Assembly (NCBI GenBank): GCA_947561715.1
Contig: OX387197.1
Span: forward strand, 6,507,001-6,571,000
Reading direction: 5' to 3'
From: Ascidia mentula
Lineage: Eukaryota; Chordata; Ascidiacea; Phlebobranchia; Ascidiidae
Length of the DNA stretch: 64,000 bases
Shown here: positions 1 through 64,000 of the stretch, one piece after another
Position numbering within the stretch: the first letter of the stretch is position 1
Layout: every line of letters begins with the position of its first letter
Translations under genes and position numbers: made by a program
Notes under the pieces: model-generated
What the model saw: the letters and a program-made list of their open reading frames with translations, nothing else
What the model was told of the DNA's origin: nothing
Database searches by the model: none

Positions 1-243
1 TCAACGTTTGCGTAAACAAACTATTTAATTAATTGTTGGTCATACTTGTGGAAATTTAATGAGCTGTTCCACAACCGAATAACATTTGTCACAGTGCTTG
101 TATGCTTCGGTTGTCGGTTATATAACGGCTGACTCTTTACAATTTTTCTTTCACAGTTTTCATACATGTTAGGAAGTGCGATGCGGTTACATAAACTACA
201 GGTATTATTGTAATGTTGTGTGCCAACGATGCTCTGGTATGCC
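1..243. other. 5' flank of the polyprotease gene
   Basis: I see no coding region or repeat here. An AG at about 199-200 (ctacag) lies shortly upstream of the first start codons and could be a splice or spliced-leader trans-splice acceptor, which tunicates use. No TATA-like promoter is evident. Confidence 0.3.
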
Positions 244-10060
<9,817 letters not shown>

Positions 10061-11932
10061 CGATAGCTTAATGGTGGTCATGGTTGCAGCTTCTGCAGTA
10101 TTGGGGTTGTTTTAGAAAATTACTTATTGCCAATGTGTTGTTGTATAGTTAGCTGCCACAACAATCAAGTTTTTCTTGTTAATTATTTCTTCCTGAATAT
10201 TTTACTTCCTTTAAATTAACTCTTTCGCAATTGCAAGGGAAATTAGTTGCAAGGTAATAGTGAACTAAACGCAAGAAAGAAATGGTTCAAGTTATTTGTG
10301 TTTCCGAGCCCAATAATATGAGATATGCATTTTAATACGTACTTTCCATTTTTGTACAATTGTAAATTAAGCCATCATATCCAGCATGTATAATTTCCAA
10401 ATGATCGACCTTGCACTGCACAAGATATAATTTTATGTAAAGTTTCATAAATGCTTTAGCATAAATGACCAAAGTCTGCATATTGACTGGGCAACGATCA
10501 ACTTTGTTTTAATTGTTTCTTCAGCCTTAATGTGTTATTTTTTTCTTTTCGTGTGCTAAAAATTTTAGGTGTGCTTTCACTGTGCTTTCACTGTGCTTTA
10601 CTTTTAGTTGACAAGTTTTTATTGAAAATCTTTCTAAATGTGTACTTTCAATCACAAGGAGATAAGAAATAAAAAAATACACTGGATATGTGAAAACGTT
10701 TTGCAGGTCAACTAATAAAAACCAGTTGTATTGTAACAAATTTAAATAAAGAATTGGTGGATACCGTAGTCATTCTCCATCATGCTTTTTGTCGCTTGTG
10801 AATATCGCCTTGATTGCAGTTGCGCTGATATAACATCATTTTTCATGTGAAGGTCTGTGGGTGGTAAAGTAGATGTTCTCACGACAGCGTTGATAATAAA
10901 TCCGCCAAGATTGCAGAGTACGAAACCAATGCCTTGGGTGCTTGCAGAAATATACTAAATGCTGTATTTCTGACGATTCCTTTGACGTAATTAATATTCG
11001 TTGCCTATGAAATGACATTAGATAACTGTTACTCAAGGACGTGGGTAGCAAGCAGTAATATTCATTTCAAAATAAAGCCTGTAGGAGCTGACAAGATGGG
11101 TAGTGAAACAACCTAAGCAGGAACAGAAAACACGACCACGAAATTCTTTTTTATAAACTGAACGTTGACCAGAAAGCACATTGCACGATATCCTTACTGT
11201 GCTAATTTCTATTACAGAGTTCTAAAGTGAATTCTGTGAATAATATAAAATATAAATATATGAAACCCATTGCACCTCGCCCTTTCCACAAGGTTTCGTG
11301 GCAACAATACCAAATTACGCCTCATGTGAAGTATTTCGTTAGGAGTGTAGTGGACTGTTTGTTGCATCAGTTTGTTCGTAGTTTAACGAATTGTGTGCAA
11401 CTAAACTAGCTTGTTTCAGTTCGGGAAAAAAGACAACAATTTTGTGCATGAAACATAGCGATTGTTACACAATGTTACCAACAAAGCATTGGAATGGAAA
11501 GTTTACAACAAGAATTTCTTGAAGGCGGAGTTAACGAAGTGAAAGGGATTGGCTGGGCTTCTTTTGAACTTTGTTAGATCGTCACTTAACTAACAATGAC
11601 TTTCCAGGCTAGCTTATTTGAGTTGTAGAAAAAGAGAATCAATTATGGACATAAAACATGATCATTGTTTTACAATGTTCACCATCAATGTAGAAATGGA
11701 AAGTTTGGAACAAGAATCAGTTGAGGGTGAAGTTAGCCACAACAAAATGAAAATGAGATGGTCAGTGGGTAGATTTTCATAATGCCCTACTAAAAGTGCC
11801 AATTAATATACAATGATCTCGTATAAATTGCCGTCAACAACAAAGCCCCAAAGTTTAAGACAATTAGTGATGTAATTATTTTTAAAACAACGTATACAAA
11901 GATGAGTCATATTAGTACACAAACCTACAGCA
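10061..11932. other. intergenic, convergent 3' ends
   Basis: This lies between the polyprotease stop and the PARP-domain stop, which converge. An AATAAA on the plus strand near 10744 could serve the protease. No exon-like sequence was recognised. It contains the diverged direct repeat listed at 11440-11760. Confidence 0.4.
11440..11760. repeat. diverged direct repeat, two ~115-bp copies
   Basis: About 11440-11552 and 11641-11760 share the order of several words: cataaaacatgatcattgtt against catgaaacatagcgattgtt, acaatgtt, and gaaatggaaagttt...aacaagaat. They are about 200 bp apart. No coding potential and no recognised family. Confidence 0.4.
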
Positions 11933-13468
11933 CTATTTTCGATATGTTATAATGTAAGTCGGATAAGCGCTTGCGTCTTTGAAAATTGCGCATATGCTCG
12001 GATTGCTCACGTTGTCAACGACGCAGTGGTAAGGTGGCACGTGGCGTGGAACGTCCTTTAGTCCTCGTCGACCCTTGCAGTAATTTCCGGTTATAACTTG
12101 GGCAAATATCATCTTACGGACACCGCGATTGTTTGGTTTTGCGAAGCGGTTCGAGTACTTTGTCGTTGTTGAGAAGTAGACGCCATCGCCCAGTAACGTG
12201 CCTGAACAAATTTAATTGAGGTCAAAAAAGACGTACGAAAACCTTGCGTTGTAATTCTGTGTTTTGTAGTGCGTGATATACTGCCGGCGTCTTATCCTCA
12301 GTATGGCCTCTTCAATGGGGCTGATAAGTTTCATGGGAAAAGACATTCACATTATGGTTCACGGTGTAGTGTGAATTTAAAGAAGATTGGTAAAAAATAT
12401 CTGGCGGGTCAATTAAATTCAAGGTTGAAAAATACATTACGCAGTTGTTCCATTTATTTCGGTTATCCTCATACTCTTTATAGCGCATAACTGCTAAACA
12501 AGAGTATTTGATGCACCTGAAAAAGGCAAATGTGTTACTTAAGTACAGAACAAACCGTTTTTCCCGCAGTAACTTCTGTTAAATCCATTAATGCAAATCT
12601 GTTCCACGGATTCCTCGTTAGATCCATGAAAAAGCATTTGGAAAACCGGAACATCCAACACGCCAGTTTGTTCCAGCTGGGTTTCCACAAAATCACACTC
12701 GGCTTCGAATTGCGCCCACAGTCTCCTGTTCATCACCCTTTCAATCTTAAACAACACACAGTGTTGTTGTAACTTGTAAGAGTGTAAGAGTAAAATTCTG
12801 TTATTGGAAATTAATAGACAAAGGTCGCATCAAGCATTTAATTCCGTGAGTATCGTTATAAAGACGTTTTCTGGGGGCGTTTAATTGGAATATTAATGGA
12901 ATAGACTTCTTAGGTATTTGTTGCGAATGGAAAATAACTTTAAATGCACGAAGTAACATATGCAAGGAGTATAACATATGCAATATTCAGACAACCGAAT
13001 ATACTCAGACAACAGAAAAAAAAGCACTAAATATATATCGTATTATTTCACCTCATAGAAAACTAAAATCAACACAACTTCAAAATTTGTTACCTGCAAA
13101 ATTTGTCCATCAAAACCATTGGAAAACTCGTCGCTAACGAACAGAAAATCCTCATCACTTTGATCAACCAACTCACGTTCTAATTCCCCAGATGCATGCG
13201 CCAAGAAACGTTCCAAATATAGGTCTTTTAAAATGTAAATAAGAATAGTAAACATTTTTTGGACTTTTAAGGGAAATAAGCGGGAAATGGTCAAACAGTT
13301 ATGTGCCTATGAAAAATGCTGCAGGCGCGCACGGTTTAAACAACTATATATAGGTTTTAAATGTATAGACCAGTGTTTCTTAATCAAGGGGGATTTACTC
13401 ACTTTCCCGATTTCTTTCTTGTGCTTTCTCCCGTTTGCGCTTCTTAGCTTTTTGCTTGCGAAGTTTCT
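11933..13468 (-). CDS. PARP catalytic domain (mono-ADP-ribosyltransferase type) with basic N-terminal exon
   Basis: Exons on the minus strand: 13468-13403, 13224-13094, 12745-12556, 12201-11933 (stop). The first is Lys/Arg-rich (KLRKQKAKKRKREK). The second ends in SNGFDGQILQ and runs into IERVMNRRLWAQF, the usual start of a PARP fold. Catalytic features are LFHGS (His), GDGVYFSTTTKYS (Tyr), and PSICAIF, where the third triad position is Ile rather than Glu. This H-Y-I pattern is typical of mono-ADP-ribosylating PARPs such as the PARP10 and TIPARP groups. The protein ends AYPTYIITYRK. No good start codon opens the first exon. Its phase-1 acceptor matches the donor that ends the claudin-like unit upstream (13778), so this may be the C-terminal half of a fusion. 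An alternative start lies in the intron-like sequence before 13224. Confidence 0.85.
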
Positions 13469-13777
13469 CTGTCACCGAAGACAGTAATAACACTGTGTAC
13501 TGTTACCTTTCCTACTTAATGTAAGAATCACTATATTTCTCTTTTTTTGAAAAACTATGTTTTAATATCAGTTTAATCTAAACTTCATCCTTGATCAGAC
13601 AATCGATTTAACTTAATTTTCAAATGAATACTTTTGGCAAACACATTAAAAACTCCAATCCTATTCAATTTAATCAAAGACGAAAATTGCAAACAAACAT
13701 ATATAGAATGCTTGCTTGAAATAAAATCTTTTCAACAAACACAGTAGATGATTTTGACAAAATCAAACACTTCTTAC

Positions 13778-14839
13778 CCTTCTCCACGTCTTGTAATAAA
13801 AGTCCTACCCCTGCTGTGTAACACAGTAGAATGCTGGTCACTAACGCGAGGACAACTTTGATGTAGCTTGAACCACGGTACCAGGCAACTCCGAGGCCTT
13901 CCAAACCCTTTGGACTTCCAAACACAGCCACAGCAATTAGGTAGAAAATAGCTGTACATGCAAGAGTTTATGAATAGCGATCAGAACGTACGCACATATC
14001 TGGATTATGCGGTTATCTTCGCTTAGAGCTAGTCTACAAACAAAATATAAGGCATTTCTGTCAACTACAAACGCTCTCTATATATTGTTTATTGTGAACT
14101 TCGTGATGAGAGGAACCTATCCCATATATAGACAACTAAAATAATGGTCAAGGTCGTATGTTTATTCATCGTGCGGACTATGCTAAATGGTGATAAAATG
14201 CATTTTCCCCAGCCTATGTCTGTCAGCCTCTTTAGGACCCAATTTTAAATCGGCAAGAAGAGATCTTCTTGGTACAACTGAATATCGACTAGATTTTCAA
14301 AATGTTTTATGGAATGCACGTACTTGCTAAGACAGTCGAAAGCCACATCAAAATGCTTGCAAAATTCTCCATGTTATCCGTCAAGTAGGACACAAATGAA
14401 ATGCCGGAGACAGACTGGAATATGATGGCAATAAGCAACATGGCTGCAACCGCTTTCCTTGAGTGACTTTGTAAACCTGAAAATTTTATTTAGCTGTAAT
14501 TAAACGGTTTGCATTTCTGCATTTCTAACCCTTTTTTCATAAAATGCACAATGGATGAACTTGCTTGGCTGTTGATGTCATTGCGACCATGTAACGTGTA
14601 TCATATAGTCATGTAATGACTTTTATTAAAATAGAACAAAGTCTTACCATCTGGGATTCCTCCGCATGTATCCCCAATACAGTGTAAGAATAATCCAAGA
14701 TTCTCTGATTCTTCCGAAGCCCAATATGGTAAAATGGCGCCCATCAGGCCAAGTGAAAGTGACATGGCAAGTAGAAGTCCGGTGGTAGCGCAATGTGCCT
14801 CAATTGTCGAATTGCAACACATCGAAGTGAACCTTTTAT
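13778..14839 (-). CDS. claudin-like tetraspan unit B
   Basis: Exons: 14839-14648, 14476-14324, 13951-13778. Exon 1 holds TM1 (LLLAMSLSLGLMGAILPYW) and the claudin first-loop signature W...GLF..C...C. Exon 2 holds TM2 and the start of TM3. Exon 3 completes TM3, a short second loop (SPKGLEGLGVAWYRG) and TM4, then ends QDVEK at a strong donor (ggtaag). If read alone, the start is ATG 14822. However, the exon is open back to an acceptor at 14840 and would accept a phase-1 join from unit A. No normal claudin C-terminus or PDZ-binding end is visible before the donor, so the tail must come from a further exon; the basic exon at 13468-13403 fits. If the donor is not used, the frame runs on to a stop near 13674. 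Confidence 0.8.
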
Positions 14840-15192
14840 CTAAAAAGTCAGCATGTGTTTAAAACAGGAAAGCATAACCAGACCACATGGGAGTCTAAAT
14901 ATGACTTTGTTTGCTTTGAAAGCGGGGTATCCTCACGCAAATACTTGCCCTGTACACTCTCATTTGATCTCAAAAAAGGGTCCTGGTACCAGAAACTTTT
15001 TTTCCTCTCTAGGGCCAAGGATTAAGATTTATATTGTACAAATTATCAAATGGGGGTGTAGAACCTTTCATGTGAACAAATACACATTTTTTTCTCTCTC
15101 AAGAACTCTGGGATAGAGTATACGATGAAACTGGGCCGTTCGTTTAGCAGTCGGAGGCAGACATATTCGACAAGCAATTAAGCAGTGCTTAC

Positions 15193-16153
15193 TTATTTCA
15201 ATATCCCCATCGAATGCTCCGATTGATGCCAGAACCACAGCAACAAAAGCAATGATCATTTCAACGTAACATGCACCACGAAACCACGAATCAGATAAGC
15301 CTTGCAGTCCTTTGGGACTCCCAAATATGGCAACCGCAATCAAATAGAATCCACCTGCATGGAACACGTGGTCATAAAAATGGTTGGGCAAAATATTGTT
15401 TTGTTTAACACTCAGGTTGATTGTTCGATAACCGAGTTACCATTTATGCTAAAACTTAAGTTTCAGACTCAACTAATGAACTAGTATTTAAATTGCTAGT
15501 GATAGGGATTGTGTGACAAGTTGATAAATTCATATTGAGACAAACATAGCAATTAACAACATACACAGCCAAGTACATTACGTGTTTTATTATTTGTTTC
15601 GCTATCGTTTATATATTATGTAACAAAACAACACCTGGTACACATACTTGTCACGATGGAGGTAATGCACATCACAATCCTCAGGTCTTCACTTTTGCTA
15701 CATATGTGTCCAACATAGCAAAACATCGAAGCGAATTGAGAAATAAGACCAAGGATCAACATGGCAGCAACTGCCTTTCTTGCGTGGTTTTGTACATCTA
15801 AGCATAAACTGATAAAATAATAGCTAACATTTATCAGCGGCAGATTCAGAAATTTTCTTTAGGGATTGTAGGTTACTATCCAAAATCATTGTGACGTTAA
15901 TTTATTTCATGACAGTGCTGCCATGTTGATCATTATTTCATGACAGTGCGTTAATACCTGCAGCACTTTCACAACTGCTTCCACTGCACTTTAGGAAAAG
16001 CCCAAGGGTGTTGTTCGACGATCCTTCCCACGCCCACTGCGGTGAGATGGCTGCAGTCATGGCAAGCACAAGAGAAACCATCAAGCACATCCCAGTGCAA
16101 ATAATGCGTGGATTTTTTGACATTATGTATTTTTCTGTTTCTAGAACATACAT
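15193..16153 (-). CDS. claudin-like tetraspan unit A
   Basis: Exons: 16153-15958, 15797-15648, 15354-15193. It has the same exon plan as unit B. Exon 1 starts MYVLETEKYIMSKNPRII with TM1 and the W...GLF..C...C first-loop signature. Exon 2 has the shared HARKAVAAMLI motif (HSRKAVAAMLL in B) and TM2. Exon 3 has FYLIAVAIFGSPKGLQGL and TM4, ending GDIEI at a phase-1 donor (agtaagc). Unit B starts 350 bp downstream with no AATAAA or ATTAAA between. Either unit A splices into unit B as one eight-helix protein, or the two are tandem claudin genes with unrecognised tail exons. Membrane and junction location is inferred from the family. Confidence 0.8.
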
Positions 16154-16905
16154 TTTGAGTAAATGTCTTAATTCAATGTCAACTAAACCTAGACATCATC
16201 CAAGGCACTTCCCTGCCTTATACACCTACATTACTCGATTACCTGCTGGCAAGTAATAACCGTGTTTTCTGGAAATTTTGCAATTAAGTTCGTTTCTATA
16301 CTTATTGGTAGTAGCCTAAACGCCAACGTGTAATACTGATGTTCCTCTAGTTTATTCGCGAGCAACAAGTCACTACACTGTGTGTGGTAAAGTGGCCCTG
16401 TATATTTTACCACAGGCCGTTCAAATATTTGCTCGCCTGAAACAAACAAGTTTAATAAGGCTTGACGTCGTAAACTGTGAGTTTATGATGTGTTGTACGC
16501 TCATAAACACAAATACATCTTCAAATGAGATCAATTTCGCTTTTTCAAACCAATACATTCAACTTATGTACGTTTATTCAAACGGCAAACATGCTCACAC
16601 ACCTACTGGTCATCTGCGAGTAAACATTTCAATGCGAGACTCTTGGACTAACAACGGCGACGCCAGGCTTTTGCGACCCTTTTTCGTTTTGTACACACAT
16701 CTGGCACACTATATGCTAGACTTTACGGTCGGCATCGTAAGTTAGCCTGCTCTAAAACTTCTATCAGCGTTCATAAAAGTCAACTACAGCTGTACACGTG
16801 GATATTGTTCTGAAAATTAGATTTTTCGTACGTAGGTAGAGGTTGAAATAGAGATAAACTTTTGACAACCATATTAATGCATAAAACATCGACTCTTAGG
16901 GCTAT

Positions 16906-17320
16906 AAGGTTCACAGGCTTCGCAGCCAAGGCATTGCAGCCAAGCTGGATCAGCCACTTTTCCCGATAAGTCGGAGCGAGATCTAAAAAATCAAGCTCCC
17001 GGTGAGGTTTGAACCTACGACCCTGGGCTAACCAGGCCCAACGCTCAACCAACTGAGCAACAGGAGCTCAGTGGCTTCACGGGGTATATTGTGGCCAAGG
17101 TACACTGGTGCGCAAATGCACAACTTGTCAGGCGAACTTCACATACGTAGAGGATCTCCACCACCGTAATCAGACAACGCAGAAGTAATGCCATGCTTAC
17201 GCATAGCAAGGCGGGATCGCCCCACTGCGCGATCAGAATATTAGAGCTGTGATCGCCAAATTTAAAGGGCCTGCGCAGTGGGGCGATCCCGCCTTGCTAT
17301 GCGTAAGCATGGCATTACTC
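16906..17320 (-). mobile_element. tRNA-derived SINE with 13-bp target-site duplication
   Basis: It is flanked by perfect copies of CTCTTAGGGCTAT at 16893-16905 and 17321-17333. A 13-bp duplication suits LINE-type retroposition. On the minus strand the body has an A-box-like TTGCTCAGTTGG and a B-box-like GGTTCAAACC within a tRNA-like stretch at about 16995-17070. The 5' end carries the 47-bp hairpin listed separately. It belongs with the copies at 7016 and 47882; a composite SINE has been described in Ciona, but assignment to it is unchecked. Confidence 0.75.
17184..17319. repeat. perfect 47-bp inverted repeat (hairpin) inside the SINE
   Basis: 17184-17230 and 17273-17319 are exact reverse complements, with a 42-bp spacer. 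The arm includes GCGGGATCGCCCCACTGCGC; close relatives occur at about 7318-7342 and 29110. Exact arms suggest a recent event or gene conversion. Confidence 0.9.
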
Positions 17321-17333
17321 CTCTTAGGGCTAT

Positions 17334-19859
17334 TTTGTTTTTTACTGTTTTCATAGCAATATAAAGTGTGTGTCGTTATTTTGTATCTTTTTGTTCGAAA
17401 TAGATTTGCACATTTTTTGGTGTTTTGTTTTCGGCAACGTTTTGACTTGGTTCAACCAGGAAAGTGTAATAGACCAAATTGCATACCTATAGTAGCAATA
17501 ATATAACTATTGTACATCCTGTAGAGCAATATTTTTATTTTCATTTATATATTTTTATTCAATATTTTCGGTGTCGCAAACAAATTCTAATAATAATATC
17601 CACTAGTGGTCACCCGAGCGCTGTTCTTAATTTTTCCACAAGAAACGTAGATGTAGATTTTTGACCACAGTGAAGACTGCGACGTTTCTCTCATTTCATG
17701 AATATTAACAAATATTTCTGGCCAACAATTTAATATCGTCAAAAATAACAAATGCAGAAGAAAGTAATGTTATTCCCACAGCTGGCCCTTTACGTCTCCA
17801 GCATGCGTCTTCTTCCACATCGGGACCCGCATTTTGCAGGGACGGTTTTTCTTGCGGTAACGTGTTAGCGTTATGAATGCAAGGTAATGCCATTATGGCT
17901 TAACGCGCGTGTGATCAAAATTTTTCGTATACGTTTTAGTGATGATAGCCTATATTGTTTCTCAGAGGAAGTTGGCGTAGGTTGTCGTACTGACTTGGCT
18001 ATGTATTGTGTGGGCGGAGTAGTAAATTTTGTTTTTTGTTTATTAGTGGACATACAGAAATCACGGCTGATATCACTTATACATCTTTAATATTCCACCT
18101 TGTAGCGTATTGATTTGTAGCGTATACGCAATTTCTGCAGTTTTAAACTACGCCCGGAATAATGAATTCACAAAAAATCTGTATACAGTATATGATCCTG
18201 GCCCAAGTGGGGTGTAGGCGATCAATGCTGTGCACCAGGGCCCTGCGGGCATAAATAGAAAAAGGGGGCCACGAACACCATCGCTGGTGTTGTAATGAAG
18301 GGATTTCTATCGTGCAGGAAGGGTTTCACCCTCAACTTCATGTGATCTTCAAAAAAAAGGACCTCGCACCTGCACATTTGTTTTCTCTGCACAAGCCTTA
18401 TTTCACGGAATAGGATGTCGCAAAATAGTGTTCACTAAAACAAGACTATCACAGAAAAGTGTTGGCAGGCGAGGTCATAAACAATTTGACATAATTTCTG
18501 CGTTTTAAAACTTAGTCGACAACCGTACCATACTGAAGCATGCTGATTTGAACCAGCGAGAATTACAAAGTAATTTGAGACAAAACACAAGCAGAAAAAA
18601 GTCGAGGCAATCGCGTACAACTACACCGCTCTACTGTATCAGCACCAGTGCAACAATGAGCTGCTGATTGATCACGCAATAATTTCCTCTTGGTCGAATG
18701 TCGCGCAAAGTCCCGCTGTACCGTCAGCAGACGAGCCACGCAAGCTGCACGTGCTGCTGACTATTGAATAGCAACCAGTCGCGTTGAGCACGTTTATTAG
18801 GTAATAAGTCGACTGATGTAAACAATGCTTGGCGAAAGAACAGCTGATAGTTGTATTTAAAAAGATGTGCCAGAGGGAAATGAGATGTTAAACTGCTTGT
18901 TGGCTGGTGTCTGAACAAGTTAGGGTTTGCAAACACTTCTTATAGGCTACTTGCGATGTACTTTATCGCCTTGGTGCCAGGAAGCTGTAAAATTTGAGTT
19001 CAAGTGGTCGTTTACAGACAATCTAGCCAGTCCCAAGCATACGGTTACTATAAAGTTAATAAAATCTGACAGAAAACAATCATTAGTTGCCAGAGATTAA
19101 CCGAAGGACAAAATTTGTTGTGCTTTCACGTTCTTGATTCTGTTTGTACACTTTTAGCACAATGGAGGAATGACTCGCACCGAGCATATGCTTTGATCGG
19201 ATCAATTACACAACTTTGCTTTGGAAAGACTCGGTGCTAAATTTATCTGCTTTTCAGTCTGTGCCAACTGTTGTTACTTCAATGCAGGAAGCGCACTTCG
19301 TCGGGCGAGCGTCGTAATTCCTGTCCGTTTTTAGGCTCTTTAAATGCCAGTTGCCATGCGCAAACTTCGTTCTTGTGTTCTGCATGCTTTGTGTTGTTGG
19401 AAGGTTTAGCAGCCCTGTTGACGTTTGCTTTACGACTCGCATGACTATAAGATTTGCATGCACCAATGTGTGTAAACAGAAGTTGAAAACAATATGACAA
19501 TAATATGAGAACAGCGATGAAGGAATTACAAAGGAAATGAGAATGTGTAATTATGTGACAGGCATTGTCTTTGTAATATCATAACAAAGGTTTGTAAAAC
19601 GTCTAGGCAGATGCACCACGCGAATAACTTTCATATAACACGCACACCAATGCATATACGATGTGTTTCACACTTACTTGTCATCGCTGCATTGCAGTAC
19701 ATTTGTGGCGCAATTGAGACATCTATGGCAAGATGTGCTAACAAGCAAACCTCACGCACAAACGCTTTTCAAACAAAACATGAAATAACTTTTGGATACA
19801 AGACAACAGCAACTTCTGGTGTTTTGAAATTCAGTCGTAGCCTCTGTGTTGGTCTATAT
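17334..19859. other. intergenic, no gene recognised
   Basis: I found no exon chain with protein-family similarity in this stretch on either strand. Short open frames up to about 84 codons look random. It ends at the MITE next to the SLCO gene. Confidence 0.4.
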
Positions 19860-20078
19860 CAGTGATTCCCAACCTTTTTGTGCTTGCGTACCACTTAGAG
19901 GTAAACAATTTCGACGCGTACCACCTATTTCAGTATTACAAAGTAAGATAGGGGATGAAGTAACAAACATTTTGGGATCACTTACGGTTTTTTCAATTCG
20001 AACTATATCCGATAAATAAGGAAAGGTGCTCGCGTACCACCTAAAATGCCTTCGCGTACCACCGGTTGAGAAACACTG
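19860..20078. mobile_element. hAT-type MITE with 8-bp target duplication
   Basis: The termini are CAGTGATTCCCAACC and GGTTGAGAAACACTG, typical hAT inverted ends. GTCTATAT is duplicated exactly on both sides (19852-19859 and 20079-20086). The 219-bp element has no open frame and repeats the word GCGTACCACC internally. It lies 240 bp upstream of the SLCO start codon. Confidence 0.85.
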
Positions 20079-20318
20079 GTCTATATGATATTATTGTGAT
20101 ACAAAAAAAACAGGAAGCGGCTTCACTGCAGTGTACGTTGATCGACTATTTTCGACTCGCATGCAAATTTATTGGCTGTCTATATCGAAGGGGTTATGGA
20201 AACGTTTTTGTTACCACGCCTTAAGACAATATTGTTGTTTTGTTTTTGTTCAGGATGACTGCTACGCGGGGACATGTTATTGCTTGAGATAAAGTAAACT
20301 TGAATATCATTCACTACC

Positions 20319-23300
20319 ATGTCACAGCAGGAAGGCGCCGCCCCGCTGTTACCGAATCGGCCCGATGAGAGCCCCCCGAATTATTACAGCACTGAACAGT
20401 TTCAAGAACGAAGAGAAGGAGTAACATTGGTGACACCAAACCCGCTGCCACATCAGGAGCCAATATCCGAACGTGGACGCGCGCGCACGGTGTCTTCCAT
20501 CGCCCCGATGCCCACGTCGTGTTACACCATCAACATGTTCCTCGTCTTTCTGACTTGCTTTCAGCTGATGAACCTCCTCACTCTAACGTACACAGACAGT
20601 GTACTTAATTACATTTCCAAACGTTTCCGCATTCCAAACACCATGGCCTCGTTTATACCCAGCAGCTACCAGATTGGGAATATGGTCGTCATTATCCCTG
20701 TTTCGTTTTTCGGCAGCCAGTTCAACCGACCGCGCATTATAGCCGTCGGCGTTTTTCTGATGATTATTGGGCTTGGCTGCTGCGTCCTACCCCACTTTTT
20801 GCTGCCAGTTCCGAAGATTGCCAATACAACCAGCACGGATATATGCGTGCCTGCCCGTTCCAACGGCTTATGGAACCACAGTGCGGCGACCGCGCATTCG
20901 TCATCCGTGCCCGTGAACGGATTTCAGACCGACGTGATGTCCGCTTCCCCGAGCTTACCCTGCAACGCCAACGGGACAACGTACAACCCTGCGGTGCTGC
21001 TTATCCTAGGTAATTGATGCTGAAATACGCCTGTGGTTGGGATTAGTGTAAACTGTTGGCGCTCCGAACTATCTCACAGTATCTTGTGATGTGAGGTATC
21101 TGCTTAACACTAACATTTGCAGCCCGCTCTGCGCATTTGAAAAGATGCGCGGTAAATGCGATGCACCAGCTATAAGCTGTTCCGGGCGATTTGCATGTTA
21201 CAAATTTTAGTCACAGTTTGAGAACTTCTGAGTTACCGAAACGTCTGAATGATACTCTTGGGAATAGTTTGTCTTATTGATACATATCACTATTTATCCA
21301 GGCGATAATACGAATGTGGTCATGGGACGCAGTATTTTGCCATTTGTTCGTAAAACCCAGCGGCTAAGTATAAACAAAAAAAGAAAACCGTGGTCATATT
21401 GATAACATATTTCATCAAATTGATTGGACGGCGCGACACAGTGATTAATATTCCCATAATGAAAACATTACCAAAATAATACACTATCAACAGCCTATTG
21501 ACTTTGTTCCGCAATTTACTGCATTGGCCCAAACATTGGTATTAATAGGTGGACACGATATACGGAGTTTACTCTGAATTATGTCGCAAGTGGAAATGCG
21601 TAAAGTGGCATTATTTTCTTCACGGTTGAGTCCCCATGTGCCTATATTACTTATCGCCACAACCATTATGCTCAACCGACAAAGTCAAGACAATACTGTT
21701 AGAAACTCCACTTCCTTCTCTTCGCGTTGGTCAAATAATCATTTGGTCTTTGAACCCAGGTCATGCGTTGATCGGATGCGGTTCCGCTCCACTTTGGCCA
21801 CTGGGTGTCTCCTATATCGACGATCACGTGGTTTTGCGAAAGATACCGATTTACTTGGGTAAGAATACGAAAAATCTTTCTTAAAACTTTGGATTTCCCG
21901 AAACACTGTCCTTTCGGCACGAAAATAAAGCAAATTGTATGTAAATTTCAATGACTGGCAGCAGAAGATTTATGAATAAATAATCGTAATAATTACCGAC
22001 TCGCCAGCCTGACTGGACCAACAATTCTTGAGTAATTAAATATGAATTTGGGAATCTGATTAACAAGTTTTATTTTCTTATGCAAGCATATCTTATGCAA
22101 GTGTTGGCAACAACTCTTAGTAAATAATCGTATTGATTTCATGTTGTTTTATAAAATATTAACTGGATCTGTCTCCTATAAATCTCCGTGAAATTGTTTG
22201 CACTAATTTGCTTGTTCGGAAGTAAATACCAACAAAAAATGCTGTTTCTTACTTCGAAATAGCTTTTTTTTGTTCAGATTGCGACAGTAACTTAATATAA
22301 TCCAGTAAAGTCATGCGTGTATTTGCATTTTGAAGGTATCTTCATCGGTACGACGCTCACTGGTCCTGTGTTCGGGTTTCTTACGGGAAGCCTCATGTCG
22401 TCGATATACGTTACGTTAAACAATCCTCAGGACGTGGAACCAAGTAATCCAGCTTGGATTGGTGCTTGGTGGCTCGGTAAGATTACAGCTTAGAATATTT
22501 ACGAGCGCCTGCAAACGTCTTAAGTTATTTTACATTTTATAGTACTTGTTTAATTAAATTATGATGGCAGTCGTTTGTTAAAAAATGGGAGTTCCGAATT
22601 TCGTTCTTCTACTTGTGTAACATTCAGATTCATATGAGATCGTTAATGATTGGAAGTTTTTCGTTTTTACTAAACAAAAACACACAAATGACTTTCGCAA
22701 TTCAGCAGTTTGTTAATAAAGCGTGAAGGGTTTTCAAAGCCTGCGTGAGCGCTTCCCATTTCGGCAACACATATATCAAAAGTTTGTGGAAATCATTTCC
22801 TTGTTTGCACTTCCAGTCATGTTCCGCGTTGGATCATTTTTCAGCACTTACTATTTAGCTGAATAGATTGGAATCGCCCAATTACAAACGTGAATTTCCT
22901 TCAACTAAGCGATACTATAGTATTTTTTCAACTAAGCGATACCGTTATAACGGTGATACCGATTTGGAGCAGAAAGAAATATAACATATCTACAAGACGT
23001 AGTGGTTGAATAAAAACATCTTGGTCGTGTGCATTATCACTTTTAAGATCGTTGTGCATTTCTGGTTTTGTGAAGGGTAAGGTCACACAATTGTAAAGAA
23101 ATAATGCGGTTTTTCACATTCAATGAATAATGCATTTCTTTCCCTTCAATAATATGAAGTAATTGCGCATTTTTCAAACTACGAAACATCAGTGGTCATA
23201 ACGTCGCCTTACGGCGGAAAGCAACCTCGGGGCGTTCGAAATTATGACGGTAGTTGACAATAGCCAGAAGCTGCGTAATCGCATCCCGTTGCGCTGCTCC

Positions 23301-26300
23301 TAAGATTTAGGGAGAAATTACAAGTCAAAGCAGCAGAATGGCGGTATGTTGGTGAGGGACTTTCTTGCGACATGCGATTACTTATAGCATCTGTTTTCAA
23401 GCAAATTTGTTTTCTATGAAACGATACCGAATGTATGTAAACTTCTCAACAACAAAAATTACGCTTTACGGTTACTGTTAAACAGTATCAGTATATACGG
23501 TGTATGTTCGTGATTTCAGTTCATTTTAAACGCAATTTTGCTCATGTTACAGTTCCTCTCTACCGTAATTAAACCAAGGCGTTTCCAACAAACGTTCGCC
23601 CAAATTCACGATTTCTTTCTTCCACAGGATACTTAGTCGCCGCCCTCCTGCTTGTTCTCCTTCTCTTCCCGTTCGCTTTTTATCCGGAATCACTTCCAGT
23701 GTCGGGTCAGAAATTGGCGGAGCTTGCCGAGATTGAAGTTCTCCTTGAGAGAAGAGCGATGGTAGGAAACCTTTTCCCTCTGATTCGCTCCTTCTTTGCA
23801 CCAAAACAAAATCAATTTTTAGCTTTTTTTGGGCACCCGAGCTAAAATTCCTCCAATTGATTTAGAATTTCGCATCAAAAAAGGCCTGATTTAAAGGTTG
23901 CTTTGACTTAACGCAATAAATATCTTTTTTGGGTAAATAAACCATGAACATCTTTTTCGCAGTGCCACAGCATTTCTATGCAGGGTTTAAGCCAGCACAA
24001 ATCATCGGATGACTGCGCAAATATAATGTAATATTTCGTGACCTGCGAACCATAAACTTGTAGGCGCGTTAGCACTTAAAATTATCTCGAAATTCTATAG
24101 TTTTAGAATGAAATCAGTCATACGTGTGTGGATTTGTGGACTATACGAAAATAAGTTTCACATAAAGCCACCAGCATACTCGTACAATTCAGTTGCACTG
24201 TTTTGGTGTGTGGCGATTACGGTTTATGATTAATGATGATAACAGACAGGTAATACGTTGCGTGTGAATCTCCGGAAACTTGTACAATTTGATTAATAGC
24301 GGGGCGTGTTACAATGTAACGTAGTTTTACACAAAACGGAGTGATTTTGTTCGAACCTCTGTTAATTGGATGTATAGAAACTATAGAATGTTTGACATTA
24401 TTTTTTTTAATTGCGTTTCTTTAGTTTTTGACCTCTATGATATCTTTTTTATATTAATTATTTACGGTTTGGATTCCCTCTAAAGCAACCGAAACTTTTT
24501 TTTTATTATAAAAATCATGCTTGTAGACAGTGAATTAATATTGAAAATAGGTTTAAAGCGATTTTTGTCCCGAGGAAATTACTATTTTTCTTCATAGGTG
24601 TGCAAAATATAGAAATATTGTTTCCAAAACCCCTTTTTTTAAGTTTTACTATTTTGTGGTAAGTGGGGTCAATAAAAGTATAAACTTAAAGCCATTATAC
24701 GATAGCCGTGTATACGTGACTAAACTAGCATTGCAACATGGGGTGATCAGCAGATCCACCAATCATGTGCCGCAGTGTTCACGTGATCCCGTTAAAGGTT
24801 ACCTCGGGTCTTTCCAACGTGCAATAGGTGGTCGTTTATCTTGTTGCGGTTGGGGTGATAAATTTGATGGCACTAAACGCAAAGCTGTTGGCGTATAATA
24901 ACAAAATTGTGCGAAAAAGCGAGTCAAAGCACTAAGTTACGGTATATTGAGAATTTTTTTTTTAATCATGCGATTGCTCAGATGTCGATGGGGATTCCCC
25001 ACACTGTATCATTTCAGTAGCGGTCGTTTTTACTGCCCGTGCGAAAAGGTTTCGCAAATAACGTAAAATCTGGCCCTTTTTGAAAAACCCTTTTTCTTAT
25101 TTCTGTAGTCACGCACACAGTCGATGGTGGAGGCGAGCGCAGCACTGGAAGTTGAAAGCACCCTCTCCCAATCAGAAACGAGCAGCGTGACTGGGTGCGT
25201 CGGCTCGCGGCGCCTGCAAGAGTGCGACGACTCTCCTCCGGTCCAAGTTCTCTCACAGCTTGCAGGTAACTTTTAACTCTGTCCATATTTCGGCATGCAA
25301 TTGTATCGATAATATTTGTTATAGTGCATAGTATATGGTGTTTTGGGGTGAAGATTATTACGTGGAGATTAGACCTTGAAAAATAAACTCTACTTAGCTC
25401 AGACTTTCCGTCGTGTTCTTATCCACAAAAAAATATTGCTTCTTCAATTCTAAGTTTACCAAAATCACAACCACAGCAAATTGTACTAAGCTACCTTAAA
25501 AAACAAATGCACACACCACAAGCTATAAACCTTCTGCCAATTTTAACTTTTTCATTAAGAAATGACGTGCGCCGTGAAAAGGACACTTGCAACACCATTA
25601 GTGGTGACAGCCATGGTATCGTACATCGCAATGGCCAACCTGGTGTCCGGAGTTTCCACTTTCGGTTCGACTTACCTTCAACGTACCTTCAGCGTTATGA
25701 GGAGTTCATCGGATATGCTGATAGGTGAGATGTGCCTGGAGTACATGGCAGATATTGCTGTGGATCGAACAGAACTCTTTGAAACCATGCCAGACACGTG
25801 AATGTTGATAAGGAATACAATATTACATTGAATTAAAGCGATTGATATTTGTTTTCGGCGACATAATTGGGTATTACAAAGAACCAAATTGTGTGCAATG
25901 ATCTTGATCTTTGAAACGACAAATTTACAGAAATATTTTTTCCATTTGTTTCATTCAAAAAGATTCTTTTTGTAGACTAACTTCGTGGACGAACATGTAG
26001 AAAACTCTTGATAGAAATTTGTTTTTACTGCGTGTCTCAGTAGGCATAAAGATTACGTGGCACTTTCCTATTAACATTTACCGCTGCTTTTTGTTTTCAA
26101 TTTGGTTTACTCTATATCGCCGCAAGTGGTTGACTTGCTTCGTTTTGTATTCCGCTAGGTGGCATTTGCATACCACTTGGAATTCTCGGGACATTTGGTG
26201 GTGGTTACATCATGAAGCGATACAACTTTGATATTCGCCAGACACTCATCTACACTGTGACTATGTCTACAATAGGTTGTGGGTTTATGTTTTTTCTCTT

Positions 26301-28119
26301 TGCTTTTGGATGCGATAACCAAAAAATTGCTGGCCTCACTGTGCCATACAGGTGAAAATCATTGCAACTTGTTTTACGTAATGAAATTTGGTTAATTTGT
26401 TTAACCTGAAAACATATTAAAGATAATTATAATGTTTCTGATAATTGTGGTCTACACTTGCGTAATGAAGTGAGACGCTTTGTTCTCATTGAGGAATCAG
26501 ACAAATAACAATAGGATTTCGAATTACTACTGTGAAAATACCCAAATAGACTGGCTTCTGATAAAATATAACTTTGTGTAATTGTGAATTTATTTTCAAG
26601 TTTTTCAAATTCAACGAATCTGACCAGTCATTGCAATGCCGACTGCCGTTGTACGAAAGGACAGTTTCTCATCGTTTGTGGTTCGGATCGAACGAACTAC
26701 ATTTCCCCGTGCTATGCAGGTTGCACTACATTGATTCAAACCCAACAGCAAAACCCATTCAAGAAGATAACAGTAGGTTTATTGGTTGCTCCTTTTTGCC
26801 TATCATTACAACGATTCTCTCGTTAACTTTTGAGTGTATATGTGGGAATGCAGTTTGTTTAGATAAGAATTTGCTCCATCTATGGCGTCTACCGCAATTT
26901 ACTTCAAATTCAAGTATTTAGCGAACCTGTACGTTTTGATTTTCCTTTTCCTGCTGGTTAGGTCACATATTAAGTGCGCCTATGGTTGTAAAATACTTAA
27001 GTGGCCATGTAGTTTGTTTGTATACTGCTTCAATAAAACGAGTAAAAAAAACAAAGACACAGCAAGGATTCTTATATTCTTGAACCTATTTACCTGACTA
27101 AACCTGGCCCAGCGCCTTCTACAATCTCACGATTTTACAAAAACACTTACAAGCTAAGCAAAATCACTTCAATTAAGTCCAACATAAACTATGTTGCCAC
27201 AGGAGTACAGAAATTGTTCATGCATCGCTGACGACCATCACTCAGCAGTCAATGGTGCGTGTCGGTCGTATCAATGTAGTGGAATGCTGGCGGCTTTCAT
27301 GGTTATGGCCGGTCTCGGGGTCATGGCTCTTACATTTTGTCAAGCACCTGTATACGTCGTTTTGCTGCGCGTTTTGGAATCGAGAGACAAGGCACTCGGA
27401 ATCGGTCTAATGGCTTTTTTGTCGAGAGTTCTAGGTAAGAAAAATGGCAAATATAATGATGACGCAGAAAGATTTATTTGGAATAATGAAAAAGTAACAC
27501 TAAAATTATGGTAACATACATACCATTTGTGAGCTTAACGATACTTCTAAAAATTGTTATGTCACTTTGCATTGCACCTAACTTACGTTACGTGTTTTCT
27601 GTGTATTTGCTCAATTGCGCCTCTTGTGTGTGCATTGCTATTGGCCCGCTTGGACTTTGGCTGTTGTCGACAGAATGGTTAGCGAACGAACGTGTCTTTG
27701 AGTAGCCACACCATACCTATTCATCTTTATGCGGTTCAAATAAAGGCAATAAGCAAGCAATGGTTTAAAGCAGGTCCTACGAGCCTTGAACACCATAACT
27801 TGGTACGCTTACATATTAATGTTTCTGCTATTTAGGATACATACCAGGACCAATCTGGTTCGGACTTATACTGGACAAGAGCTGCATCTACTGGAGCAGC
27901 AAGTGCCTGGGAAAGTCTTCTTGTCTCTTGTACAACAATCCTGGATTGCGTTTTAGCTACGTTGGTCTTTGCGTGTCGTGCGCTGTGGCGTACGCTCTCG
28001 TATTCGTTGCCTCTTTCGTGTGGATGGAATTCCACAAGGAAAAATACGAAAAAACGTTACCAGTTCCAAGACAATCTGGCCAGGAAGGCGAGGGAGATAA
28101 TGGGGATTGGTGGAGGTAG
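20319..28119 (+). CDS. SLCO/OATP-family organic-anion transporter
   Basis: Exons: 20319-21009, 21760-21858, 22336-22476, 23628-23761, 25109-25265, 25560-25724, 26159-26351, 26601-26772, 27203-27434, 27836-28119. They join in frame to 755 residues. The cytosolic N-terminus is polar; TM1 starts at CYTINMFLVFLTCFQ. Family marks are GVSYIDD, the GPVFGFLTG segment, the OATP signature WIGAWWLG, and a Kazal-type cysteine-rich loop (CNADCRCTKGQF, CGSDRTNYISPCYAGC) between TM9 and TM10. The length and 12-helix plan fit sodium-independent plasma-membrane uptake carriers of bile salts, steroids and similar anions; the substrate here is unknown. The central cytosolic loop exon (25109-25265) is Ser-rich. 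The tail ends GDNGDWWR. Poly(A)-like signals lie near 28303 (ATTAAA) and 28679 (AATAAA). Confidence 0.9.
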
Positions 28120-30825
28120 CGGTGAACCAGAATGGATTTATACAGAATAGGGGTTGTATGTGTGGACCACGAACGGGGAACCAAAGACTTTCACTGGAGC
28201 AATTCGTTCGACCTTTACAAAGTGCAGTCTGACTTTTTTGAATTTTTACTTTAATCGGAATTAGAAACCCTGGTAACAAATTGTTATCTATTATATGCAA
28301 ATGAATTAAAATTTTCTGTTTCTTTCAATCTTGACAAATAATATAATGGAAGATGTTTGTATGGCTACTTGCAGATCAGCCAGATGAGCCAGAAATGCTG
28401 AGATACTACCCGTCAAATGTGTTGTTACTTGCACTATTTTTTATTGCCAAGTTGCCTTCGCTGCTGAAAATCAGTAACAAGTGCATTTTATTTTGTCTTG
28501 CTGCCTTTTACTGTTTTTATGCGAGAATCTGTCTCCAGCGTACTTTTAAACATGTTGCTCAATGTGGATTAAATTTACGTTACATTGCCAGCTAGTCGGT
28601 GTGAACTTTTGAAATGTACTATTATCGCTTGCTCTTTGTGGGCGTATCTGACACGCAATTTTAATGTTGCACATTGCAATAAACCAATGAAAGAAGCTGA
28701 AAATTTCTGATCATGTTTCGAGGGTTTTGTCGGTTACCTGGAGCCACGCGGTATGTTTAAGGGGTATCGACTGATATTCCTGAGAGAGATCTGCATATAT
28801 TCACTTCGTTAGTGGGAAAATATATTTCGCCACAAGTGGGCAGCATCGGTTACGATAAAGAATCTTTAATCAAGAACGGAAAAAATCGCTTATGGTACAC
28901 ATGTATGTTTGATTTACAGTTAAAGCAAATACTAAGACAATAGAGAATCTGGCCTAACGTTTTGTCACTCAACTAGTCCACAATGAATTTTTCTCCACGT
29001 AGCAGCTTTGTACAAGTTTATTAGCGAACAACGCATGCGGTCACTCAAATTTGCGCCTAGTCAAGGAGAATCATAAAGTAAGAACAACGCATGTTGTCGC
29101 ATGAAAAAGCGGGATCGCCATTCTGTGAAAGCTTATTCTCAGCTATCACATATCGATCGTAAAGTCAGCTGGATAAAAAGCACTTTTCCCAGACAAGTAG
29201 ATGTGTGACACTTAAATTCGAGTGAGGTTAGAACTACCAATCCAGATGCTGGTAACATAGGCTGTGTTGTATTTTATAATTTGCCAACTTACTAGTGACA
29301 TTTCTAACAAACAATTTAGTCCAAAAACAGCATTTTATGAAACTTATAACCTCACATAATTTTGATTAAAAAACTAAAAGTTTCAAATAAAACTTATATC
29401 GCGTAATAAGTACCCACAACGAAAAAGCACTTGAAGGACACCTCAAATAATTCACGCCTTGTGTCTTTATTCTTCCAAAATGGTCCCCAATATTAGGCCT
29501 GGTTAAGACCAGCCCTAAAGTCGGGAACAGACCTGCCGCTTTCTGCATTCCTTTTCTTGACTTTGACGCCTGCAGGGATCGGCGGCATAACTGTGACGTC
29601 ATCCCCGCTGTCGCTGACGAGTTTCTGATGACTTTGGGTAGAGTTTCTATCTGGTATGATAGCTTGTTGATTGCGACACTTTGCCTCTCTATTTTGCTCT
29701 TTAATAAGTAAACAAGTTTTGAATGAATTTCTCTCAATTAATCAAGCGTTGTGTTTCATAGAGAAATCTCTCTACGGGGTTAAAGTTGTTGTTCAATCTG
29801 TTTGTCTGTCAGTAGGAGTCAAAAGGCCCCGAATGAATTTTATAAAACACGTTTGTTTACACTTGGATATCGTTAGTTGTAAACAAAATGCTGCACAGTA
29901 TTTAACAGAACTCTCTAAAATTAACGTTTGTATTTTATCCACAAGACGCCATACGCGCAAGTTATGTTACCAACAGATACCTGTTTTCCTTGGCATTAGC
30001 ATTGCCGGAGATTCATTTCTAAAAGAGTTGCATTTTGCTTGTAGGGAAGTCACTAGTATTCTGTGCAAAAACCACCTGTCTCGAAATTGGGAAGCGAAAA
30101 AAAGCTCGGCTGGGCAGTAGTGGGGGGTTTGATACATGGGTCCCCAACCGCAAGTTGGCTGTCGAGGCGAACTAGTTTTAGGTTTTGTTGAAAATCTTGC
30201 AGTCATTTTTTTACGCATGGTCTTTTACTAAGCAAGCACAACTTGGTCAGTGTCTTGATTACGTCACAATTGGTTGTCTGATGCAATAGTGGTCCCAAAA
30301 TCCGGTTGAAATAATTTCAGTTAGTAAACGTAGTGGTACATTGGCTCTCAAGTTGCGGAGTGCCGTTTTAAGGGGTCAGGTGTTCCTCGAAAATTCATCT
30401 AATTGGTAGCAGTTTACGCTCGATGGTAAAAGTTGTGTAAAATCTTGCGTACATGTCTTGCAATTAAGCACAAACAACCTCTCTCATGTAATACTTTTTG
30501 ACAAGGAACTGTGGATGTACAAACAGATCCACAACTATTATAAATGGTGTTCGTTGAAGTCGAATATCTTACACACTTGTTTTAACGTAGTTTCTGAAAC
30601 AATTTAAACACGCTTTAGAATATGTTGTGCAGCAAACAGTTCCAAAGGATCCAATTGCGCCGTAACCCTACAAAGTTTAAGGATAACTGCTGTAGAACTC
30701 ATCGTAGCGCAAAGTAGGTCTCCCACGGTTTGTGTTGCGTCATACGTCTTTGACCAGCTTCAACGCAGAGATGTAATTCAAAATATTCCTTTAGTTTCAC
30801 CAAGGACTGTTGTAAATATCAATGT
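28120..30825. other. intergenic with degenerate SINE
   Basis: No gene was recognised. About 29090-29270 resembles the minus-strand SINE family (agctggat, cacttttcccagacaag, gtgaggttagaact) but is much decayed. An open frame of 149 codons at 29671-30120 (+) has no recognised motif and was not called. Confidence 0.35.
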
Positions 30826-31177
30826 GTGATGAAGCTAGATGACCATTTTAAATGACATCCGCATGATGGAGCTAAAGGCAGAGGACTATTTTAAATAACA
30901 TCCGCGTGGTAGAACTTGAGCACTATTTTTAAATAAAATCCGTGTGATGGAGCTAGAGGACTATTTTTAAATAACATCCGTGTGGTGGAGCTGGAAGACT
31001 ATATTAAAGAATATGCGCGTGGTGGAGCTATAAGACTATATTAAATAACATCCGCGTGGTGGAGCTAGAGGACTATTTTAAATAATGTCCGTGTGGTAGA
31101 GCTAGAGGACTATTTTAAATAATATCCGTGTGGTGGAGCTAGAGGACTATTTTTAATAACATCCGTGTGGTGGCTAG
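30826..31177. repeat. 37-bp minisatellite, about nine copies
   Basis: The unit is about 37-38 bp, of the form gtggtggagctagaggactattttaaataacatccgt, in nine diverged copies plus a partial one. Copies differ by point changes and small indels. The middle copies (from about 31020) are the most alike. Confidence 0.9.
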
Positions 31178-32510
31178 CGTACGTGTATTGGTAAATTAGT
31201 GAGAAAATCGGGTATTTACAGAAATCTCAAGACGCTCGCACGAATATTGAAAAGTAAGCAGCAGGCTACATTGTTTAAACACAAATTTGGATCACGACAT
31301 AACAAAAGAAAGATTGCATGGTGGCATTGTTTTGGATTATTTAGCAAGTTAGCTGGAATATTAGTGCCATCAAAGCTAAAATCAAGTATAGCCTCCATTT
31401 ACGATAGTGTTGGTGTGTTGGATTTTTGTACACGGAACTATTGATAACGCCAAACGTACGACAATGGTGATTGAAACAAACGAAAATGCTGAAAAGCCGG
31501 CGGCATTACGTACAGCAGTCAGAAAGCTATTACATCAACGTTGCAAGGTCCAACATTTCATTCTTAGGCATTATTTATTATTGGTATTCCTTTTGAGCCT
31601 CTCAAATATAGAAATCCCTTTTCTGTCGTTGAAGTCCTCTTGTTCGGCAGAGAATTTTAGTTTTTCTTGATCCCTAAAAAGAAGATGTGTTTGAAGTTGG
31701 CGATTAGCAGCAAAGTTCACCTTATGTGTCTACTAAGGAACTGCTAGTTCCTAAAATACAAGAGTCTGCGAACAGGGCCGGTTCTATAGGCAATTAAACA
31801 ATTTGTCCATATCGGGCTTCGCGTTGCGTTTCAAATGGGCGCCTCCGTAATTCACAATGTAAACGACAGTTTGAAATACAGCAAGGCGTGATATCAATAA
31901 TACCACATAGGGTTGCTGCAGTTCAAACCGCTCTTTTATAGGTTGTTGGCACGTACCAGCTCCGTATGTCTTACGCAATCAGTTTATGTTTTCTTGTCAG
32001 ATTAAACTTGCCTGTACAACGGTACCGTTTGTTCATTTGTTTTAGACAGTCACAATATCATCGAAGATAGGCATTACAGCGTGTTATGTGTGAAACGTTT
32101 GCATCATATTGTTGCTTGGCAATCATAGCTCTGGTATTCCTGATCAAATTTAAGTTTTTCGCGTCTTTCTTATATTTTCGTTTTTTATGTTTGTGCAGAA
32201 TATGAGGCATTTCTGTACTGCGTAGATAGGACATTGTAGCAGTTTGTAAAAATACCGTAAACATATTTGCAAGTTAGCTATAAACAAAGTAACCTCATGT
32301 TTTGCATTCTTGTTCAAATACAAAAAAAAACTATTTGCAACACTAAGCATCTTTAGCAGCGCCTACGCAAGCAGTAAGTTAGATGCAAAGTTTAGCTTCA
32401 AAGGGTTTATGTGCATTAGTCGTATTTATGTACGAAGATCATCTTCCTAACCCGGTAAACATCTCTATCTTATACTATATAGGTTCTAGAGGAAACCGTG
32501 GCGACAAGAC
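31178..32510. other. intergenic downstream of MCO 1
   Basis: I see no gene or family-level repeat. It holds the 3' flank of the first oxidase, which ends at 32511 on the minus strand. Confidence 0.35.
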
Positions 32511-35500
32511 TTACTCATTAGCTGTCACTGCAAAAGCCCCGCACCCTTCTGGGTCAAGTTCCGGGTTGCATAGACGATTATAAACGGGTTCGGTGCAGTT
32601 ACTCATGTCTTTGTTGAAGGGAAATGGATCGCATCTCTTACAAGTTCCGGGATAGGCATTGCCAGATGGAACTACGGGGTGGAGAGTTTCGCCTGGAAGT
32701 ATTGAAAACAAACGAGTTGGTTACAAATGAATTAGTGCAGAAGGACCCAAATGTTCGTGAAGCCATTGCTTGTTTAACTTTAACAGTAACTAGCCTACTT
32801 AAGGGCAACAGAATATTCCGACCCACGTGAGTCGGAATATTCGGTTACACATGCGGACTTGAAAGAGGTCATGATTTTGAAGCAAGGAATTCGGTTTAAA
32901 CAGGCTGCAACCTACCTACATAACCGAAAAACGTTCAATATTAGAAAAATGATATTTCATAACTATTTGCTTTCAAGAAACCGGACTTCAAATGAAAACC
33001 CGACAACCTGGTTTGGCAATTCCCACTACAAACATCATCCCTCTGTCCTCGTGGTTAAGAAGATGACAGTGGATAACCACTCCCCCAGTGAACTTGTGTG
33101 CCATAAAGCGAATCTGAAAGTATAAGATCAATCACGTCATCGGAGGTAAACAGCAAAATAAACATCAGCTGGATTTAAGTGGAGCCAGAAATATTTGTAA
33201 GTTGTTGGTAAACTGCGTGATATTTATTAGGCTATGAATTAACAATATAAACAACTTATAATCCCAACCGTGTACGTTGCTTACTCACAGTGATATTGGA
33301 GAGAGGAGGTACAAGCAATACGTCGCGGAATTCCCCTCGTTGTGCGTAACCGAGTGTTCCTGGTCCACCTTCTTCCCACCGCTTGTCGTGTCCGAGATAC
33401 TTTAAAGCATCCTCAGGCATTGGAATATTGTCACTGCCTGAAACACACAAATTCACTTCGAGACCAAAAAATCTCGGTTCAACGCTTTCGCGGCGTTGGA
33501 AAAACATTTTGTTTTTTTATTTTTTGTTGACGCTTTAAAAATGGCAAGAACTTCTTTAACTTGAGTTATACAGGCTACAATGATCGTAATAATCAGTACC
33601 AATGGTTTCTGCTAATGTTTGATCAGTAATGAGGTGATGTTGTTTGGTGCAGAAAAAGAGTTACCTAAATATTCATCATGAGATAAATATACTGCAAGAT
33701 AAATTTATCTTGTCATTGTGGTGGTGTACATTTATGGATAAATGTTTATTATTTTAATAAGCTTGATGCCACTGATTAACTGGGCGAGAAAAAAACGCAG
33801 CCAAACAACTCACTGTCGTATCCCTCGTGTTGAAAATAACACGTTTTGCTTTCTTGAGTAAAAAACTTAAAGCGATTCCTGTCGCCACTTGCACCTACTG
33901 GTCCGGTGTATGGATTGTATTCAACTACCTAAACCACAAAAAAATTTCTCAGTTGGAAATAATCTTTTCACATGAAGAAAATAACTTTGACAAAACGTTG
34001 ACAGACGAAAGGTTTAATGACATAAGCGTAATGTTTGTCCTGAAACAAAAAGACCTTACATTTGAATATTCCTATTTCACATCAAACTTAAATCTTTCTT
34101 AATAGTCTTAGACCTGGAAATGGTTGACGTGGATGTGCATTGGATGACTCTTTGTTGGTGAAGTGTTGATTAAATACCATTCCTGAAGCTCACCCACCGT
34201 TATTTGGTACCTGGAACGTAACGACTTGTTCGAATTGCCCCAGTTCGCACTGAAACTGAATCCTTTTGCACCACAGGTAGCATGTAATGGGTTAAAAACA
34301 CTATAGCAATGGCTTACTAGTAATTGGTAACTAAACTTGCTCCATCAGAGTTTTTGCAACAACTCTCCAAACACAAGCTCATGTTACTGTTATTATTTAC
34401 CTGTACGTAAGAGTTTCTGGAAACTGTTCCCTGTTGAGTGCAAGAATTGGGCTCAACTCTATTGCAAACCTTCCGTGGACATCGTCCTGTGTTGCTTCGA
34501 GGAAATTGCTGACGTAGGAGGGTCGTTTCGGAAGGTTTGAGTCGAAATAAACCGGTCGTGGTATATAAAGATACACTTTTACTGTCAGCAAAGTTCCCGT
34601 GTACCGACTTATTGACCCAACGGACATGATGTCAATGTCACTTGGTTTTGAACGAAGCTAAAATCATTACATATTTTTGTAATGAGGTACGAAAAACTTA
34701 AAAGTAAGAGTTATAATCTATATAGAAATGCCAATGCTACTATGCTTCTCATTTAGCAAACGTTTCGAACACAACTGTGTTCATCACAAGTGCTAATTCG
34801 GAATGATTTGCAGTAAGGCGCGCGCAGAGGTAGGCAGGCAACTGAACAGACAAAAAACACAGCAAGGCTGAATCATATCACGTGATAGCAGCTAACACAG
34901 CGGCAGTGACGTCATCATTTCAGTTGTGCCAGGCTGCAGTGAGGACCGAGGTGTTGAAGCGGTAGAGTGGTCTGGAGCTATCATTTGCGTTGATGGTTTG
35001 TGGTGTTGAGTGTTTTCAAAATTAATAGCTTGGACTTGACAGTGAAACTGTGTAACATTTTAGGTGAGTTAAAGTTAACAGTATATGGTCTGATTTATCC
35101 CCTAGATGGTTGCCAAGCTCATTTTCAGCCTTATAGTTGATAAGACCAAGGGTGACGCTTGGCACCGAAAACCTGAAGGTTAATCCAGCGTCCCCCTGCC
35201 CACACTCTCGCATTCCCCATCTTTTTATTGCAGAAATACTTTGGGCAAAAATAAACCAATGAATGAATAAAGGCAAATTCATTGGTAAACGATGCATGTA
35301 GGAATATTTGGAAAGATGATTGTAAATACTTTAAGTGAGGGTTTTGAAACACACGCACTTCTGACACAAGCTTTAGCGTACTTACCACGTAAGTGCCAGG
35401 TTTAAAACAAGCAACCATCCAGTCAACCCTTGCAGAAGCAACCATCAAACTTTTCCCCAACCTGGGCCTACGCGTTGTGTTGAGGTAAACTCCATCGATG

Positions 35501-38500
35501 GAAATTTCGAGGACATCGCAAGCCCTCTCGCCCTCGGAATCGACCAACTCCACTTCCAAGTTCGGACCGCCTCCGGCGTTTACCATCCTATCAGAAAATT
35601 TATTAAGTGGATACAAGTTGAAACAAAATGTCATCAACAGCGACTTGTTTTTTGTAGGTTGACTATTGTATTCATAAGAAATTTATTGAAGAAGCAATGG
35701 TAAATCCGACTGGCCGGCCATTTTTCTATGCAAGTGACAATGGTTTCATGTGGTCAACTACAGTTAGATTTTAGATATTACTCACACTGAATCATCAGAA
35801 TTTCAAAAAGAATGTCTGCGTTTTTGTAAAGCCAATTATTCTTTCGGTATAAGTTTTGCATAAAAAAAGTTGTGGATATGAAAATTTTGCATAAATTAGA
35901 TCACAAAATGAGACTAAAACAAAATTAGGCCACAAGTCGCACCTGAATCTGTGCCAATCCCACATACCAATGTGTACCACAGGTTCAAGTTGTCCGTTCG
36001 TTGTAAAATAATCGACTCCGTTCGCAGGGTCTTTAATCCAATCCTTGAACGTACCACCGGTTGACGACACGATGTATTGATCAAGGCTAATATAACAAAA
36101 ATGGCTTGGCAATTTGCAAAACAATTAAGTGTAACGAATATAATTCCAAAAAAAAAATTTCTGGATCTTAGTGTTTCTGCTGTGGTTCTTCTAAGATTTA
36201 GTTGCCACCTTGGCATCCAATCGGATCGACGCCGAATAAAACGTCATGATCAAGTGGAATAATCATGGTTGGTCGCCGGCGTTGGTTACCTGCTAATGGG
36301 CCGATACATTGCGCAGAGTCTATAGCAGGGGCGGGCAACTTCTCCAGTCGGCGGGCCTGATATGGGAAAATGAAGTACTTGGCGGGCCGGAAAGAATAAC
36401 CTACAGTCACTATAATTTGACGTAGTAAGCAAGTAGTGGGGGATTGCGGCAGACTGTGGCCGCGGGCCACATTATCATGTAAGACCGGAAACTGTCTGCG
36501 GGCCGCTCAAAATCCCGTCGCGGGCCGATTCCGGCCCGCGTGTCGTATGTTGCCCGCCCCTGGTCTATACCTTACTTACTATTATTGTCTCGCTTTCTTT
36601 AATATTGATTTGAAGCAGTGATTCTTAATATTAGTAGCGTGCAACGTATATATGGAATGATTCGCGGCACTTGCGACGCACAAATTGTAAATCCATCATG
36701 TTTTGTCCCTAGTTTAACCATTCACAGCCTTAGAAGGCTGACCTAACGTGTTACTTGCCTCCATTTCCCCCAAAACTACGACTTTTTAGGTTTAAATTGT
36801 TACGCGGCAGGAAACTCAAAATGACACGTTGAAGCGTTGCGATGCAAAGCTGGAAAACCACTGTCTAAAAGTAATACGATAACGTACTTTTGAACTTTGT
36901 CTTCAATTCCTTCCTGGATGGAGGTGAATTGGTTGGAACCTGAGTAAAGCAACGTGGGTTGGAATACAAGTTGAAGGTCATGATCACAATTTTGTGGGCA
37001 TGAAATTGCATTGATTATGTCTGAGACAGTCGGATCGTTTGGATCATCTTCCACTATTATCATTCCTGCCATTCCGCTGTGAACCTGCAAATCAAGGTCC
37101 TGATAATAGTTTATCGTAATTTTTCCAAAGGATCAGATATCTGGTAAATTTATTTATTTCTTGCATTTTAGTAGTTTTTGCTTAATAGTGCCTCTCTCGC
37201 AATAACTGTTCTCATTCCGCCAGTTTTGTTATGACACTTTATGGTTGTTTTGCCTTCCACCAACGAATGCAAACGGTTTCCTACACATTCAAAAAAGCTT
37301 GAACTAAATTTAAAAAAAACGTCTGTTTTCAAATTGTCATTACTTGTCAAAACATCTGACAAGCATGCTTGTCTTGTTTACATACGGGGCAATTGTTATG
37401 ACAAATTAATTCAATGGAACGTTATCTCATTTTCGGACATCGGGTTTGTGAGTGTTTCGAACCTGAAACACAGTTGATCCGTGCAAATGAGGGTGATACC
37501 AGAACGATCCGCTTGGGTGGTTTTCCTCAATGTTGTACACGTAAAACCTAGAGTCTCCAGGAGAAACATGCAGTAAAACATGATCTTCTGGAATCTGAAA
37601 AGGGAAAAGCACACGTGAAAAGACGTATGCATATTGCTGTCATAAATAATGTTGACAAGGTGTGAATTTTTGGTTTATCTTTCGTTGTATTTAGTTGGTC
37701 GGCATATATCACTTTGATATCACAAAACAATAAAAAATTAATTACTCAATACATGCAGAAAAACCATCAAATTTTTTACCAACAAATTACACACTGCACA
37801 TTACGCGTGTTCACATTACCACCTGCAAATAATACCAGTCGTAGTTTCGAAATGATCAAAATACAAATTAACAAAAATACTCGGTGTACTTTGATTATTA
37901 TTGGGTTGTTATAACTCCCGACTGGCTATAACCATTGAGAAATATAGAAAAACATATTAGCCACAAACTGTACCCCAAGGTCTTACCTCCGGACTAATGT
38001 GAAGGCCATGAGTGTGCATGTTGGTTGAGTTCGGGTATCGGGGAGAATTGTGCGGACTAGTTTTTTCCGGTTCTTGCAGGTTGTTGTTCTGTTAAACAAA
38101 ATGTTGCTGTCACGCACTTGTTTGCTACAGCCTCGTGATATACAAAATGTACCGCAAGGTTACCTGACTGTTCATCCTCGCAATAATTACGTGTGTGTGC
38201 GGTAATAAGTACAATTACCTGTTCTATAAATGCGCACCCTTACTATTCTATTATTATTAGCAATCACTCGACGAACAAATTGAAGCAGCACCGTTACTCA
38301 CACCGAGGTAAAGTCCATTTGTGCCAAACGTATTTCCAGTTCATTTGTCAATTTTTTGTTATTTTGGGGCTTTGTCATCGAAATGCGAGACAGAGTAAAA
38401 TTGTAACAAAACCACTTTAATTTATAACGATTTTACTCCGAAATAGACGCAAGAATATCCGCCTGAATCAGTTTTTTACTAAAGGTTATATAACGTATAC

Positions 38501-39074
38501 TCACCAAATACGTAACACAACTTTCTCTTTACATGTGACAGATACGTGTATGCCTTGCCAATAATTACCAGTAAAAACAACAGGCAATAGTACATAGACA
38601 GTAACTGCAATACAACTATGTCATACCAAATTCAACCATATGACGTCCCCTCGTTTAACGCGCCACGTGGGAGCAGGGACTTCCCCATTGTATGTTCGCC
38701 TTTGTAGCGTTAACCAGTCGACCGTGAAGTCAGAGACGTCCACGTTGAGATCCACTTCGAGACGCCCGTCGGATGAAACCAGCTGTGTGGGTTGCTTTAG
38801 TAGCTCGCCGCCTGCAGACGAAAATATCTAATTTGAAGCAAAATTAGCCAATGCTATACGTTACTGCTCTTACTTTAAGACCAACAGTATAATTCATTTG
38901 CTTTTTTAACATTTTTAAAGAATACACTCTGTATCATTATCGCAGGATTACTTTTTCATTTTTCTCAAACTTGCCTTTCAAAGGACATGGATCGGTGAAG
39001 CTACATGCAGATTCACCACCAGATGGAGCTGCCAAGCAAACAACGCAACAAAGCAAAAACACAAAAAAATTCAT
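32511..39074 (-). CDS. laccase-like multicopper oxidase 1
   Basis: Exons on the minus strand: 39074-38975, 38811-38627, 38088-37987, 37594-37463, 37084-36888, 36086-35943, 35587-35386, 34657-34401, 34210-34114, 33928-33814, 33437-33289, 33113-33008, 32692-32511. They join to 655 residues. The signal peptide is MNFFVFLLCCVVCLAAPSGG. All four copper motifs are present: HTHGLH, WYHPHLHG, HPMHIHVNHF and HCHLLNHEDRGMM (with the Met axial position), so a full type 1/2/3 centre is expected. It should be a secreted oxidase of the three-cupredoxin class, with substrate unknown (phenols, catechols or metal ions in relatives). Exon lengths match MCO 2 except exons 1, 5 and 13. Intron 1 uses a GC donor. 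A MITE sits in intron 5. Confidence 0.92.
36326..36562. mobile_element. GC-rich hAT-type MITE in an MCO 1 intron
   Basis: The termini CAGGGGCGGGCAAC and GTTGCCCGCCCCTG are inverted repeats of a common hAT type. The 8-bp flanks GTCTATAG and GTCTATAC match at seven of eight bases. The interior is rich in GCGGGCCG words, far above the local GC level. It is 237 bp with no open frame. Confidence 0.8.
38973..38974 (-). other. GC 5' splice site of MCO 1 intron 1
   Basis: Exon 1 ends AAAG followed by gcaagt, the usual context of a GC-AG intron. The same donor is used at the same place in MCO 2. No GT nearby keeps the frame to exon 2. Confidence 0.7.
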
Positions 39075-39191
39075 TTTTGTAACTTTCTGTGGATAAATAC
39101 AATAATATATTACGAAGATATGTTTCGGGGTTAACTTACACGAATTGTTGGTTTAATTATGGTAAAAAAAATCTGATTCTAAAAATGGGAG

Positions 39192-40916
39192 TGTAAGGTT
39201 TTACCTTTCCTCACCTCGCAAACGGTTGAATCCGAATGAACAATTTATTATCAGGCTGTGGGAATAAATCCCAAGCCGGCGAATAGCTTGTAGAGTCACA
39301 GTAATAATAGCAGTGCAACAGTAATACGATAGAATAAGTAGAATAGAATCGAACCCAATGCAAAAAGCCCAATGCAAAGAACTCAATTAACAGGCGCACA
39401 TGACTATTTATCCTTGGATTATCGGAAGCTTATTGGTTGGTTTAGTCACGTGCCGTAATACATCACTTGGGTTAATATAATACAAGAACAAAGGTGTAGT
39501 GTGACCTAAGCATAGGAGAACATTTTATGTGGTAAACAGGATGTTAATGAATCACTTTACTCGAGAACATTCGATGGCTAAATCATTTGAGTCACATTAT
39601 GGGATTATGCAACACTTGTCCAATGTTGTACACAAAACATTACGCAATATAAACATTGGTTTATGTGACGTATGTTACGTATACTTCCCCCCAGATTTTC
39701 AGGTGATGAATATAACATCACCTGTAGGCGATTTAGAAATTGGTTAATGCGATTGAGCGAATAAAGTGCACATTCATAGTAACAACGAAATCATGATGCG
39801 TTTGATGGTAATTTGATAAAGACACTACAAAATTAAAAGCGAAAAATGCAATTTACCAACTTGTGAGACCATGCGAGAAATTGGCCAGTTAGAAGTTACA
39901 TGCTTCATCAAACCGAAACAACACTGAACTGTATTGCAAATAGTGCGGGACAATGATAAGGAGTAGAGAGTTGCGTTGCGGCTGACCTTGTTGGCGGCAA
40001 AAGTAATAGACAATGGAGAGTAGGGTTGCAGCTGACCTTGTTGGCAGCAAAAGAGAATCAAGTCCCTTATTTTTGTGTGCAGTAGTGCGTTTGAGGCTAT
40101 AAATCCACACTTGGCCTCTAAAAGACGTCATTATCGCAGGAAAAACGTGTCGGTGATACGGCTATATACGTATAATACGAATGAAAATGTGCACAATATC
40201 AAACTAAATTGTTCTCCTGGGTCCGTGAAATGTTCGGCGGACCGTCATCAATGCGTAAAAAGTTATGTAGTTTTCAGGAGGCAAATTATGAACATAAGGG
40301 TCAAAACAATGTTTTATATACGCATTTACATACTCAGTATGTCCTTAAAACGTTTAAATGCGAATTACAACATGGTTTTCTGCGCGTTTAGAGTTTGTAT
40401 GGGCGATCGTCGCTGAAATTGTTTGTTTATTGTACCTGTGAGACTCCATGCGACTCCGTTGCTCCTCTGGTTGCTTCTCAAGACGTGAGATTTTCCGAAG
40501 GGGGCACCACTGTCAGGTTTTACTTTTCCTCACCTTGCAAAAGGTTGAATCCGAATGAACAATTTATTATCAGGCTGTGGGAATAAATCCCAAGCCGGCG
40601 AATATCTTGTAGAGTCTCAGTAATAATAGCAGTGCAACAGTAATACGATAGAATAAGCAGAATAGAATCGAGCCCAATGCAAAGAGCCCAATGCAAACAA
40701 CTCAATTAACAGGCGCACATGACTATTTATACTTGAATTATCGGAAGCTTATTGGTTGGTTTAGTCACGTGCCGTTATACATCACTTGGGTTAATATAAT
40801 ACAAGAACAAAGGTGTAGTGTGACATAAGCATAGGAGAACATTTTATGTGGTAAACAGGATGTTACATGAATCACTTTACTCGAGAACATTCGATGGCTA
40901 AATCATTTAAGTCACA
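39192..40916. mobile_element. LTR-like fossil: direct repeats around a short interior
   Basis: Two direct repeats of about 405 bp (39192-39596 and 40511-40916) begin TGT and end ACA and are roughly 95% alike by eye. A purine-rich tract precedes the second. The interior of about 900 bp shows no recognisable retroviral-type genes and holds a short tandem duplication near 39960-40050. It looks like a non-autonomous or collapsed LTR element of fairly young age; the family is not assigned. Confidence 0.5.
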
Positions 40917-41142
40917 TAACAATAACCGCGCACGCACGATACAAGACTTAGCAGAAGTAAAAACAACACGATAGTTTGCCTTTAACCCATTTTAACCTCA
41001 AAAGCACAGTTTTGTTGACGATAATAGCAAAGATTTCCAAACCAAACGGCTTCTAAAAATATTACCAACAAGACCTATTCACTTATTTTGGGTCATATAG
41101 ATGTTAGGTAGATGATAGCACTGATAATTTAGATACTAAAGT

Positions 41143-41237
41143 ACTCTTTTCTGGTATATTGGCCATTAAAAAATACTGTTTATTAACTTCCTCTGTTCAT
41201 CAGATGTGACTGTAATGGCCATATACCAGAAAAGAAC
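41143..41237. repeat. imperfect 26-bp hairpin
   Basis: 41143-41168 and 41212-41237 are near-exact reverse complements around tcttttctggtata, one base being inserted in one arm. It may be the core of a small fold-back element. Confidence 0.6.
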
Positions 41238-42724
41238 ACTGGAATCAGTGACACAAGCCTGGTACAGTTAACTGCATAATTTGAAGTATACTCAAACAAG
41301 TTAGAAATACAAAACGACAGTCACTGACAGGCAAGACAGCCGTACTGAACAGCACTCGGGTTCCTTGTGCTTTTTCTAAATGTTAAGAATGAGTGGGATC
41401 GAACGAAAAAAAAAAGTTCAACTGGCTGAGTATACTATCATCCAACCGTGACACAATCCCGGAAATCCTTCTTGTCTGCGACAGAGGTATGAGTCATCGC
41501 CAAGCACGTAAATATACGCCTTAGCTTGTTACTTAACGCTTTGCAACATTATTACCAATTTCAACGTGATTAAACTTGCACCTGAAAAAAAAACATTTAA
41601 TCAATGCCATTGGTTACCGCACTTTACAAGTATGGGTGGTCAATCGTTATTGGGAGCAACATATTCCTGTAACGGTTGAAATGTAGGAGTGATTTCTTGA
41701 AACCAGTTATCGCTACAGTGCCATTTTAAAAATGGTCTACAATACAACAACACATTCGTAAGGATTTAATGGGATATCGGCATACAGTTTCTCAGTCTTA
41801 CGAAAATTAAGTATTTTGTGCATAAGTACGTCCAAAGTATTTTGTGAGTGTAAAATAACTTACCGCGATCTTTATTGCTTCTGTGTTTCCCGGAAGAGCC
41901 TCAAAACACTTGGAACAAACAGGTATATCACGCCAAGATCGAATGCCGGATTCAAGTCTCTGTGTTCTGCGCTGTCATTTCCGTTTTTTTGGTATCTCCC
42001 AGACTGTGACCAATTCTGACTGCGGTGTGTCTTTGCGTGCTGGTGTGTAACTATAGAAAAAACCACGAGTTTTGGAATTTTCCGGATGGTTGCCGGTTCA
42101 GACTCCATGCCACTGTTGCGTAATTCACGCCGATTAGGTTCTAAACGCCAGGTTATTACGGAATTTTACAATCATTCTGTCAGTTCTGACTCCAACGTGT
42201 TCAAAACATCACTTTGAAAATTTCTCTTTCTTCCGCTTTTTTACACACCTCGATTCTCTGTTCGCACGAGGAAAACTAGTTTTTTTAATAACTTGTCTCC
42301 TCACCAATTGCAAATCAACACAATTCAATTTTTTTTTGTAATAAAGTAGAACGTGCTGTCAAAGCTATTGAGAATATCTTACTTGGGAGGTATGTTTACA
42401 TGCTATCGATGCAAATGTTTTTGAAAAACATAAAACAATGATGACAAGTTTTCCCTGCCGTGGTAAGCAAGCATTTTCTTATCAGGGTCGAATCAAGATT
42501 ATTAGTTGCAGACAGACAAAGAGTGTTGTAATTACAACATGGCCTTGTAATACATTTTACATATATCGTTTTCCACAAAAAAATAACAGAAAACTTACAT
42601 ATTATTAACAACAAAATTTTTGATTTGTTAGGCTAGCTGTTTTGGTCAAGATGCCACGGACCGTCGAATGGATCCAGTAGAAAATTCACACAGCGAACAA
42701 ATTTTGTCTTGAATTGATGTAATC

Positions 42725-44026
42725 AGCACCGCTTTGATCAGTATAGTCAGTGTAAGATCGGCTTTCTCCGGTTCTCGAAGGTGGTTGATCTGTGAAGAAG
42801 ATGAATAGGTATAGGGTTACCGTCAAACACAACTTATGAATGTAATTTACTGGGATTTCATCGGGTGTATTTCTGATACCTTATGTAAACAATATTGTAT
42901 GAGTGTCATACCAAACACCATTGCTATAACAAGGCGTCCTATTTCAAAAGTTTTCCACGCATACTGCACGAGGAAGATATGGGTTTACAATACAACAATT
43001 AGACAGAAAAGTGCATACAAAGGTTTGCTGCCGTTGAAAACATTTGCCAACGAATATATAAATCTCAAACAAGCGCCTTAGTATTATCCTTACGTGTGAA
43101 ACATACATATTTTAAAAGCACACCCCCAAAAAAACAACCGTAGCGAAGTGTGGCCCACTAAGTTTATTTACAGTGACTAAGTCATACCAGATTCAACTTG
43201 ACGACGTCACTCTTTTAACGAGCCATGTGGGATCAGGGATTTCTCCATTCTTCTTTGCAACGTTAACAAGTCGACCGTGAAATCAGTGATGTCCATGTTG
43301 ATTTCGACCTCAAGGTTCCCGTAGGACGAAACTAGTTGCGTGGGTTGCTCAAGTGGAAACAAAAGAAACACGGATTTGCAATAAACAGACACTAGCTGAT
43401 TTAATGCACGAATAACGGCTCAGAAGTAGATTCATGTTGCCAAAGCGAAAATATCAGCTGCATTTTAGACGAACCATTGTTTTTAATAAATTCAAGACGT
43501 CATTAAAAATTCGGAACCGATCCGGATTTAACCGAATAGTTGAATTCTGCTGTTAAACTAAAGTAGAACACAAATGATGACACATTCCTATTCAGAACCT
43601 ATTGACCAAACTAAGACATGTTATACTATTATACCAAACAACTAATTTTTTTATGTAAGCTGCAGACGGAACTAATTTTATAGTCGTTTGAATTTTTTGA
43701 TTTAATTAGTTACTCTGCTCTGCTACACCACTCTTATAGGTGAATCGTTTGTTATTTGATGTATAATAGATCCTTAAATATCACGGCAAAACCTAGACAG
43801 AGACTAGTCGTGTAACAGGCGAAACTTCGCCAAAATAGAACATAAGCTATTTATACCAGAATGACTCTTCCTTCAAAACTGTATTATGTCGGACAGCAAC
43901 AGCCACAACATTAGCTTTTTGCTTTTCGTGCAATGGACATGGATTGCTAAAACTGCACGAAAATTCTCCACAAGATGGAGCTGTTAAGCAAATAATGCAA
44001 CATAACAAAAACCAGGAAATTTTCAT
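42725..44026 (-). pseudogene. multicopper oxidase remnant, exons 1-3 only
   Basis: An exon 1 copy (44026 to about 43925) codes a signal peptide, MKISWFLLCCIICLTAPS, followed by a CSFSNPCPLHE stretch. An exon 2 copy (about 43350-43186) keeps VSSYGNLEVEINMDITDF and DLLTLQRR but has a short deletion that breaks the frame. An exon 3 copy (42789 to about 42725) keeps INHLREPEK but loses the HTHGLH copper motif. Intron sequence beside exon 3 matches MCO 2 closely (gtcaaacaca...tttactgggatttcatcggg). Nothing like exons 4-13 follows. This is a partial tandem copy, closest to MCO 2 in the flank, and not functional. Confidence 0.85.
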
Positions 44027-44277
44027 CTTTGTAACAGTTCAATTACAATTTATACCAAAAACTATTGACAGTACGATATAACTATAACAACACATTTTAC
44101 GTTTCTCTATGTATGTTTCATGTAACATTGGACCAAACATTAAATTAAATCATCTAAAGCCGATTTTTTCGTGGCTGAGATGGACGCAAAAGTACAGACG
44201 CACAAGTTAAAATTGCAGTGTGCGATTGCGGCGTTTGCGTGCGAAGGCGACTGTTTCGTAAAATGCGTTTTCATTTT

Positions 44278-45231
44278 TTAAACGTGCTTTTCCGTGTAGG
44301 TTTGCTTAGAGGAGACTTGTGAGGGAGTTGGAAATGCCTCAACTCTTTCGGAAACAGTATTCGGACGTACTCGTGTTCCCATCCGCAAACCCAACCGTTT
44401 CCGAAAGTCTTTGAACGTCAACAATGTGCAAACGCTCTTTAAAACGAGGTTGTAGGTGTATAAAATGAGAAAAAGCGACACCGGAATCCACAGTTTGCTC
44501 AACATGGTAATAACAGCACCAACAACAAGAAAAATGATGTCGTTGGCCACAGTGAAGATCGTCAGACTACTGGTCTTTACGACAATACGAGCCAAATCGC
44601 GGCGACCACTAAGCGGATCCATTGCAAGGGACAACAGAACGAGTTCAGCTGTTAAAAACAATACAACAGCAAGGCCTAAGGGCCAACGTGGCAACGATTT
44701 TGGTATTTTGCATCCATCAGGAGCTGTTTCGTGACGACTGAGAAACGCCAAAGACAACTCAATGGTGACGTTTGCTAAGTTTGCCGCACAGGCAACAAGC
44801 TTGAGGCATTTGTTGGTGCAAATCTTAAATGCTGTTTGATATGAAGTGTTGTTGGATCGCAGCGTGCTCATTCTGAACCAGAGAACAAAAAAAATACAAG
44901 ACTTGCAAAGAGAGGTGCAAAAGTAGGCAAACCATTTCTGAAGGTCGCAGACGATTGTGGACGTCTTCTTCGGATAAACCACAGGTACGAAACTTAACGC
45001 TATCAGCAGCTGTGACAGAGCTACCAATGTACACAGTCGATTTGTCCAAAGCAGTGTATGTCGTTGCGGCTGCAATTGGTAGATGACGGAGCAACAGAAT
45101 AAATATAAGGTAACAGCACACAACGGTGGCACAAGAAATGCTTCGACGTAGAGCGATGTGAATGGAATGTGCGTGCCGTTTGTCATTTCCCGTATAGTTC
45201 TGCTTTCCAATATGCTGTCATTCAGGGACAT
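44278..45231 (-). CDS. intronless 7TM receptor-like protein, copy 1
   Basis: The single exon codes 317 residues with seven hydrophobic helices: ~30-50, ~61-87, ~95-122, ~143-165, ~182-203, ~215-245 and ~250-275. The N-terminus has an N-glycosylation site (NGTH). A Cys begins TM3 (CDLQKWF). A basic segment after TM7 (FKDFRKRLGLRMGTR) resembles helix 8 of G-protein-coupled receptors, followed by a Ser/Thr tail. There is no clear DRY or NPxxY motif, so I call it 7TM receptor-like only; it may be a tunicate-specific family. The mirror copy is at 54106-55035. Confidence 0.8.
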   Translation of the reverse strand: MSLNDSILESRTIREMTNGTHIPFTSLYVEAFLVPPLCAVTLYLFCCSVIYQLQPQRHTLLWTNRLCTLVALSQLLIALSFVPVVYPKKTSTIVCDLQKWFAYFCTSLCKSCIFFVLWFRMSTLRSNNTSYQTAFKICTNKCLKLVACAANLANVTIELSLAFLSRHETAPDGCKIPKSLPRWPLGLAVVLFLTAELVLLSLAMDPLSGRRDLARIVVKTSSLTIFTVANDIIFLVVGAVITMLSKLWIPVSLFLILYTYNLVLKSVCTLLTFKDFRKRLGLRMGTRVRPNTVSERVEAFPTPSQVSSKQTYTEKHV

Positions 45232-45790
45232 CGTGTCTTAAAATTATGTTGCGATTTTTAAGCTATAATTTCAAACTGTAAAATGTATGTCAAAAAAAGT
45301 TTGAAATGATAATTTTTCCTGTGGTTTACGTTATTACTATTGTATCGAATTGCTGTCATTTTGCTTCCTCTCAACGAAAGTGATTGAAAACCTGCAAACC
45401 TTAATTCATACCCAATAACGTTGTCATTGCAACTTAATGCTGCTTTGTGTGCAAAATGCTTTCACGTTTAACTCGACCGCTAACATTCTAGAAATAAATA
45501 AGTAACGTATCTTTACAGCGAGGATTCAATATTTGAACCCAGATTTTCGACACAAAAAGTCAACTCAGTTGATTATATGCAGCTCGTTACATCTACGACC
45601 TAAACTGGTTGACCGCGGCTAACGGATTGTGATACAATTCCTGGCTATTTAACGGTCGTTCTAGAAACAGGTGGCGAAATGCATTTCGTGGTTTAAGGGC
45701 TATCATATGTCTGTTTAATCGCCACAAAGCTCTTCGTTAAAAATGCACGTATGCAGTTTGCAAACGGTGTACGTTTTTTTTTGTGTTACA
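44278..45790 (-). repeat. inverted duplication, left arm
   Basis: The arm covers the 7TM gene and about 550 bp upstream, including acatatgatagc...taaaccacgaa and cgaccgttaaatagcc. It matches 53570-55035 in opposite orientation. Confidence 0.8.
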
Positions 45791-46584
45791 TAAGTGTAAT
45801 TACAACCGTCGTGTTACATAACTGCATAGTTATGTATGTCAAAGGTCAGCAGACTTGAGCATGCATACAATCGGTTATAGGTTGCACATTTCCCACTAAA
45901 CTAAGACGTATTTGCAGCTGCATATCCTGAGTTAGCAATCCACACCAAACTAAACAAAATCCACACCAAACTAAACAGCCGCCACTATGCGAGTTCACCA
46001 AATTTACACAGTCTACAGGTATATAGTGAACCAGTGGTCTACTTTGTTTAAAGCATAATTTTGTTTTGTTTTTTGAGGGGAGCTTGCCGTCTCTATGAAT
46101 CCACAATAGAAGGTAAGGAAACAAAATGCGGCTTCGACACTGTGGGCTGCCAACTTCTGATATATAGGTGCGCCTGTACGTTGTGCATACCGGGAAAAGA
46201 CCCCAATAAAGGGTCGTCTCTAAAACAAGTGCAGCAATAATTGATTTTATTCGTTGGAAATTTAATAAAATTCATAATTATTGAACTTTTATTGCAAGAT
46301 CTTTTTTTCACAATTAGAAACTTCCAGTACAACCGCGAAGCGTCACTCTTCACTTATTCAACCACATCGCTGCTACGATGGTTATCAGAAGAAAGAAAAG
46401 CCTGTAAACATAAATTTAAAACTTGGCCTCATCAAGGGAGCAACCGAGTCAATATTTATTGAGGTTTTAGTGGATTTAAACTCTTGGTTTCGTTAAATCG
46501 TCAATTTATGAGGCTTTTGGATAGAAAGCGTTGATACAGGTTACCAGAACAGGAATCACATATTGGTTCATAAACTAAAAAGTC
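45791..46584. other. intergenic between 7TM copy 1 and MCO 2
   Basis: I see no coding sequence. A short direct duplication (tccacaccaaactaaaca) occurs at about 45938-45977. Confidence 0.4.
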
Positions 46585-49500
46585 TTACTTATTAGCTGTC
46601 AAAGCAAAAGCCCCGCATCCTGGATCAAGTTCCGGATTGCATGGATAAATGTAGCGAGCTTCGGTATCAGCCAAACACTCACTCATGTCTTGGTTGAAAG
46701 GAAATGGATCGCACCTCTTACAAGTTCCAGGATAGGCATGGCCAGATGGAACTTCAGTTTGTAGAGTTTCTCCTGCGGTTGAACAGCAATGCATTGGTTT
46801 AAAAATGCTGGCAAGCTACGAATTCAAACACATTTTTTTGTTTTTGTTACATTATATCTTTAACCTTGACATAAAAACTTAACAACCTGGATTAACGATT
46901 CCCACCACCAACATCATCCCTCTATCCTCGTGGTTAAGAAGATGACAGTGGATAACCACTCCTCCCGTGAATTTGTGAGGCATAAAGCGAACCTGAAAAA
47001 CACCACATCAGTAGTACTATAGAGTCGATCATTAGAAACAAAAACCAGTCAGATATACGTGCAGATCATGTTCCGTATCTGCTACTATAGTTGTGGCAAT
47101 AACAGAACTATTTATAAGTTTCTGGTATATATACCTCAAGAAGATACATGCTCTGTTTATAGCTGTAATTACTTTTAACCTTAACTCCTAAGGTTTATAC
47201 TTGCTTTTTCAGTTGTGTGCTTACTCACAGTGATATTGGAGAGAGGAGGTACAAGCACTACGTCGCGAAATTCCCCTGGTTGTGCGTAACCGAGTGTTCC
47301 AGATCCACCTTCTTCCCACCGCTTGTCGTGTCCGAGATACTTCAAAGCATCGTCAGGCATTGGAATGTTTTCGCTGGCTGAAACACACAAATTCACTTCG
47401 AGCCCAAAAAATCTCAGTTCATTGATTTCGCGGCGTTAGAAACACATAAATGACGTTTTGTTTTTGTTAACACTTTCACAATGGCAAGAACTTCTTTAAC
47501 TTGAGTTATACAGGCTACAATGTGCTTAATAAACAGTACCAATGGTTTCTGCTAATGTTTGATCAGTAATGAAGTGATGTTGTTTGGTTTAGAAAACGAG
47601 TTACCTAAATATTCATCATGTTGATAGAGGCATGTTTCATTTTCTTGACTGTAAAACTTGAAATCCTGCGTACCGGCCTTTGCACCGACTGGTCCCGTGT
47701 ACGGCGTGTATTCAATTACCTCAATTAAAATAAAAAACCGTCCCAAAGGTTACCGAACTCGCAGTTATGAATCTTGTAAGGATGGTGAATTGCCCCGTGT
47801 TATTTTTGGAAAACAGAAAATATTGAAGATTATACCTATAAGCTTGGTAGAAAATAAACAAATAACTTATTTGGAATGATCATTAGGTTTACAGGCTTCG
47901 CAGCCCAGGCAGTGCAGCCGTGTTAGGTCAACCACTTTTTCCTTGCACGTCGGATCTAGCTCCCGGTGAGATTTGAATTCACGACCTTGGGCTAACCAGG
48001 CCCAACGCTTGACCGACTAAACTCCATGACCTTAGCGGTTTCACTGGACATATTGTGGTCAAGATATACTGGTGCGCAAGCGCACAACTTTCCAGCCAAC
48101 CTTCACACATACGTAAGGGATCTCTACCTGGTTAGCCCAGGGTCTTCAGTTCAAACCTCACCGGGAGCTAGATCCGACTTGTCAGATAAAAGTGGCTGAT
48201 CAAAGTGAGCAGCGAAGTCTGTAAACGCAATGGTTTCGATACAATAGCTGTAATCACTAAGTAAGGGCATGCGCAATCTTGCGACTCCATGAAACATTAC
48301 TGCGTTATTTGTTGAATGTTGGTTGCCAGTACCTGAAAATGGTTGACGTGGATGTGCATTGGATGGTTTTTTGTTGGCGAAGTGTTGATGAAATACCATT
48401 CTTGAAGCTCACCCACCGTTATTTGGTACCTGTGAGGAAAATAACAACACGTCGTTTTTGCAAATTGAATTTACTATTTCCTTAAAACGAAAGGCACCAA
48501 ATGCAATCTTACTCTGTATGTTACTTACTGTTGTTTTTACCTGTACGTTAGGGTTTCAGGAAACTGTTCTCTGTTGAGTGCGAGGATTGGGCTCATTTCC
48601 ACCACAAACCGTCCGTGGACCTCGTCTTGTGTCGCTTTGCGGAAATCGCCTACGTACGGAGGTCTTTGCGGTAGCCTTGGGTCAATAACAGCCGGAGGTT
48701 GTGAAGTACCCGCCACTTTTACGGTTAGCAATGTCCCGGTGTACCGGCTCATTGACCCAATCGACATGTCGTCATCAGCACTTGGGTTGGAACGAAGCTA
48801 ATATTTTCAAGGATATTTGGATGCTTAAAAACGTCTTCCACAAAATCTTTACAATACTACAATATTTCAGGATTTGCTATGCAGACAGGATCGTCGCATA
48901 ATCACCTGAGCTAAACCAATGAGAACTATAAAAGGTCGAAACAGTGGCCTTGTATGCAGCTCACTTAAAACTAAAATTAAATACCAAATCATTCTATTTT
49001 CATGAGAAGGTACAGAGTCGACGAATAATTGCTATTTTCTGCAACATGTTTGTCCTACTTCGTTTTTAGTCGATACATATTTCTACAAACTAATATGCTC
49101 TGGAACGTAACGCACGGATTTACTTCGAACAAAGATCACAGTCTTCATTATGTCTCAATAAACTAGTTTTCCAATTGCTTTGGACACTTTGGGATGTCAT
49201 ATTCGTTTCTATTACACAATAGCCTGGTTTCTCCAACTAGCTAAGTAGTTGAAGATATTTATTTGCGTAAATCGCAAACACTAAAGTAATATGGAGAGAA
49301 ACGCACTTACAAAATAAGTTCCTGGTTCAAAACAGTCCACTACCCAGTCGACCCTCGTCGAAGTAGCAATCATACTTTTTCCAAGCATAAGTGGACGCGC
49401 GTGGTCAAGGTAAACTCCATCGAGGGCAATTTCGTGCACTTGGCAAGCCTCCTTACCGTCTGAATCGACTAATTCGACCTCCAATGACGCTCCACCCCCA

Positions 49501-51922
49501 GCGTTTAACAACCTTTAAATAAACACCTCCTTTAAAAATAATCTTAAGTCGTTCGTTTGAATTTTTCGCATTTCGACACAGGGAATGAAGCAAAATAAAG
49601 GAAAGACTTGCACCTAAATCGTTTCAACTCTCCAGTTTTCATGTGTAGCACAGGTACAAGTTGTCCGTTTGTTGTAAAATAATTTACTCCGTTCGCAGGG
49701 TCGTTAATCCAATCCTTGAACGACTCGCCGGTTGAGGCCACCGTGTACTGGTCAAGACTGGTATATAACAAAGTTTTTGCAGCTTAGCATAATAACCAAA
49801 AAGTTAAATGAAAAGTGAAAATATAAAAATATTTTCTGTTGAACAGAAACAGACTTGCAATGGACGTACCAGTAACCATTATAACCACAAAATGATTGGT
49901 AGAACCTTATTCAAAGGAGGCACTTTCTAGGCTGCAAGTTCATGTTATGAATAAACACGTTCATATACTTTTGCACATTATCTTCAATAGTTTCCTGAAC
50001 AGAAGTGAATCTGTAGGCGTTATAAAGTGTTGTGTAGAGCAGAGTGGGTTGAAACACAAGTTGAATGTCATGCTGACAATTTTGCGGACACGAAATGGAG
50101 TTGAGCATATTCGATAGTGTCGGATCGATCGGATCATCTTCAACTATTATCATGCCGGCCATTCCACTGTGCAGCTGAAAAAAAGCAACAACTGTTGGAT
50201 ATTTACCTGCAACATATTATTAATCGCGATTCTTCTATAGCATTCCACCCTCGGACCACCTTCGTAAGTCAGTGTTGAAAATGTAAGTAAGTAAAGTGGT
50301 TTGGGTTCGAAAAAAAAAGATATTTTGCACTTTATTTAGCGGCACGAGCACACATCCAACATCACGATTGAAATAGCAACATTGAAGTTTTTTAATCAGC
50401 TCTTTTTTAAGGCGCCGGTCCTAATTGTTGCAAACCTGGAATAAAGTTGAGCCGTGGACATGCGGGTGATACCAGAAGGCTCCGCTTGGATGGTTTTCCT
50501 CGATGGTGTACTCGTAATGCAAACTGCCACCAGGTGGAGCTACAACCAACACATTGTCTTCAGGACTCTGAAAGAAAAACAAGACACAGGGCGGACATTT
50601 GGCAACGTCGGTCAATGCTTGGACTCGTAAAGCAATAAGAAACTTCCCAAAATGTAAATCAATTCATTTTTATTTTGCACGCAAAGTTGTTACTCATATG
50701 AACAATAAACGTGATACATAAAAATGGCAAGGGCATGCACCGTTGAAACCATAAAAGTTGTTCGTAACATGAACTACAACTGTTATCAAACCGATTCGCT
50801 AAAACTAAATAACACAAATCAAAATGGATAAGTAACTTTCAAAAGTTTTTGAGCTGTTGTTGGGGCTGCTTGTTTATTAAGAATTTGGGAAATACTGATT
50901 GCTGTAGTTACAGAAACACAATACCACCTTTGGACTAATGTGGAGGCCGTGAGTATGCATGTTGGTTGTGTTCGGGTATCGGGGTAAGTTGATCGGATCA
51001 GTTTTCTCCGGTTCTTGAAGGTGGTTGATCTGTGAAGAAGATGAAGAGGTTTAGGGTTACCGTCAAACACAGCTAATCAATCGATTTTACTGGGATTTCA
51101 TCGGGTATATTTCTGCTTGCGCAAAAATACCCATGGTAAATAATCCCGTTTACGTTGTCATAACAACACCATTGCAGTAACAAGGTGTTCAATTCTAAAA
51201 GTTCCTAACTATAAAACGTTTTCCGCTCATACTGCACAAGACAGGCATGGGCTGCTGTTCTGTGGAAGAAGATAAAGAGATTTTAATTAAAGCATCCGCC
51301 TGCATAGAAACGAACGTACACGGTCTCATCGGTGCAAACTCATTTTTTAACACACATTAGAAAGTAAGACAGGTGTAATTACGTCATACCAGGTCCAACT
51401 TCACGATGTCTTTTCGCTTTACGCGCCATGTGGCAGCCGGGACTTCCCCGTTGTATGTTCGCCTCTGAAGCGTTAACCAGTCGACCGTGAAATCAGTGAC
51501 GTCAACGTTGATTTCTACATCGAGAAACCCGTTGGATGAAACCAGCTGGGTGGGTTGGGTCAGTTCCTCGCCGCCTGTAGAGGTGAATTAAAATACAATA
51601 TTGAATAATTGCGGCCTCCTAGGCTTGGATTTTAAATCTGCCATGTTTAACTTAGGCTTCATATATTGTTTAGTTCAACAATAAAATTAGTCAATTGGAT
51701 TCCAAACAAATTATTTTAAGAAGATATCGGAATTGAAGCCATAAGCGTTGCTCTTGATTTTACCGATTGTCTTACTTTATTTATCCCAAATCACTTATTT
51801 TGAATTTCACTAAACTTGCCTTGCAGTGGACAGGGATAAGAAAAACTGCACGCAGACTTCCCACTTGATGGGACTGTTAAGAAAAAGGCACAACAAAGCA
51901 ACAACATCAGTTCACAATCCAT
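46585..51922 (-). CDS. laccase-like multicopper oxidase 2
   Basis: Exons on the minus strand: 51922-51820, 51574-51390, 51029-50928, 50567-50436, 50174-49969, 49757-49614, 49512-49311, 48797-48541, 48429-48333, 47719-47605, 47377-47229, 46992-46887, 46772-46585. They join to 661 residues. The signal peptide is MDCELMLLLCCAFFLTVPSSG. Copper motifs, in order, are HTHGLH (~119), WYHPHVHG (~163), HPMHIHVNHF (~466) and HCHLLNHEDRGMM (~584), all intact. It is a secreted three-cupredoxin oxidase and a close paralogue of MCO 1, with the same exon phases and the same GC donor in intron 1. The last exon has four Cys (CKRC, YPCNPELDPGC). It lies between the two arms of the inverted 7TM duplication. Intron 9 carries a fold-back SINE. 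Confidence 0.92.
47882..48231. mobile_element. fold-back SINE pair in an MCO 2 intron
   Basis: A minus-strand tRNA-like body (about 47955-48010, agctcccggtgagatttgaa) is followed by a plus-strand one (about 48127-48175, ggttagcccagggtc...caaacctcaccgggagct). The ends are inverted copies (attaggtttacaggcttcgc and its near complement). It is the same family as 7016-7405. Confidence 0.65.
51818..51819 (-). other. GC 5' splice site of MCO 2 intron 1
   Basis: Exon 1 ends CAAG followed by gcaagt, as in MCO 1. The shared GC donor therefore predates the duplication. Confidence 0.7.
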
Positions 51923-53569
51923 ATTTGTTTGCTAAACACCTGTTGGAAGAACAGTACAGTCCTTTTTTTTAATAATTTTGGTATTGAATTTTTACCTCAA
52001 TACTGGCTATGCTTTCATAGCCTACTCAAATATTCGGTGATTGAGGTAGATATGTCACTGATTTTATCTAGCAATGAGATGCAGATTCTGTTGCAAAGAG
52101 TGTCTTTTACATTTAAAGCTTTACAAATAAAAGACAGGTACTTTAAAGTATCGCTGCTACTCCAAACTGGTTGCTACATAAATTTACTCCAGCGGTGAAC
52201 AAGTAATAATGGAAGGATCACAAATAAAGATTGCAATTAACATGATACATTTACCACAAAAGAATTTAAGAATTGCGGAGTGCCACCACCTTCCAAGTCC
52301 AACCGCAGGGAGAGTCACTAGAAATACGATCAACCACATTGGGACAAAAATTACCACTTGTGAGAGCAAAAAAATAATAAAATTCATTTACATTTTATCA
52401 AAAAACCGTTTGGGAGGATTACAAACAATCTGCAGATTTCCTTATCCTGTGATGAAACAATATGACGACACCTTCCTGGCCGAGCATCATGCAACTGAAC
52501 CTTCACCGTCACTGCAAACTAATAATTTACCCCCTGTTGCAAGCAGCAGTAGCGAATCTTTAACTAGAAGTCGGTACATGGCACGGTTTGGGTTTTCGAA
52601 ACAAACATGTGACTCAACGTCACAAGTTTCACAAGTAAAAACACGTCAATTTCGAACGTAATGCTTTTTATTGTTTTAAACTTAATTTCCTTCAACGAAG
52701 CCGTCAGCAAGTGTGGAGATACTGGTTGGTTACGACATTGATAAATTTGTTGGTAAAACAGAATCGAATTGACCATTATTGGATTAAAAAAAATACTTTC
52801 AGCACAACAAACGTTGACCTTGCGTTTAATTTTGTTTGAGTTTGCATTTCTCCCACTTGAACTCTGCACCTTATTACACGTTTAAGTACAAGAGGTTGTC
52901 AACCTTGAATTACTGAAACCACAAAAACAAACTCAAACGAAATTAACGCAAGTTCAGCGTTTGTTCCACTGAAATTGTTTGTTCGCCTTATGTTCATGGT
53001 TTGATCATTAAAGCGGTTTTACCCGTAAATAAGGTGTTGGCAACATTTTAGCATATGTATTTTTGCAACTACATGCTAAGTTTAGACCACAACCACTCCT
53101 TGTTATCTAGACCTACACATGCTGTTTCCTGAATAGTATTGTCACCAAGAAACGATTTAAGTGACAATACCCGGTTTAAACCAATTTGTTCTATTACAAC
53201 AGCCCAGGTAGTAAAACCGCTGGCCTCTATTGGTTTAAAGGTTGTTTTTGAAACTTGTACAGCCTGCAATTGATCACGTTCACAGCCTGACAAATGTTGA
53301 CCAAGTACAAAGAACAAAGAGAACAAACCATGCTGTTCGATAACAATTGGGATCGAAGGTTATTTTGGGTTTTACCTTTCGATGGAACAGAGGTTGTTTT
53401 TTTCCGTTTGTTAATATAATTATTTGTTGATCAAACGTATACACGTATAAACACTTTTTCAAAAATGTTATAATGGTAATTTATTATCAAAATCAAGCAT
53501 TTTAACAACGCAAATGCAAAACTCGTAACATTGAATTTGTAAAAGCGTTTTTGACTTGTCCACAATTAC
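51923..53569. other. 5' flank of MCO 2 and spacer to the 7TM arm
   Basis: Nothing is well supported except the possible exon at 52437-52661 on the plus strand. Several runs of A and T are present. Confidence 0.35.
52437..52661 (+). CDS. possible terminal exon, unknown protein
   Basis: After a good acceptor (caatctgcag) an open frame of about 74 codons runs to a stop. It is polar and Ser/Thr-rich (PSPSLQTNNLPPVASSSSES) and its composition differs from its AT-rich surroundings. No upstream exon and no family could be recognised, so it may be chance. Confidence 0.2.
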   Translation, partial: FPYPVMKQYDDTFLAEHHATEPSPSLQTNNLPPVASSSSESLTRSRYMARFGFSKQTCDSTSQVSQVKTRQFRT

Positions 53570-55035
53570 TGTAGCATATGTTATTGGTGGTTTAATCCAA
53601 CACGGTAATATACACCACCGTTTGCGAACTATGTACGTGCGTTTACAATGGACAGGGTTATGGCAATTACACAGACATATGATAGCATTTAAACCACGAA
53701 GTGCCTTTTGCCACCTGTTTCCAAAACGACCGTTAAATAGCCGGGAATTGTATCGCAATGCAGTTCAGGTCGTAGAAGCAGCGAGCTGCATTTAATCAAC
53801 TGCGTTCACTTTATGTGTCGAAAATCTGGGTTTAAATTATTAAATCCTGGTTGCTTCTTCATCAGAAGAATGCTAACAGTATAAATTAAAACGTGAATGC
53901 AAGTAAACTCCAGGATTTGTTACATGTAGTAGCATCAGGTGATATTAGCTTGGTTAATCGCTGTGAACTTAAGTTTGCAGGTAAGCAAAAAATAATATTA
54001 TGCAATAGTAATACCGTAAACAATAGGAAAATGTTAAACGCTACTTTCAAAGCTTTTTGACATATACACTACAGGTCAAAATCATATGCATAATCTTAAG
54101 ACACGATGTCCCTGAATGTCAGTATATTGGAAAACAGAACTATAACTGAAATGACAAACGGCACGCACATTCCATTCAGATCGCTCAACGTCGAAGCATT
54201 TCTTGTGCCACCGTTGTGTGCTGTTACCTTATATTTATTCTGTTGTTCCGTCATCTACCAATTGCAGCCGCAACGAAACACACTGCTTTGGACAAACCGA
54301 CTGTGCATATCAGTAGCTCTCTTACAGCTGCTGACAGCGTTAAGTTTCGTACCTGTTGTGTATCCAAAGAAGACTAACCAAACCGTCTGCGACCTTCAGA
54401 AACGTTTTTCCCATGTTTGCACTACGCTTTGCAGGTTCTCAATATTTCTTATTCTTTGGTTCAGAGTGAGCACCATTCAGACCAACAACACTTCAGGTCA
54501 AACAGCACTGAAGAAATTCACCACCAAATGCCTCAAATTTGTTGCATGTGCGGCAAACTTCGCAAGCGTTACCATTGCGTTGTCTTTCGCCTTGCTCGCC
54601 GGTTTCAATGCAGCTACTGATAAATGCAAAACACCAGAATCGTTTCCACTTTTGCCCTTAGGTCTTTATATTTCATTGTTAATAACGTCTGAACTCGTAT
54701 TATTAGCTCTCGCAATGGGTCCACTTATTGGCCGCAGCGACTTGTCATTCATTGTCATAAAGATCAGTAGTCTGACGATCTTCACCGTGGTTAACGACAT
54801 CTTGTTTCTGGTGGCGAGCGGGGTGATCGCCGTGTTCGGCAGGGCTTCCGCTTCTTTCTTTCTCATTTTCTACACCTACAACCTCGTTTTAAAGAGCGTT
54901 TGCACATTGTTGTCGTTCAAAGACTTTCGGAAACGGTTGGGTTTGCGAATGGGAACACGAGTACGTCCGAATACTGTTTCAGAAAGAGTTGAGGAATTTC
55001 CAACTCCTGCACAAGTCTCCCCGAAGCAAACCTAA
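53570..55035 (+). repeat. inverted duplication, right arm
   Basis: It mirrors 44278-45790, with similarity in both the 7TM gene and its upstream 500 bp. The upstream parts look roughly 75-80% alike by eye. Confidence 0.8.
54106..55035 (+). CDS. intronless 7TM receptor-like protein, copy 2
   Basis: The single exon codes 309 residues, about 75% identical to copy 1. The N-terminal ~85 residues and the C-terminal ~60 (YTYNLVLKSVCTLL, FKDFRKRLGLRMGTR) are nearly the same; the middle, TM3 to TM6, is much more diverged. The N-terminus has three N-glycosylation sites (NVS, NRT, NGTH) where copy 1 has one. It is two residues shorter between TM6 and TM7 and ends KQT, lacking the last few residues of copy 1. 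The function is unknown; a chemosensory or peptide receptor is possible but unsupported. Confidence 0.8.
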   Translation: MSLNVSILENRTITEMTNGTHIPFRSLNVEAFLVPPLCAVTLYLFCCSVIYQLQPQRNTLLWTNRLCISVALLQLLTALSFVPVVYPKKTNQTVCDLQKRFSHVCTTLCRFSIFLILWFRVSTIQTNNTSGQTALKKFTTKCLKFVACAANFASVTIALSFALLAGFNAATDKCKTPESFPLLPLGLYISLLITSELVLLALAMGPLIGRSDLSFIVIKISSLTIFTVVNDILFLVASGVIAVFGRASASFFLIFYTYNLVLKSVCTLLSFKDFRKRLGLRMGTRVRPNTVSERVEEFPTPAQVSPKQT

Positions 55036-57146
55036 TGAAAGTGGAAGAAACTTGGTGAACGGTTTCTATTTCCATTGTGAACTTGATGATAAACTATTTT
55101 CCGGGTTGCCTTTCTACTATGGATATATTGTAAGGGTTGCCATCGTTGTGAAACCAAAACTAAGGACGGTTGAAAAAGAATTTGATTTCGAAGCAACACT
55201 ATACAGAAATTTCAACATTGGGACATTTTTTGTTGCGAAGAATCACAAACTAGTGTTAAAAATCGGAAAAAGGCTTGAGTTGTTTGAGCGAGACTACATT
55301 TAAAAAAGACAATCGTGCAAAACCAGCATGAAATGCCTGTAAAAATGAGGGAAGTCGGCCACAAACAAGGACAAATCTCAGACATAAGGAGGGCATGGCG
55401 ACTTTCGACTATTTTTTTCTTGTTTTGTTCTGACTGGAGTGATGGTTTTCAATTTTTTTGAAGGACACAACCTTCCCAGCTTCTTACGCGTAACCCCTTG
55501 AATTCTTAACATCAAAAGCAACCATAGCAATGTGTTCCTTTTTTGCTTTTTTTGGTTTTTTTGTCACCAGACCGCAATTCGTGACCAGGTTTTCTTCTTG
55601 GTATATGGGTCGGGCGCTTGGCCGAAGTTGCCAATCGTCTGCCTCACGCCACGTAAACCTTGTAAATAACTTGTTAAATCGAAACGAGTTACAGCTTCAA
55701 ATGTTTCGGTCACCATTATTAAATAAAAATAGTTTCAACCTTAGCCGCAGATAAAAAAATTCGGTTCGTTATGTACTGCAATAATTATTGCAAGATTCGT
55801 TGATATTTCTATGGAGACTGTTTGGTCTTCTGATTTGCAATTTTTTAATTTGTATTTGATTTTACGCATGTTTCCAGTATTCGAGCGTTGAAGAAGGTTT
55901 TTTAAAGCAACTCTAGTCATATTTGTTTTATATCACCGAACTACACCTAACACACTTTGCCCTAATCCTAACTCTACTGAATATTGTTGCTGTGAAATTG
56001 TTCGTCGTTGTTCAATCGAAGACAACAAAATTGTACAAATTTTAACGTCAATTACGGGTTTTTGCAAATATTTTAGACAAAGATTTGTCAGTTTTGCGGC
56101 GAAGACAGATGGTCAGAAATCATTGAGATTACATGACTCTTATTTTTGATATTTGCTTCCTTGTCGAATTAATTTCGCCAGTGTTTTGGTAACAAGGTCG
56201 AGAAAAAAGGCTTGCGTAAGACTGACGTTAAGCGGATCTGTACATTTGAAGAAAACCCCGACCAAATCTCAACACACGGTCATTTCAACAATATAGCATG
56301 GCTGGCTACCCTACATGTAAGAAGTAACAAATGAAATACCAGGTTTTTCTGGCATTATAGGCAAGCTGAGCGAGATCTGAACAAGCTACCATTGAGTTCT
56401 TGAGCAAAACTTTTTGTAGTCAATCTTTTAGACAGCTCTTTTAGAGATGTTTTTTGCTCAGCAACTACAGATGCGGTTATCAATCGACAGCCTACCATCA
56501 GGGTGGCTTGGTTCACCGATCCAGTTGAGGTTATTGTTTTTTCATCAGCTCCCAATGAAGTCTTTTTGACCCTGGGTTAAGCAGGCCCCACGCTCTTCTG
56601 GCTGAGCTATAGAAGGTGATACAGCTTGACTGCAATGTTTTTGTGTGTAAACCAAATAATTTAATACAGCGGAGATCCGCTAAGTACGCATTTTTGCCTG
56701 TCACGGGGTTAAATGAAACACTTTAAGTTGAATGAAAAACCAACGTTTTTTTTGTATTTAACGAAATCGAGCATGTATGCCTACCGTCAAGCATAATTAA
56801 CACAGTTTAATTTAACGTAAGCGAACGTCACAGTGTGTAAGCGGTACCCACAATCGTAGATACCAAACGAAGTTTAATTAAAACGAAAATGGACAAAAAC
56901 ACGTTTTACAACGAAATGGAAATCACGGAAAACTAAACTTTTTCGAACTTTTCGTTGAAATTTCAATATAAAAAGTGGGAATCACCAGGTATTTATAGGT
57001 ATGGGTGCTGTAGCATTTTTAAACAGGCACCGTTATTGTCGCACCAACACATAACCACACATTAGGAAATCTTCAGCGACTCTTTCTTGCGTCATCCGCT
57101 ATGGCCAATTTCGTAATTCTGCCGGTCAAACATAGAAAATATTTTT
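55036..57146. other. intergenic, with SINE fragment near 56560-56620
   Basis: No gene was recognised. The fragment gaccctgggttaagcagg...ctggctgagctata resembles the minus-strand tRNA-like SINE body (A-box TAGCTCAGCC). Confidence 0.4.
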
Positions 57147-60100
57147 TTACTGCGTTTCGTGGAGTCGTTTTCTGATCCGCAACAGTCGGGTTATTTCATC
57201 CGGGTCTCTGAGGTACTCATTCAGCTCGGTGTCAGAAATATCCCCCTCGTTTAGTGTTTCCGACGTGGAAGCCATTTTGAGACGTTTTGTTGCAGGCGGC
57301 TGAGAACTTTCTGTTTTTTGCAGGAAAAACGACGGCGGTGTGACGAGAAATTCGTTTTCTGTCATTCCTCGTTCGGTCATCGTCTTTTCCGCTTTCGAGG
57401 TTGTTGCGCTGGCGTTAGCTTTGCTGTCAGTGTTAGTTGGTGGGAGATCGAACAGCGAAGAACTGTGGTTGACTACGTCATCGATCAATGCATGGAATCG
57501 CAGCAATTTTATGTTGCTTTCGTCGATCCACGGCAATCTGTCGTGTGTAAAAAATATAAAAAATTTATGAGGATTAGAATTGACATTTGGATTTGGAGTT
57601 GCCCTAACCACAATGAGGTTGCCATGCTGCACTTATTTTTAGTGTTTTTATAACACAAATGCGGTTATTTCGGAGTGGCGTGCTTAGTTTTCCATCTAAA
57701 CGTGCTTTAACTTGATTACATACGTATTGTTAGTTGTACGGCGCAGTGTGATAGATGTTTGTGGGCGCCAGTCTGTGACCAAAATAAAATTATCGTTGTG
57801 CCTCCAAAACCGGTCATCATCGAAACGCGAGCCATAACCTAAAAAATCGAGAAAACGTAAAATTTTAACCAATTTCGGATCAAAAAGGAGATTGTTTGTA
57901 AATTTTTTTGTGCAGGCCGATGGAAACCTTGTTGACTACTCATGTTGGTTTATTTCAAGACAAATGGCAGCGTTTTTCAGACATAAAGAGAAAGGTAGCC
58001 ATCAAAACAAAACGGTCTGCGATCATCTTCCATGAAAGTCGCAGAAAGTTAGCGACATTTATATGTGCCAGGACAGAGACTGAACAGTCATTGTTACGAA
58101 TTAGAGTGGGTAAAGCCATATGGAAGACAATGTGAGCAAAGGACCTATGCCGAACATCGGTCCGACATGGGTTTCGTACAAGGACCTATGCCGAACATAG
58201 GTCCGACATGGGTTTCGTACAATGAGATAGGTTCTGTTAAAGCAGGGTTTTTCAACCGGTGGTCAATCAACAACAAATTGAATATTTCGTGTTCGTTGCG
58301 TAAAGTCGCAATCATTAGACCATATATACAAAAGCGTTCGTATTTTACCACTTATTACTGTATAGTCCTATGTTGAAAATAGTCGACATAAAAGTGACTA
58401 CTGTATGTTGGGGTGTTTTAATAAAGTGGATTTGACACTCAAATTTGGTGTGTCGCGAACCAACGCACAGAAATCAAAGTGCCGTGACATCACAAAATTT
58501 GAAAACCACTGTGTTAAAGAAGCACAGTCACACTGCTGTAGAGTCCACCTTTCCATTATCACGTGTCAAAACACCAAGAAGGGAGGTCGATGGTTGAATG
58601 GATTTTAAAAGAGGTTATGAATAAGCGATATCTTGCGCCGGATCCGGGTACTCGCCGACTTCCGAAGGTTATTCGTGACGTGTTATACCATATAAATAAA
58701 TGCCCACGTTTATTTGTTCCACTCATGATAAGCTAACCTTAACATAGCATTCTGTTTGGTAATCAAACATTTTTGCCATACCGATAAAATACACGAATCG
58801 GTGTTAACAAACTGCCGGATCCAAATTATCCGGCCGGATTTGATTAATAACTATCCGGATCCGGCCGGGCCGGATAATTTGGAACTGGGAACATCACCAG
58901 TCATGAAACAAACAAAAAGGAGAAACACTGATTTAAAATCCAACGCCTGCGTTCGTGCTCACCGTTTGGCGAGGATAAAAAGGCGGTCACGGAAGCTGGT
59001 GAGAAGACTTCGGTCGAATTCATTGATCGAGTTGATTCGGCAGAACTTGGGAAATGACGTACACCGTTTCTGACTAAAAAAACATGGCAAGTTATGTGAT
59101 AAAATCATTCAGCTGGATGAACCCACGTTAAACATACGAATGTAAGCTTAAAATATGCGTCGTTTAAAAATTAACTTTACTGTTGGGGTGCACGACCCAA
59201 AGAGGAATGCGTGGTAATTTAGTTGTACACTATCTATCACGTGTCAAACATTTGTGTGCCCGTTTTTAAGGGACGATATTTTGATTCAATTTTGTTCGAT
59301 ATAAAACAACACACAAATAAGAACCAAACTTGGACAACATTTTGTAACATTCTTGGAAGGTAAAAATCAACCGTGTGCAATTTTTAAAACAACTGACGAG
59401 TAAAACTTGGCATGCTTGACCTGCAGAACTGGTAGTTTTTAAATTGAATTCAAACAATGCAAATGTCATTTGTTTAAACCAGAGTTTCTCAACATATTTT
59501 GGTTCATGATCTCTCTAAACGATTTTATTTAAGCCAATGAACCCTATCTTTTCTTCATCATTAAGTTAAAAAGTTTGACACATGTTATGTATGCAGAATA
59601 TAAACTAATTGGGATCAGTTTGAACCAAGGTACCCTGGCAGGGAGTCGATCGCGCACTGTATCACATATGTATTTCTATGTTAATTCTAATACAGTGATC
59701 ATGCAGTAAGTTGGAGAAACTGATTATGCCTTTCGGCGAAATAAACCAACTGAGCTGTCTGCAAGATCGCTGTGTTGACTTAACATAGAAATACATATCT
59801 TGAAATGCGTTAATGGAAATGTGAGCTTTGCAACAGCGTGTTTAACATTTAATTGTGGTGATTGAGCAAAGCACAAAACATACATGTTGTCAAATCTTTT
59901 TCCATATGGCGATATACTCACTATGTTCTATAACAATGACTATTATTCACTCTCTGTCCTAACATGACAATTGTCTGGAACGACTTTCCTGTAAGCTGAT
60001 CACAGAATTTTTTTGTTTTTATGACAAACTTTTTGTTCAAGCATTTCATGAAAACTATGCCCCCTAAAAAGATCTTTGCTTCCCCCCAATTGAGAAACAC

Positions 60101-62246
60101 TGGTTTGAATTCAAAATTAATATCCCAAAATTTTGTTTCATATCATCATCAAGTATTCTCAAATTCCCCAAAAATACAATTTTCAGGGGTTGAAAATTAT
60201 ATTCTGGAAAACTTACTGTTTCTCTTCTGATATATTTGCTAGATAGGCAGCAGTGTAAGCAGTTGTTTTGCATGTAGGTCCCCTGGTAAGTTCCAACTTC
60301 TCTAGAAATTGAGCTATTCTCTCTGCCTTCTGCCTTAAGTCACGCCTGTAATGTAACGATTATGGTTGGAGAAAAGCTTCAAAAATGACTTCTGGTCAAA
60401 GTCATGTGTTTATTAAGACCATGTGTAGCTAGTTTCTGATATTTTTTTCTGGATCAAACTGCAAATTTATTGTTTCGAAAAATTGCCACTACTAATGTAC
60501 AAAAGGTAACTTTTCAAATGTGGTTTAAGGCTGAGACACCCCATGAACTTTGGAAATATTGAAAAACTTGCATAAGTCTACTAGGGAAATATCAAGTAAG
60601 GCCACAAATCAAACAAATGCTGGAATGCTGGGGACTAACATAACCAGGAACCCACCTGGTTTCCATTGATTTAAGAGCTCCAATGTAACTGCGTATTACA
60701 TTTTGTGACGACGGCGACTCCAAGTTCAATTCTTCTTTCATCTTAAAGGAAAAAAAGCAATAAAAAATGTTGCAGCTATTCCTGGAACATGGTAGGTTTG
60801 GGATATGTTGGATAAACAAGAAATTTATAAACATATGTCTGGCCTTGTTCATGTGAACCAGGAAAGTTTTGACTCTGAAAAGTAGCCAGAAAAGTATAAA
60901 GTGTCCAAAGAATGTTGGCAGTTTAACAAATAAAAACATGCAATAAGGCCACATTAAACTGCCGTCAAAACAGTGTTCTCCAGCGATACTGGAACAAATA
61001 TGAAACAAATCTACATACATTTCTGTACACAATGCAAAAATTTGCATGGGCTTATATAAGGTCATATTAAAAACAGTAACACACATACATTTCTAAGTAG
61101 TTTGGAGAATCCATGTATGGGCGCTCTCATTGCCTTTCTTACTTCTTCGGGAGATGTGTTAATTCCATGTTGGATAAGACCAGCATAAAGACAAACAGCT
61201 GAAATAAAGTATTTTGTACTATCTTTATTTTCATTTTTCCTCCTTTTTCTACAAATTTTCAAAATTAGTTTTCCTAAATGCGTATCAAGGATTTTCCCAA
61301 TTTTTTAGTTCAGATGTGGAATTTAATTCATAATTGCAAGATAATAACATTTTCAAAACTCAATAATCGGTCTATTATTGTTTCAAAAATAGATATTTTT
61401 AATTTTCTTTATTGTATTTTTTAGTTCTAATTTCATGGAAACATGTAATGTGTCTGTCGCCAAAAGATTTACCAAACATGTTTTCCAATTTTTTACTCAA
61501 AACACATGGTAGCTCATAGAACCCTTGATTTTATTGTAATAGAACCCAGCAGTTGCGTGGAAAGTGATTAGAAACAGATGTAAATGAAGCACCTGCAATC
61601 TGAAGCTTTGTGTGATATTTTCTGTTAAATGCCCTCTGCAGTCCATGATTTTCGAAGATATGCTTGGCTGATTCCACGATGTGCTGGTGGTCTTCGACAA
61701 AATGAAAGCAGGCATTATTCATTTCCTCCACAAACTTTTTATGTCGTTGCAGAGCACTTAAAAGATGATATAATTACATTTGAAACCTGAATAAACTGTC
61801 TATATAAAGAAGAAAATCACATAGCAGGACACAACTGAATCCAGCTTACTAAACTATTTAAAGCAGATTTCAGCGGAGCAAACTTTTCCAACATTAAGGA
61901 TAAGCTCCAATGTGCATTTATCACAATGTGTTGACAACTTATTAAAAATTCAGAAAGATACAAACAAAGCATACCTGGCCTTCTTGTCGTTCAAATGGAA
62001 GCGATATTTGTGTTCAAACTTCACACTATCTGGTGCCACCTTCGTACCTTCCAATTCCCCTGTTTCTGATGCTTGGAATGAGTTAGGATGAGAATTTGAG
62101 GTGACATCACCACATTCTATGCACACCTGTCAATCATAATTAAGTATGTGGATACAGGGACAGCAAGGCATTATTATGTTTACCATTGTAGATTCCGACC
62201 CATGGCTATCCTCAATAAGCTTTCCATTGCAAGACTTGCAGCTCAT
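57147..62246 (-). CDS. BRF2: BRF2, TFIIB-related factor of RNA polymerase III
   Basis: Exons on the minus strand: 62246-62184, 62126-61975, 61756-61593, 61198-61089, 60741-60656, 60345-60217, 59073-58963, 57537-57147. They join in frame to 401 residues; the human protein is about 419. An N-terminal zinc ribbon (CKSC...CIEC) holds LIEDSHGSES, matching LVEDSHYSQS in human BRF2. Two cyclin-like repeats follow (AVCLYAGLIQHG; TAYTAAYLAN; FPKFCRINSINEF). The C-terminal exon is polar and ends ISDTELNEYLRDPDEI, matching ISDSEIEQYLRTPQEV. BRF2 replaces BRF1 in TFIIIB at U6-type Pol III promoters and acts in the nucleus with TBP and BDP1. The last exon has no cysteine: the human redox-sensing Cys aligns with Ser in TPPSFFLQK. 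Introns 6 and 7 are long and hold hAT-like elements. Confidence 0.93.
58139..58220. repeat. 41-bp tandem duplication with inner palindrome
   Basis: 58139-58179 and 58180-58220 are identical but for one base. Each holds gacctatg-ccgaa-cat(a/c)ggtc, an 8-bp inverted repeat. It is in BRF2 intron 7, beside the MITE. Confidence 0.9.
58243..58511. mobile_element. hAT-type MITE in BRF2 intron 7
   Basis: The ends CAGGGTTTTTCAACC and TTTGAAAACCACTG are hAT-like. TGTTAAAG is duplicated exactly at 58235-58242 and 58512-58519. It is 269 bp with no coding content. Confidence 0.85.
59480..60102. mobile_element. probable hAT-type non-autonomous element in BRF2 intron 6
   Basis: The termini CAGAGTTTCTCAAC and TTGAGAAACACTG are inverted and hAT-like. 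The 8-bp flanks GTTTAAAC and GTTTGAAT match at six bases. The 623-bp interior has no transposase-like frame. The two copies of acatagaaatacatat-like sequence at about 59665 and 59780 are inverted to each other. Confidence 0.55.
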
Positions 62247-62650
62247 GTTTAACAGACTGGGTATATGCAATGGAATTTAACTTTTTTATCAAATAACATT
62301 TACAACAATTTTGTTCATTCTGCACAGCAACATGCACCTGCAAAATGCATAATTGATAAGAAACTATTGTATTCCGATGACCATTAAACTGAACCTTGTT
62401 ATCTGATTATTATTTCAAACAATTTCTACTTCATTGTGAACGCTTTTGTCACGGTGAGACAAATTACAAATAGTTGTGAACTTGTGAATATAAAACACTT
62501 TAAAATGTCAACCCCAAAAGAACATGACACAGCCAACCAAACCAAAAAGTGAAGGAACATATATTAGCACAGTGATTTGTGTTCACACTTCCAGCATATT
62601 TGGAAGTATTTCTTTTGCTTATTCTTGTTGTTAGTTTTCTTAAAAGATCT
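62247..62650. other. spacer between PIGS stop and BRF2 start
   Basis: On the minus strand no AATAAA or ATTAAA lies between the PIGS stop and the BRF2 start. An acceptor-like cccag stands 10 bases before the BRF2 ATG. This would suit polycistronic transcription with spliced-leader trans-splicing, which tunicates use, although 404 bp is long for such a gap. Confidence 0.4.
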
Positions 62651-64000
62651 TCAATCAGTTTTAGTTTTTGTGTCTGAATCATCAAAATCTTTTTTCCTAA
62701 TTCTCATAATTGCATATCGCAAAGACAATAGGATAGGCAGACTAATAGGCAAAAACAACGGAATGTAAATGGCAAATTTCTGGTCCTCTGGAAAGTAGAG
62801 CAATTCTAATAAAGTTGAATCAAAAAATGCTGTTTCAGATGCAACAAATGCTGTTTTGGAGTGTTCAAGTGCTAGCTCCAGCTTGCCGATTGCCAGCGCC
62901 TCTTTAGCTTTTAAAATAGACAGCACAGATGTGTGAACTTCAGTGGCAATGTTGTCATTGATCACAATGTTGTGAATCTGGTTAAGAAGTTTTGACAGAG
63001 AATGCAAGGTCTGAATAGATGAAGCTATGTGTTCCACTGCTCTTAACCTGTACAAGTAAGCCAGTTCCCAATCACAAATGTTTTCATAGCTGGGCTCAGA
63101 AAACTTGATGTGTTCATCCAGAGTGTTGTTGTTTTGCAAGCCAAGCAAAATCCGCAAATGGGGAATAAAAGCACTCATAAACACACCTGGGTCAAGTTTG
63201 ACCACATTGTTCGGTCCAGGGTTATTTTCCAAGTTATAAAACTGCATCGAACCCCATCTTGGAACCAAAAATGCATTGCTGCTTGACAATTCCCCGTTTT
63301 CTTTCCTTACATAAAGGGGTGTGTAATTTTTCTCCGTGACATATACAACAAAATTCAGAGTTGGATCAGTGGCAACGTGAGAGCCTAAGCGTCCTTCTAT
63401 AGGGTTTATCACCAACGACAGTTGCTGGGGTGTAAGAAATCGATACAACACTTTATTGTTGTCATCCCTGTGTGCTTTGGGCTTGTAAGGTATCTTGGTA
63501 TAGTAGAGAACTTGAGAACCGACATGAAAATCGAACAGCTTGTCCAGTTTTCTTAACATTGGAGAAAGATACTGTTCAGAATTACGTGCCATGTCCCAAG
63601 TAGCCGACTGCACATCAGGCTCTGGGCAGAGCAAGGAGAAAAGTAGCTCAAATTTAGGGTTAGCCTGAACCATTTGTATGAGCTTGCTGTTGTAACGTTC
63701 ATCCTTGACTGTTCGGTATATGTTCCCAACCATGTGATCAACAACTACTTCATTTACAACCACTTCCTTGATGGTACGCCTCAAAAGTGATGATACTTTC
63801 ACAATTGTACCTTTATCCTTGTTTGGTATATTGCAAGCGATTGTACCATCATCAGAAACTTGGACAAGCAGCGGACCCTCAGTACGAACCATAACATGCA
63901 CAGCACTTTTATCCAGAACCAAACTTGCATCATGTGTGTCTTTTATTTTATAGAAGAACTTTACTTGTTGTGTATTGTCATTATTTAACTGTTCACTTAG
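62651..64000 (-). CDS. PIGS: PIGS, GPI-transamidase subunit (C-terminal part)
   Basis: One long exon codes 449 residues to the stop and stays open to the window edge, so the N-terminal part (about 100 residues, with the first membrane helix) lies outside. Family marks are the lumenal segments RFLTPQQLSLVINPIEGRLG and LNFVVYV, then VPRWGSMQFYN, then DPGVFMSAFIPHLRILLGL. A C-terminal membrane helix (FAIYIPLFLPISLPILLSL) is followed by a short basic cytosolic tail. PIGS works in the endoplasmic reticulum with PIGK, PIGT, PIGU and GPAA1 to attach GPI anchors to proteins. It lies upstream of BRF2 on the same strand. Confidence 0.93.
   Translation of the reverse strand, partial: LSEQLNNDNTQQVKFFYKIKDTHDASLVLDKSAVHVMVRTEGPLLVQVSDDGTIACNIPNKDKGTIVKVSSLLRRTIKEVVVNEVVVDHMVGNIYRTVKDERYNSKLIQMVQANPKFELLFSLLCPEPDVQSATWDMARNSEQYLSPMLRKLDKLFDFHVGSQVLYYTKIPYKPKAHRDDNNKVLYRFLTPQQLSLVINPIEGRLGSHVATDPTLNFVVYVTEKNYTPLYVRKENGELSSSNAFLVPRWGSMQFYNLENNPGPNNVVKLDPGVFMSAFIPHLRILLGLQNNNTLDEHIKFSEPSYENICDWELAYLYRLRAVEHIASSIQTLHSLSKLLNQIHNIVINDNIATEVHTSVLSILKAKEALAIGKLELALEHSKTAFVASETAFFDSTLLELLYFPEDQKFAIYIPLFLPISLPILLSLRYAIMRIRKKDFDDSDTKTKTD

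Follow-up and report, generated by a model that had tools for sequence, protein, structure and literature searches.

A putative double-claudin/PARP fusion protein of Ascidia mentula and its relatives with different effectors

Reading frame of the locus

The locus described here raises the question of whether ten minus-strand exons, located within the 64,000-nucleotide stretch of Ascidia mentula DNA that was analysed (the window), encode one protein in which two claudin-like membrane units are joined to a PARP catalytic domain, or several adjacent genes. Our analysis points to a single gene (probability about 0.83), whose product of around 550 residues would belong to an effector-swapping double-claudin family of this genome. 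Four lines of sequence-level evidence support this reading: the exon structure, its recurrence at other loci, the lack of start codons in most second units, and the presence of different effectors under similar heads. All the evidence on the family comes from the sequence of one genome.

The ten exons, spanning C1:6518933-6523153, could be rebuilt exactly, with all introns GT-AG, giving 561 codons including the stop (560 open) and splice joins in phase 1 throughout, P2/P3 alone being in phase 0. Unit A is encoded by exons A1 (15958..16153, on the minus strand as all the others), comprising the cytosolic N terminus, the first transmembrane helix (TM1), and the start of extracellular loop 1 (GLF..C....C); A2 (15648..15797; phase 1/1), with TM2 and an ARKAVAAML motif; and A3 (15193..15354), with TM3, loop 2, TM4, and a phase-1 donor without a preceding stop. 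Unit B follows in exons B1 (14648..14839), which has a phase-1 acceptor and encodes the cytosolic join and TM1, B2 (14324..14476; TM2), and B3 (13778..13951; TM3, loop 2, TM4, and a phase-1 donor). Exon P1 (13403..13468; phase 1/1) encodes a basic linker of 22 codons without Met, and P2 (13094..13224; 131 nt), also Met-less, is entered in phase 1 and left in phase 0, a length and phasing common to loci cl1, D, F, and H, the other locus models differing in length. Finally, P3 (12556..12745) encodes the first half of the PARP catalytic domain, with the His of HGS, and P4 (11933..12201) the second half (GVYFS, YIITY) and the stop.

The original prediction had a frame running from the ATG at 16153 to the stop at 11933 through ten exons and 560 residues. 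This exon model was reproduced, but the start is likelier to be the ATG at 16123, 27 nt before the TM1 motif, than the one at 16153 (57 nt), as the nearest ATG lies 21–36 nt upstream of this motif in the relatives. The predicted parts were two four-helix claudin-like units, a basic linker, and a PARP domain. Hydropathy shows eight separate segments of 19 residues with a mean Kyte–Doolittle value of 1.5 or more, four per unit, and the units of a relative, locus G, likewise have four hydrophobic segments each.

Identity of the claudin units and the PARP domain

Unit A matches the Pfam family PMP22_Claudin over the cut-off (1.4e-6), and unit B alone falls below it (0.0098); across the family, 12 of 20 units match at an E value of 0.1 or better. 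A profile built from 20 units matches LHFPL5 (5.6e-4), MOSMO (7e-4), LHFPL4 (0.0035) and, weakly, calcium-channel gamma-1 (0.043). An exon-by-exon search of the genome with PF00822 gave 26 matches with E values of 0.1 or lower, none of them in the family clusters, so this kind of search misses the family itself. With the claudin/PMP22/EMP/LHFPL superfamily (PF00822, PF13903, PF10242), the units share four helices, the W..GLF..C....C pattern in loop 1, and an Arg before TM2; unlike its members, they come two per chain, fused to an effector (enzyme or RING). Classical claudins carry a W-GLW-C-C signature with 8–10 residues between both Cys and end in a C-terminal PDZ-binding tail. In contrast, the 20 aligned units show GLF (GVL in cl4) and a Cys spacing of 4, with the loss of both Cys in unit B of D and of one in cl4, and no C-terminal tail of their own was seen on the family units. 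All of the 27 third exons listed end in a phase-1 donor, some of them weak, and not near a stop, in line with the earlier remark that neither unit has a visible C-terminal exon, although a tail could still lie on a further, unseen exon. Two standalone relatives have a stop directly after TM4.

The PARP domain passes the Pfam cut-off (4.8e-18), retains the His and Tyr of the catalytic motifs, and has PARP10 (6.8e-28), PARP14 (8.7e-26), and PARP15 (6.9e-23) as closest solved relatives. By these relatives, it is a member of the PARP10/14/15 group, and mono-ADP-ribosyltransferase activity is predicted for it. To our knowledge, no human member of this group is an eight-helix membrane protein. Here, the claudin head replaces the N-terminal domains, whereas a macro domain has apparently been retained at loci C2a and C2b. 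As for other membrane-tethered PARPs with a cytosolic catalytic domain, PARP16/ARTD15 belongs to a different PARP clade and is held in the ER by a single C-terminal tail anchor, being called the only ARTD with one in PMC3372510. A sponge PARP also carries a transmembrane domain N-terminal to its PARP domain, but the available part of PMC4245714 describes no tandem four-helix head in it and does not mention claudin.

Relatives in the genome and alternative readings

The 58 listed matches to claudin units all fall in four clusters (C1:4.35-4.41, C1:6.52, C2:7.19-7.22, and C70:3.75-3.86 Mb) where PARP matches are present too. Most PARP matches in the genome have no claudin match nearby. When C70:3490237-3500523 was scanned, PARP exons turned up there, but claudin units did not. 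Spliced alignment revealed 11 loci besides the window with one or two claudin units followed by PARP on one strand, and because the same order recurs in this way, its presence in the window is more than chance. Among these models, cl4 has no clear first unit, and that of H spans a long intron containing undetermined letters. Linker exons are in phase 1/1 in the window locus and in D, E, F, G, and I, and in D, E, and F they start alike, as judged by eye, ahead of the first Met, if any.

An in-frame ATG between the acceptor and TM1 is present in 13 of 13 first units and in 2 of 13 second ones (Fisher 2e-5), namely those of the window and cl3. In H and J, the open frame extends upstream past the acceptor that was chosen and contains ATGs there, and counting them raises the second units to 4/13 (5e-4); after merging near-duplicates, the figures are 10/10 versus 3/10 (0.003). 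Since the unit B of the window has an in-frame ATG at 14822, 17 nt after the acceptor, it could in principle start by itself. The claim that exon B1 is open back to an acceptor and accepts unit A agrees with the phase-1 acceptor of the model, but has to be qualified by this ATG. Exons led by an ATG and ending in a phase-1 donor were found in neither of the two window introns that separate the parts, A3-B1 and B3-P1. Together with the order seen in the relatives and the missing second-unit ATGs, this supports the proposed double-claudin/PARP fusion. The original caution that frame fit is partly expected, given the phases, is answered by evidence that does not depend on phase, such as start codons, the coding of P2 from its acceptor, and the stops after TM4.

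Among the alternatives, the one that survives best, albeit with a small chance, is that the locus makes two kinds of product, with read-through of the introns after A3 and B3 yielding short claudin-only proteins and full splicing yielding the fusion. Past both donors, the frame indeed runs on for a few tens of codons before reaching a stop; however, the read-through tails of different relatives appear unlike by eye.

It is quite improbable that A and B form one double-claudin protein and PARP is a separate gene, starting at an undetected first exon or at a Met in P2. Heads without PARP do exist (cl0, with no effector found, and G and I, with a RING finger), most PARP matches stand away from claudins as described above, and a start in P2 is conceivable at the loci where this exon has a Met, as 9 of 12 have one at the same place, preceded in 9/9 by a Trp three residues before. 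On the other hand, P2 of the window, cl1, and C2a lacks it, and PARP15 structures align to P2 of locus D from its second residue, so P2 is coding from its acceptor and the Met, lying downstream, is internal to the domain. At D, H, and J, a Met occurs in the linker as well. In the window, the PARP exons have no Met before P3, which itself lies inside the catalytic domain, in accordance with the earlier claim that this part has no good start. Candidates for an ATG-led phase-1 exon appeared in 2 of 7 B3-linker introns, that of the window not being one of them. Moreover, the single claudin unit of locus E precedes a phase-1 linker whose reading contains no Met, and a separate PARP gene would leave the head without a known 3' end.

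Slightly less probable still is an operon of three adjacent genes (claudin A, claudin B, and PARP) separated by spliced-leader trans-splicing. Operons resolved in this way are common in Ciona, and their spliced leader with GT after it is abundant in this genome (1070 + 1253 times when one mismatch at most is allowed, whereas the reversed pattern gives 0 and 1); the ATG of unit B would also fit such an arrangement. Against it stand the 11 of 13 second units without an ATG between acceptor and TM1, the lack of Met before P3 in the window's PARP part, and the two window introns between the parts, in which no alternative first exon was found. In addition, the gaps of 353 nt (A3-B1) and 309 nt (B3-P1) contrast with the operons of C. 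intestinalis, for which PMC7986045 puts the median intercistronic distance at 1 bp, with 1,128 of 1,172 predicted ones at 1 bp or less. Such distances would bring the poly(A) site right up to the acceptor. Of 18 introns scanned for AATAAA and ATTAAA, the two signals considered, only one carries either of them within its final 60 nt, and it is neither of the two in the window. The operon was therefore disfavoured in comparison with the single fused gene. The least probable alternative is that the locus is an unexpressed pseudogene, a decaying duplicate, as other members do decay (J, in which B2 has decayed and the acceptor of the linker does not fit in phase, may be one, and of K a single exon was found in 5.5 kb), but 560 open codons, GT-AG introns throughout, and the conserved catalytic His and Tyr speak against it.

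The density of poly(A) signals was also tried as a test of fusion and dropped, as the values do not discriminate: 3.05 AATAAA/ATTAAA per kb in A3-B1 introns (n = 11), 0.89 in B3-linker introns (n = 7), 3.75 in 3' flanks (n = 10, leaving out that of H), and 1.87 in the window background, the undetermined letters of the H intron bearing on these counts. Separately, the acceptors of B1 and P1 could in principle receive a spliced leader.

Effectors under similar heads and possible function

At loci G (C70:3786668-3789249) and I (C70:3851213-3853880), the cleanest cases, the double-claudin head is followed by a complete C3HC4 RING finger (Pfam 3.8e-13 for G), thereby resembling RING E3 ligases with membrane domains, except that their membrane part is a double claudin. 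Both proteins have 427 codons, and their exons differ by no indel, while 6 of 7 introns differ in length. The dN/dS of the pair is 0.68 overall, 0.55 in unit B, and 0.27 in the RING exon, but it rises to 1.46 in unit A and to 1.27 in the linker, where changes are few, so that purifying selection is only weakly shown by these sequences. At C2a and C2b, a macro domain probably precedes PARP: the pieces of C2b reach 0.0014–0.0027 in Pfam, below the cut-off, and 0.015 against the PARP14 macro domain in the PDB, and the C2a piece has no Pfam match up to 0.1, the macro exons of both being incompletely joined in the models. Trees of A units and B units agree on F, G, H, and I, and near-identical heads carry distant effectors.

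The protein order would thus be two tandem claudin-superfamily units (eight helices, both ends cytosolic), a basic linker, and a cytosolic mono-ADP-ribosyltransferase, the heads of the family being joined through phase-1 introns to an ADP-ribosyltransferase, apparently a macro domain plus an ADP-ribosyltransferase, or a RING finger. This looks like a previously unknown family of surface receptors, although a receptor or immune function is our inference. If a spliced fusion mRNA is made, the extracellular loops could recognise an adjacent cell, a microbe, or a membrane protein acting as partner, and clustering would bring the enzyme to substrates under the membrane, with mono-ADP-ribosylation as the output of the window protein and ubiquitylation as that of its RING sisters. 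We tentatively propose, as an idea somewhat short of even odds, a modular receptor family with a claudin-pair recognition head, whose effectors are exchanged by phase-1 exon shuffling, serving a fast-duplicating surface recognition, perhaps in immunity or self/non-self contact.

Were the mRNA made as read, a junction-type membrane fold would have been turned into a receptor-enzyme family in the closest invertebrates to vertebrates, its effectors being exchanged while the head stays constant. PARP14-type ADP-ribosylation, tied to interferon biology in mammals, would be wired straight to a cell-surface head, and the prediction follows that ligand or contact controls mono-ADP-ribosylation or ubiquitylation under the membrane. 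A variation of the join between units, also in favour of the fusion, is seen at C2b, where the sequence separating A from B can be read as containing a mini-exon that converts phase 1 to the phase 0 of its B1 exon.

Gene model and domains

The original prediction, a ten-exon gene on the minus strand from 16153 to 11933 of the window, was rebuilt exactly, with 1683 nt corresponding to 560 codons and a stop. All its introns are GT-AG, and all exon joins are phase 1 except that between P2 and P3 of the PARP part, which is phase 0. The two predicted claudin-like four-helix units were recovered by hydropathy as eight 19-residue segments, four per unit, with unit A matching Pfam PMP22_Claudin above its cut-off and unit B under it. 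The PARP catalytic domain expected at the end of the model was also found (Pfam PARP, 4.8e-18), PARP10, PARP14, and PARP15 being its nearest solved relatives. It keeps the His of HGS and the Tyr of GVYFS, and the alignment to solved PARPs places a hydrophobic residue at the third triad position, as in PARP10. In the PARP catalytic triad, a hydrophobic third position corresponds to mono- rather than poly-ADP-ribosylation.

PARP16 and a sponge PARP are membrane PARPs, as this protein is predicted to be, the former with a tail anchor (PMC3372510) and the latter with an N-terminal transmembrane domain (PMC4245714). Searches of a PMC library for a claudin–PARP protein listed no report of one, and automatic gene models of the window gene and of the related loci below may well exist in Ciona databases.

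Related loci and their effectors

The 195.8-Mb assembly, in which the window spans C1:6507001–6571000, was searched with both parts of the protein. The PARP part gave at least 111 exon matches, at least about 55 of them covering the last exon, and unit B gave 58 matches, all inside four clusters (C1:4.35–4.41, C1:6.52, C2:7.19–7.22, and C70:3.75–3.86 Mb) that each also held PARP matches. Among the matches listed by the claudin searches of this genome, none lay near the remaining PARP matches. Family loci, taken from spliced alignment of the fusion protein as claudin unit(s) and then PARP on one strand, numbered 12 including the window locus (W). The others were cl1 (C1:4374–4370 kb), cl2 (C1:4384–4380 kb), cl3 (C1:4391–4387 kb), cl4 (C1, about 4411–4414 kb, first half poor), C2a (C2:7193.8–7188.8 kb, first unit diverged), C2b (C2:7218.6–7214.3 kb), D (C70:3757–3752 kb), E (C70:3746–3749 kb, with one claudin unit), F (C70:3774–3778 kb), H (C70:3799–3791 kb), and J (C70:3862–3858 kb). 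J and cl4 are imperfect relatives, as are cl0 (effector not found) and K (one exon found). In C2a and C2b, macro-like exons, weakly supported and with joins partly read, lie between the head, i.e., the claudin units, and the PARP.

Two further loci, G (C70:3786668–3789249) and I (C70:3851213–3853880), carry a double-claudin head followed by a RING and no PARP, and are the cleanest members of the family. After the head, both present a Met-free phase-1 linker of 135 nt and then a complete C3HC4 RING ending in RMRIYT and a stop; the spliced product of G is 427 residues long and shows eight hydrophobic segments, its RING matching at 3.8e-13. Both are open throughout with zero exon indels between them, their identity being 94–98% in exons and 80–97% in introns, six of seven of which differ in length. 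For the whole pair dN/dS was 0.68; it was 0.27 in the RING exon, but unit A and the linker gave values above 1 from few changes. Further RING exons of this type were seen at C70:3744034–3744108 and C70:3764502–3764576, with no claudin head found in the upstream DNA examined.

The trees of A and B units agree for F, G, H, and I, so among these loci the two units were copied together. In the full set of 25 rows, the A units are not a single clade, nor are the B units, and the two units of C2b group with each other. The heads of cl2 and cl3 are near-identical, but their PARPs fall in different groups: the cl2 PARP joins that of cl1 (100/100), and the cl3 PARP joins that of cl4 together with one lacking a head (100/98). 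Likewise, the A units of H and J are near-identical, but the J PARP groups with F (100/100) and the H PARP lies apart, evidence subject to the caveats on these two loci, including ATGs upstream of the acceptor. The F head is sister to those of G and I, where the effector is a RING. In the PARP tree (30 rows), the 12 headed rows require four label changes, so the head was gained or lost more than once. Heads with differing PARPs may reflect effector exchange or gene conversion of the heads, which would look the same in these sequences.

Start codons, joins, and the operon alternative

If the units were separate genes, one start codon per unit would be expected; thus, we walked upstream in frame from the motif of the first helix (TM1) of each unit found. 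An in-frame ATG was present in 13/13 first units (W, cl0, cl1, cl2, cl3, C2b, D, E, F, G, H, I, J), the nearest lying 21–36 nt ahead of the motif, whereas 2/13 second units (W, cl3) had one between acceptor and motif (Fisher 2e-5), it being absent from those of cl0, cl1, cl2, C2a, C2b, D, F, G, H, I, and J. In H and J, the open frame extends upstream past the selected acceptor and holds ATGs there, the inclusion of which gives 4/13 (5e-4); when the near-duplicates G/I, H/J, and cl2/cl3 are merged, the counts are 10/10 and 3/10 (0.003). E was taken as a first unit because it grouped with D unit A (98/97), and the cl4 second unit (no clear model) and the C2a first unit (diverged, first exon not found) were left out.

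Past the fourth helix (TM4), a phase-1 GT in open frame, in some cases a weak one, was found in 27/27 third exons listed. The region C1:4352–4359 kb serves as an internal control and holds two single claudin relatives (C1:4353.7–4352.2 and C1:4359.2–4358.2 kb) whose third exon has a stop directly after TM4, one of them with its own ATG and an AATAAA shortly past the stop; the plus strand of this region carries a third unit, with a phase-1 donor resembling those of fused units. Visual inspection of the joins covered a minority of the loci. In cl1, A3 reads FLFN-G up to the gt and joins a B1 exon without in-frame Met, and in C2b, where the B1 acceptor is phase 0, a ten-codon exon readable between A3 and B1 converts phase 1 to phase 0. 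The basic linker exon is phase 1 at either end in W (66 nt), D, E, F, G, and I. Its length is highly variable, and its start appears alike by eye in D (NQSDERLMDND), E (NRQDESRRRLLAEN), and F (GFKDDERSRLLENDPE).

Separate genes in an operon, resolved by spliced-leader trans-splicing, are a real rival to this continuous reading, since the leader is present in the genome: the 16-nt sequence given for C. intestinalis in PMC7986045, followed by GT and with at most one mismatch, gave 1070 + 1253 copies, whereas the reversed control gave 0 and 1. A tandem array of it, repeating about every 720 bp, lies at C1:15.24–15.29 Mb, within a genome total of more than 2000 copies. The Sm motif AGCTTTGG was not seen within the bases read of three copies, so some copies may not be functional leader genes. 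In C. intestinalis operons the median gap between cistrons is 1 bp, with 1128/1172 operons left when at most 1 bp is permitted (PMC7986045), and PMC2760879 agrees; an operon would therefore place the poly(A) site at the acceptor. AATAAA or ATTAAA occurred within the final 60 nt of 1/18 introns, and in neither the A3–B1 nor the B3–P1 intron of W. The overall density of poly(A) signals does not separate the two readings, and neither hexamer was found within 400 nt past the stop of W itself, which weakens any argument from this signal. No ATG-led exon whose phase-1 donor scored at least 1.5 was found in the same two W introns; at the loci tested, candidates appeared in 1/11 A3–B1 and 2/7 B3–linker introns.

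A PARP gene of its own could start at the Met found in 9/12 P2 segments, each time three residues past a Trp, but none exists in P2 of W, cl1, or C2a, and in D the alignment with PARP15 structures already begins at the second P2 residue, upstream of the Met, which is thus internal to the domain, P2 being coding from its acceptor. P2 has 131 nt and a phase-1 acceptor in W, cl1, D, F, and H, its length differing in other models.

Proposed working and other features of the window

Both ends of claudin-type units lie in the cytosol, so the enzyme would sit beneath the membrane with the loops facing outside. From the architecture and its recurrence, established at the level of genome sequence, we infer an expressed protein with this topology in the cell. 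The paired claudin units would act as a single head, whose putative ligand might be a microbe or a partner located in the same membrane or an adjacent one, with a possible immune role. Clustering would then activate or localise the predicted mono-ADP-ribosyltransferase activity, or the RING ligase in the sister loci.

At 16994–17322 of the window, a tRNA-like sequence (Rfam RF00005) adjoins a 50-nt inverted repeat, 98% complementary, and looks like a tRNA-derived mobile element; by eye, the B3–linker intron of E seems to contain a similar stretch. Two ORFs in opposite orientation, 44278–45231 (−) and 54106–55035 (+), encode similar products of 317 and 309 aa with many hydrophobic segments and look like GPCR-type duplicates. 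Finally, a 423-aa ORF lies at 62651–63922 (−), whose product may resemble PIG-S.
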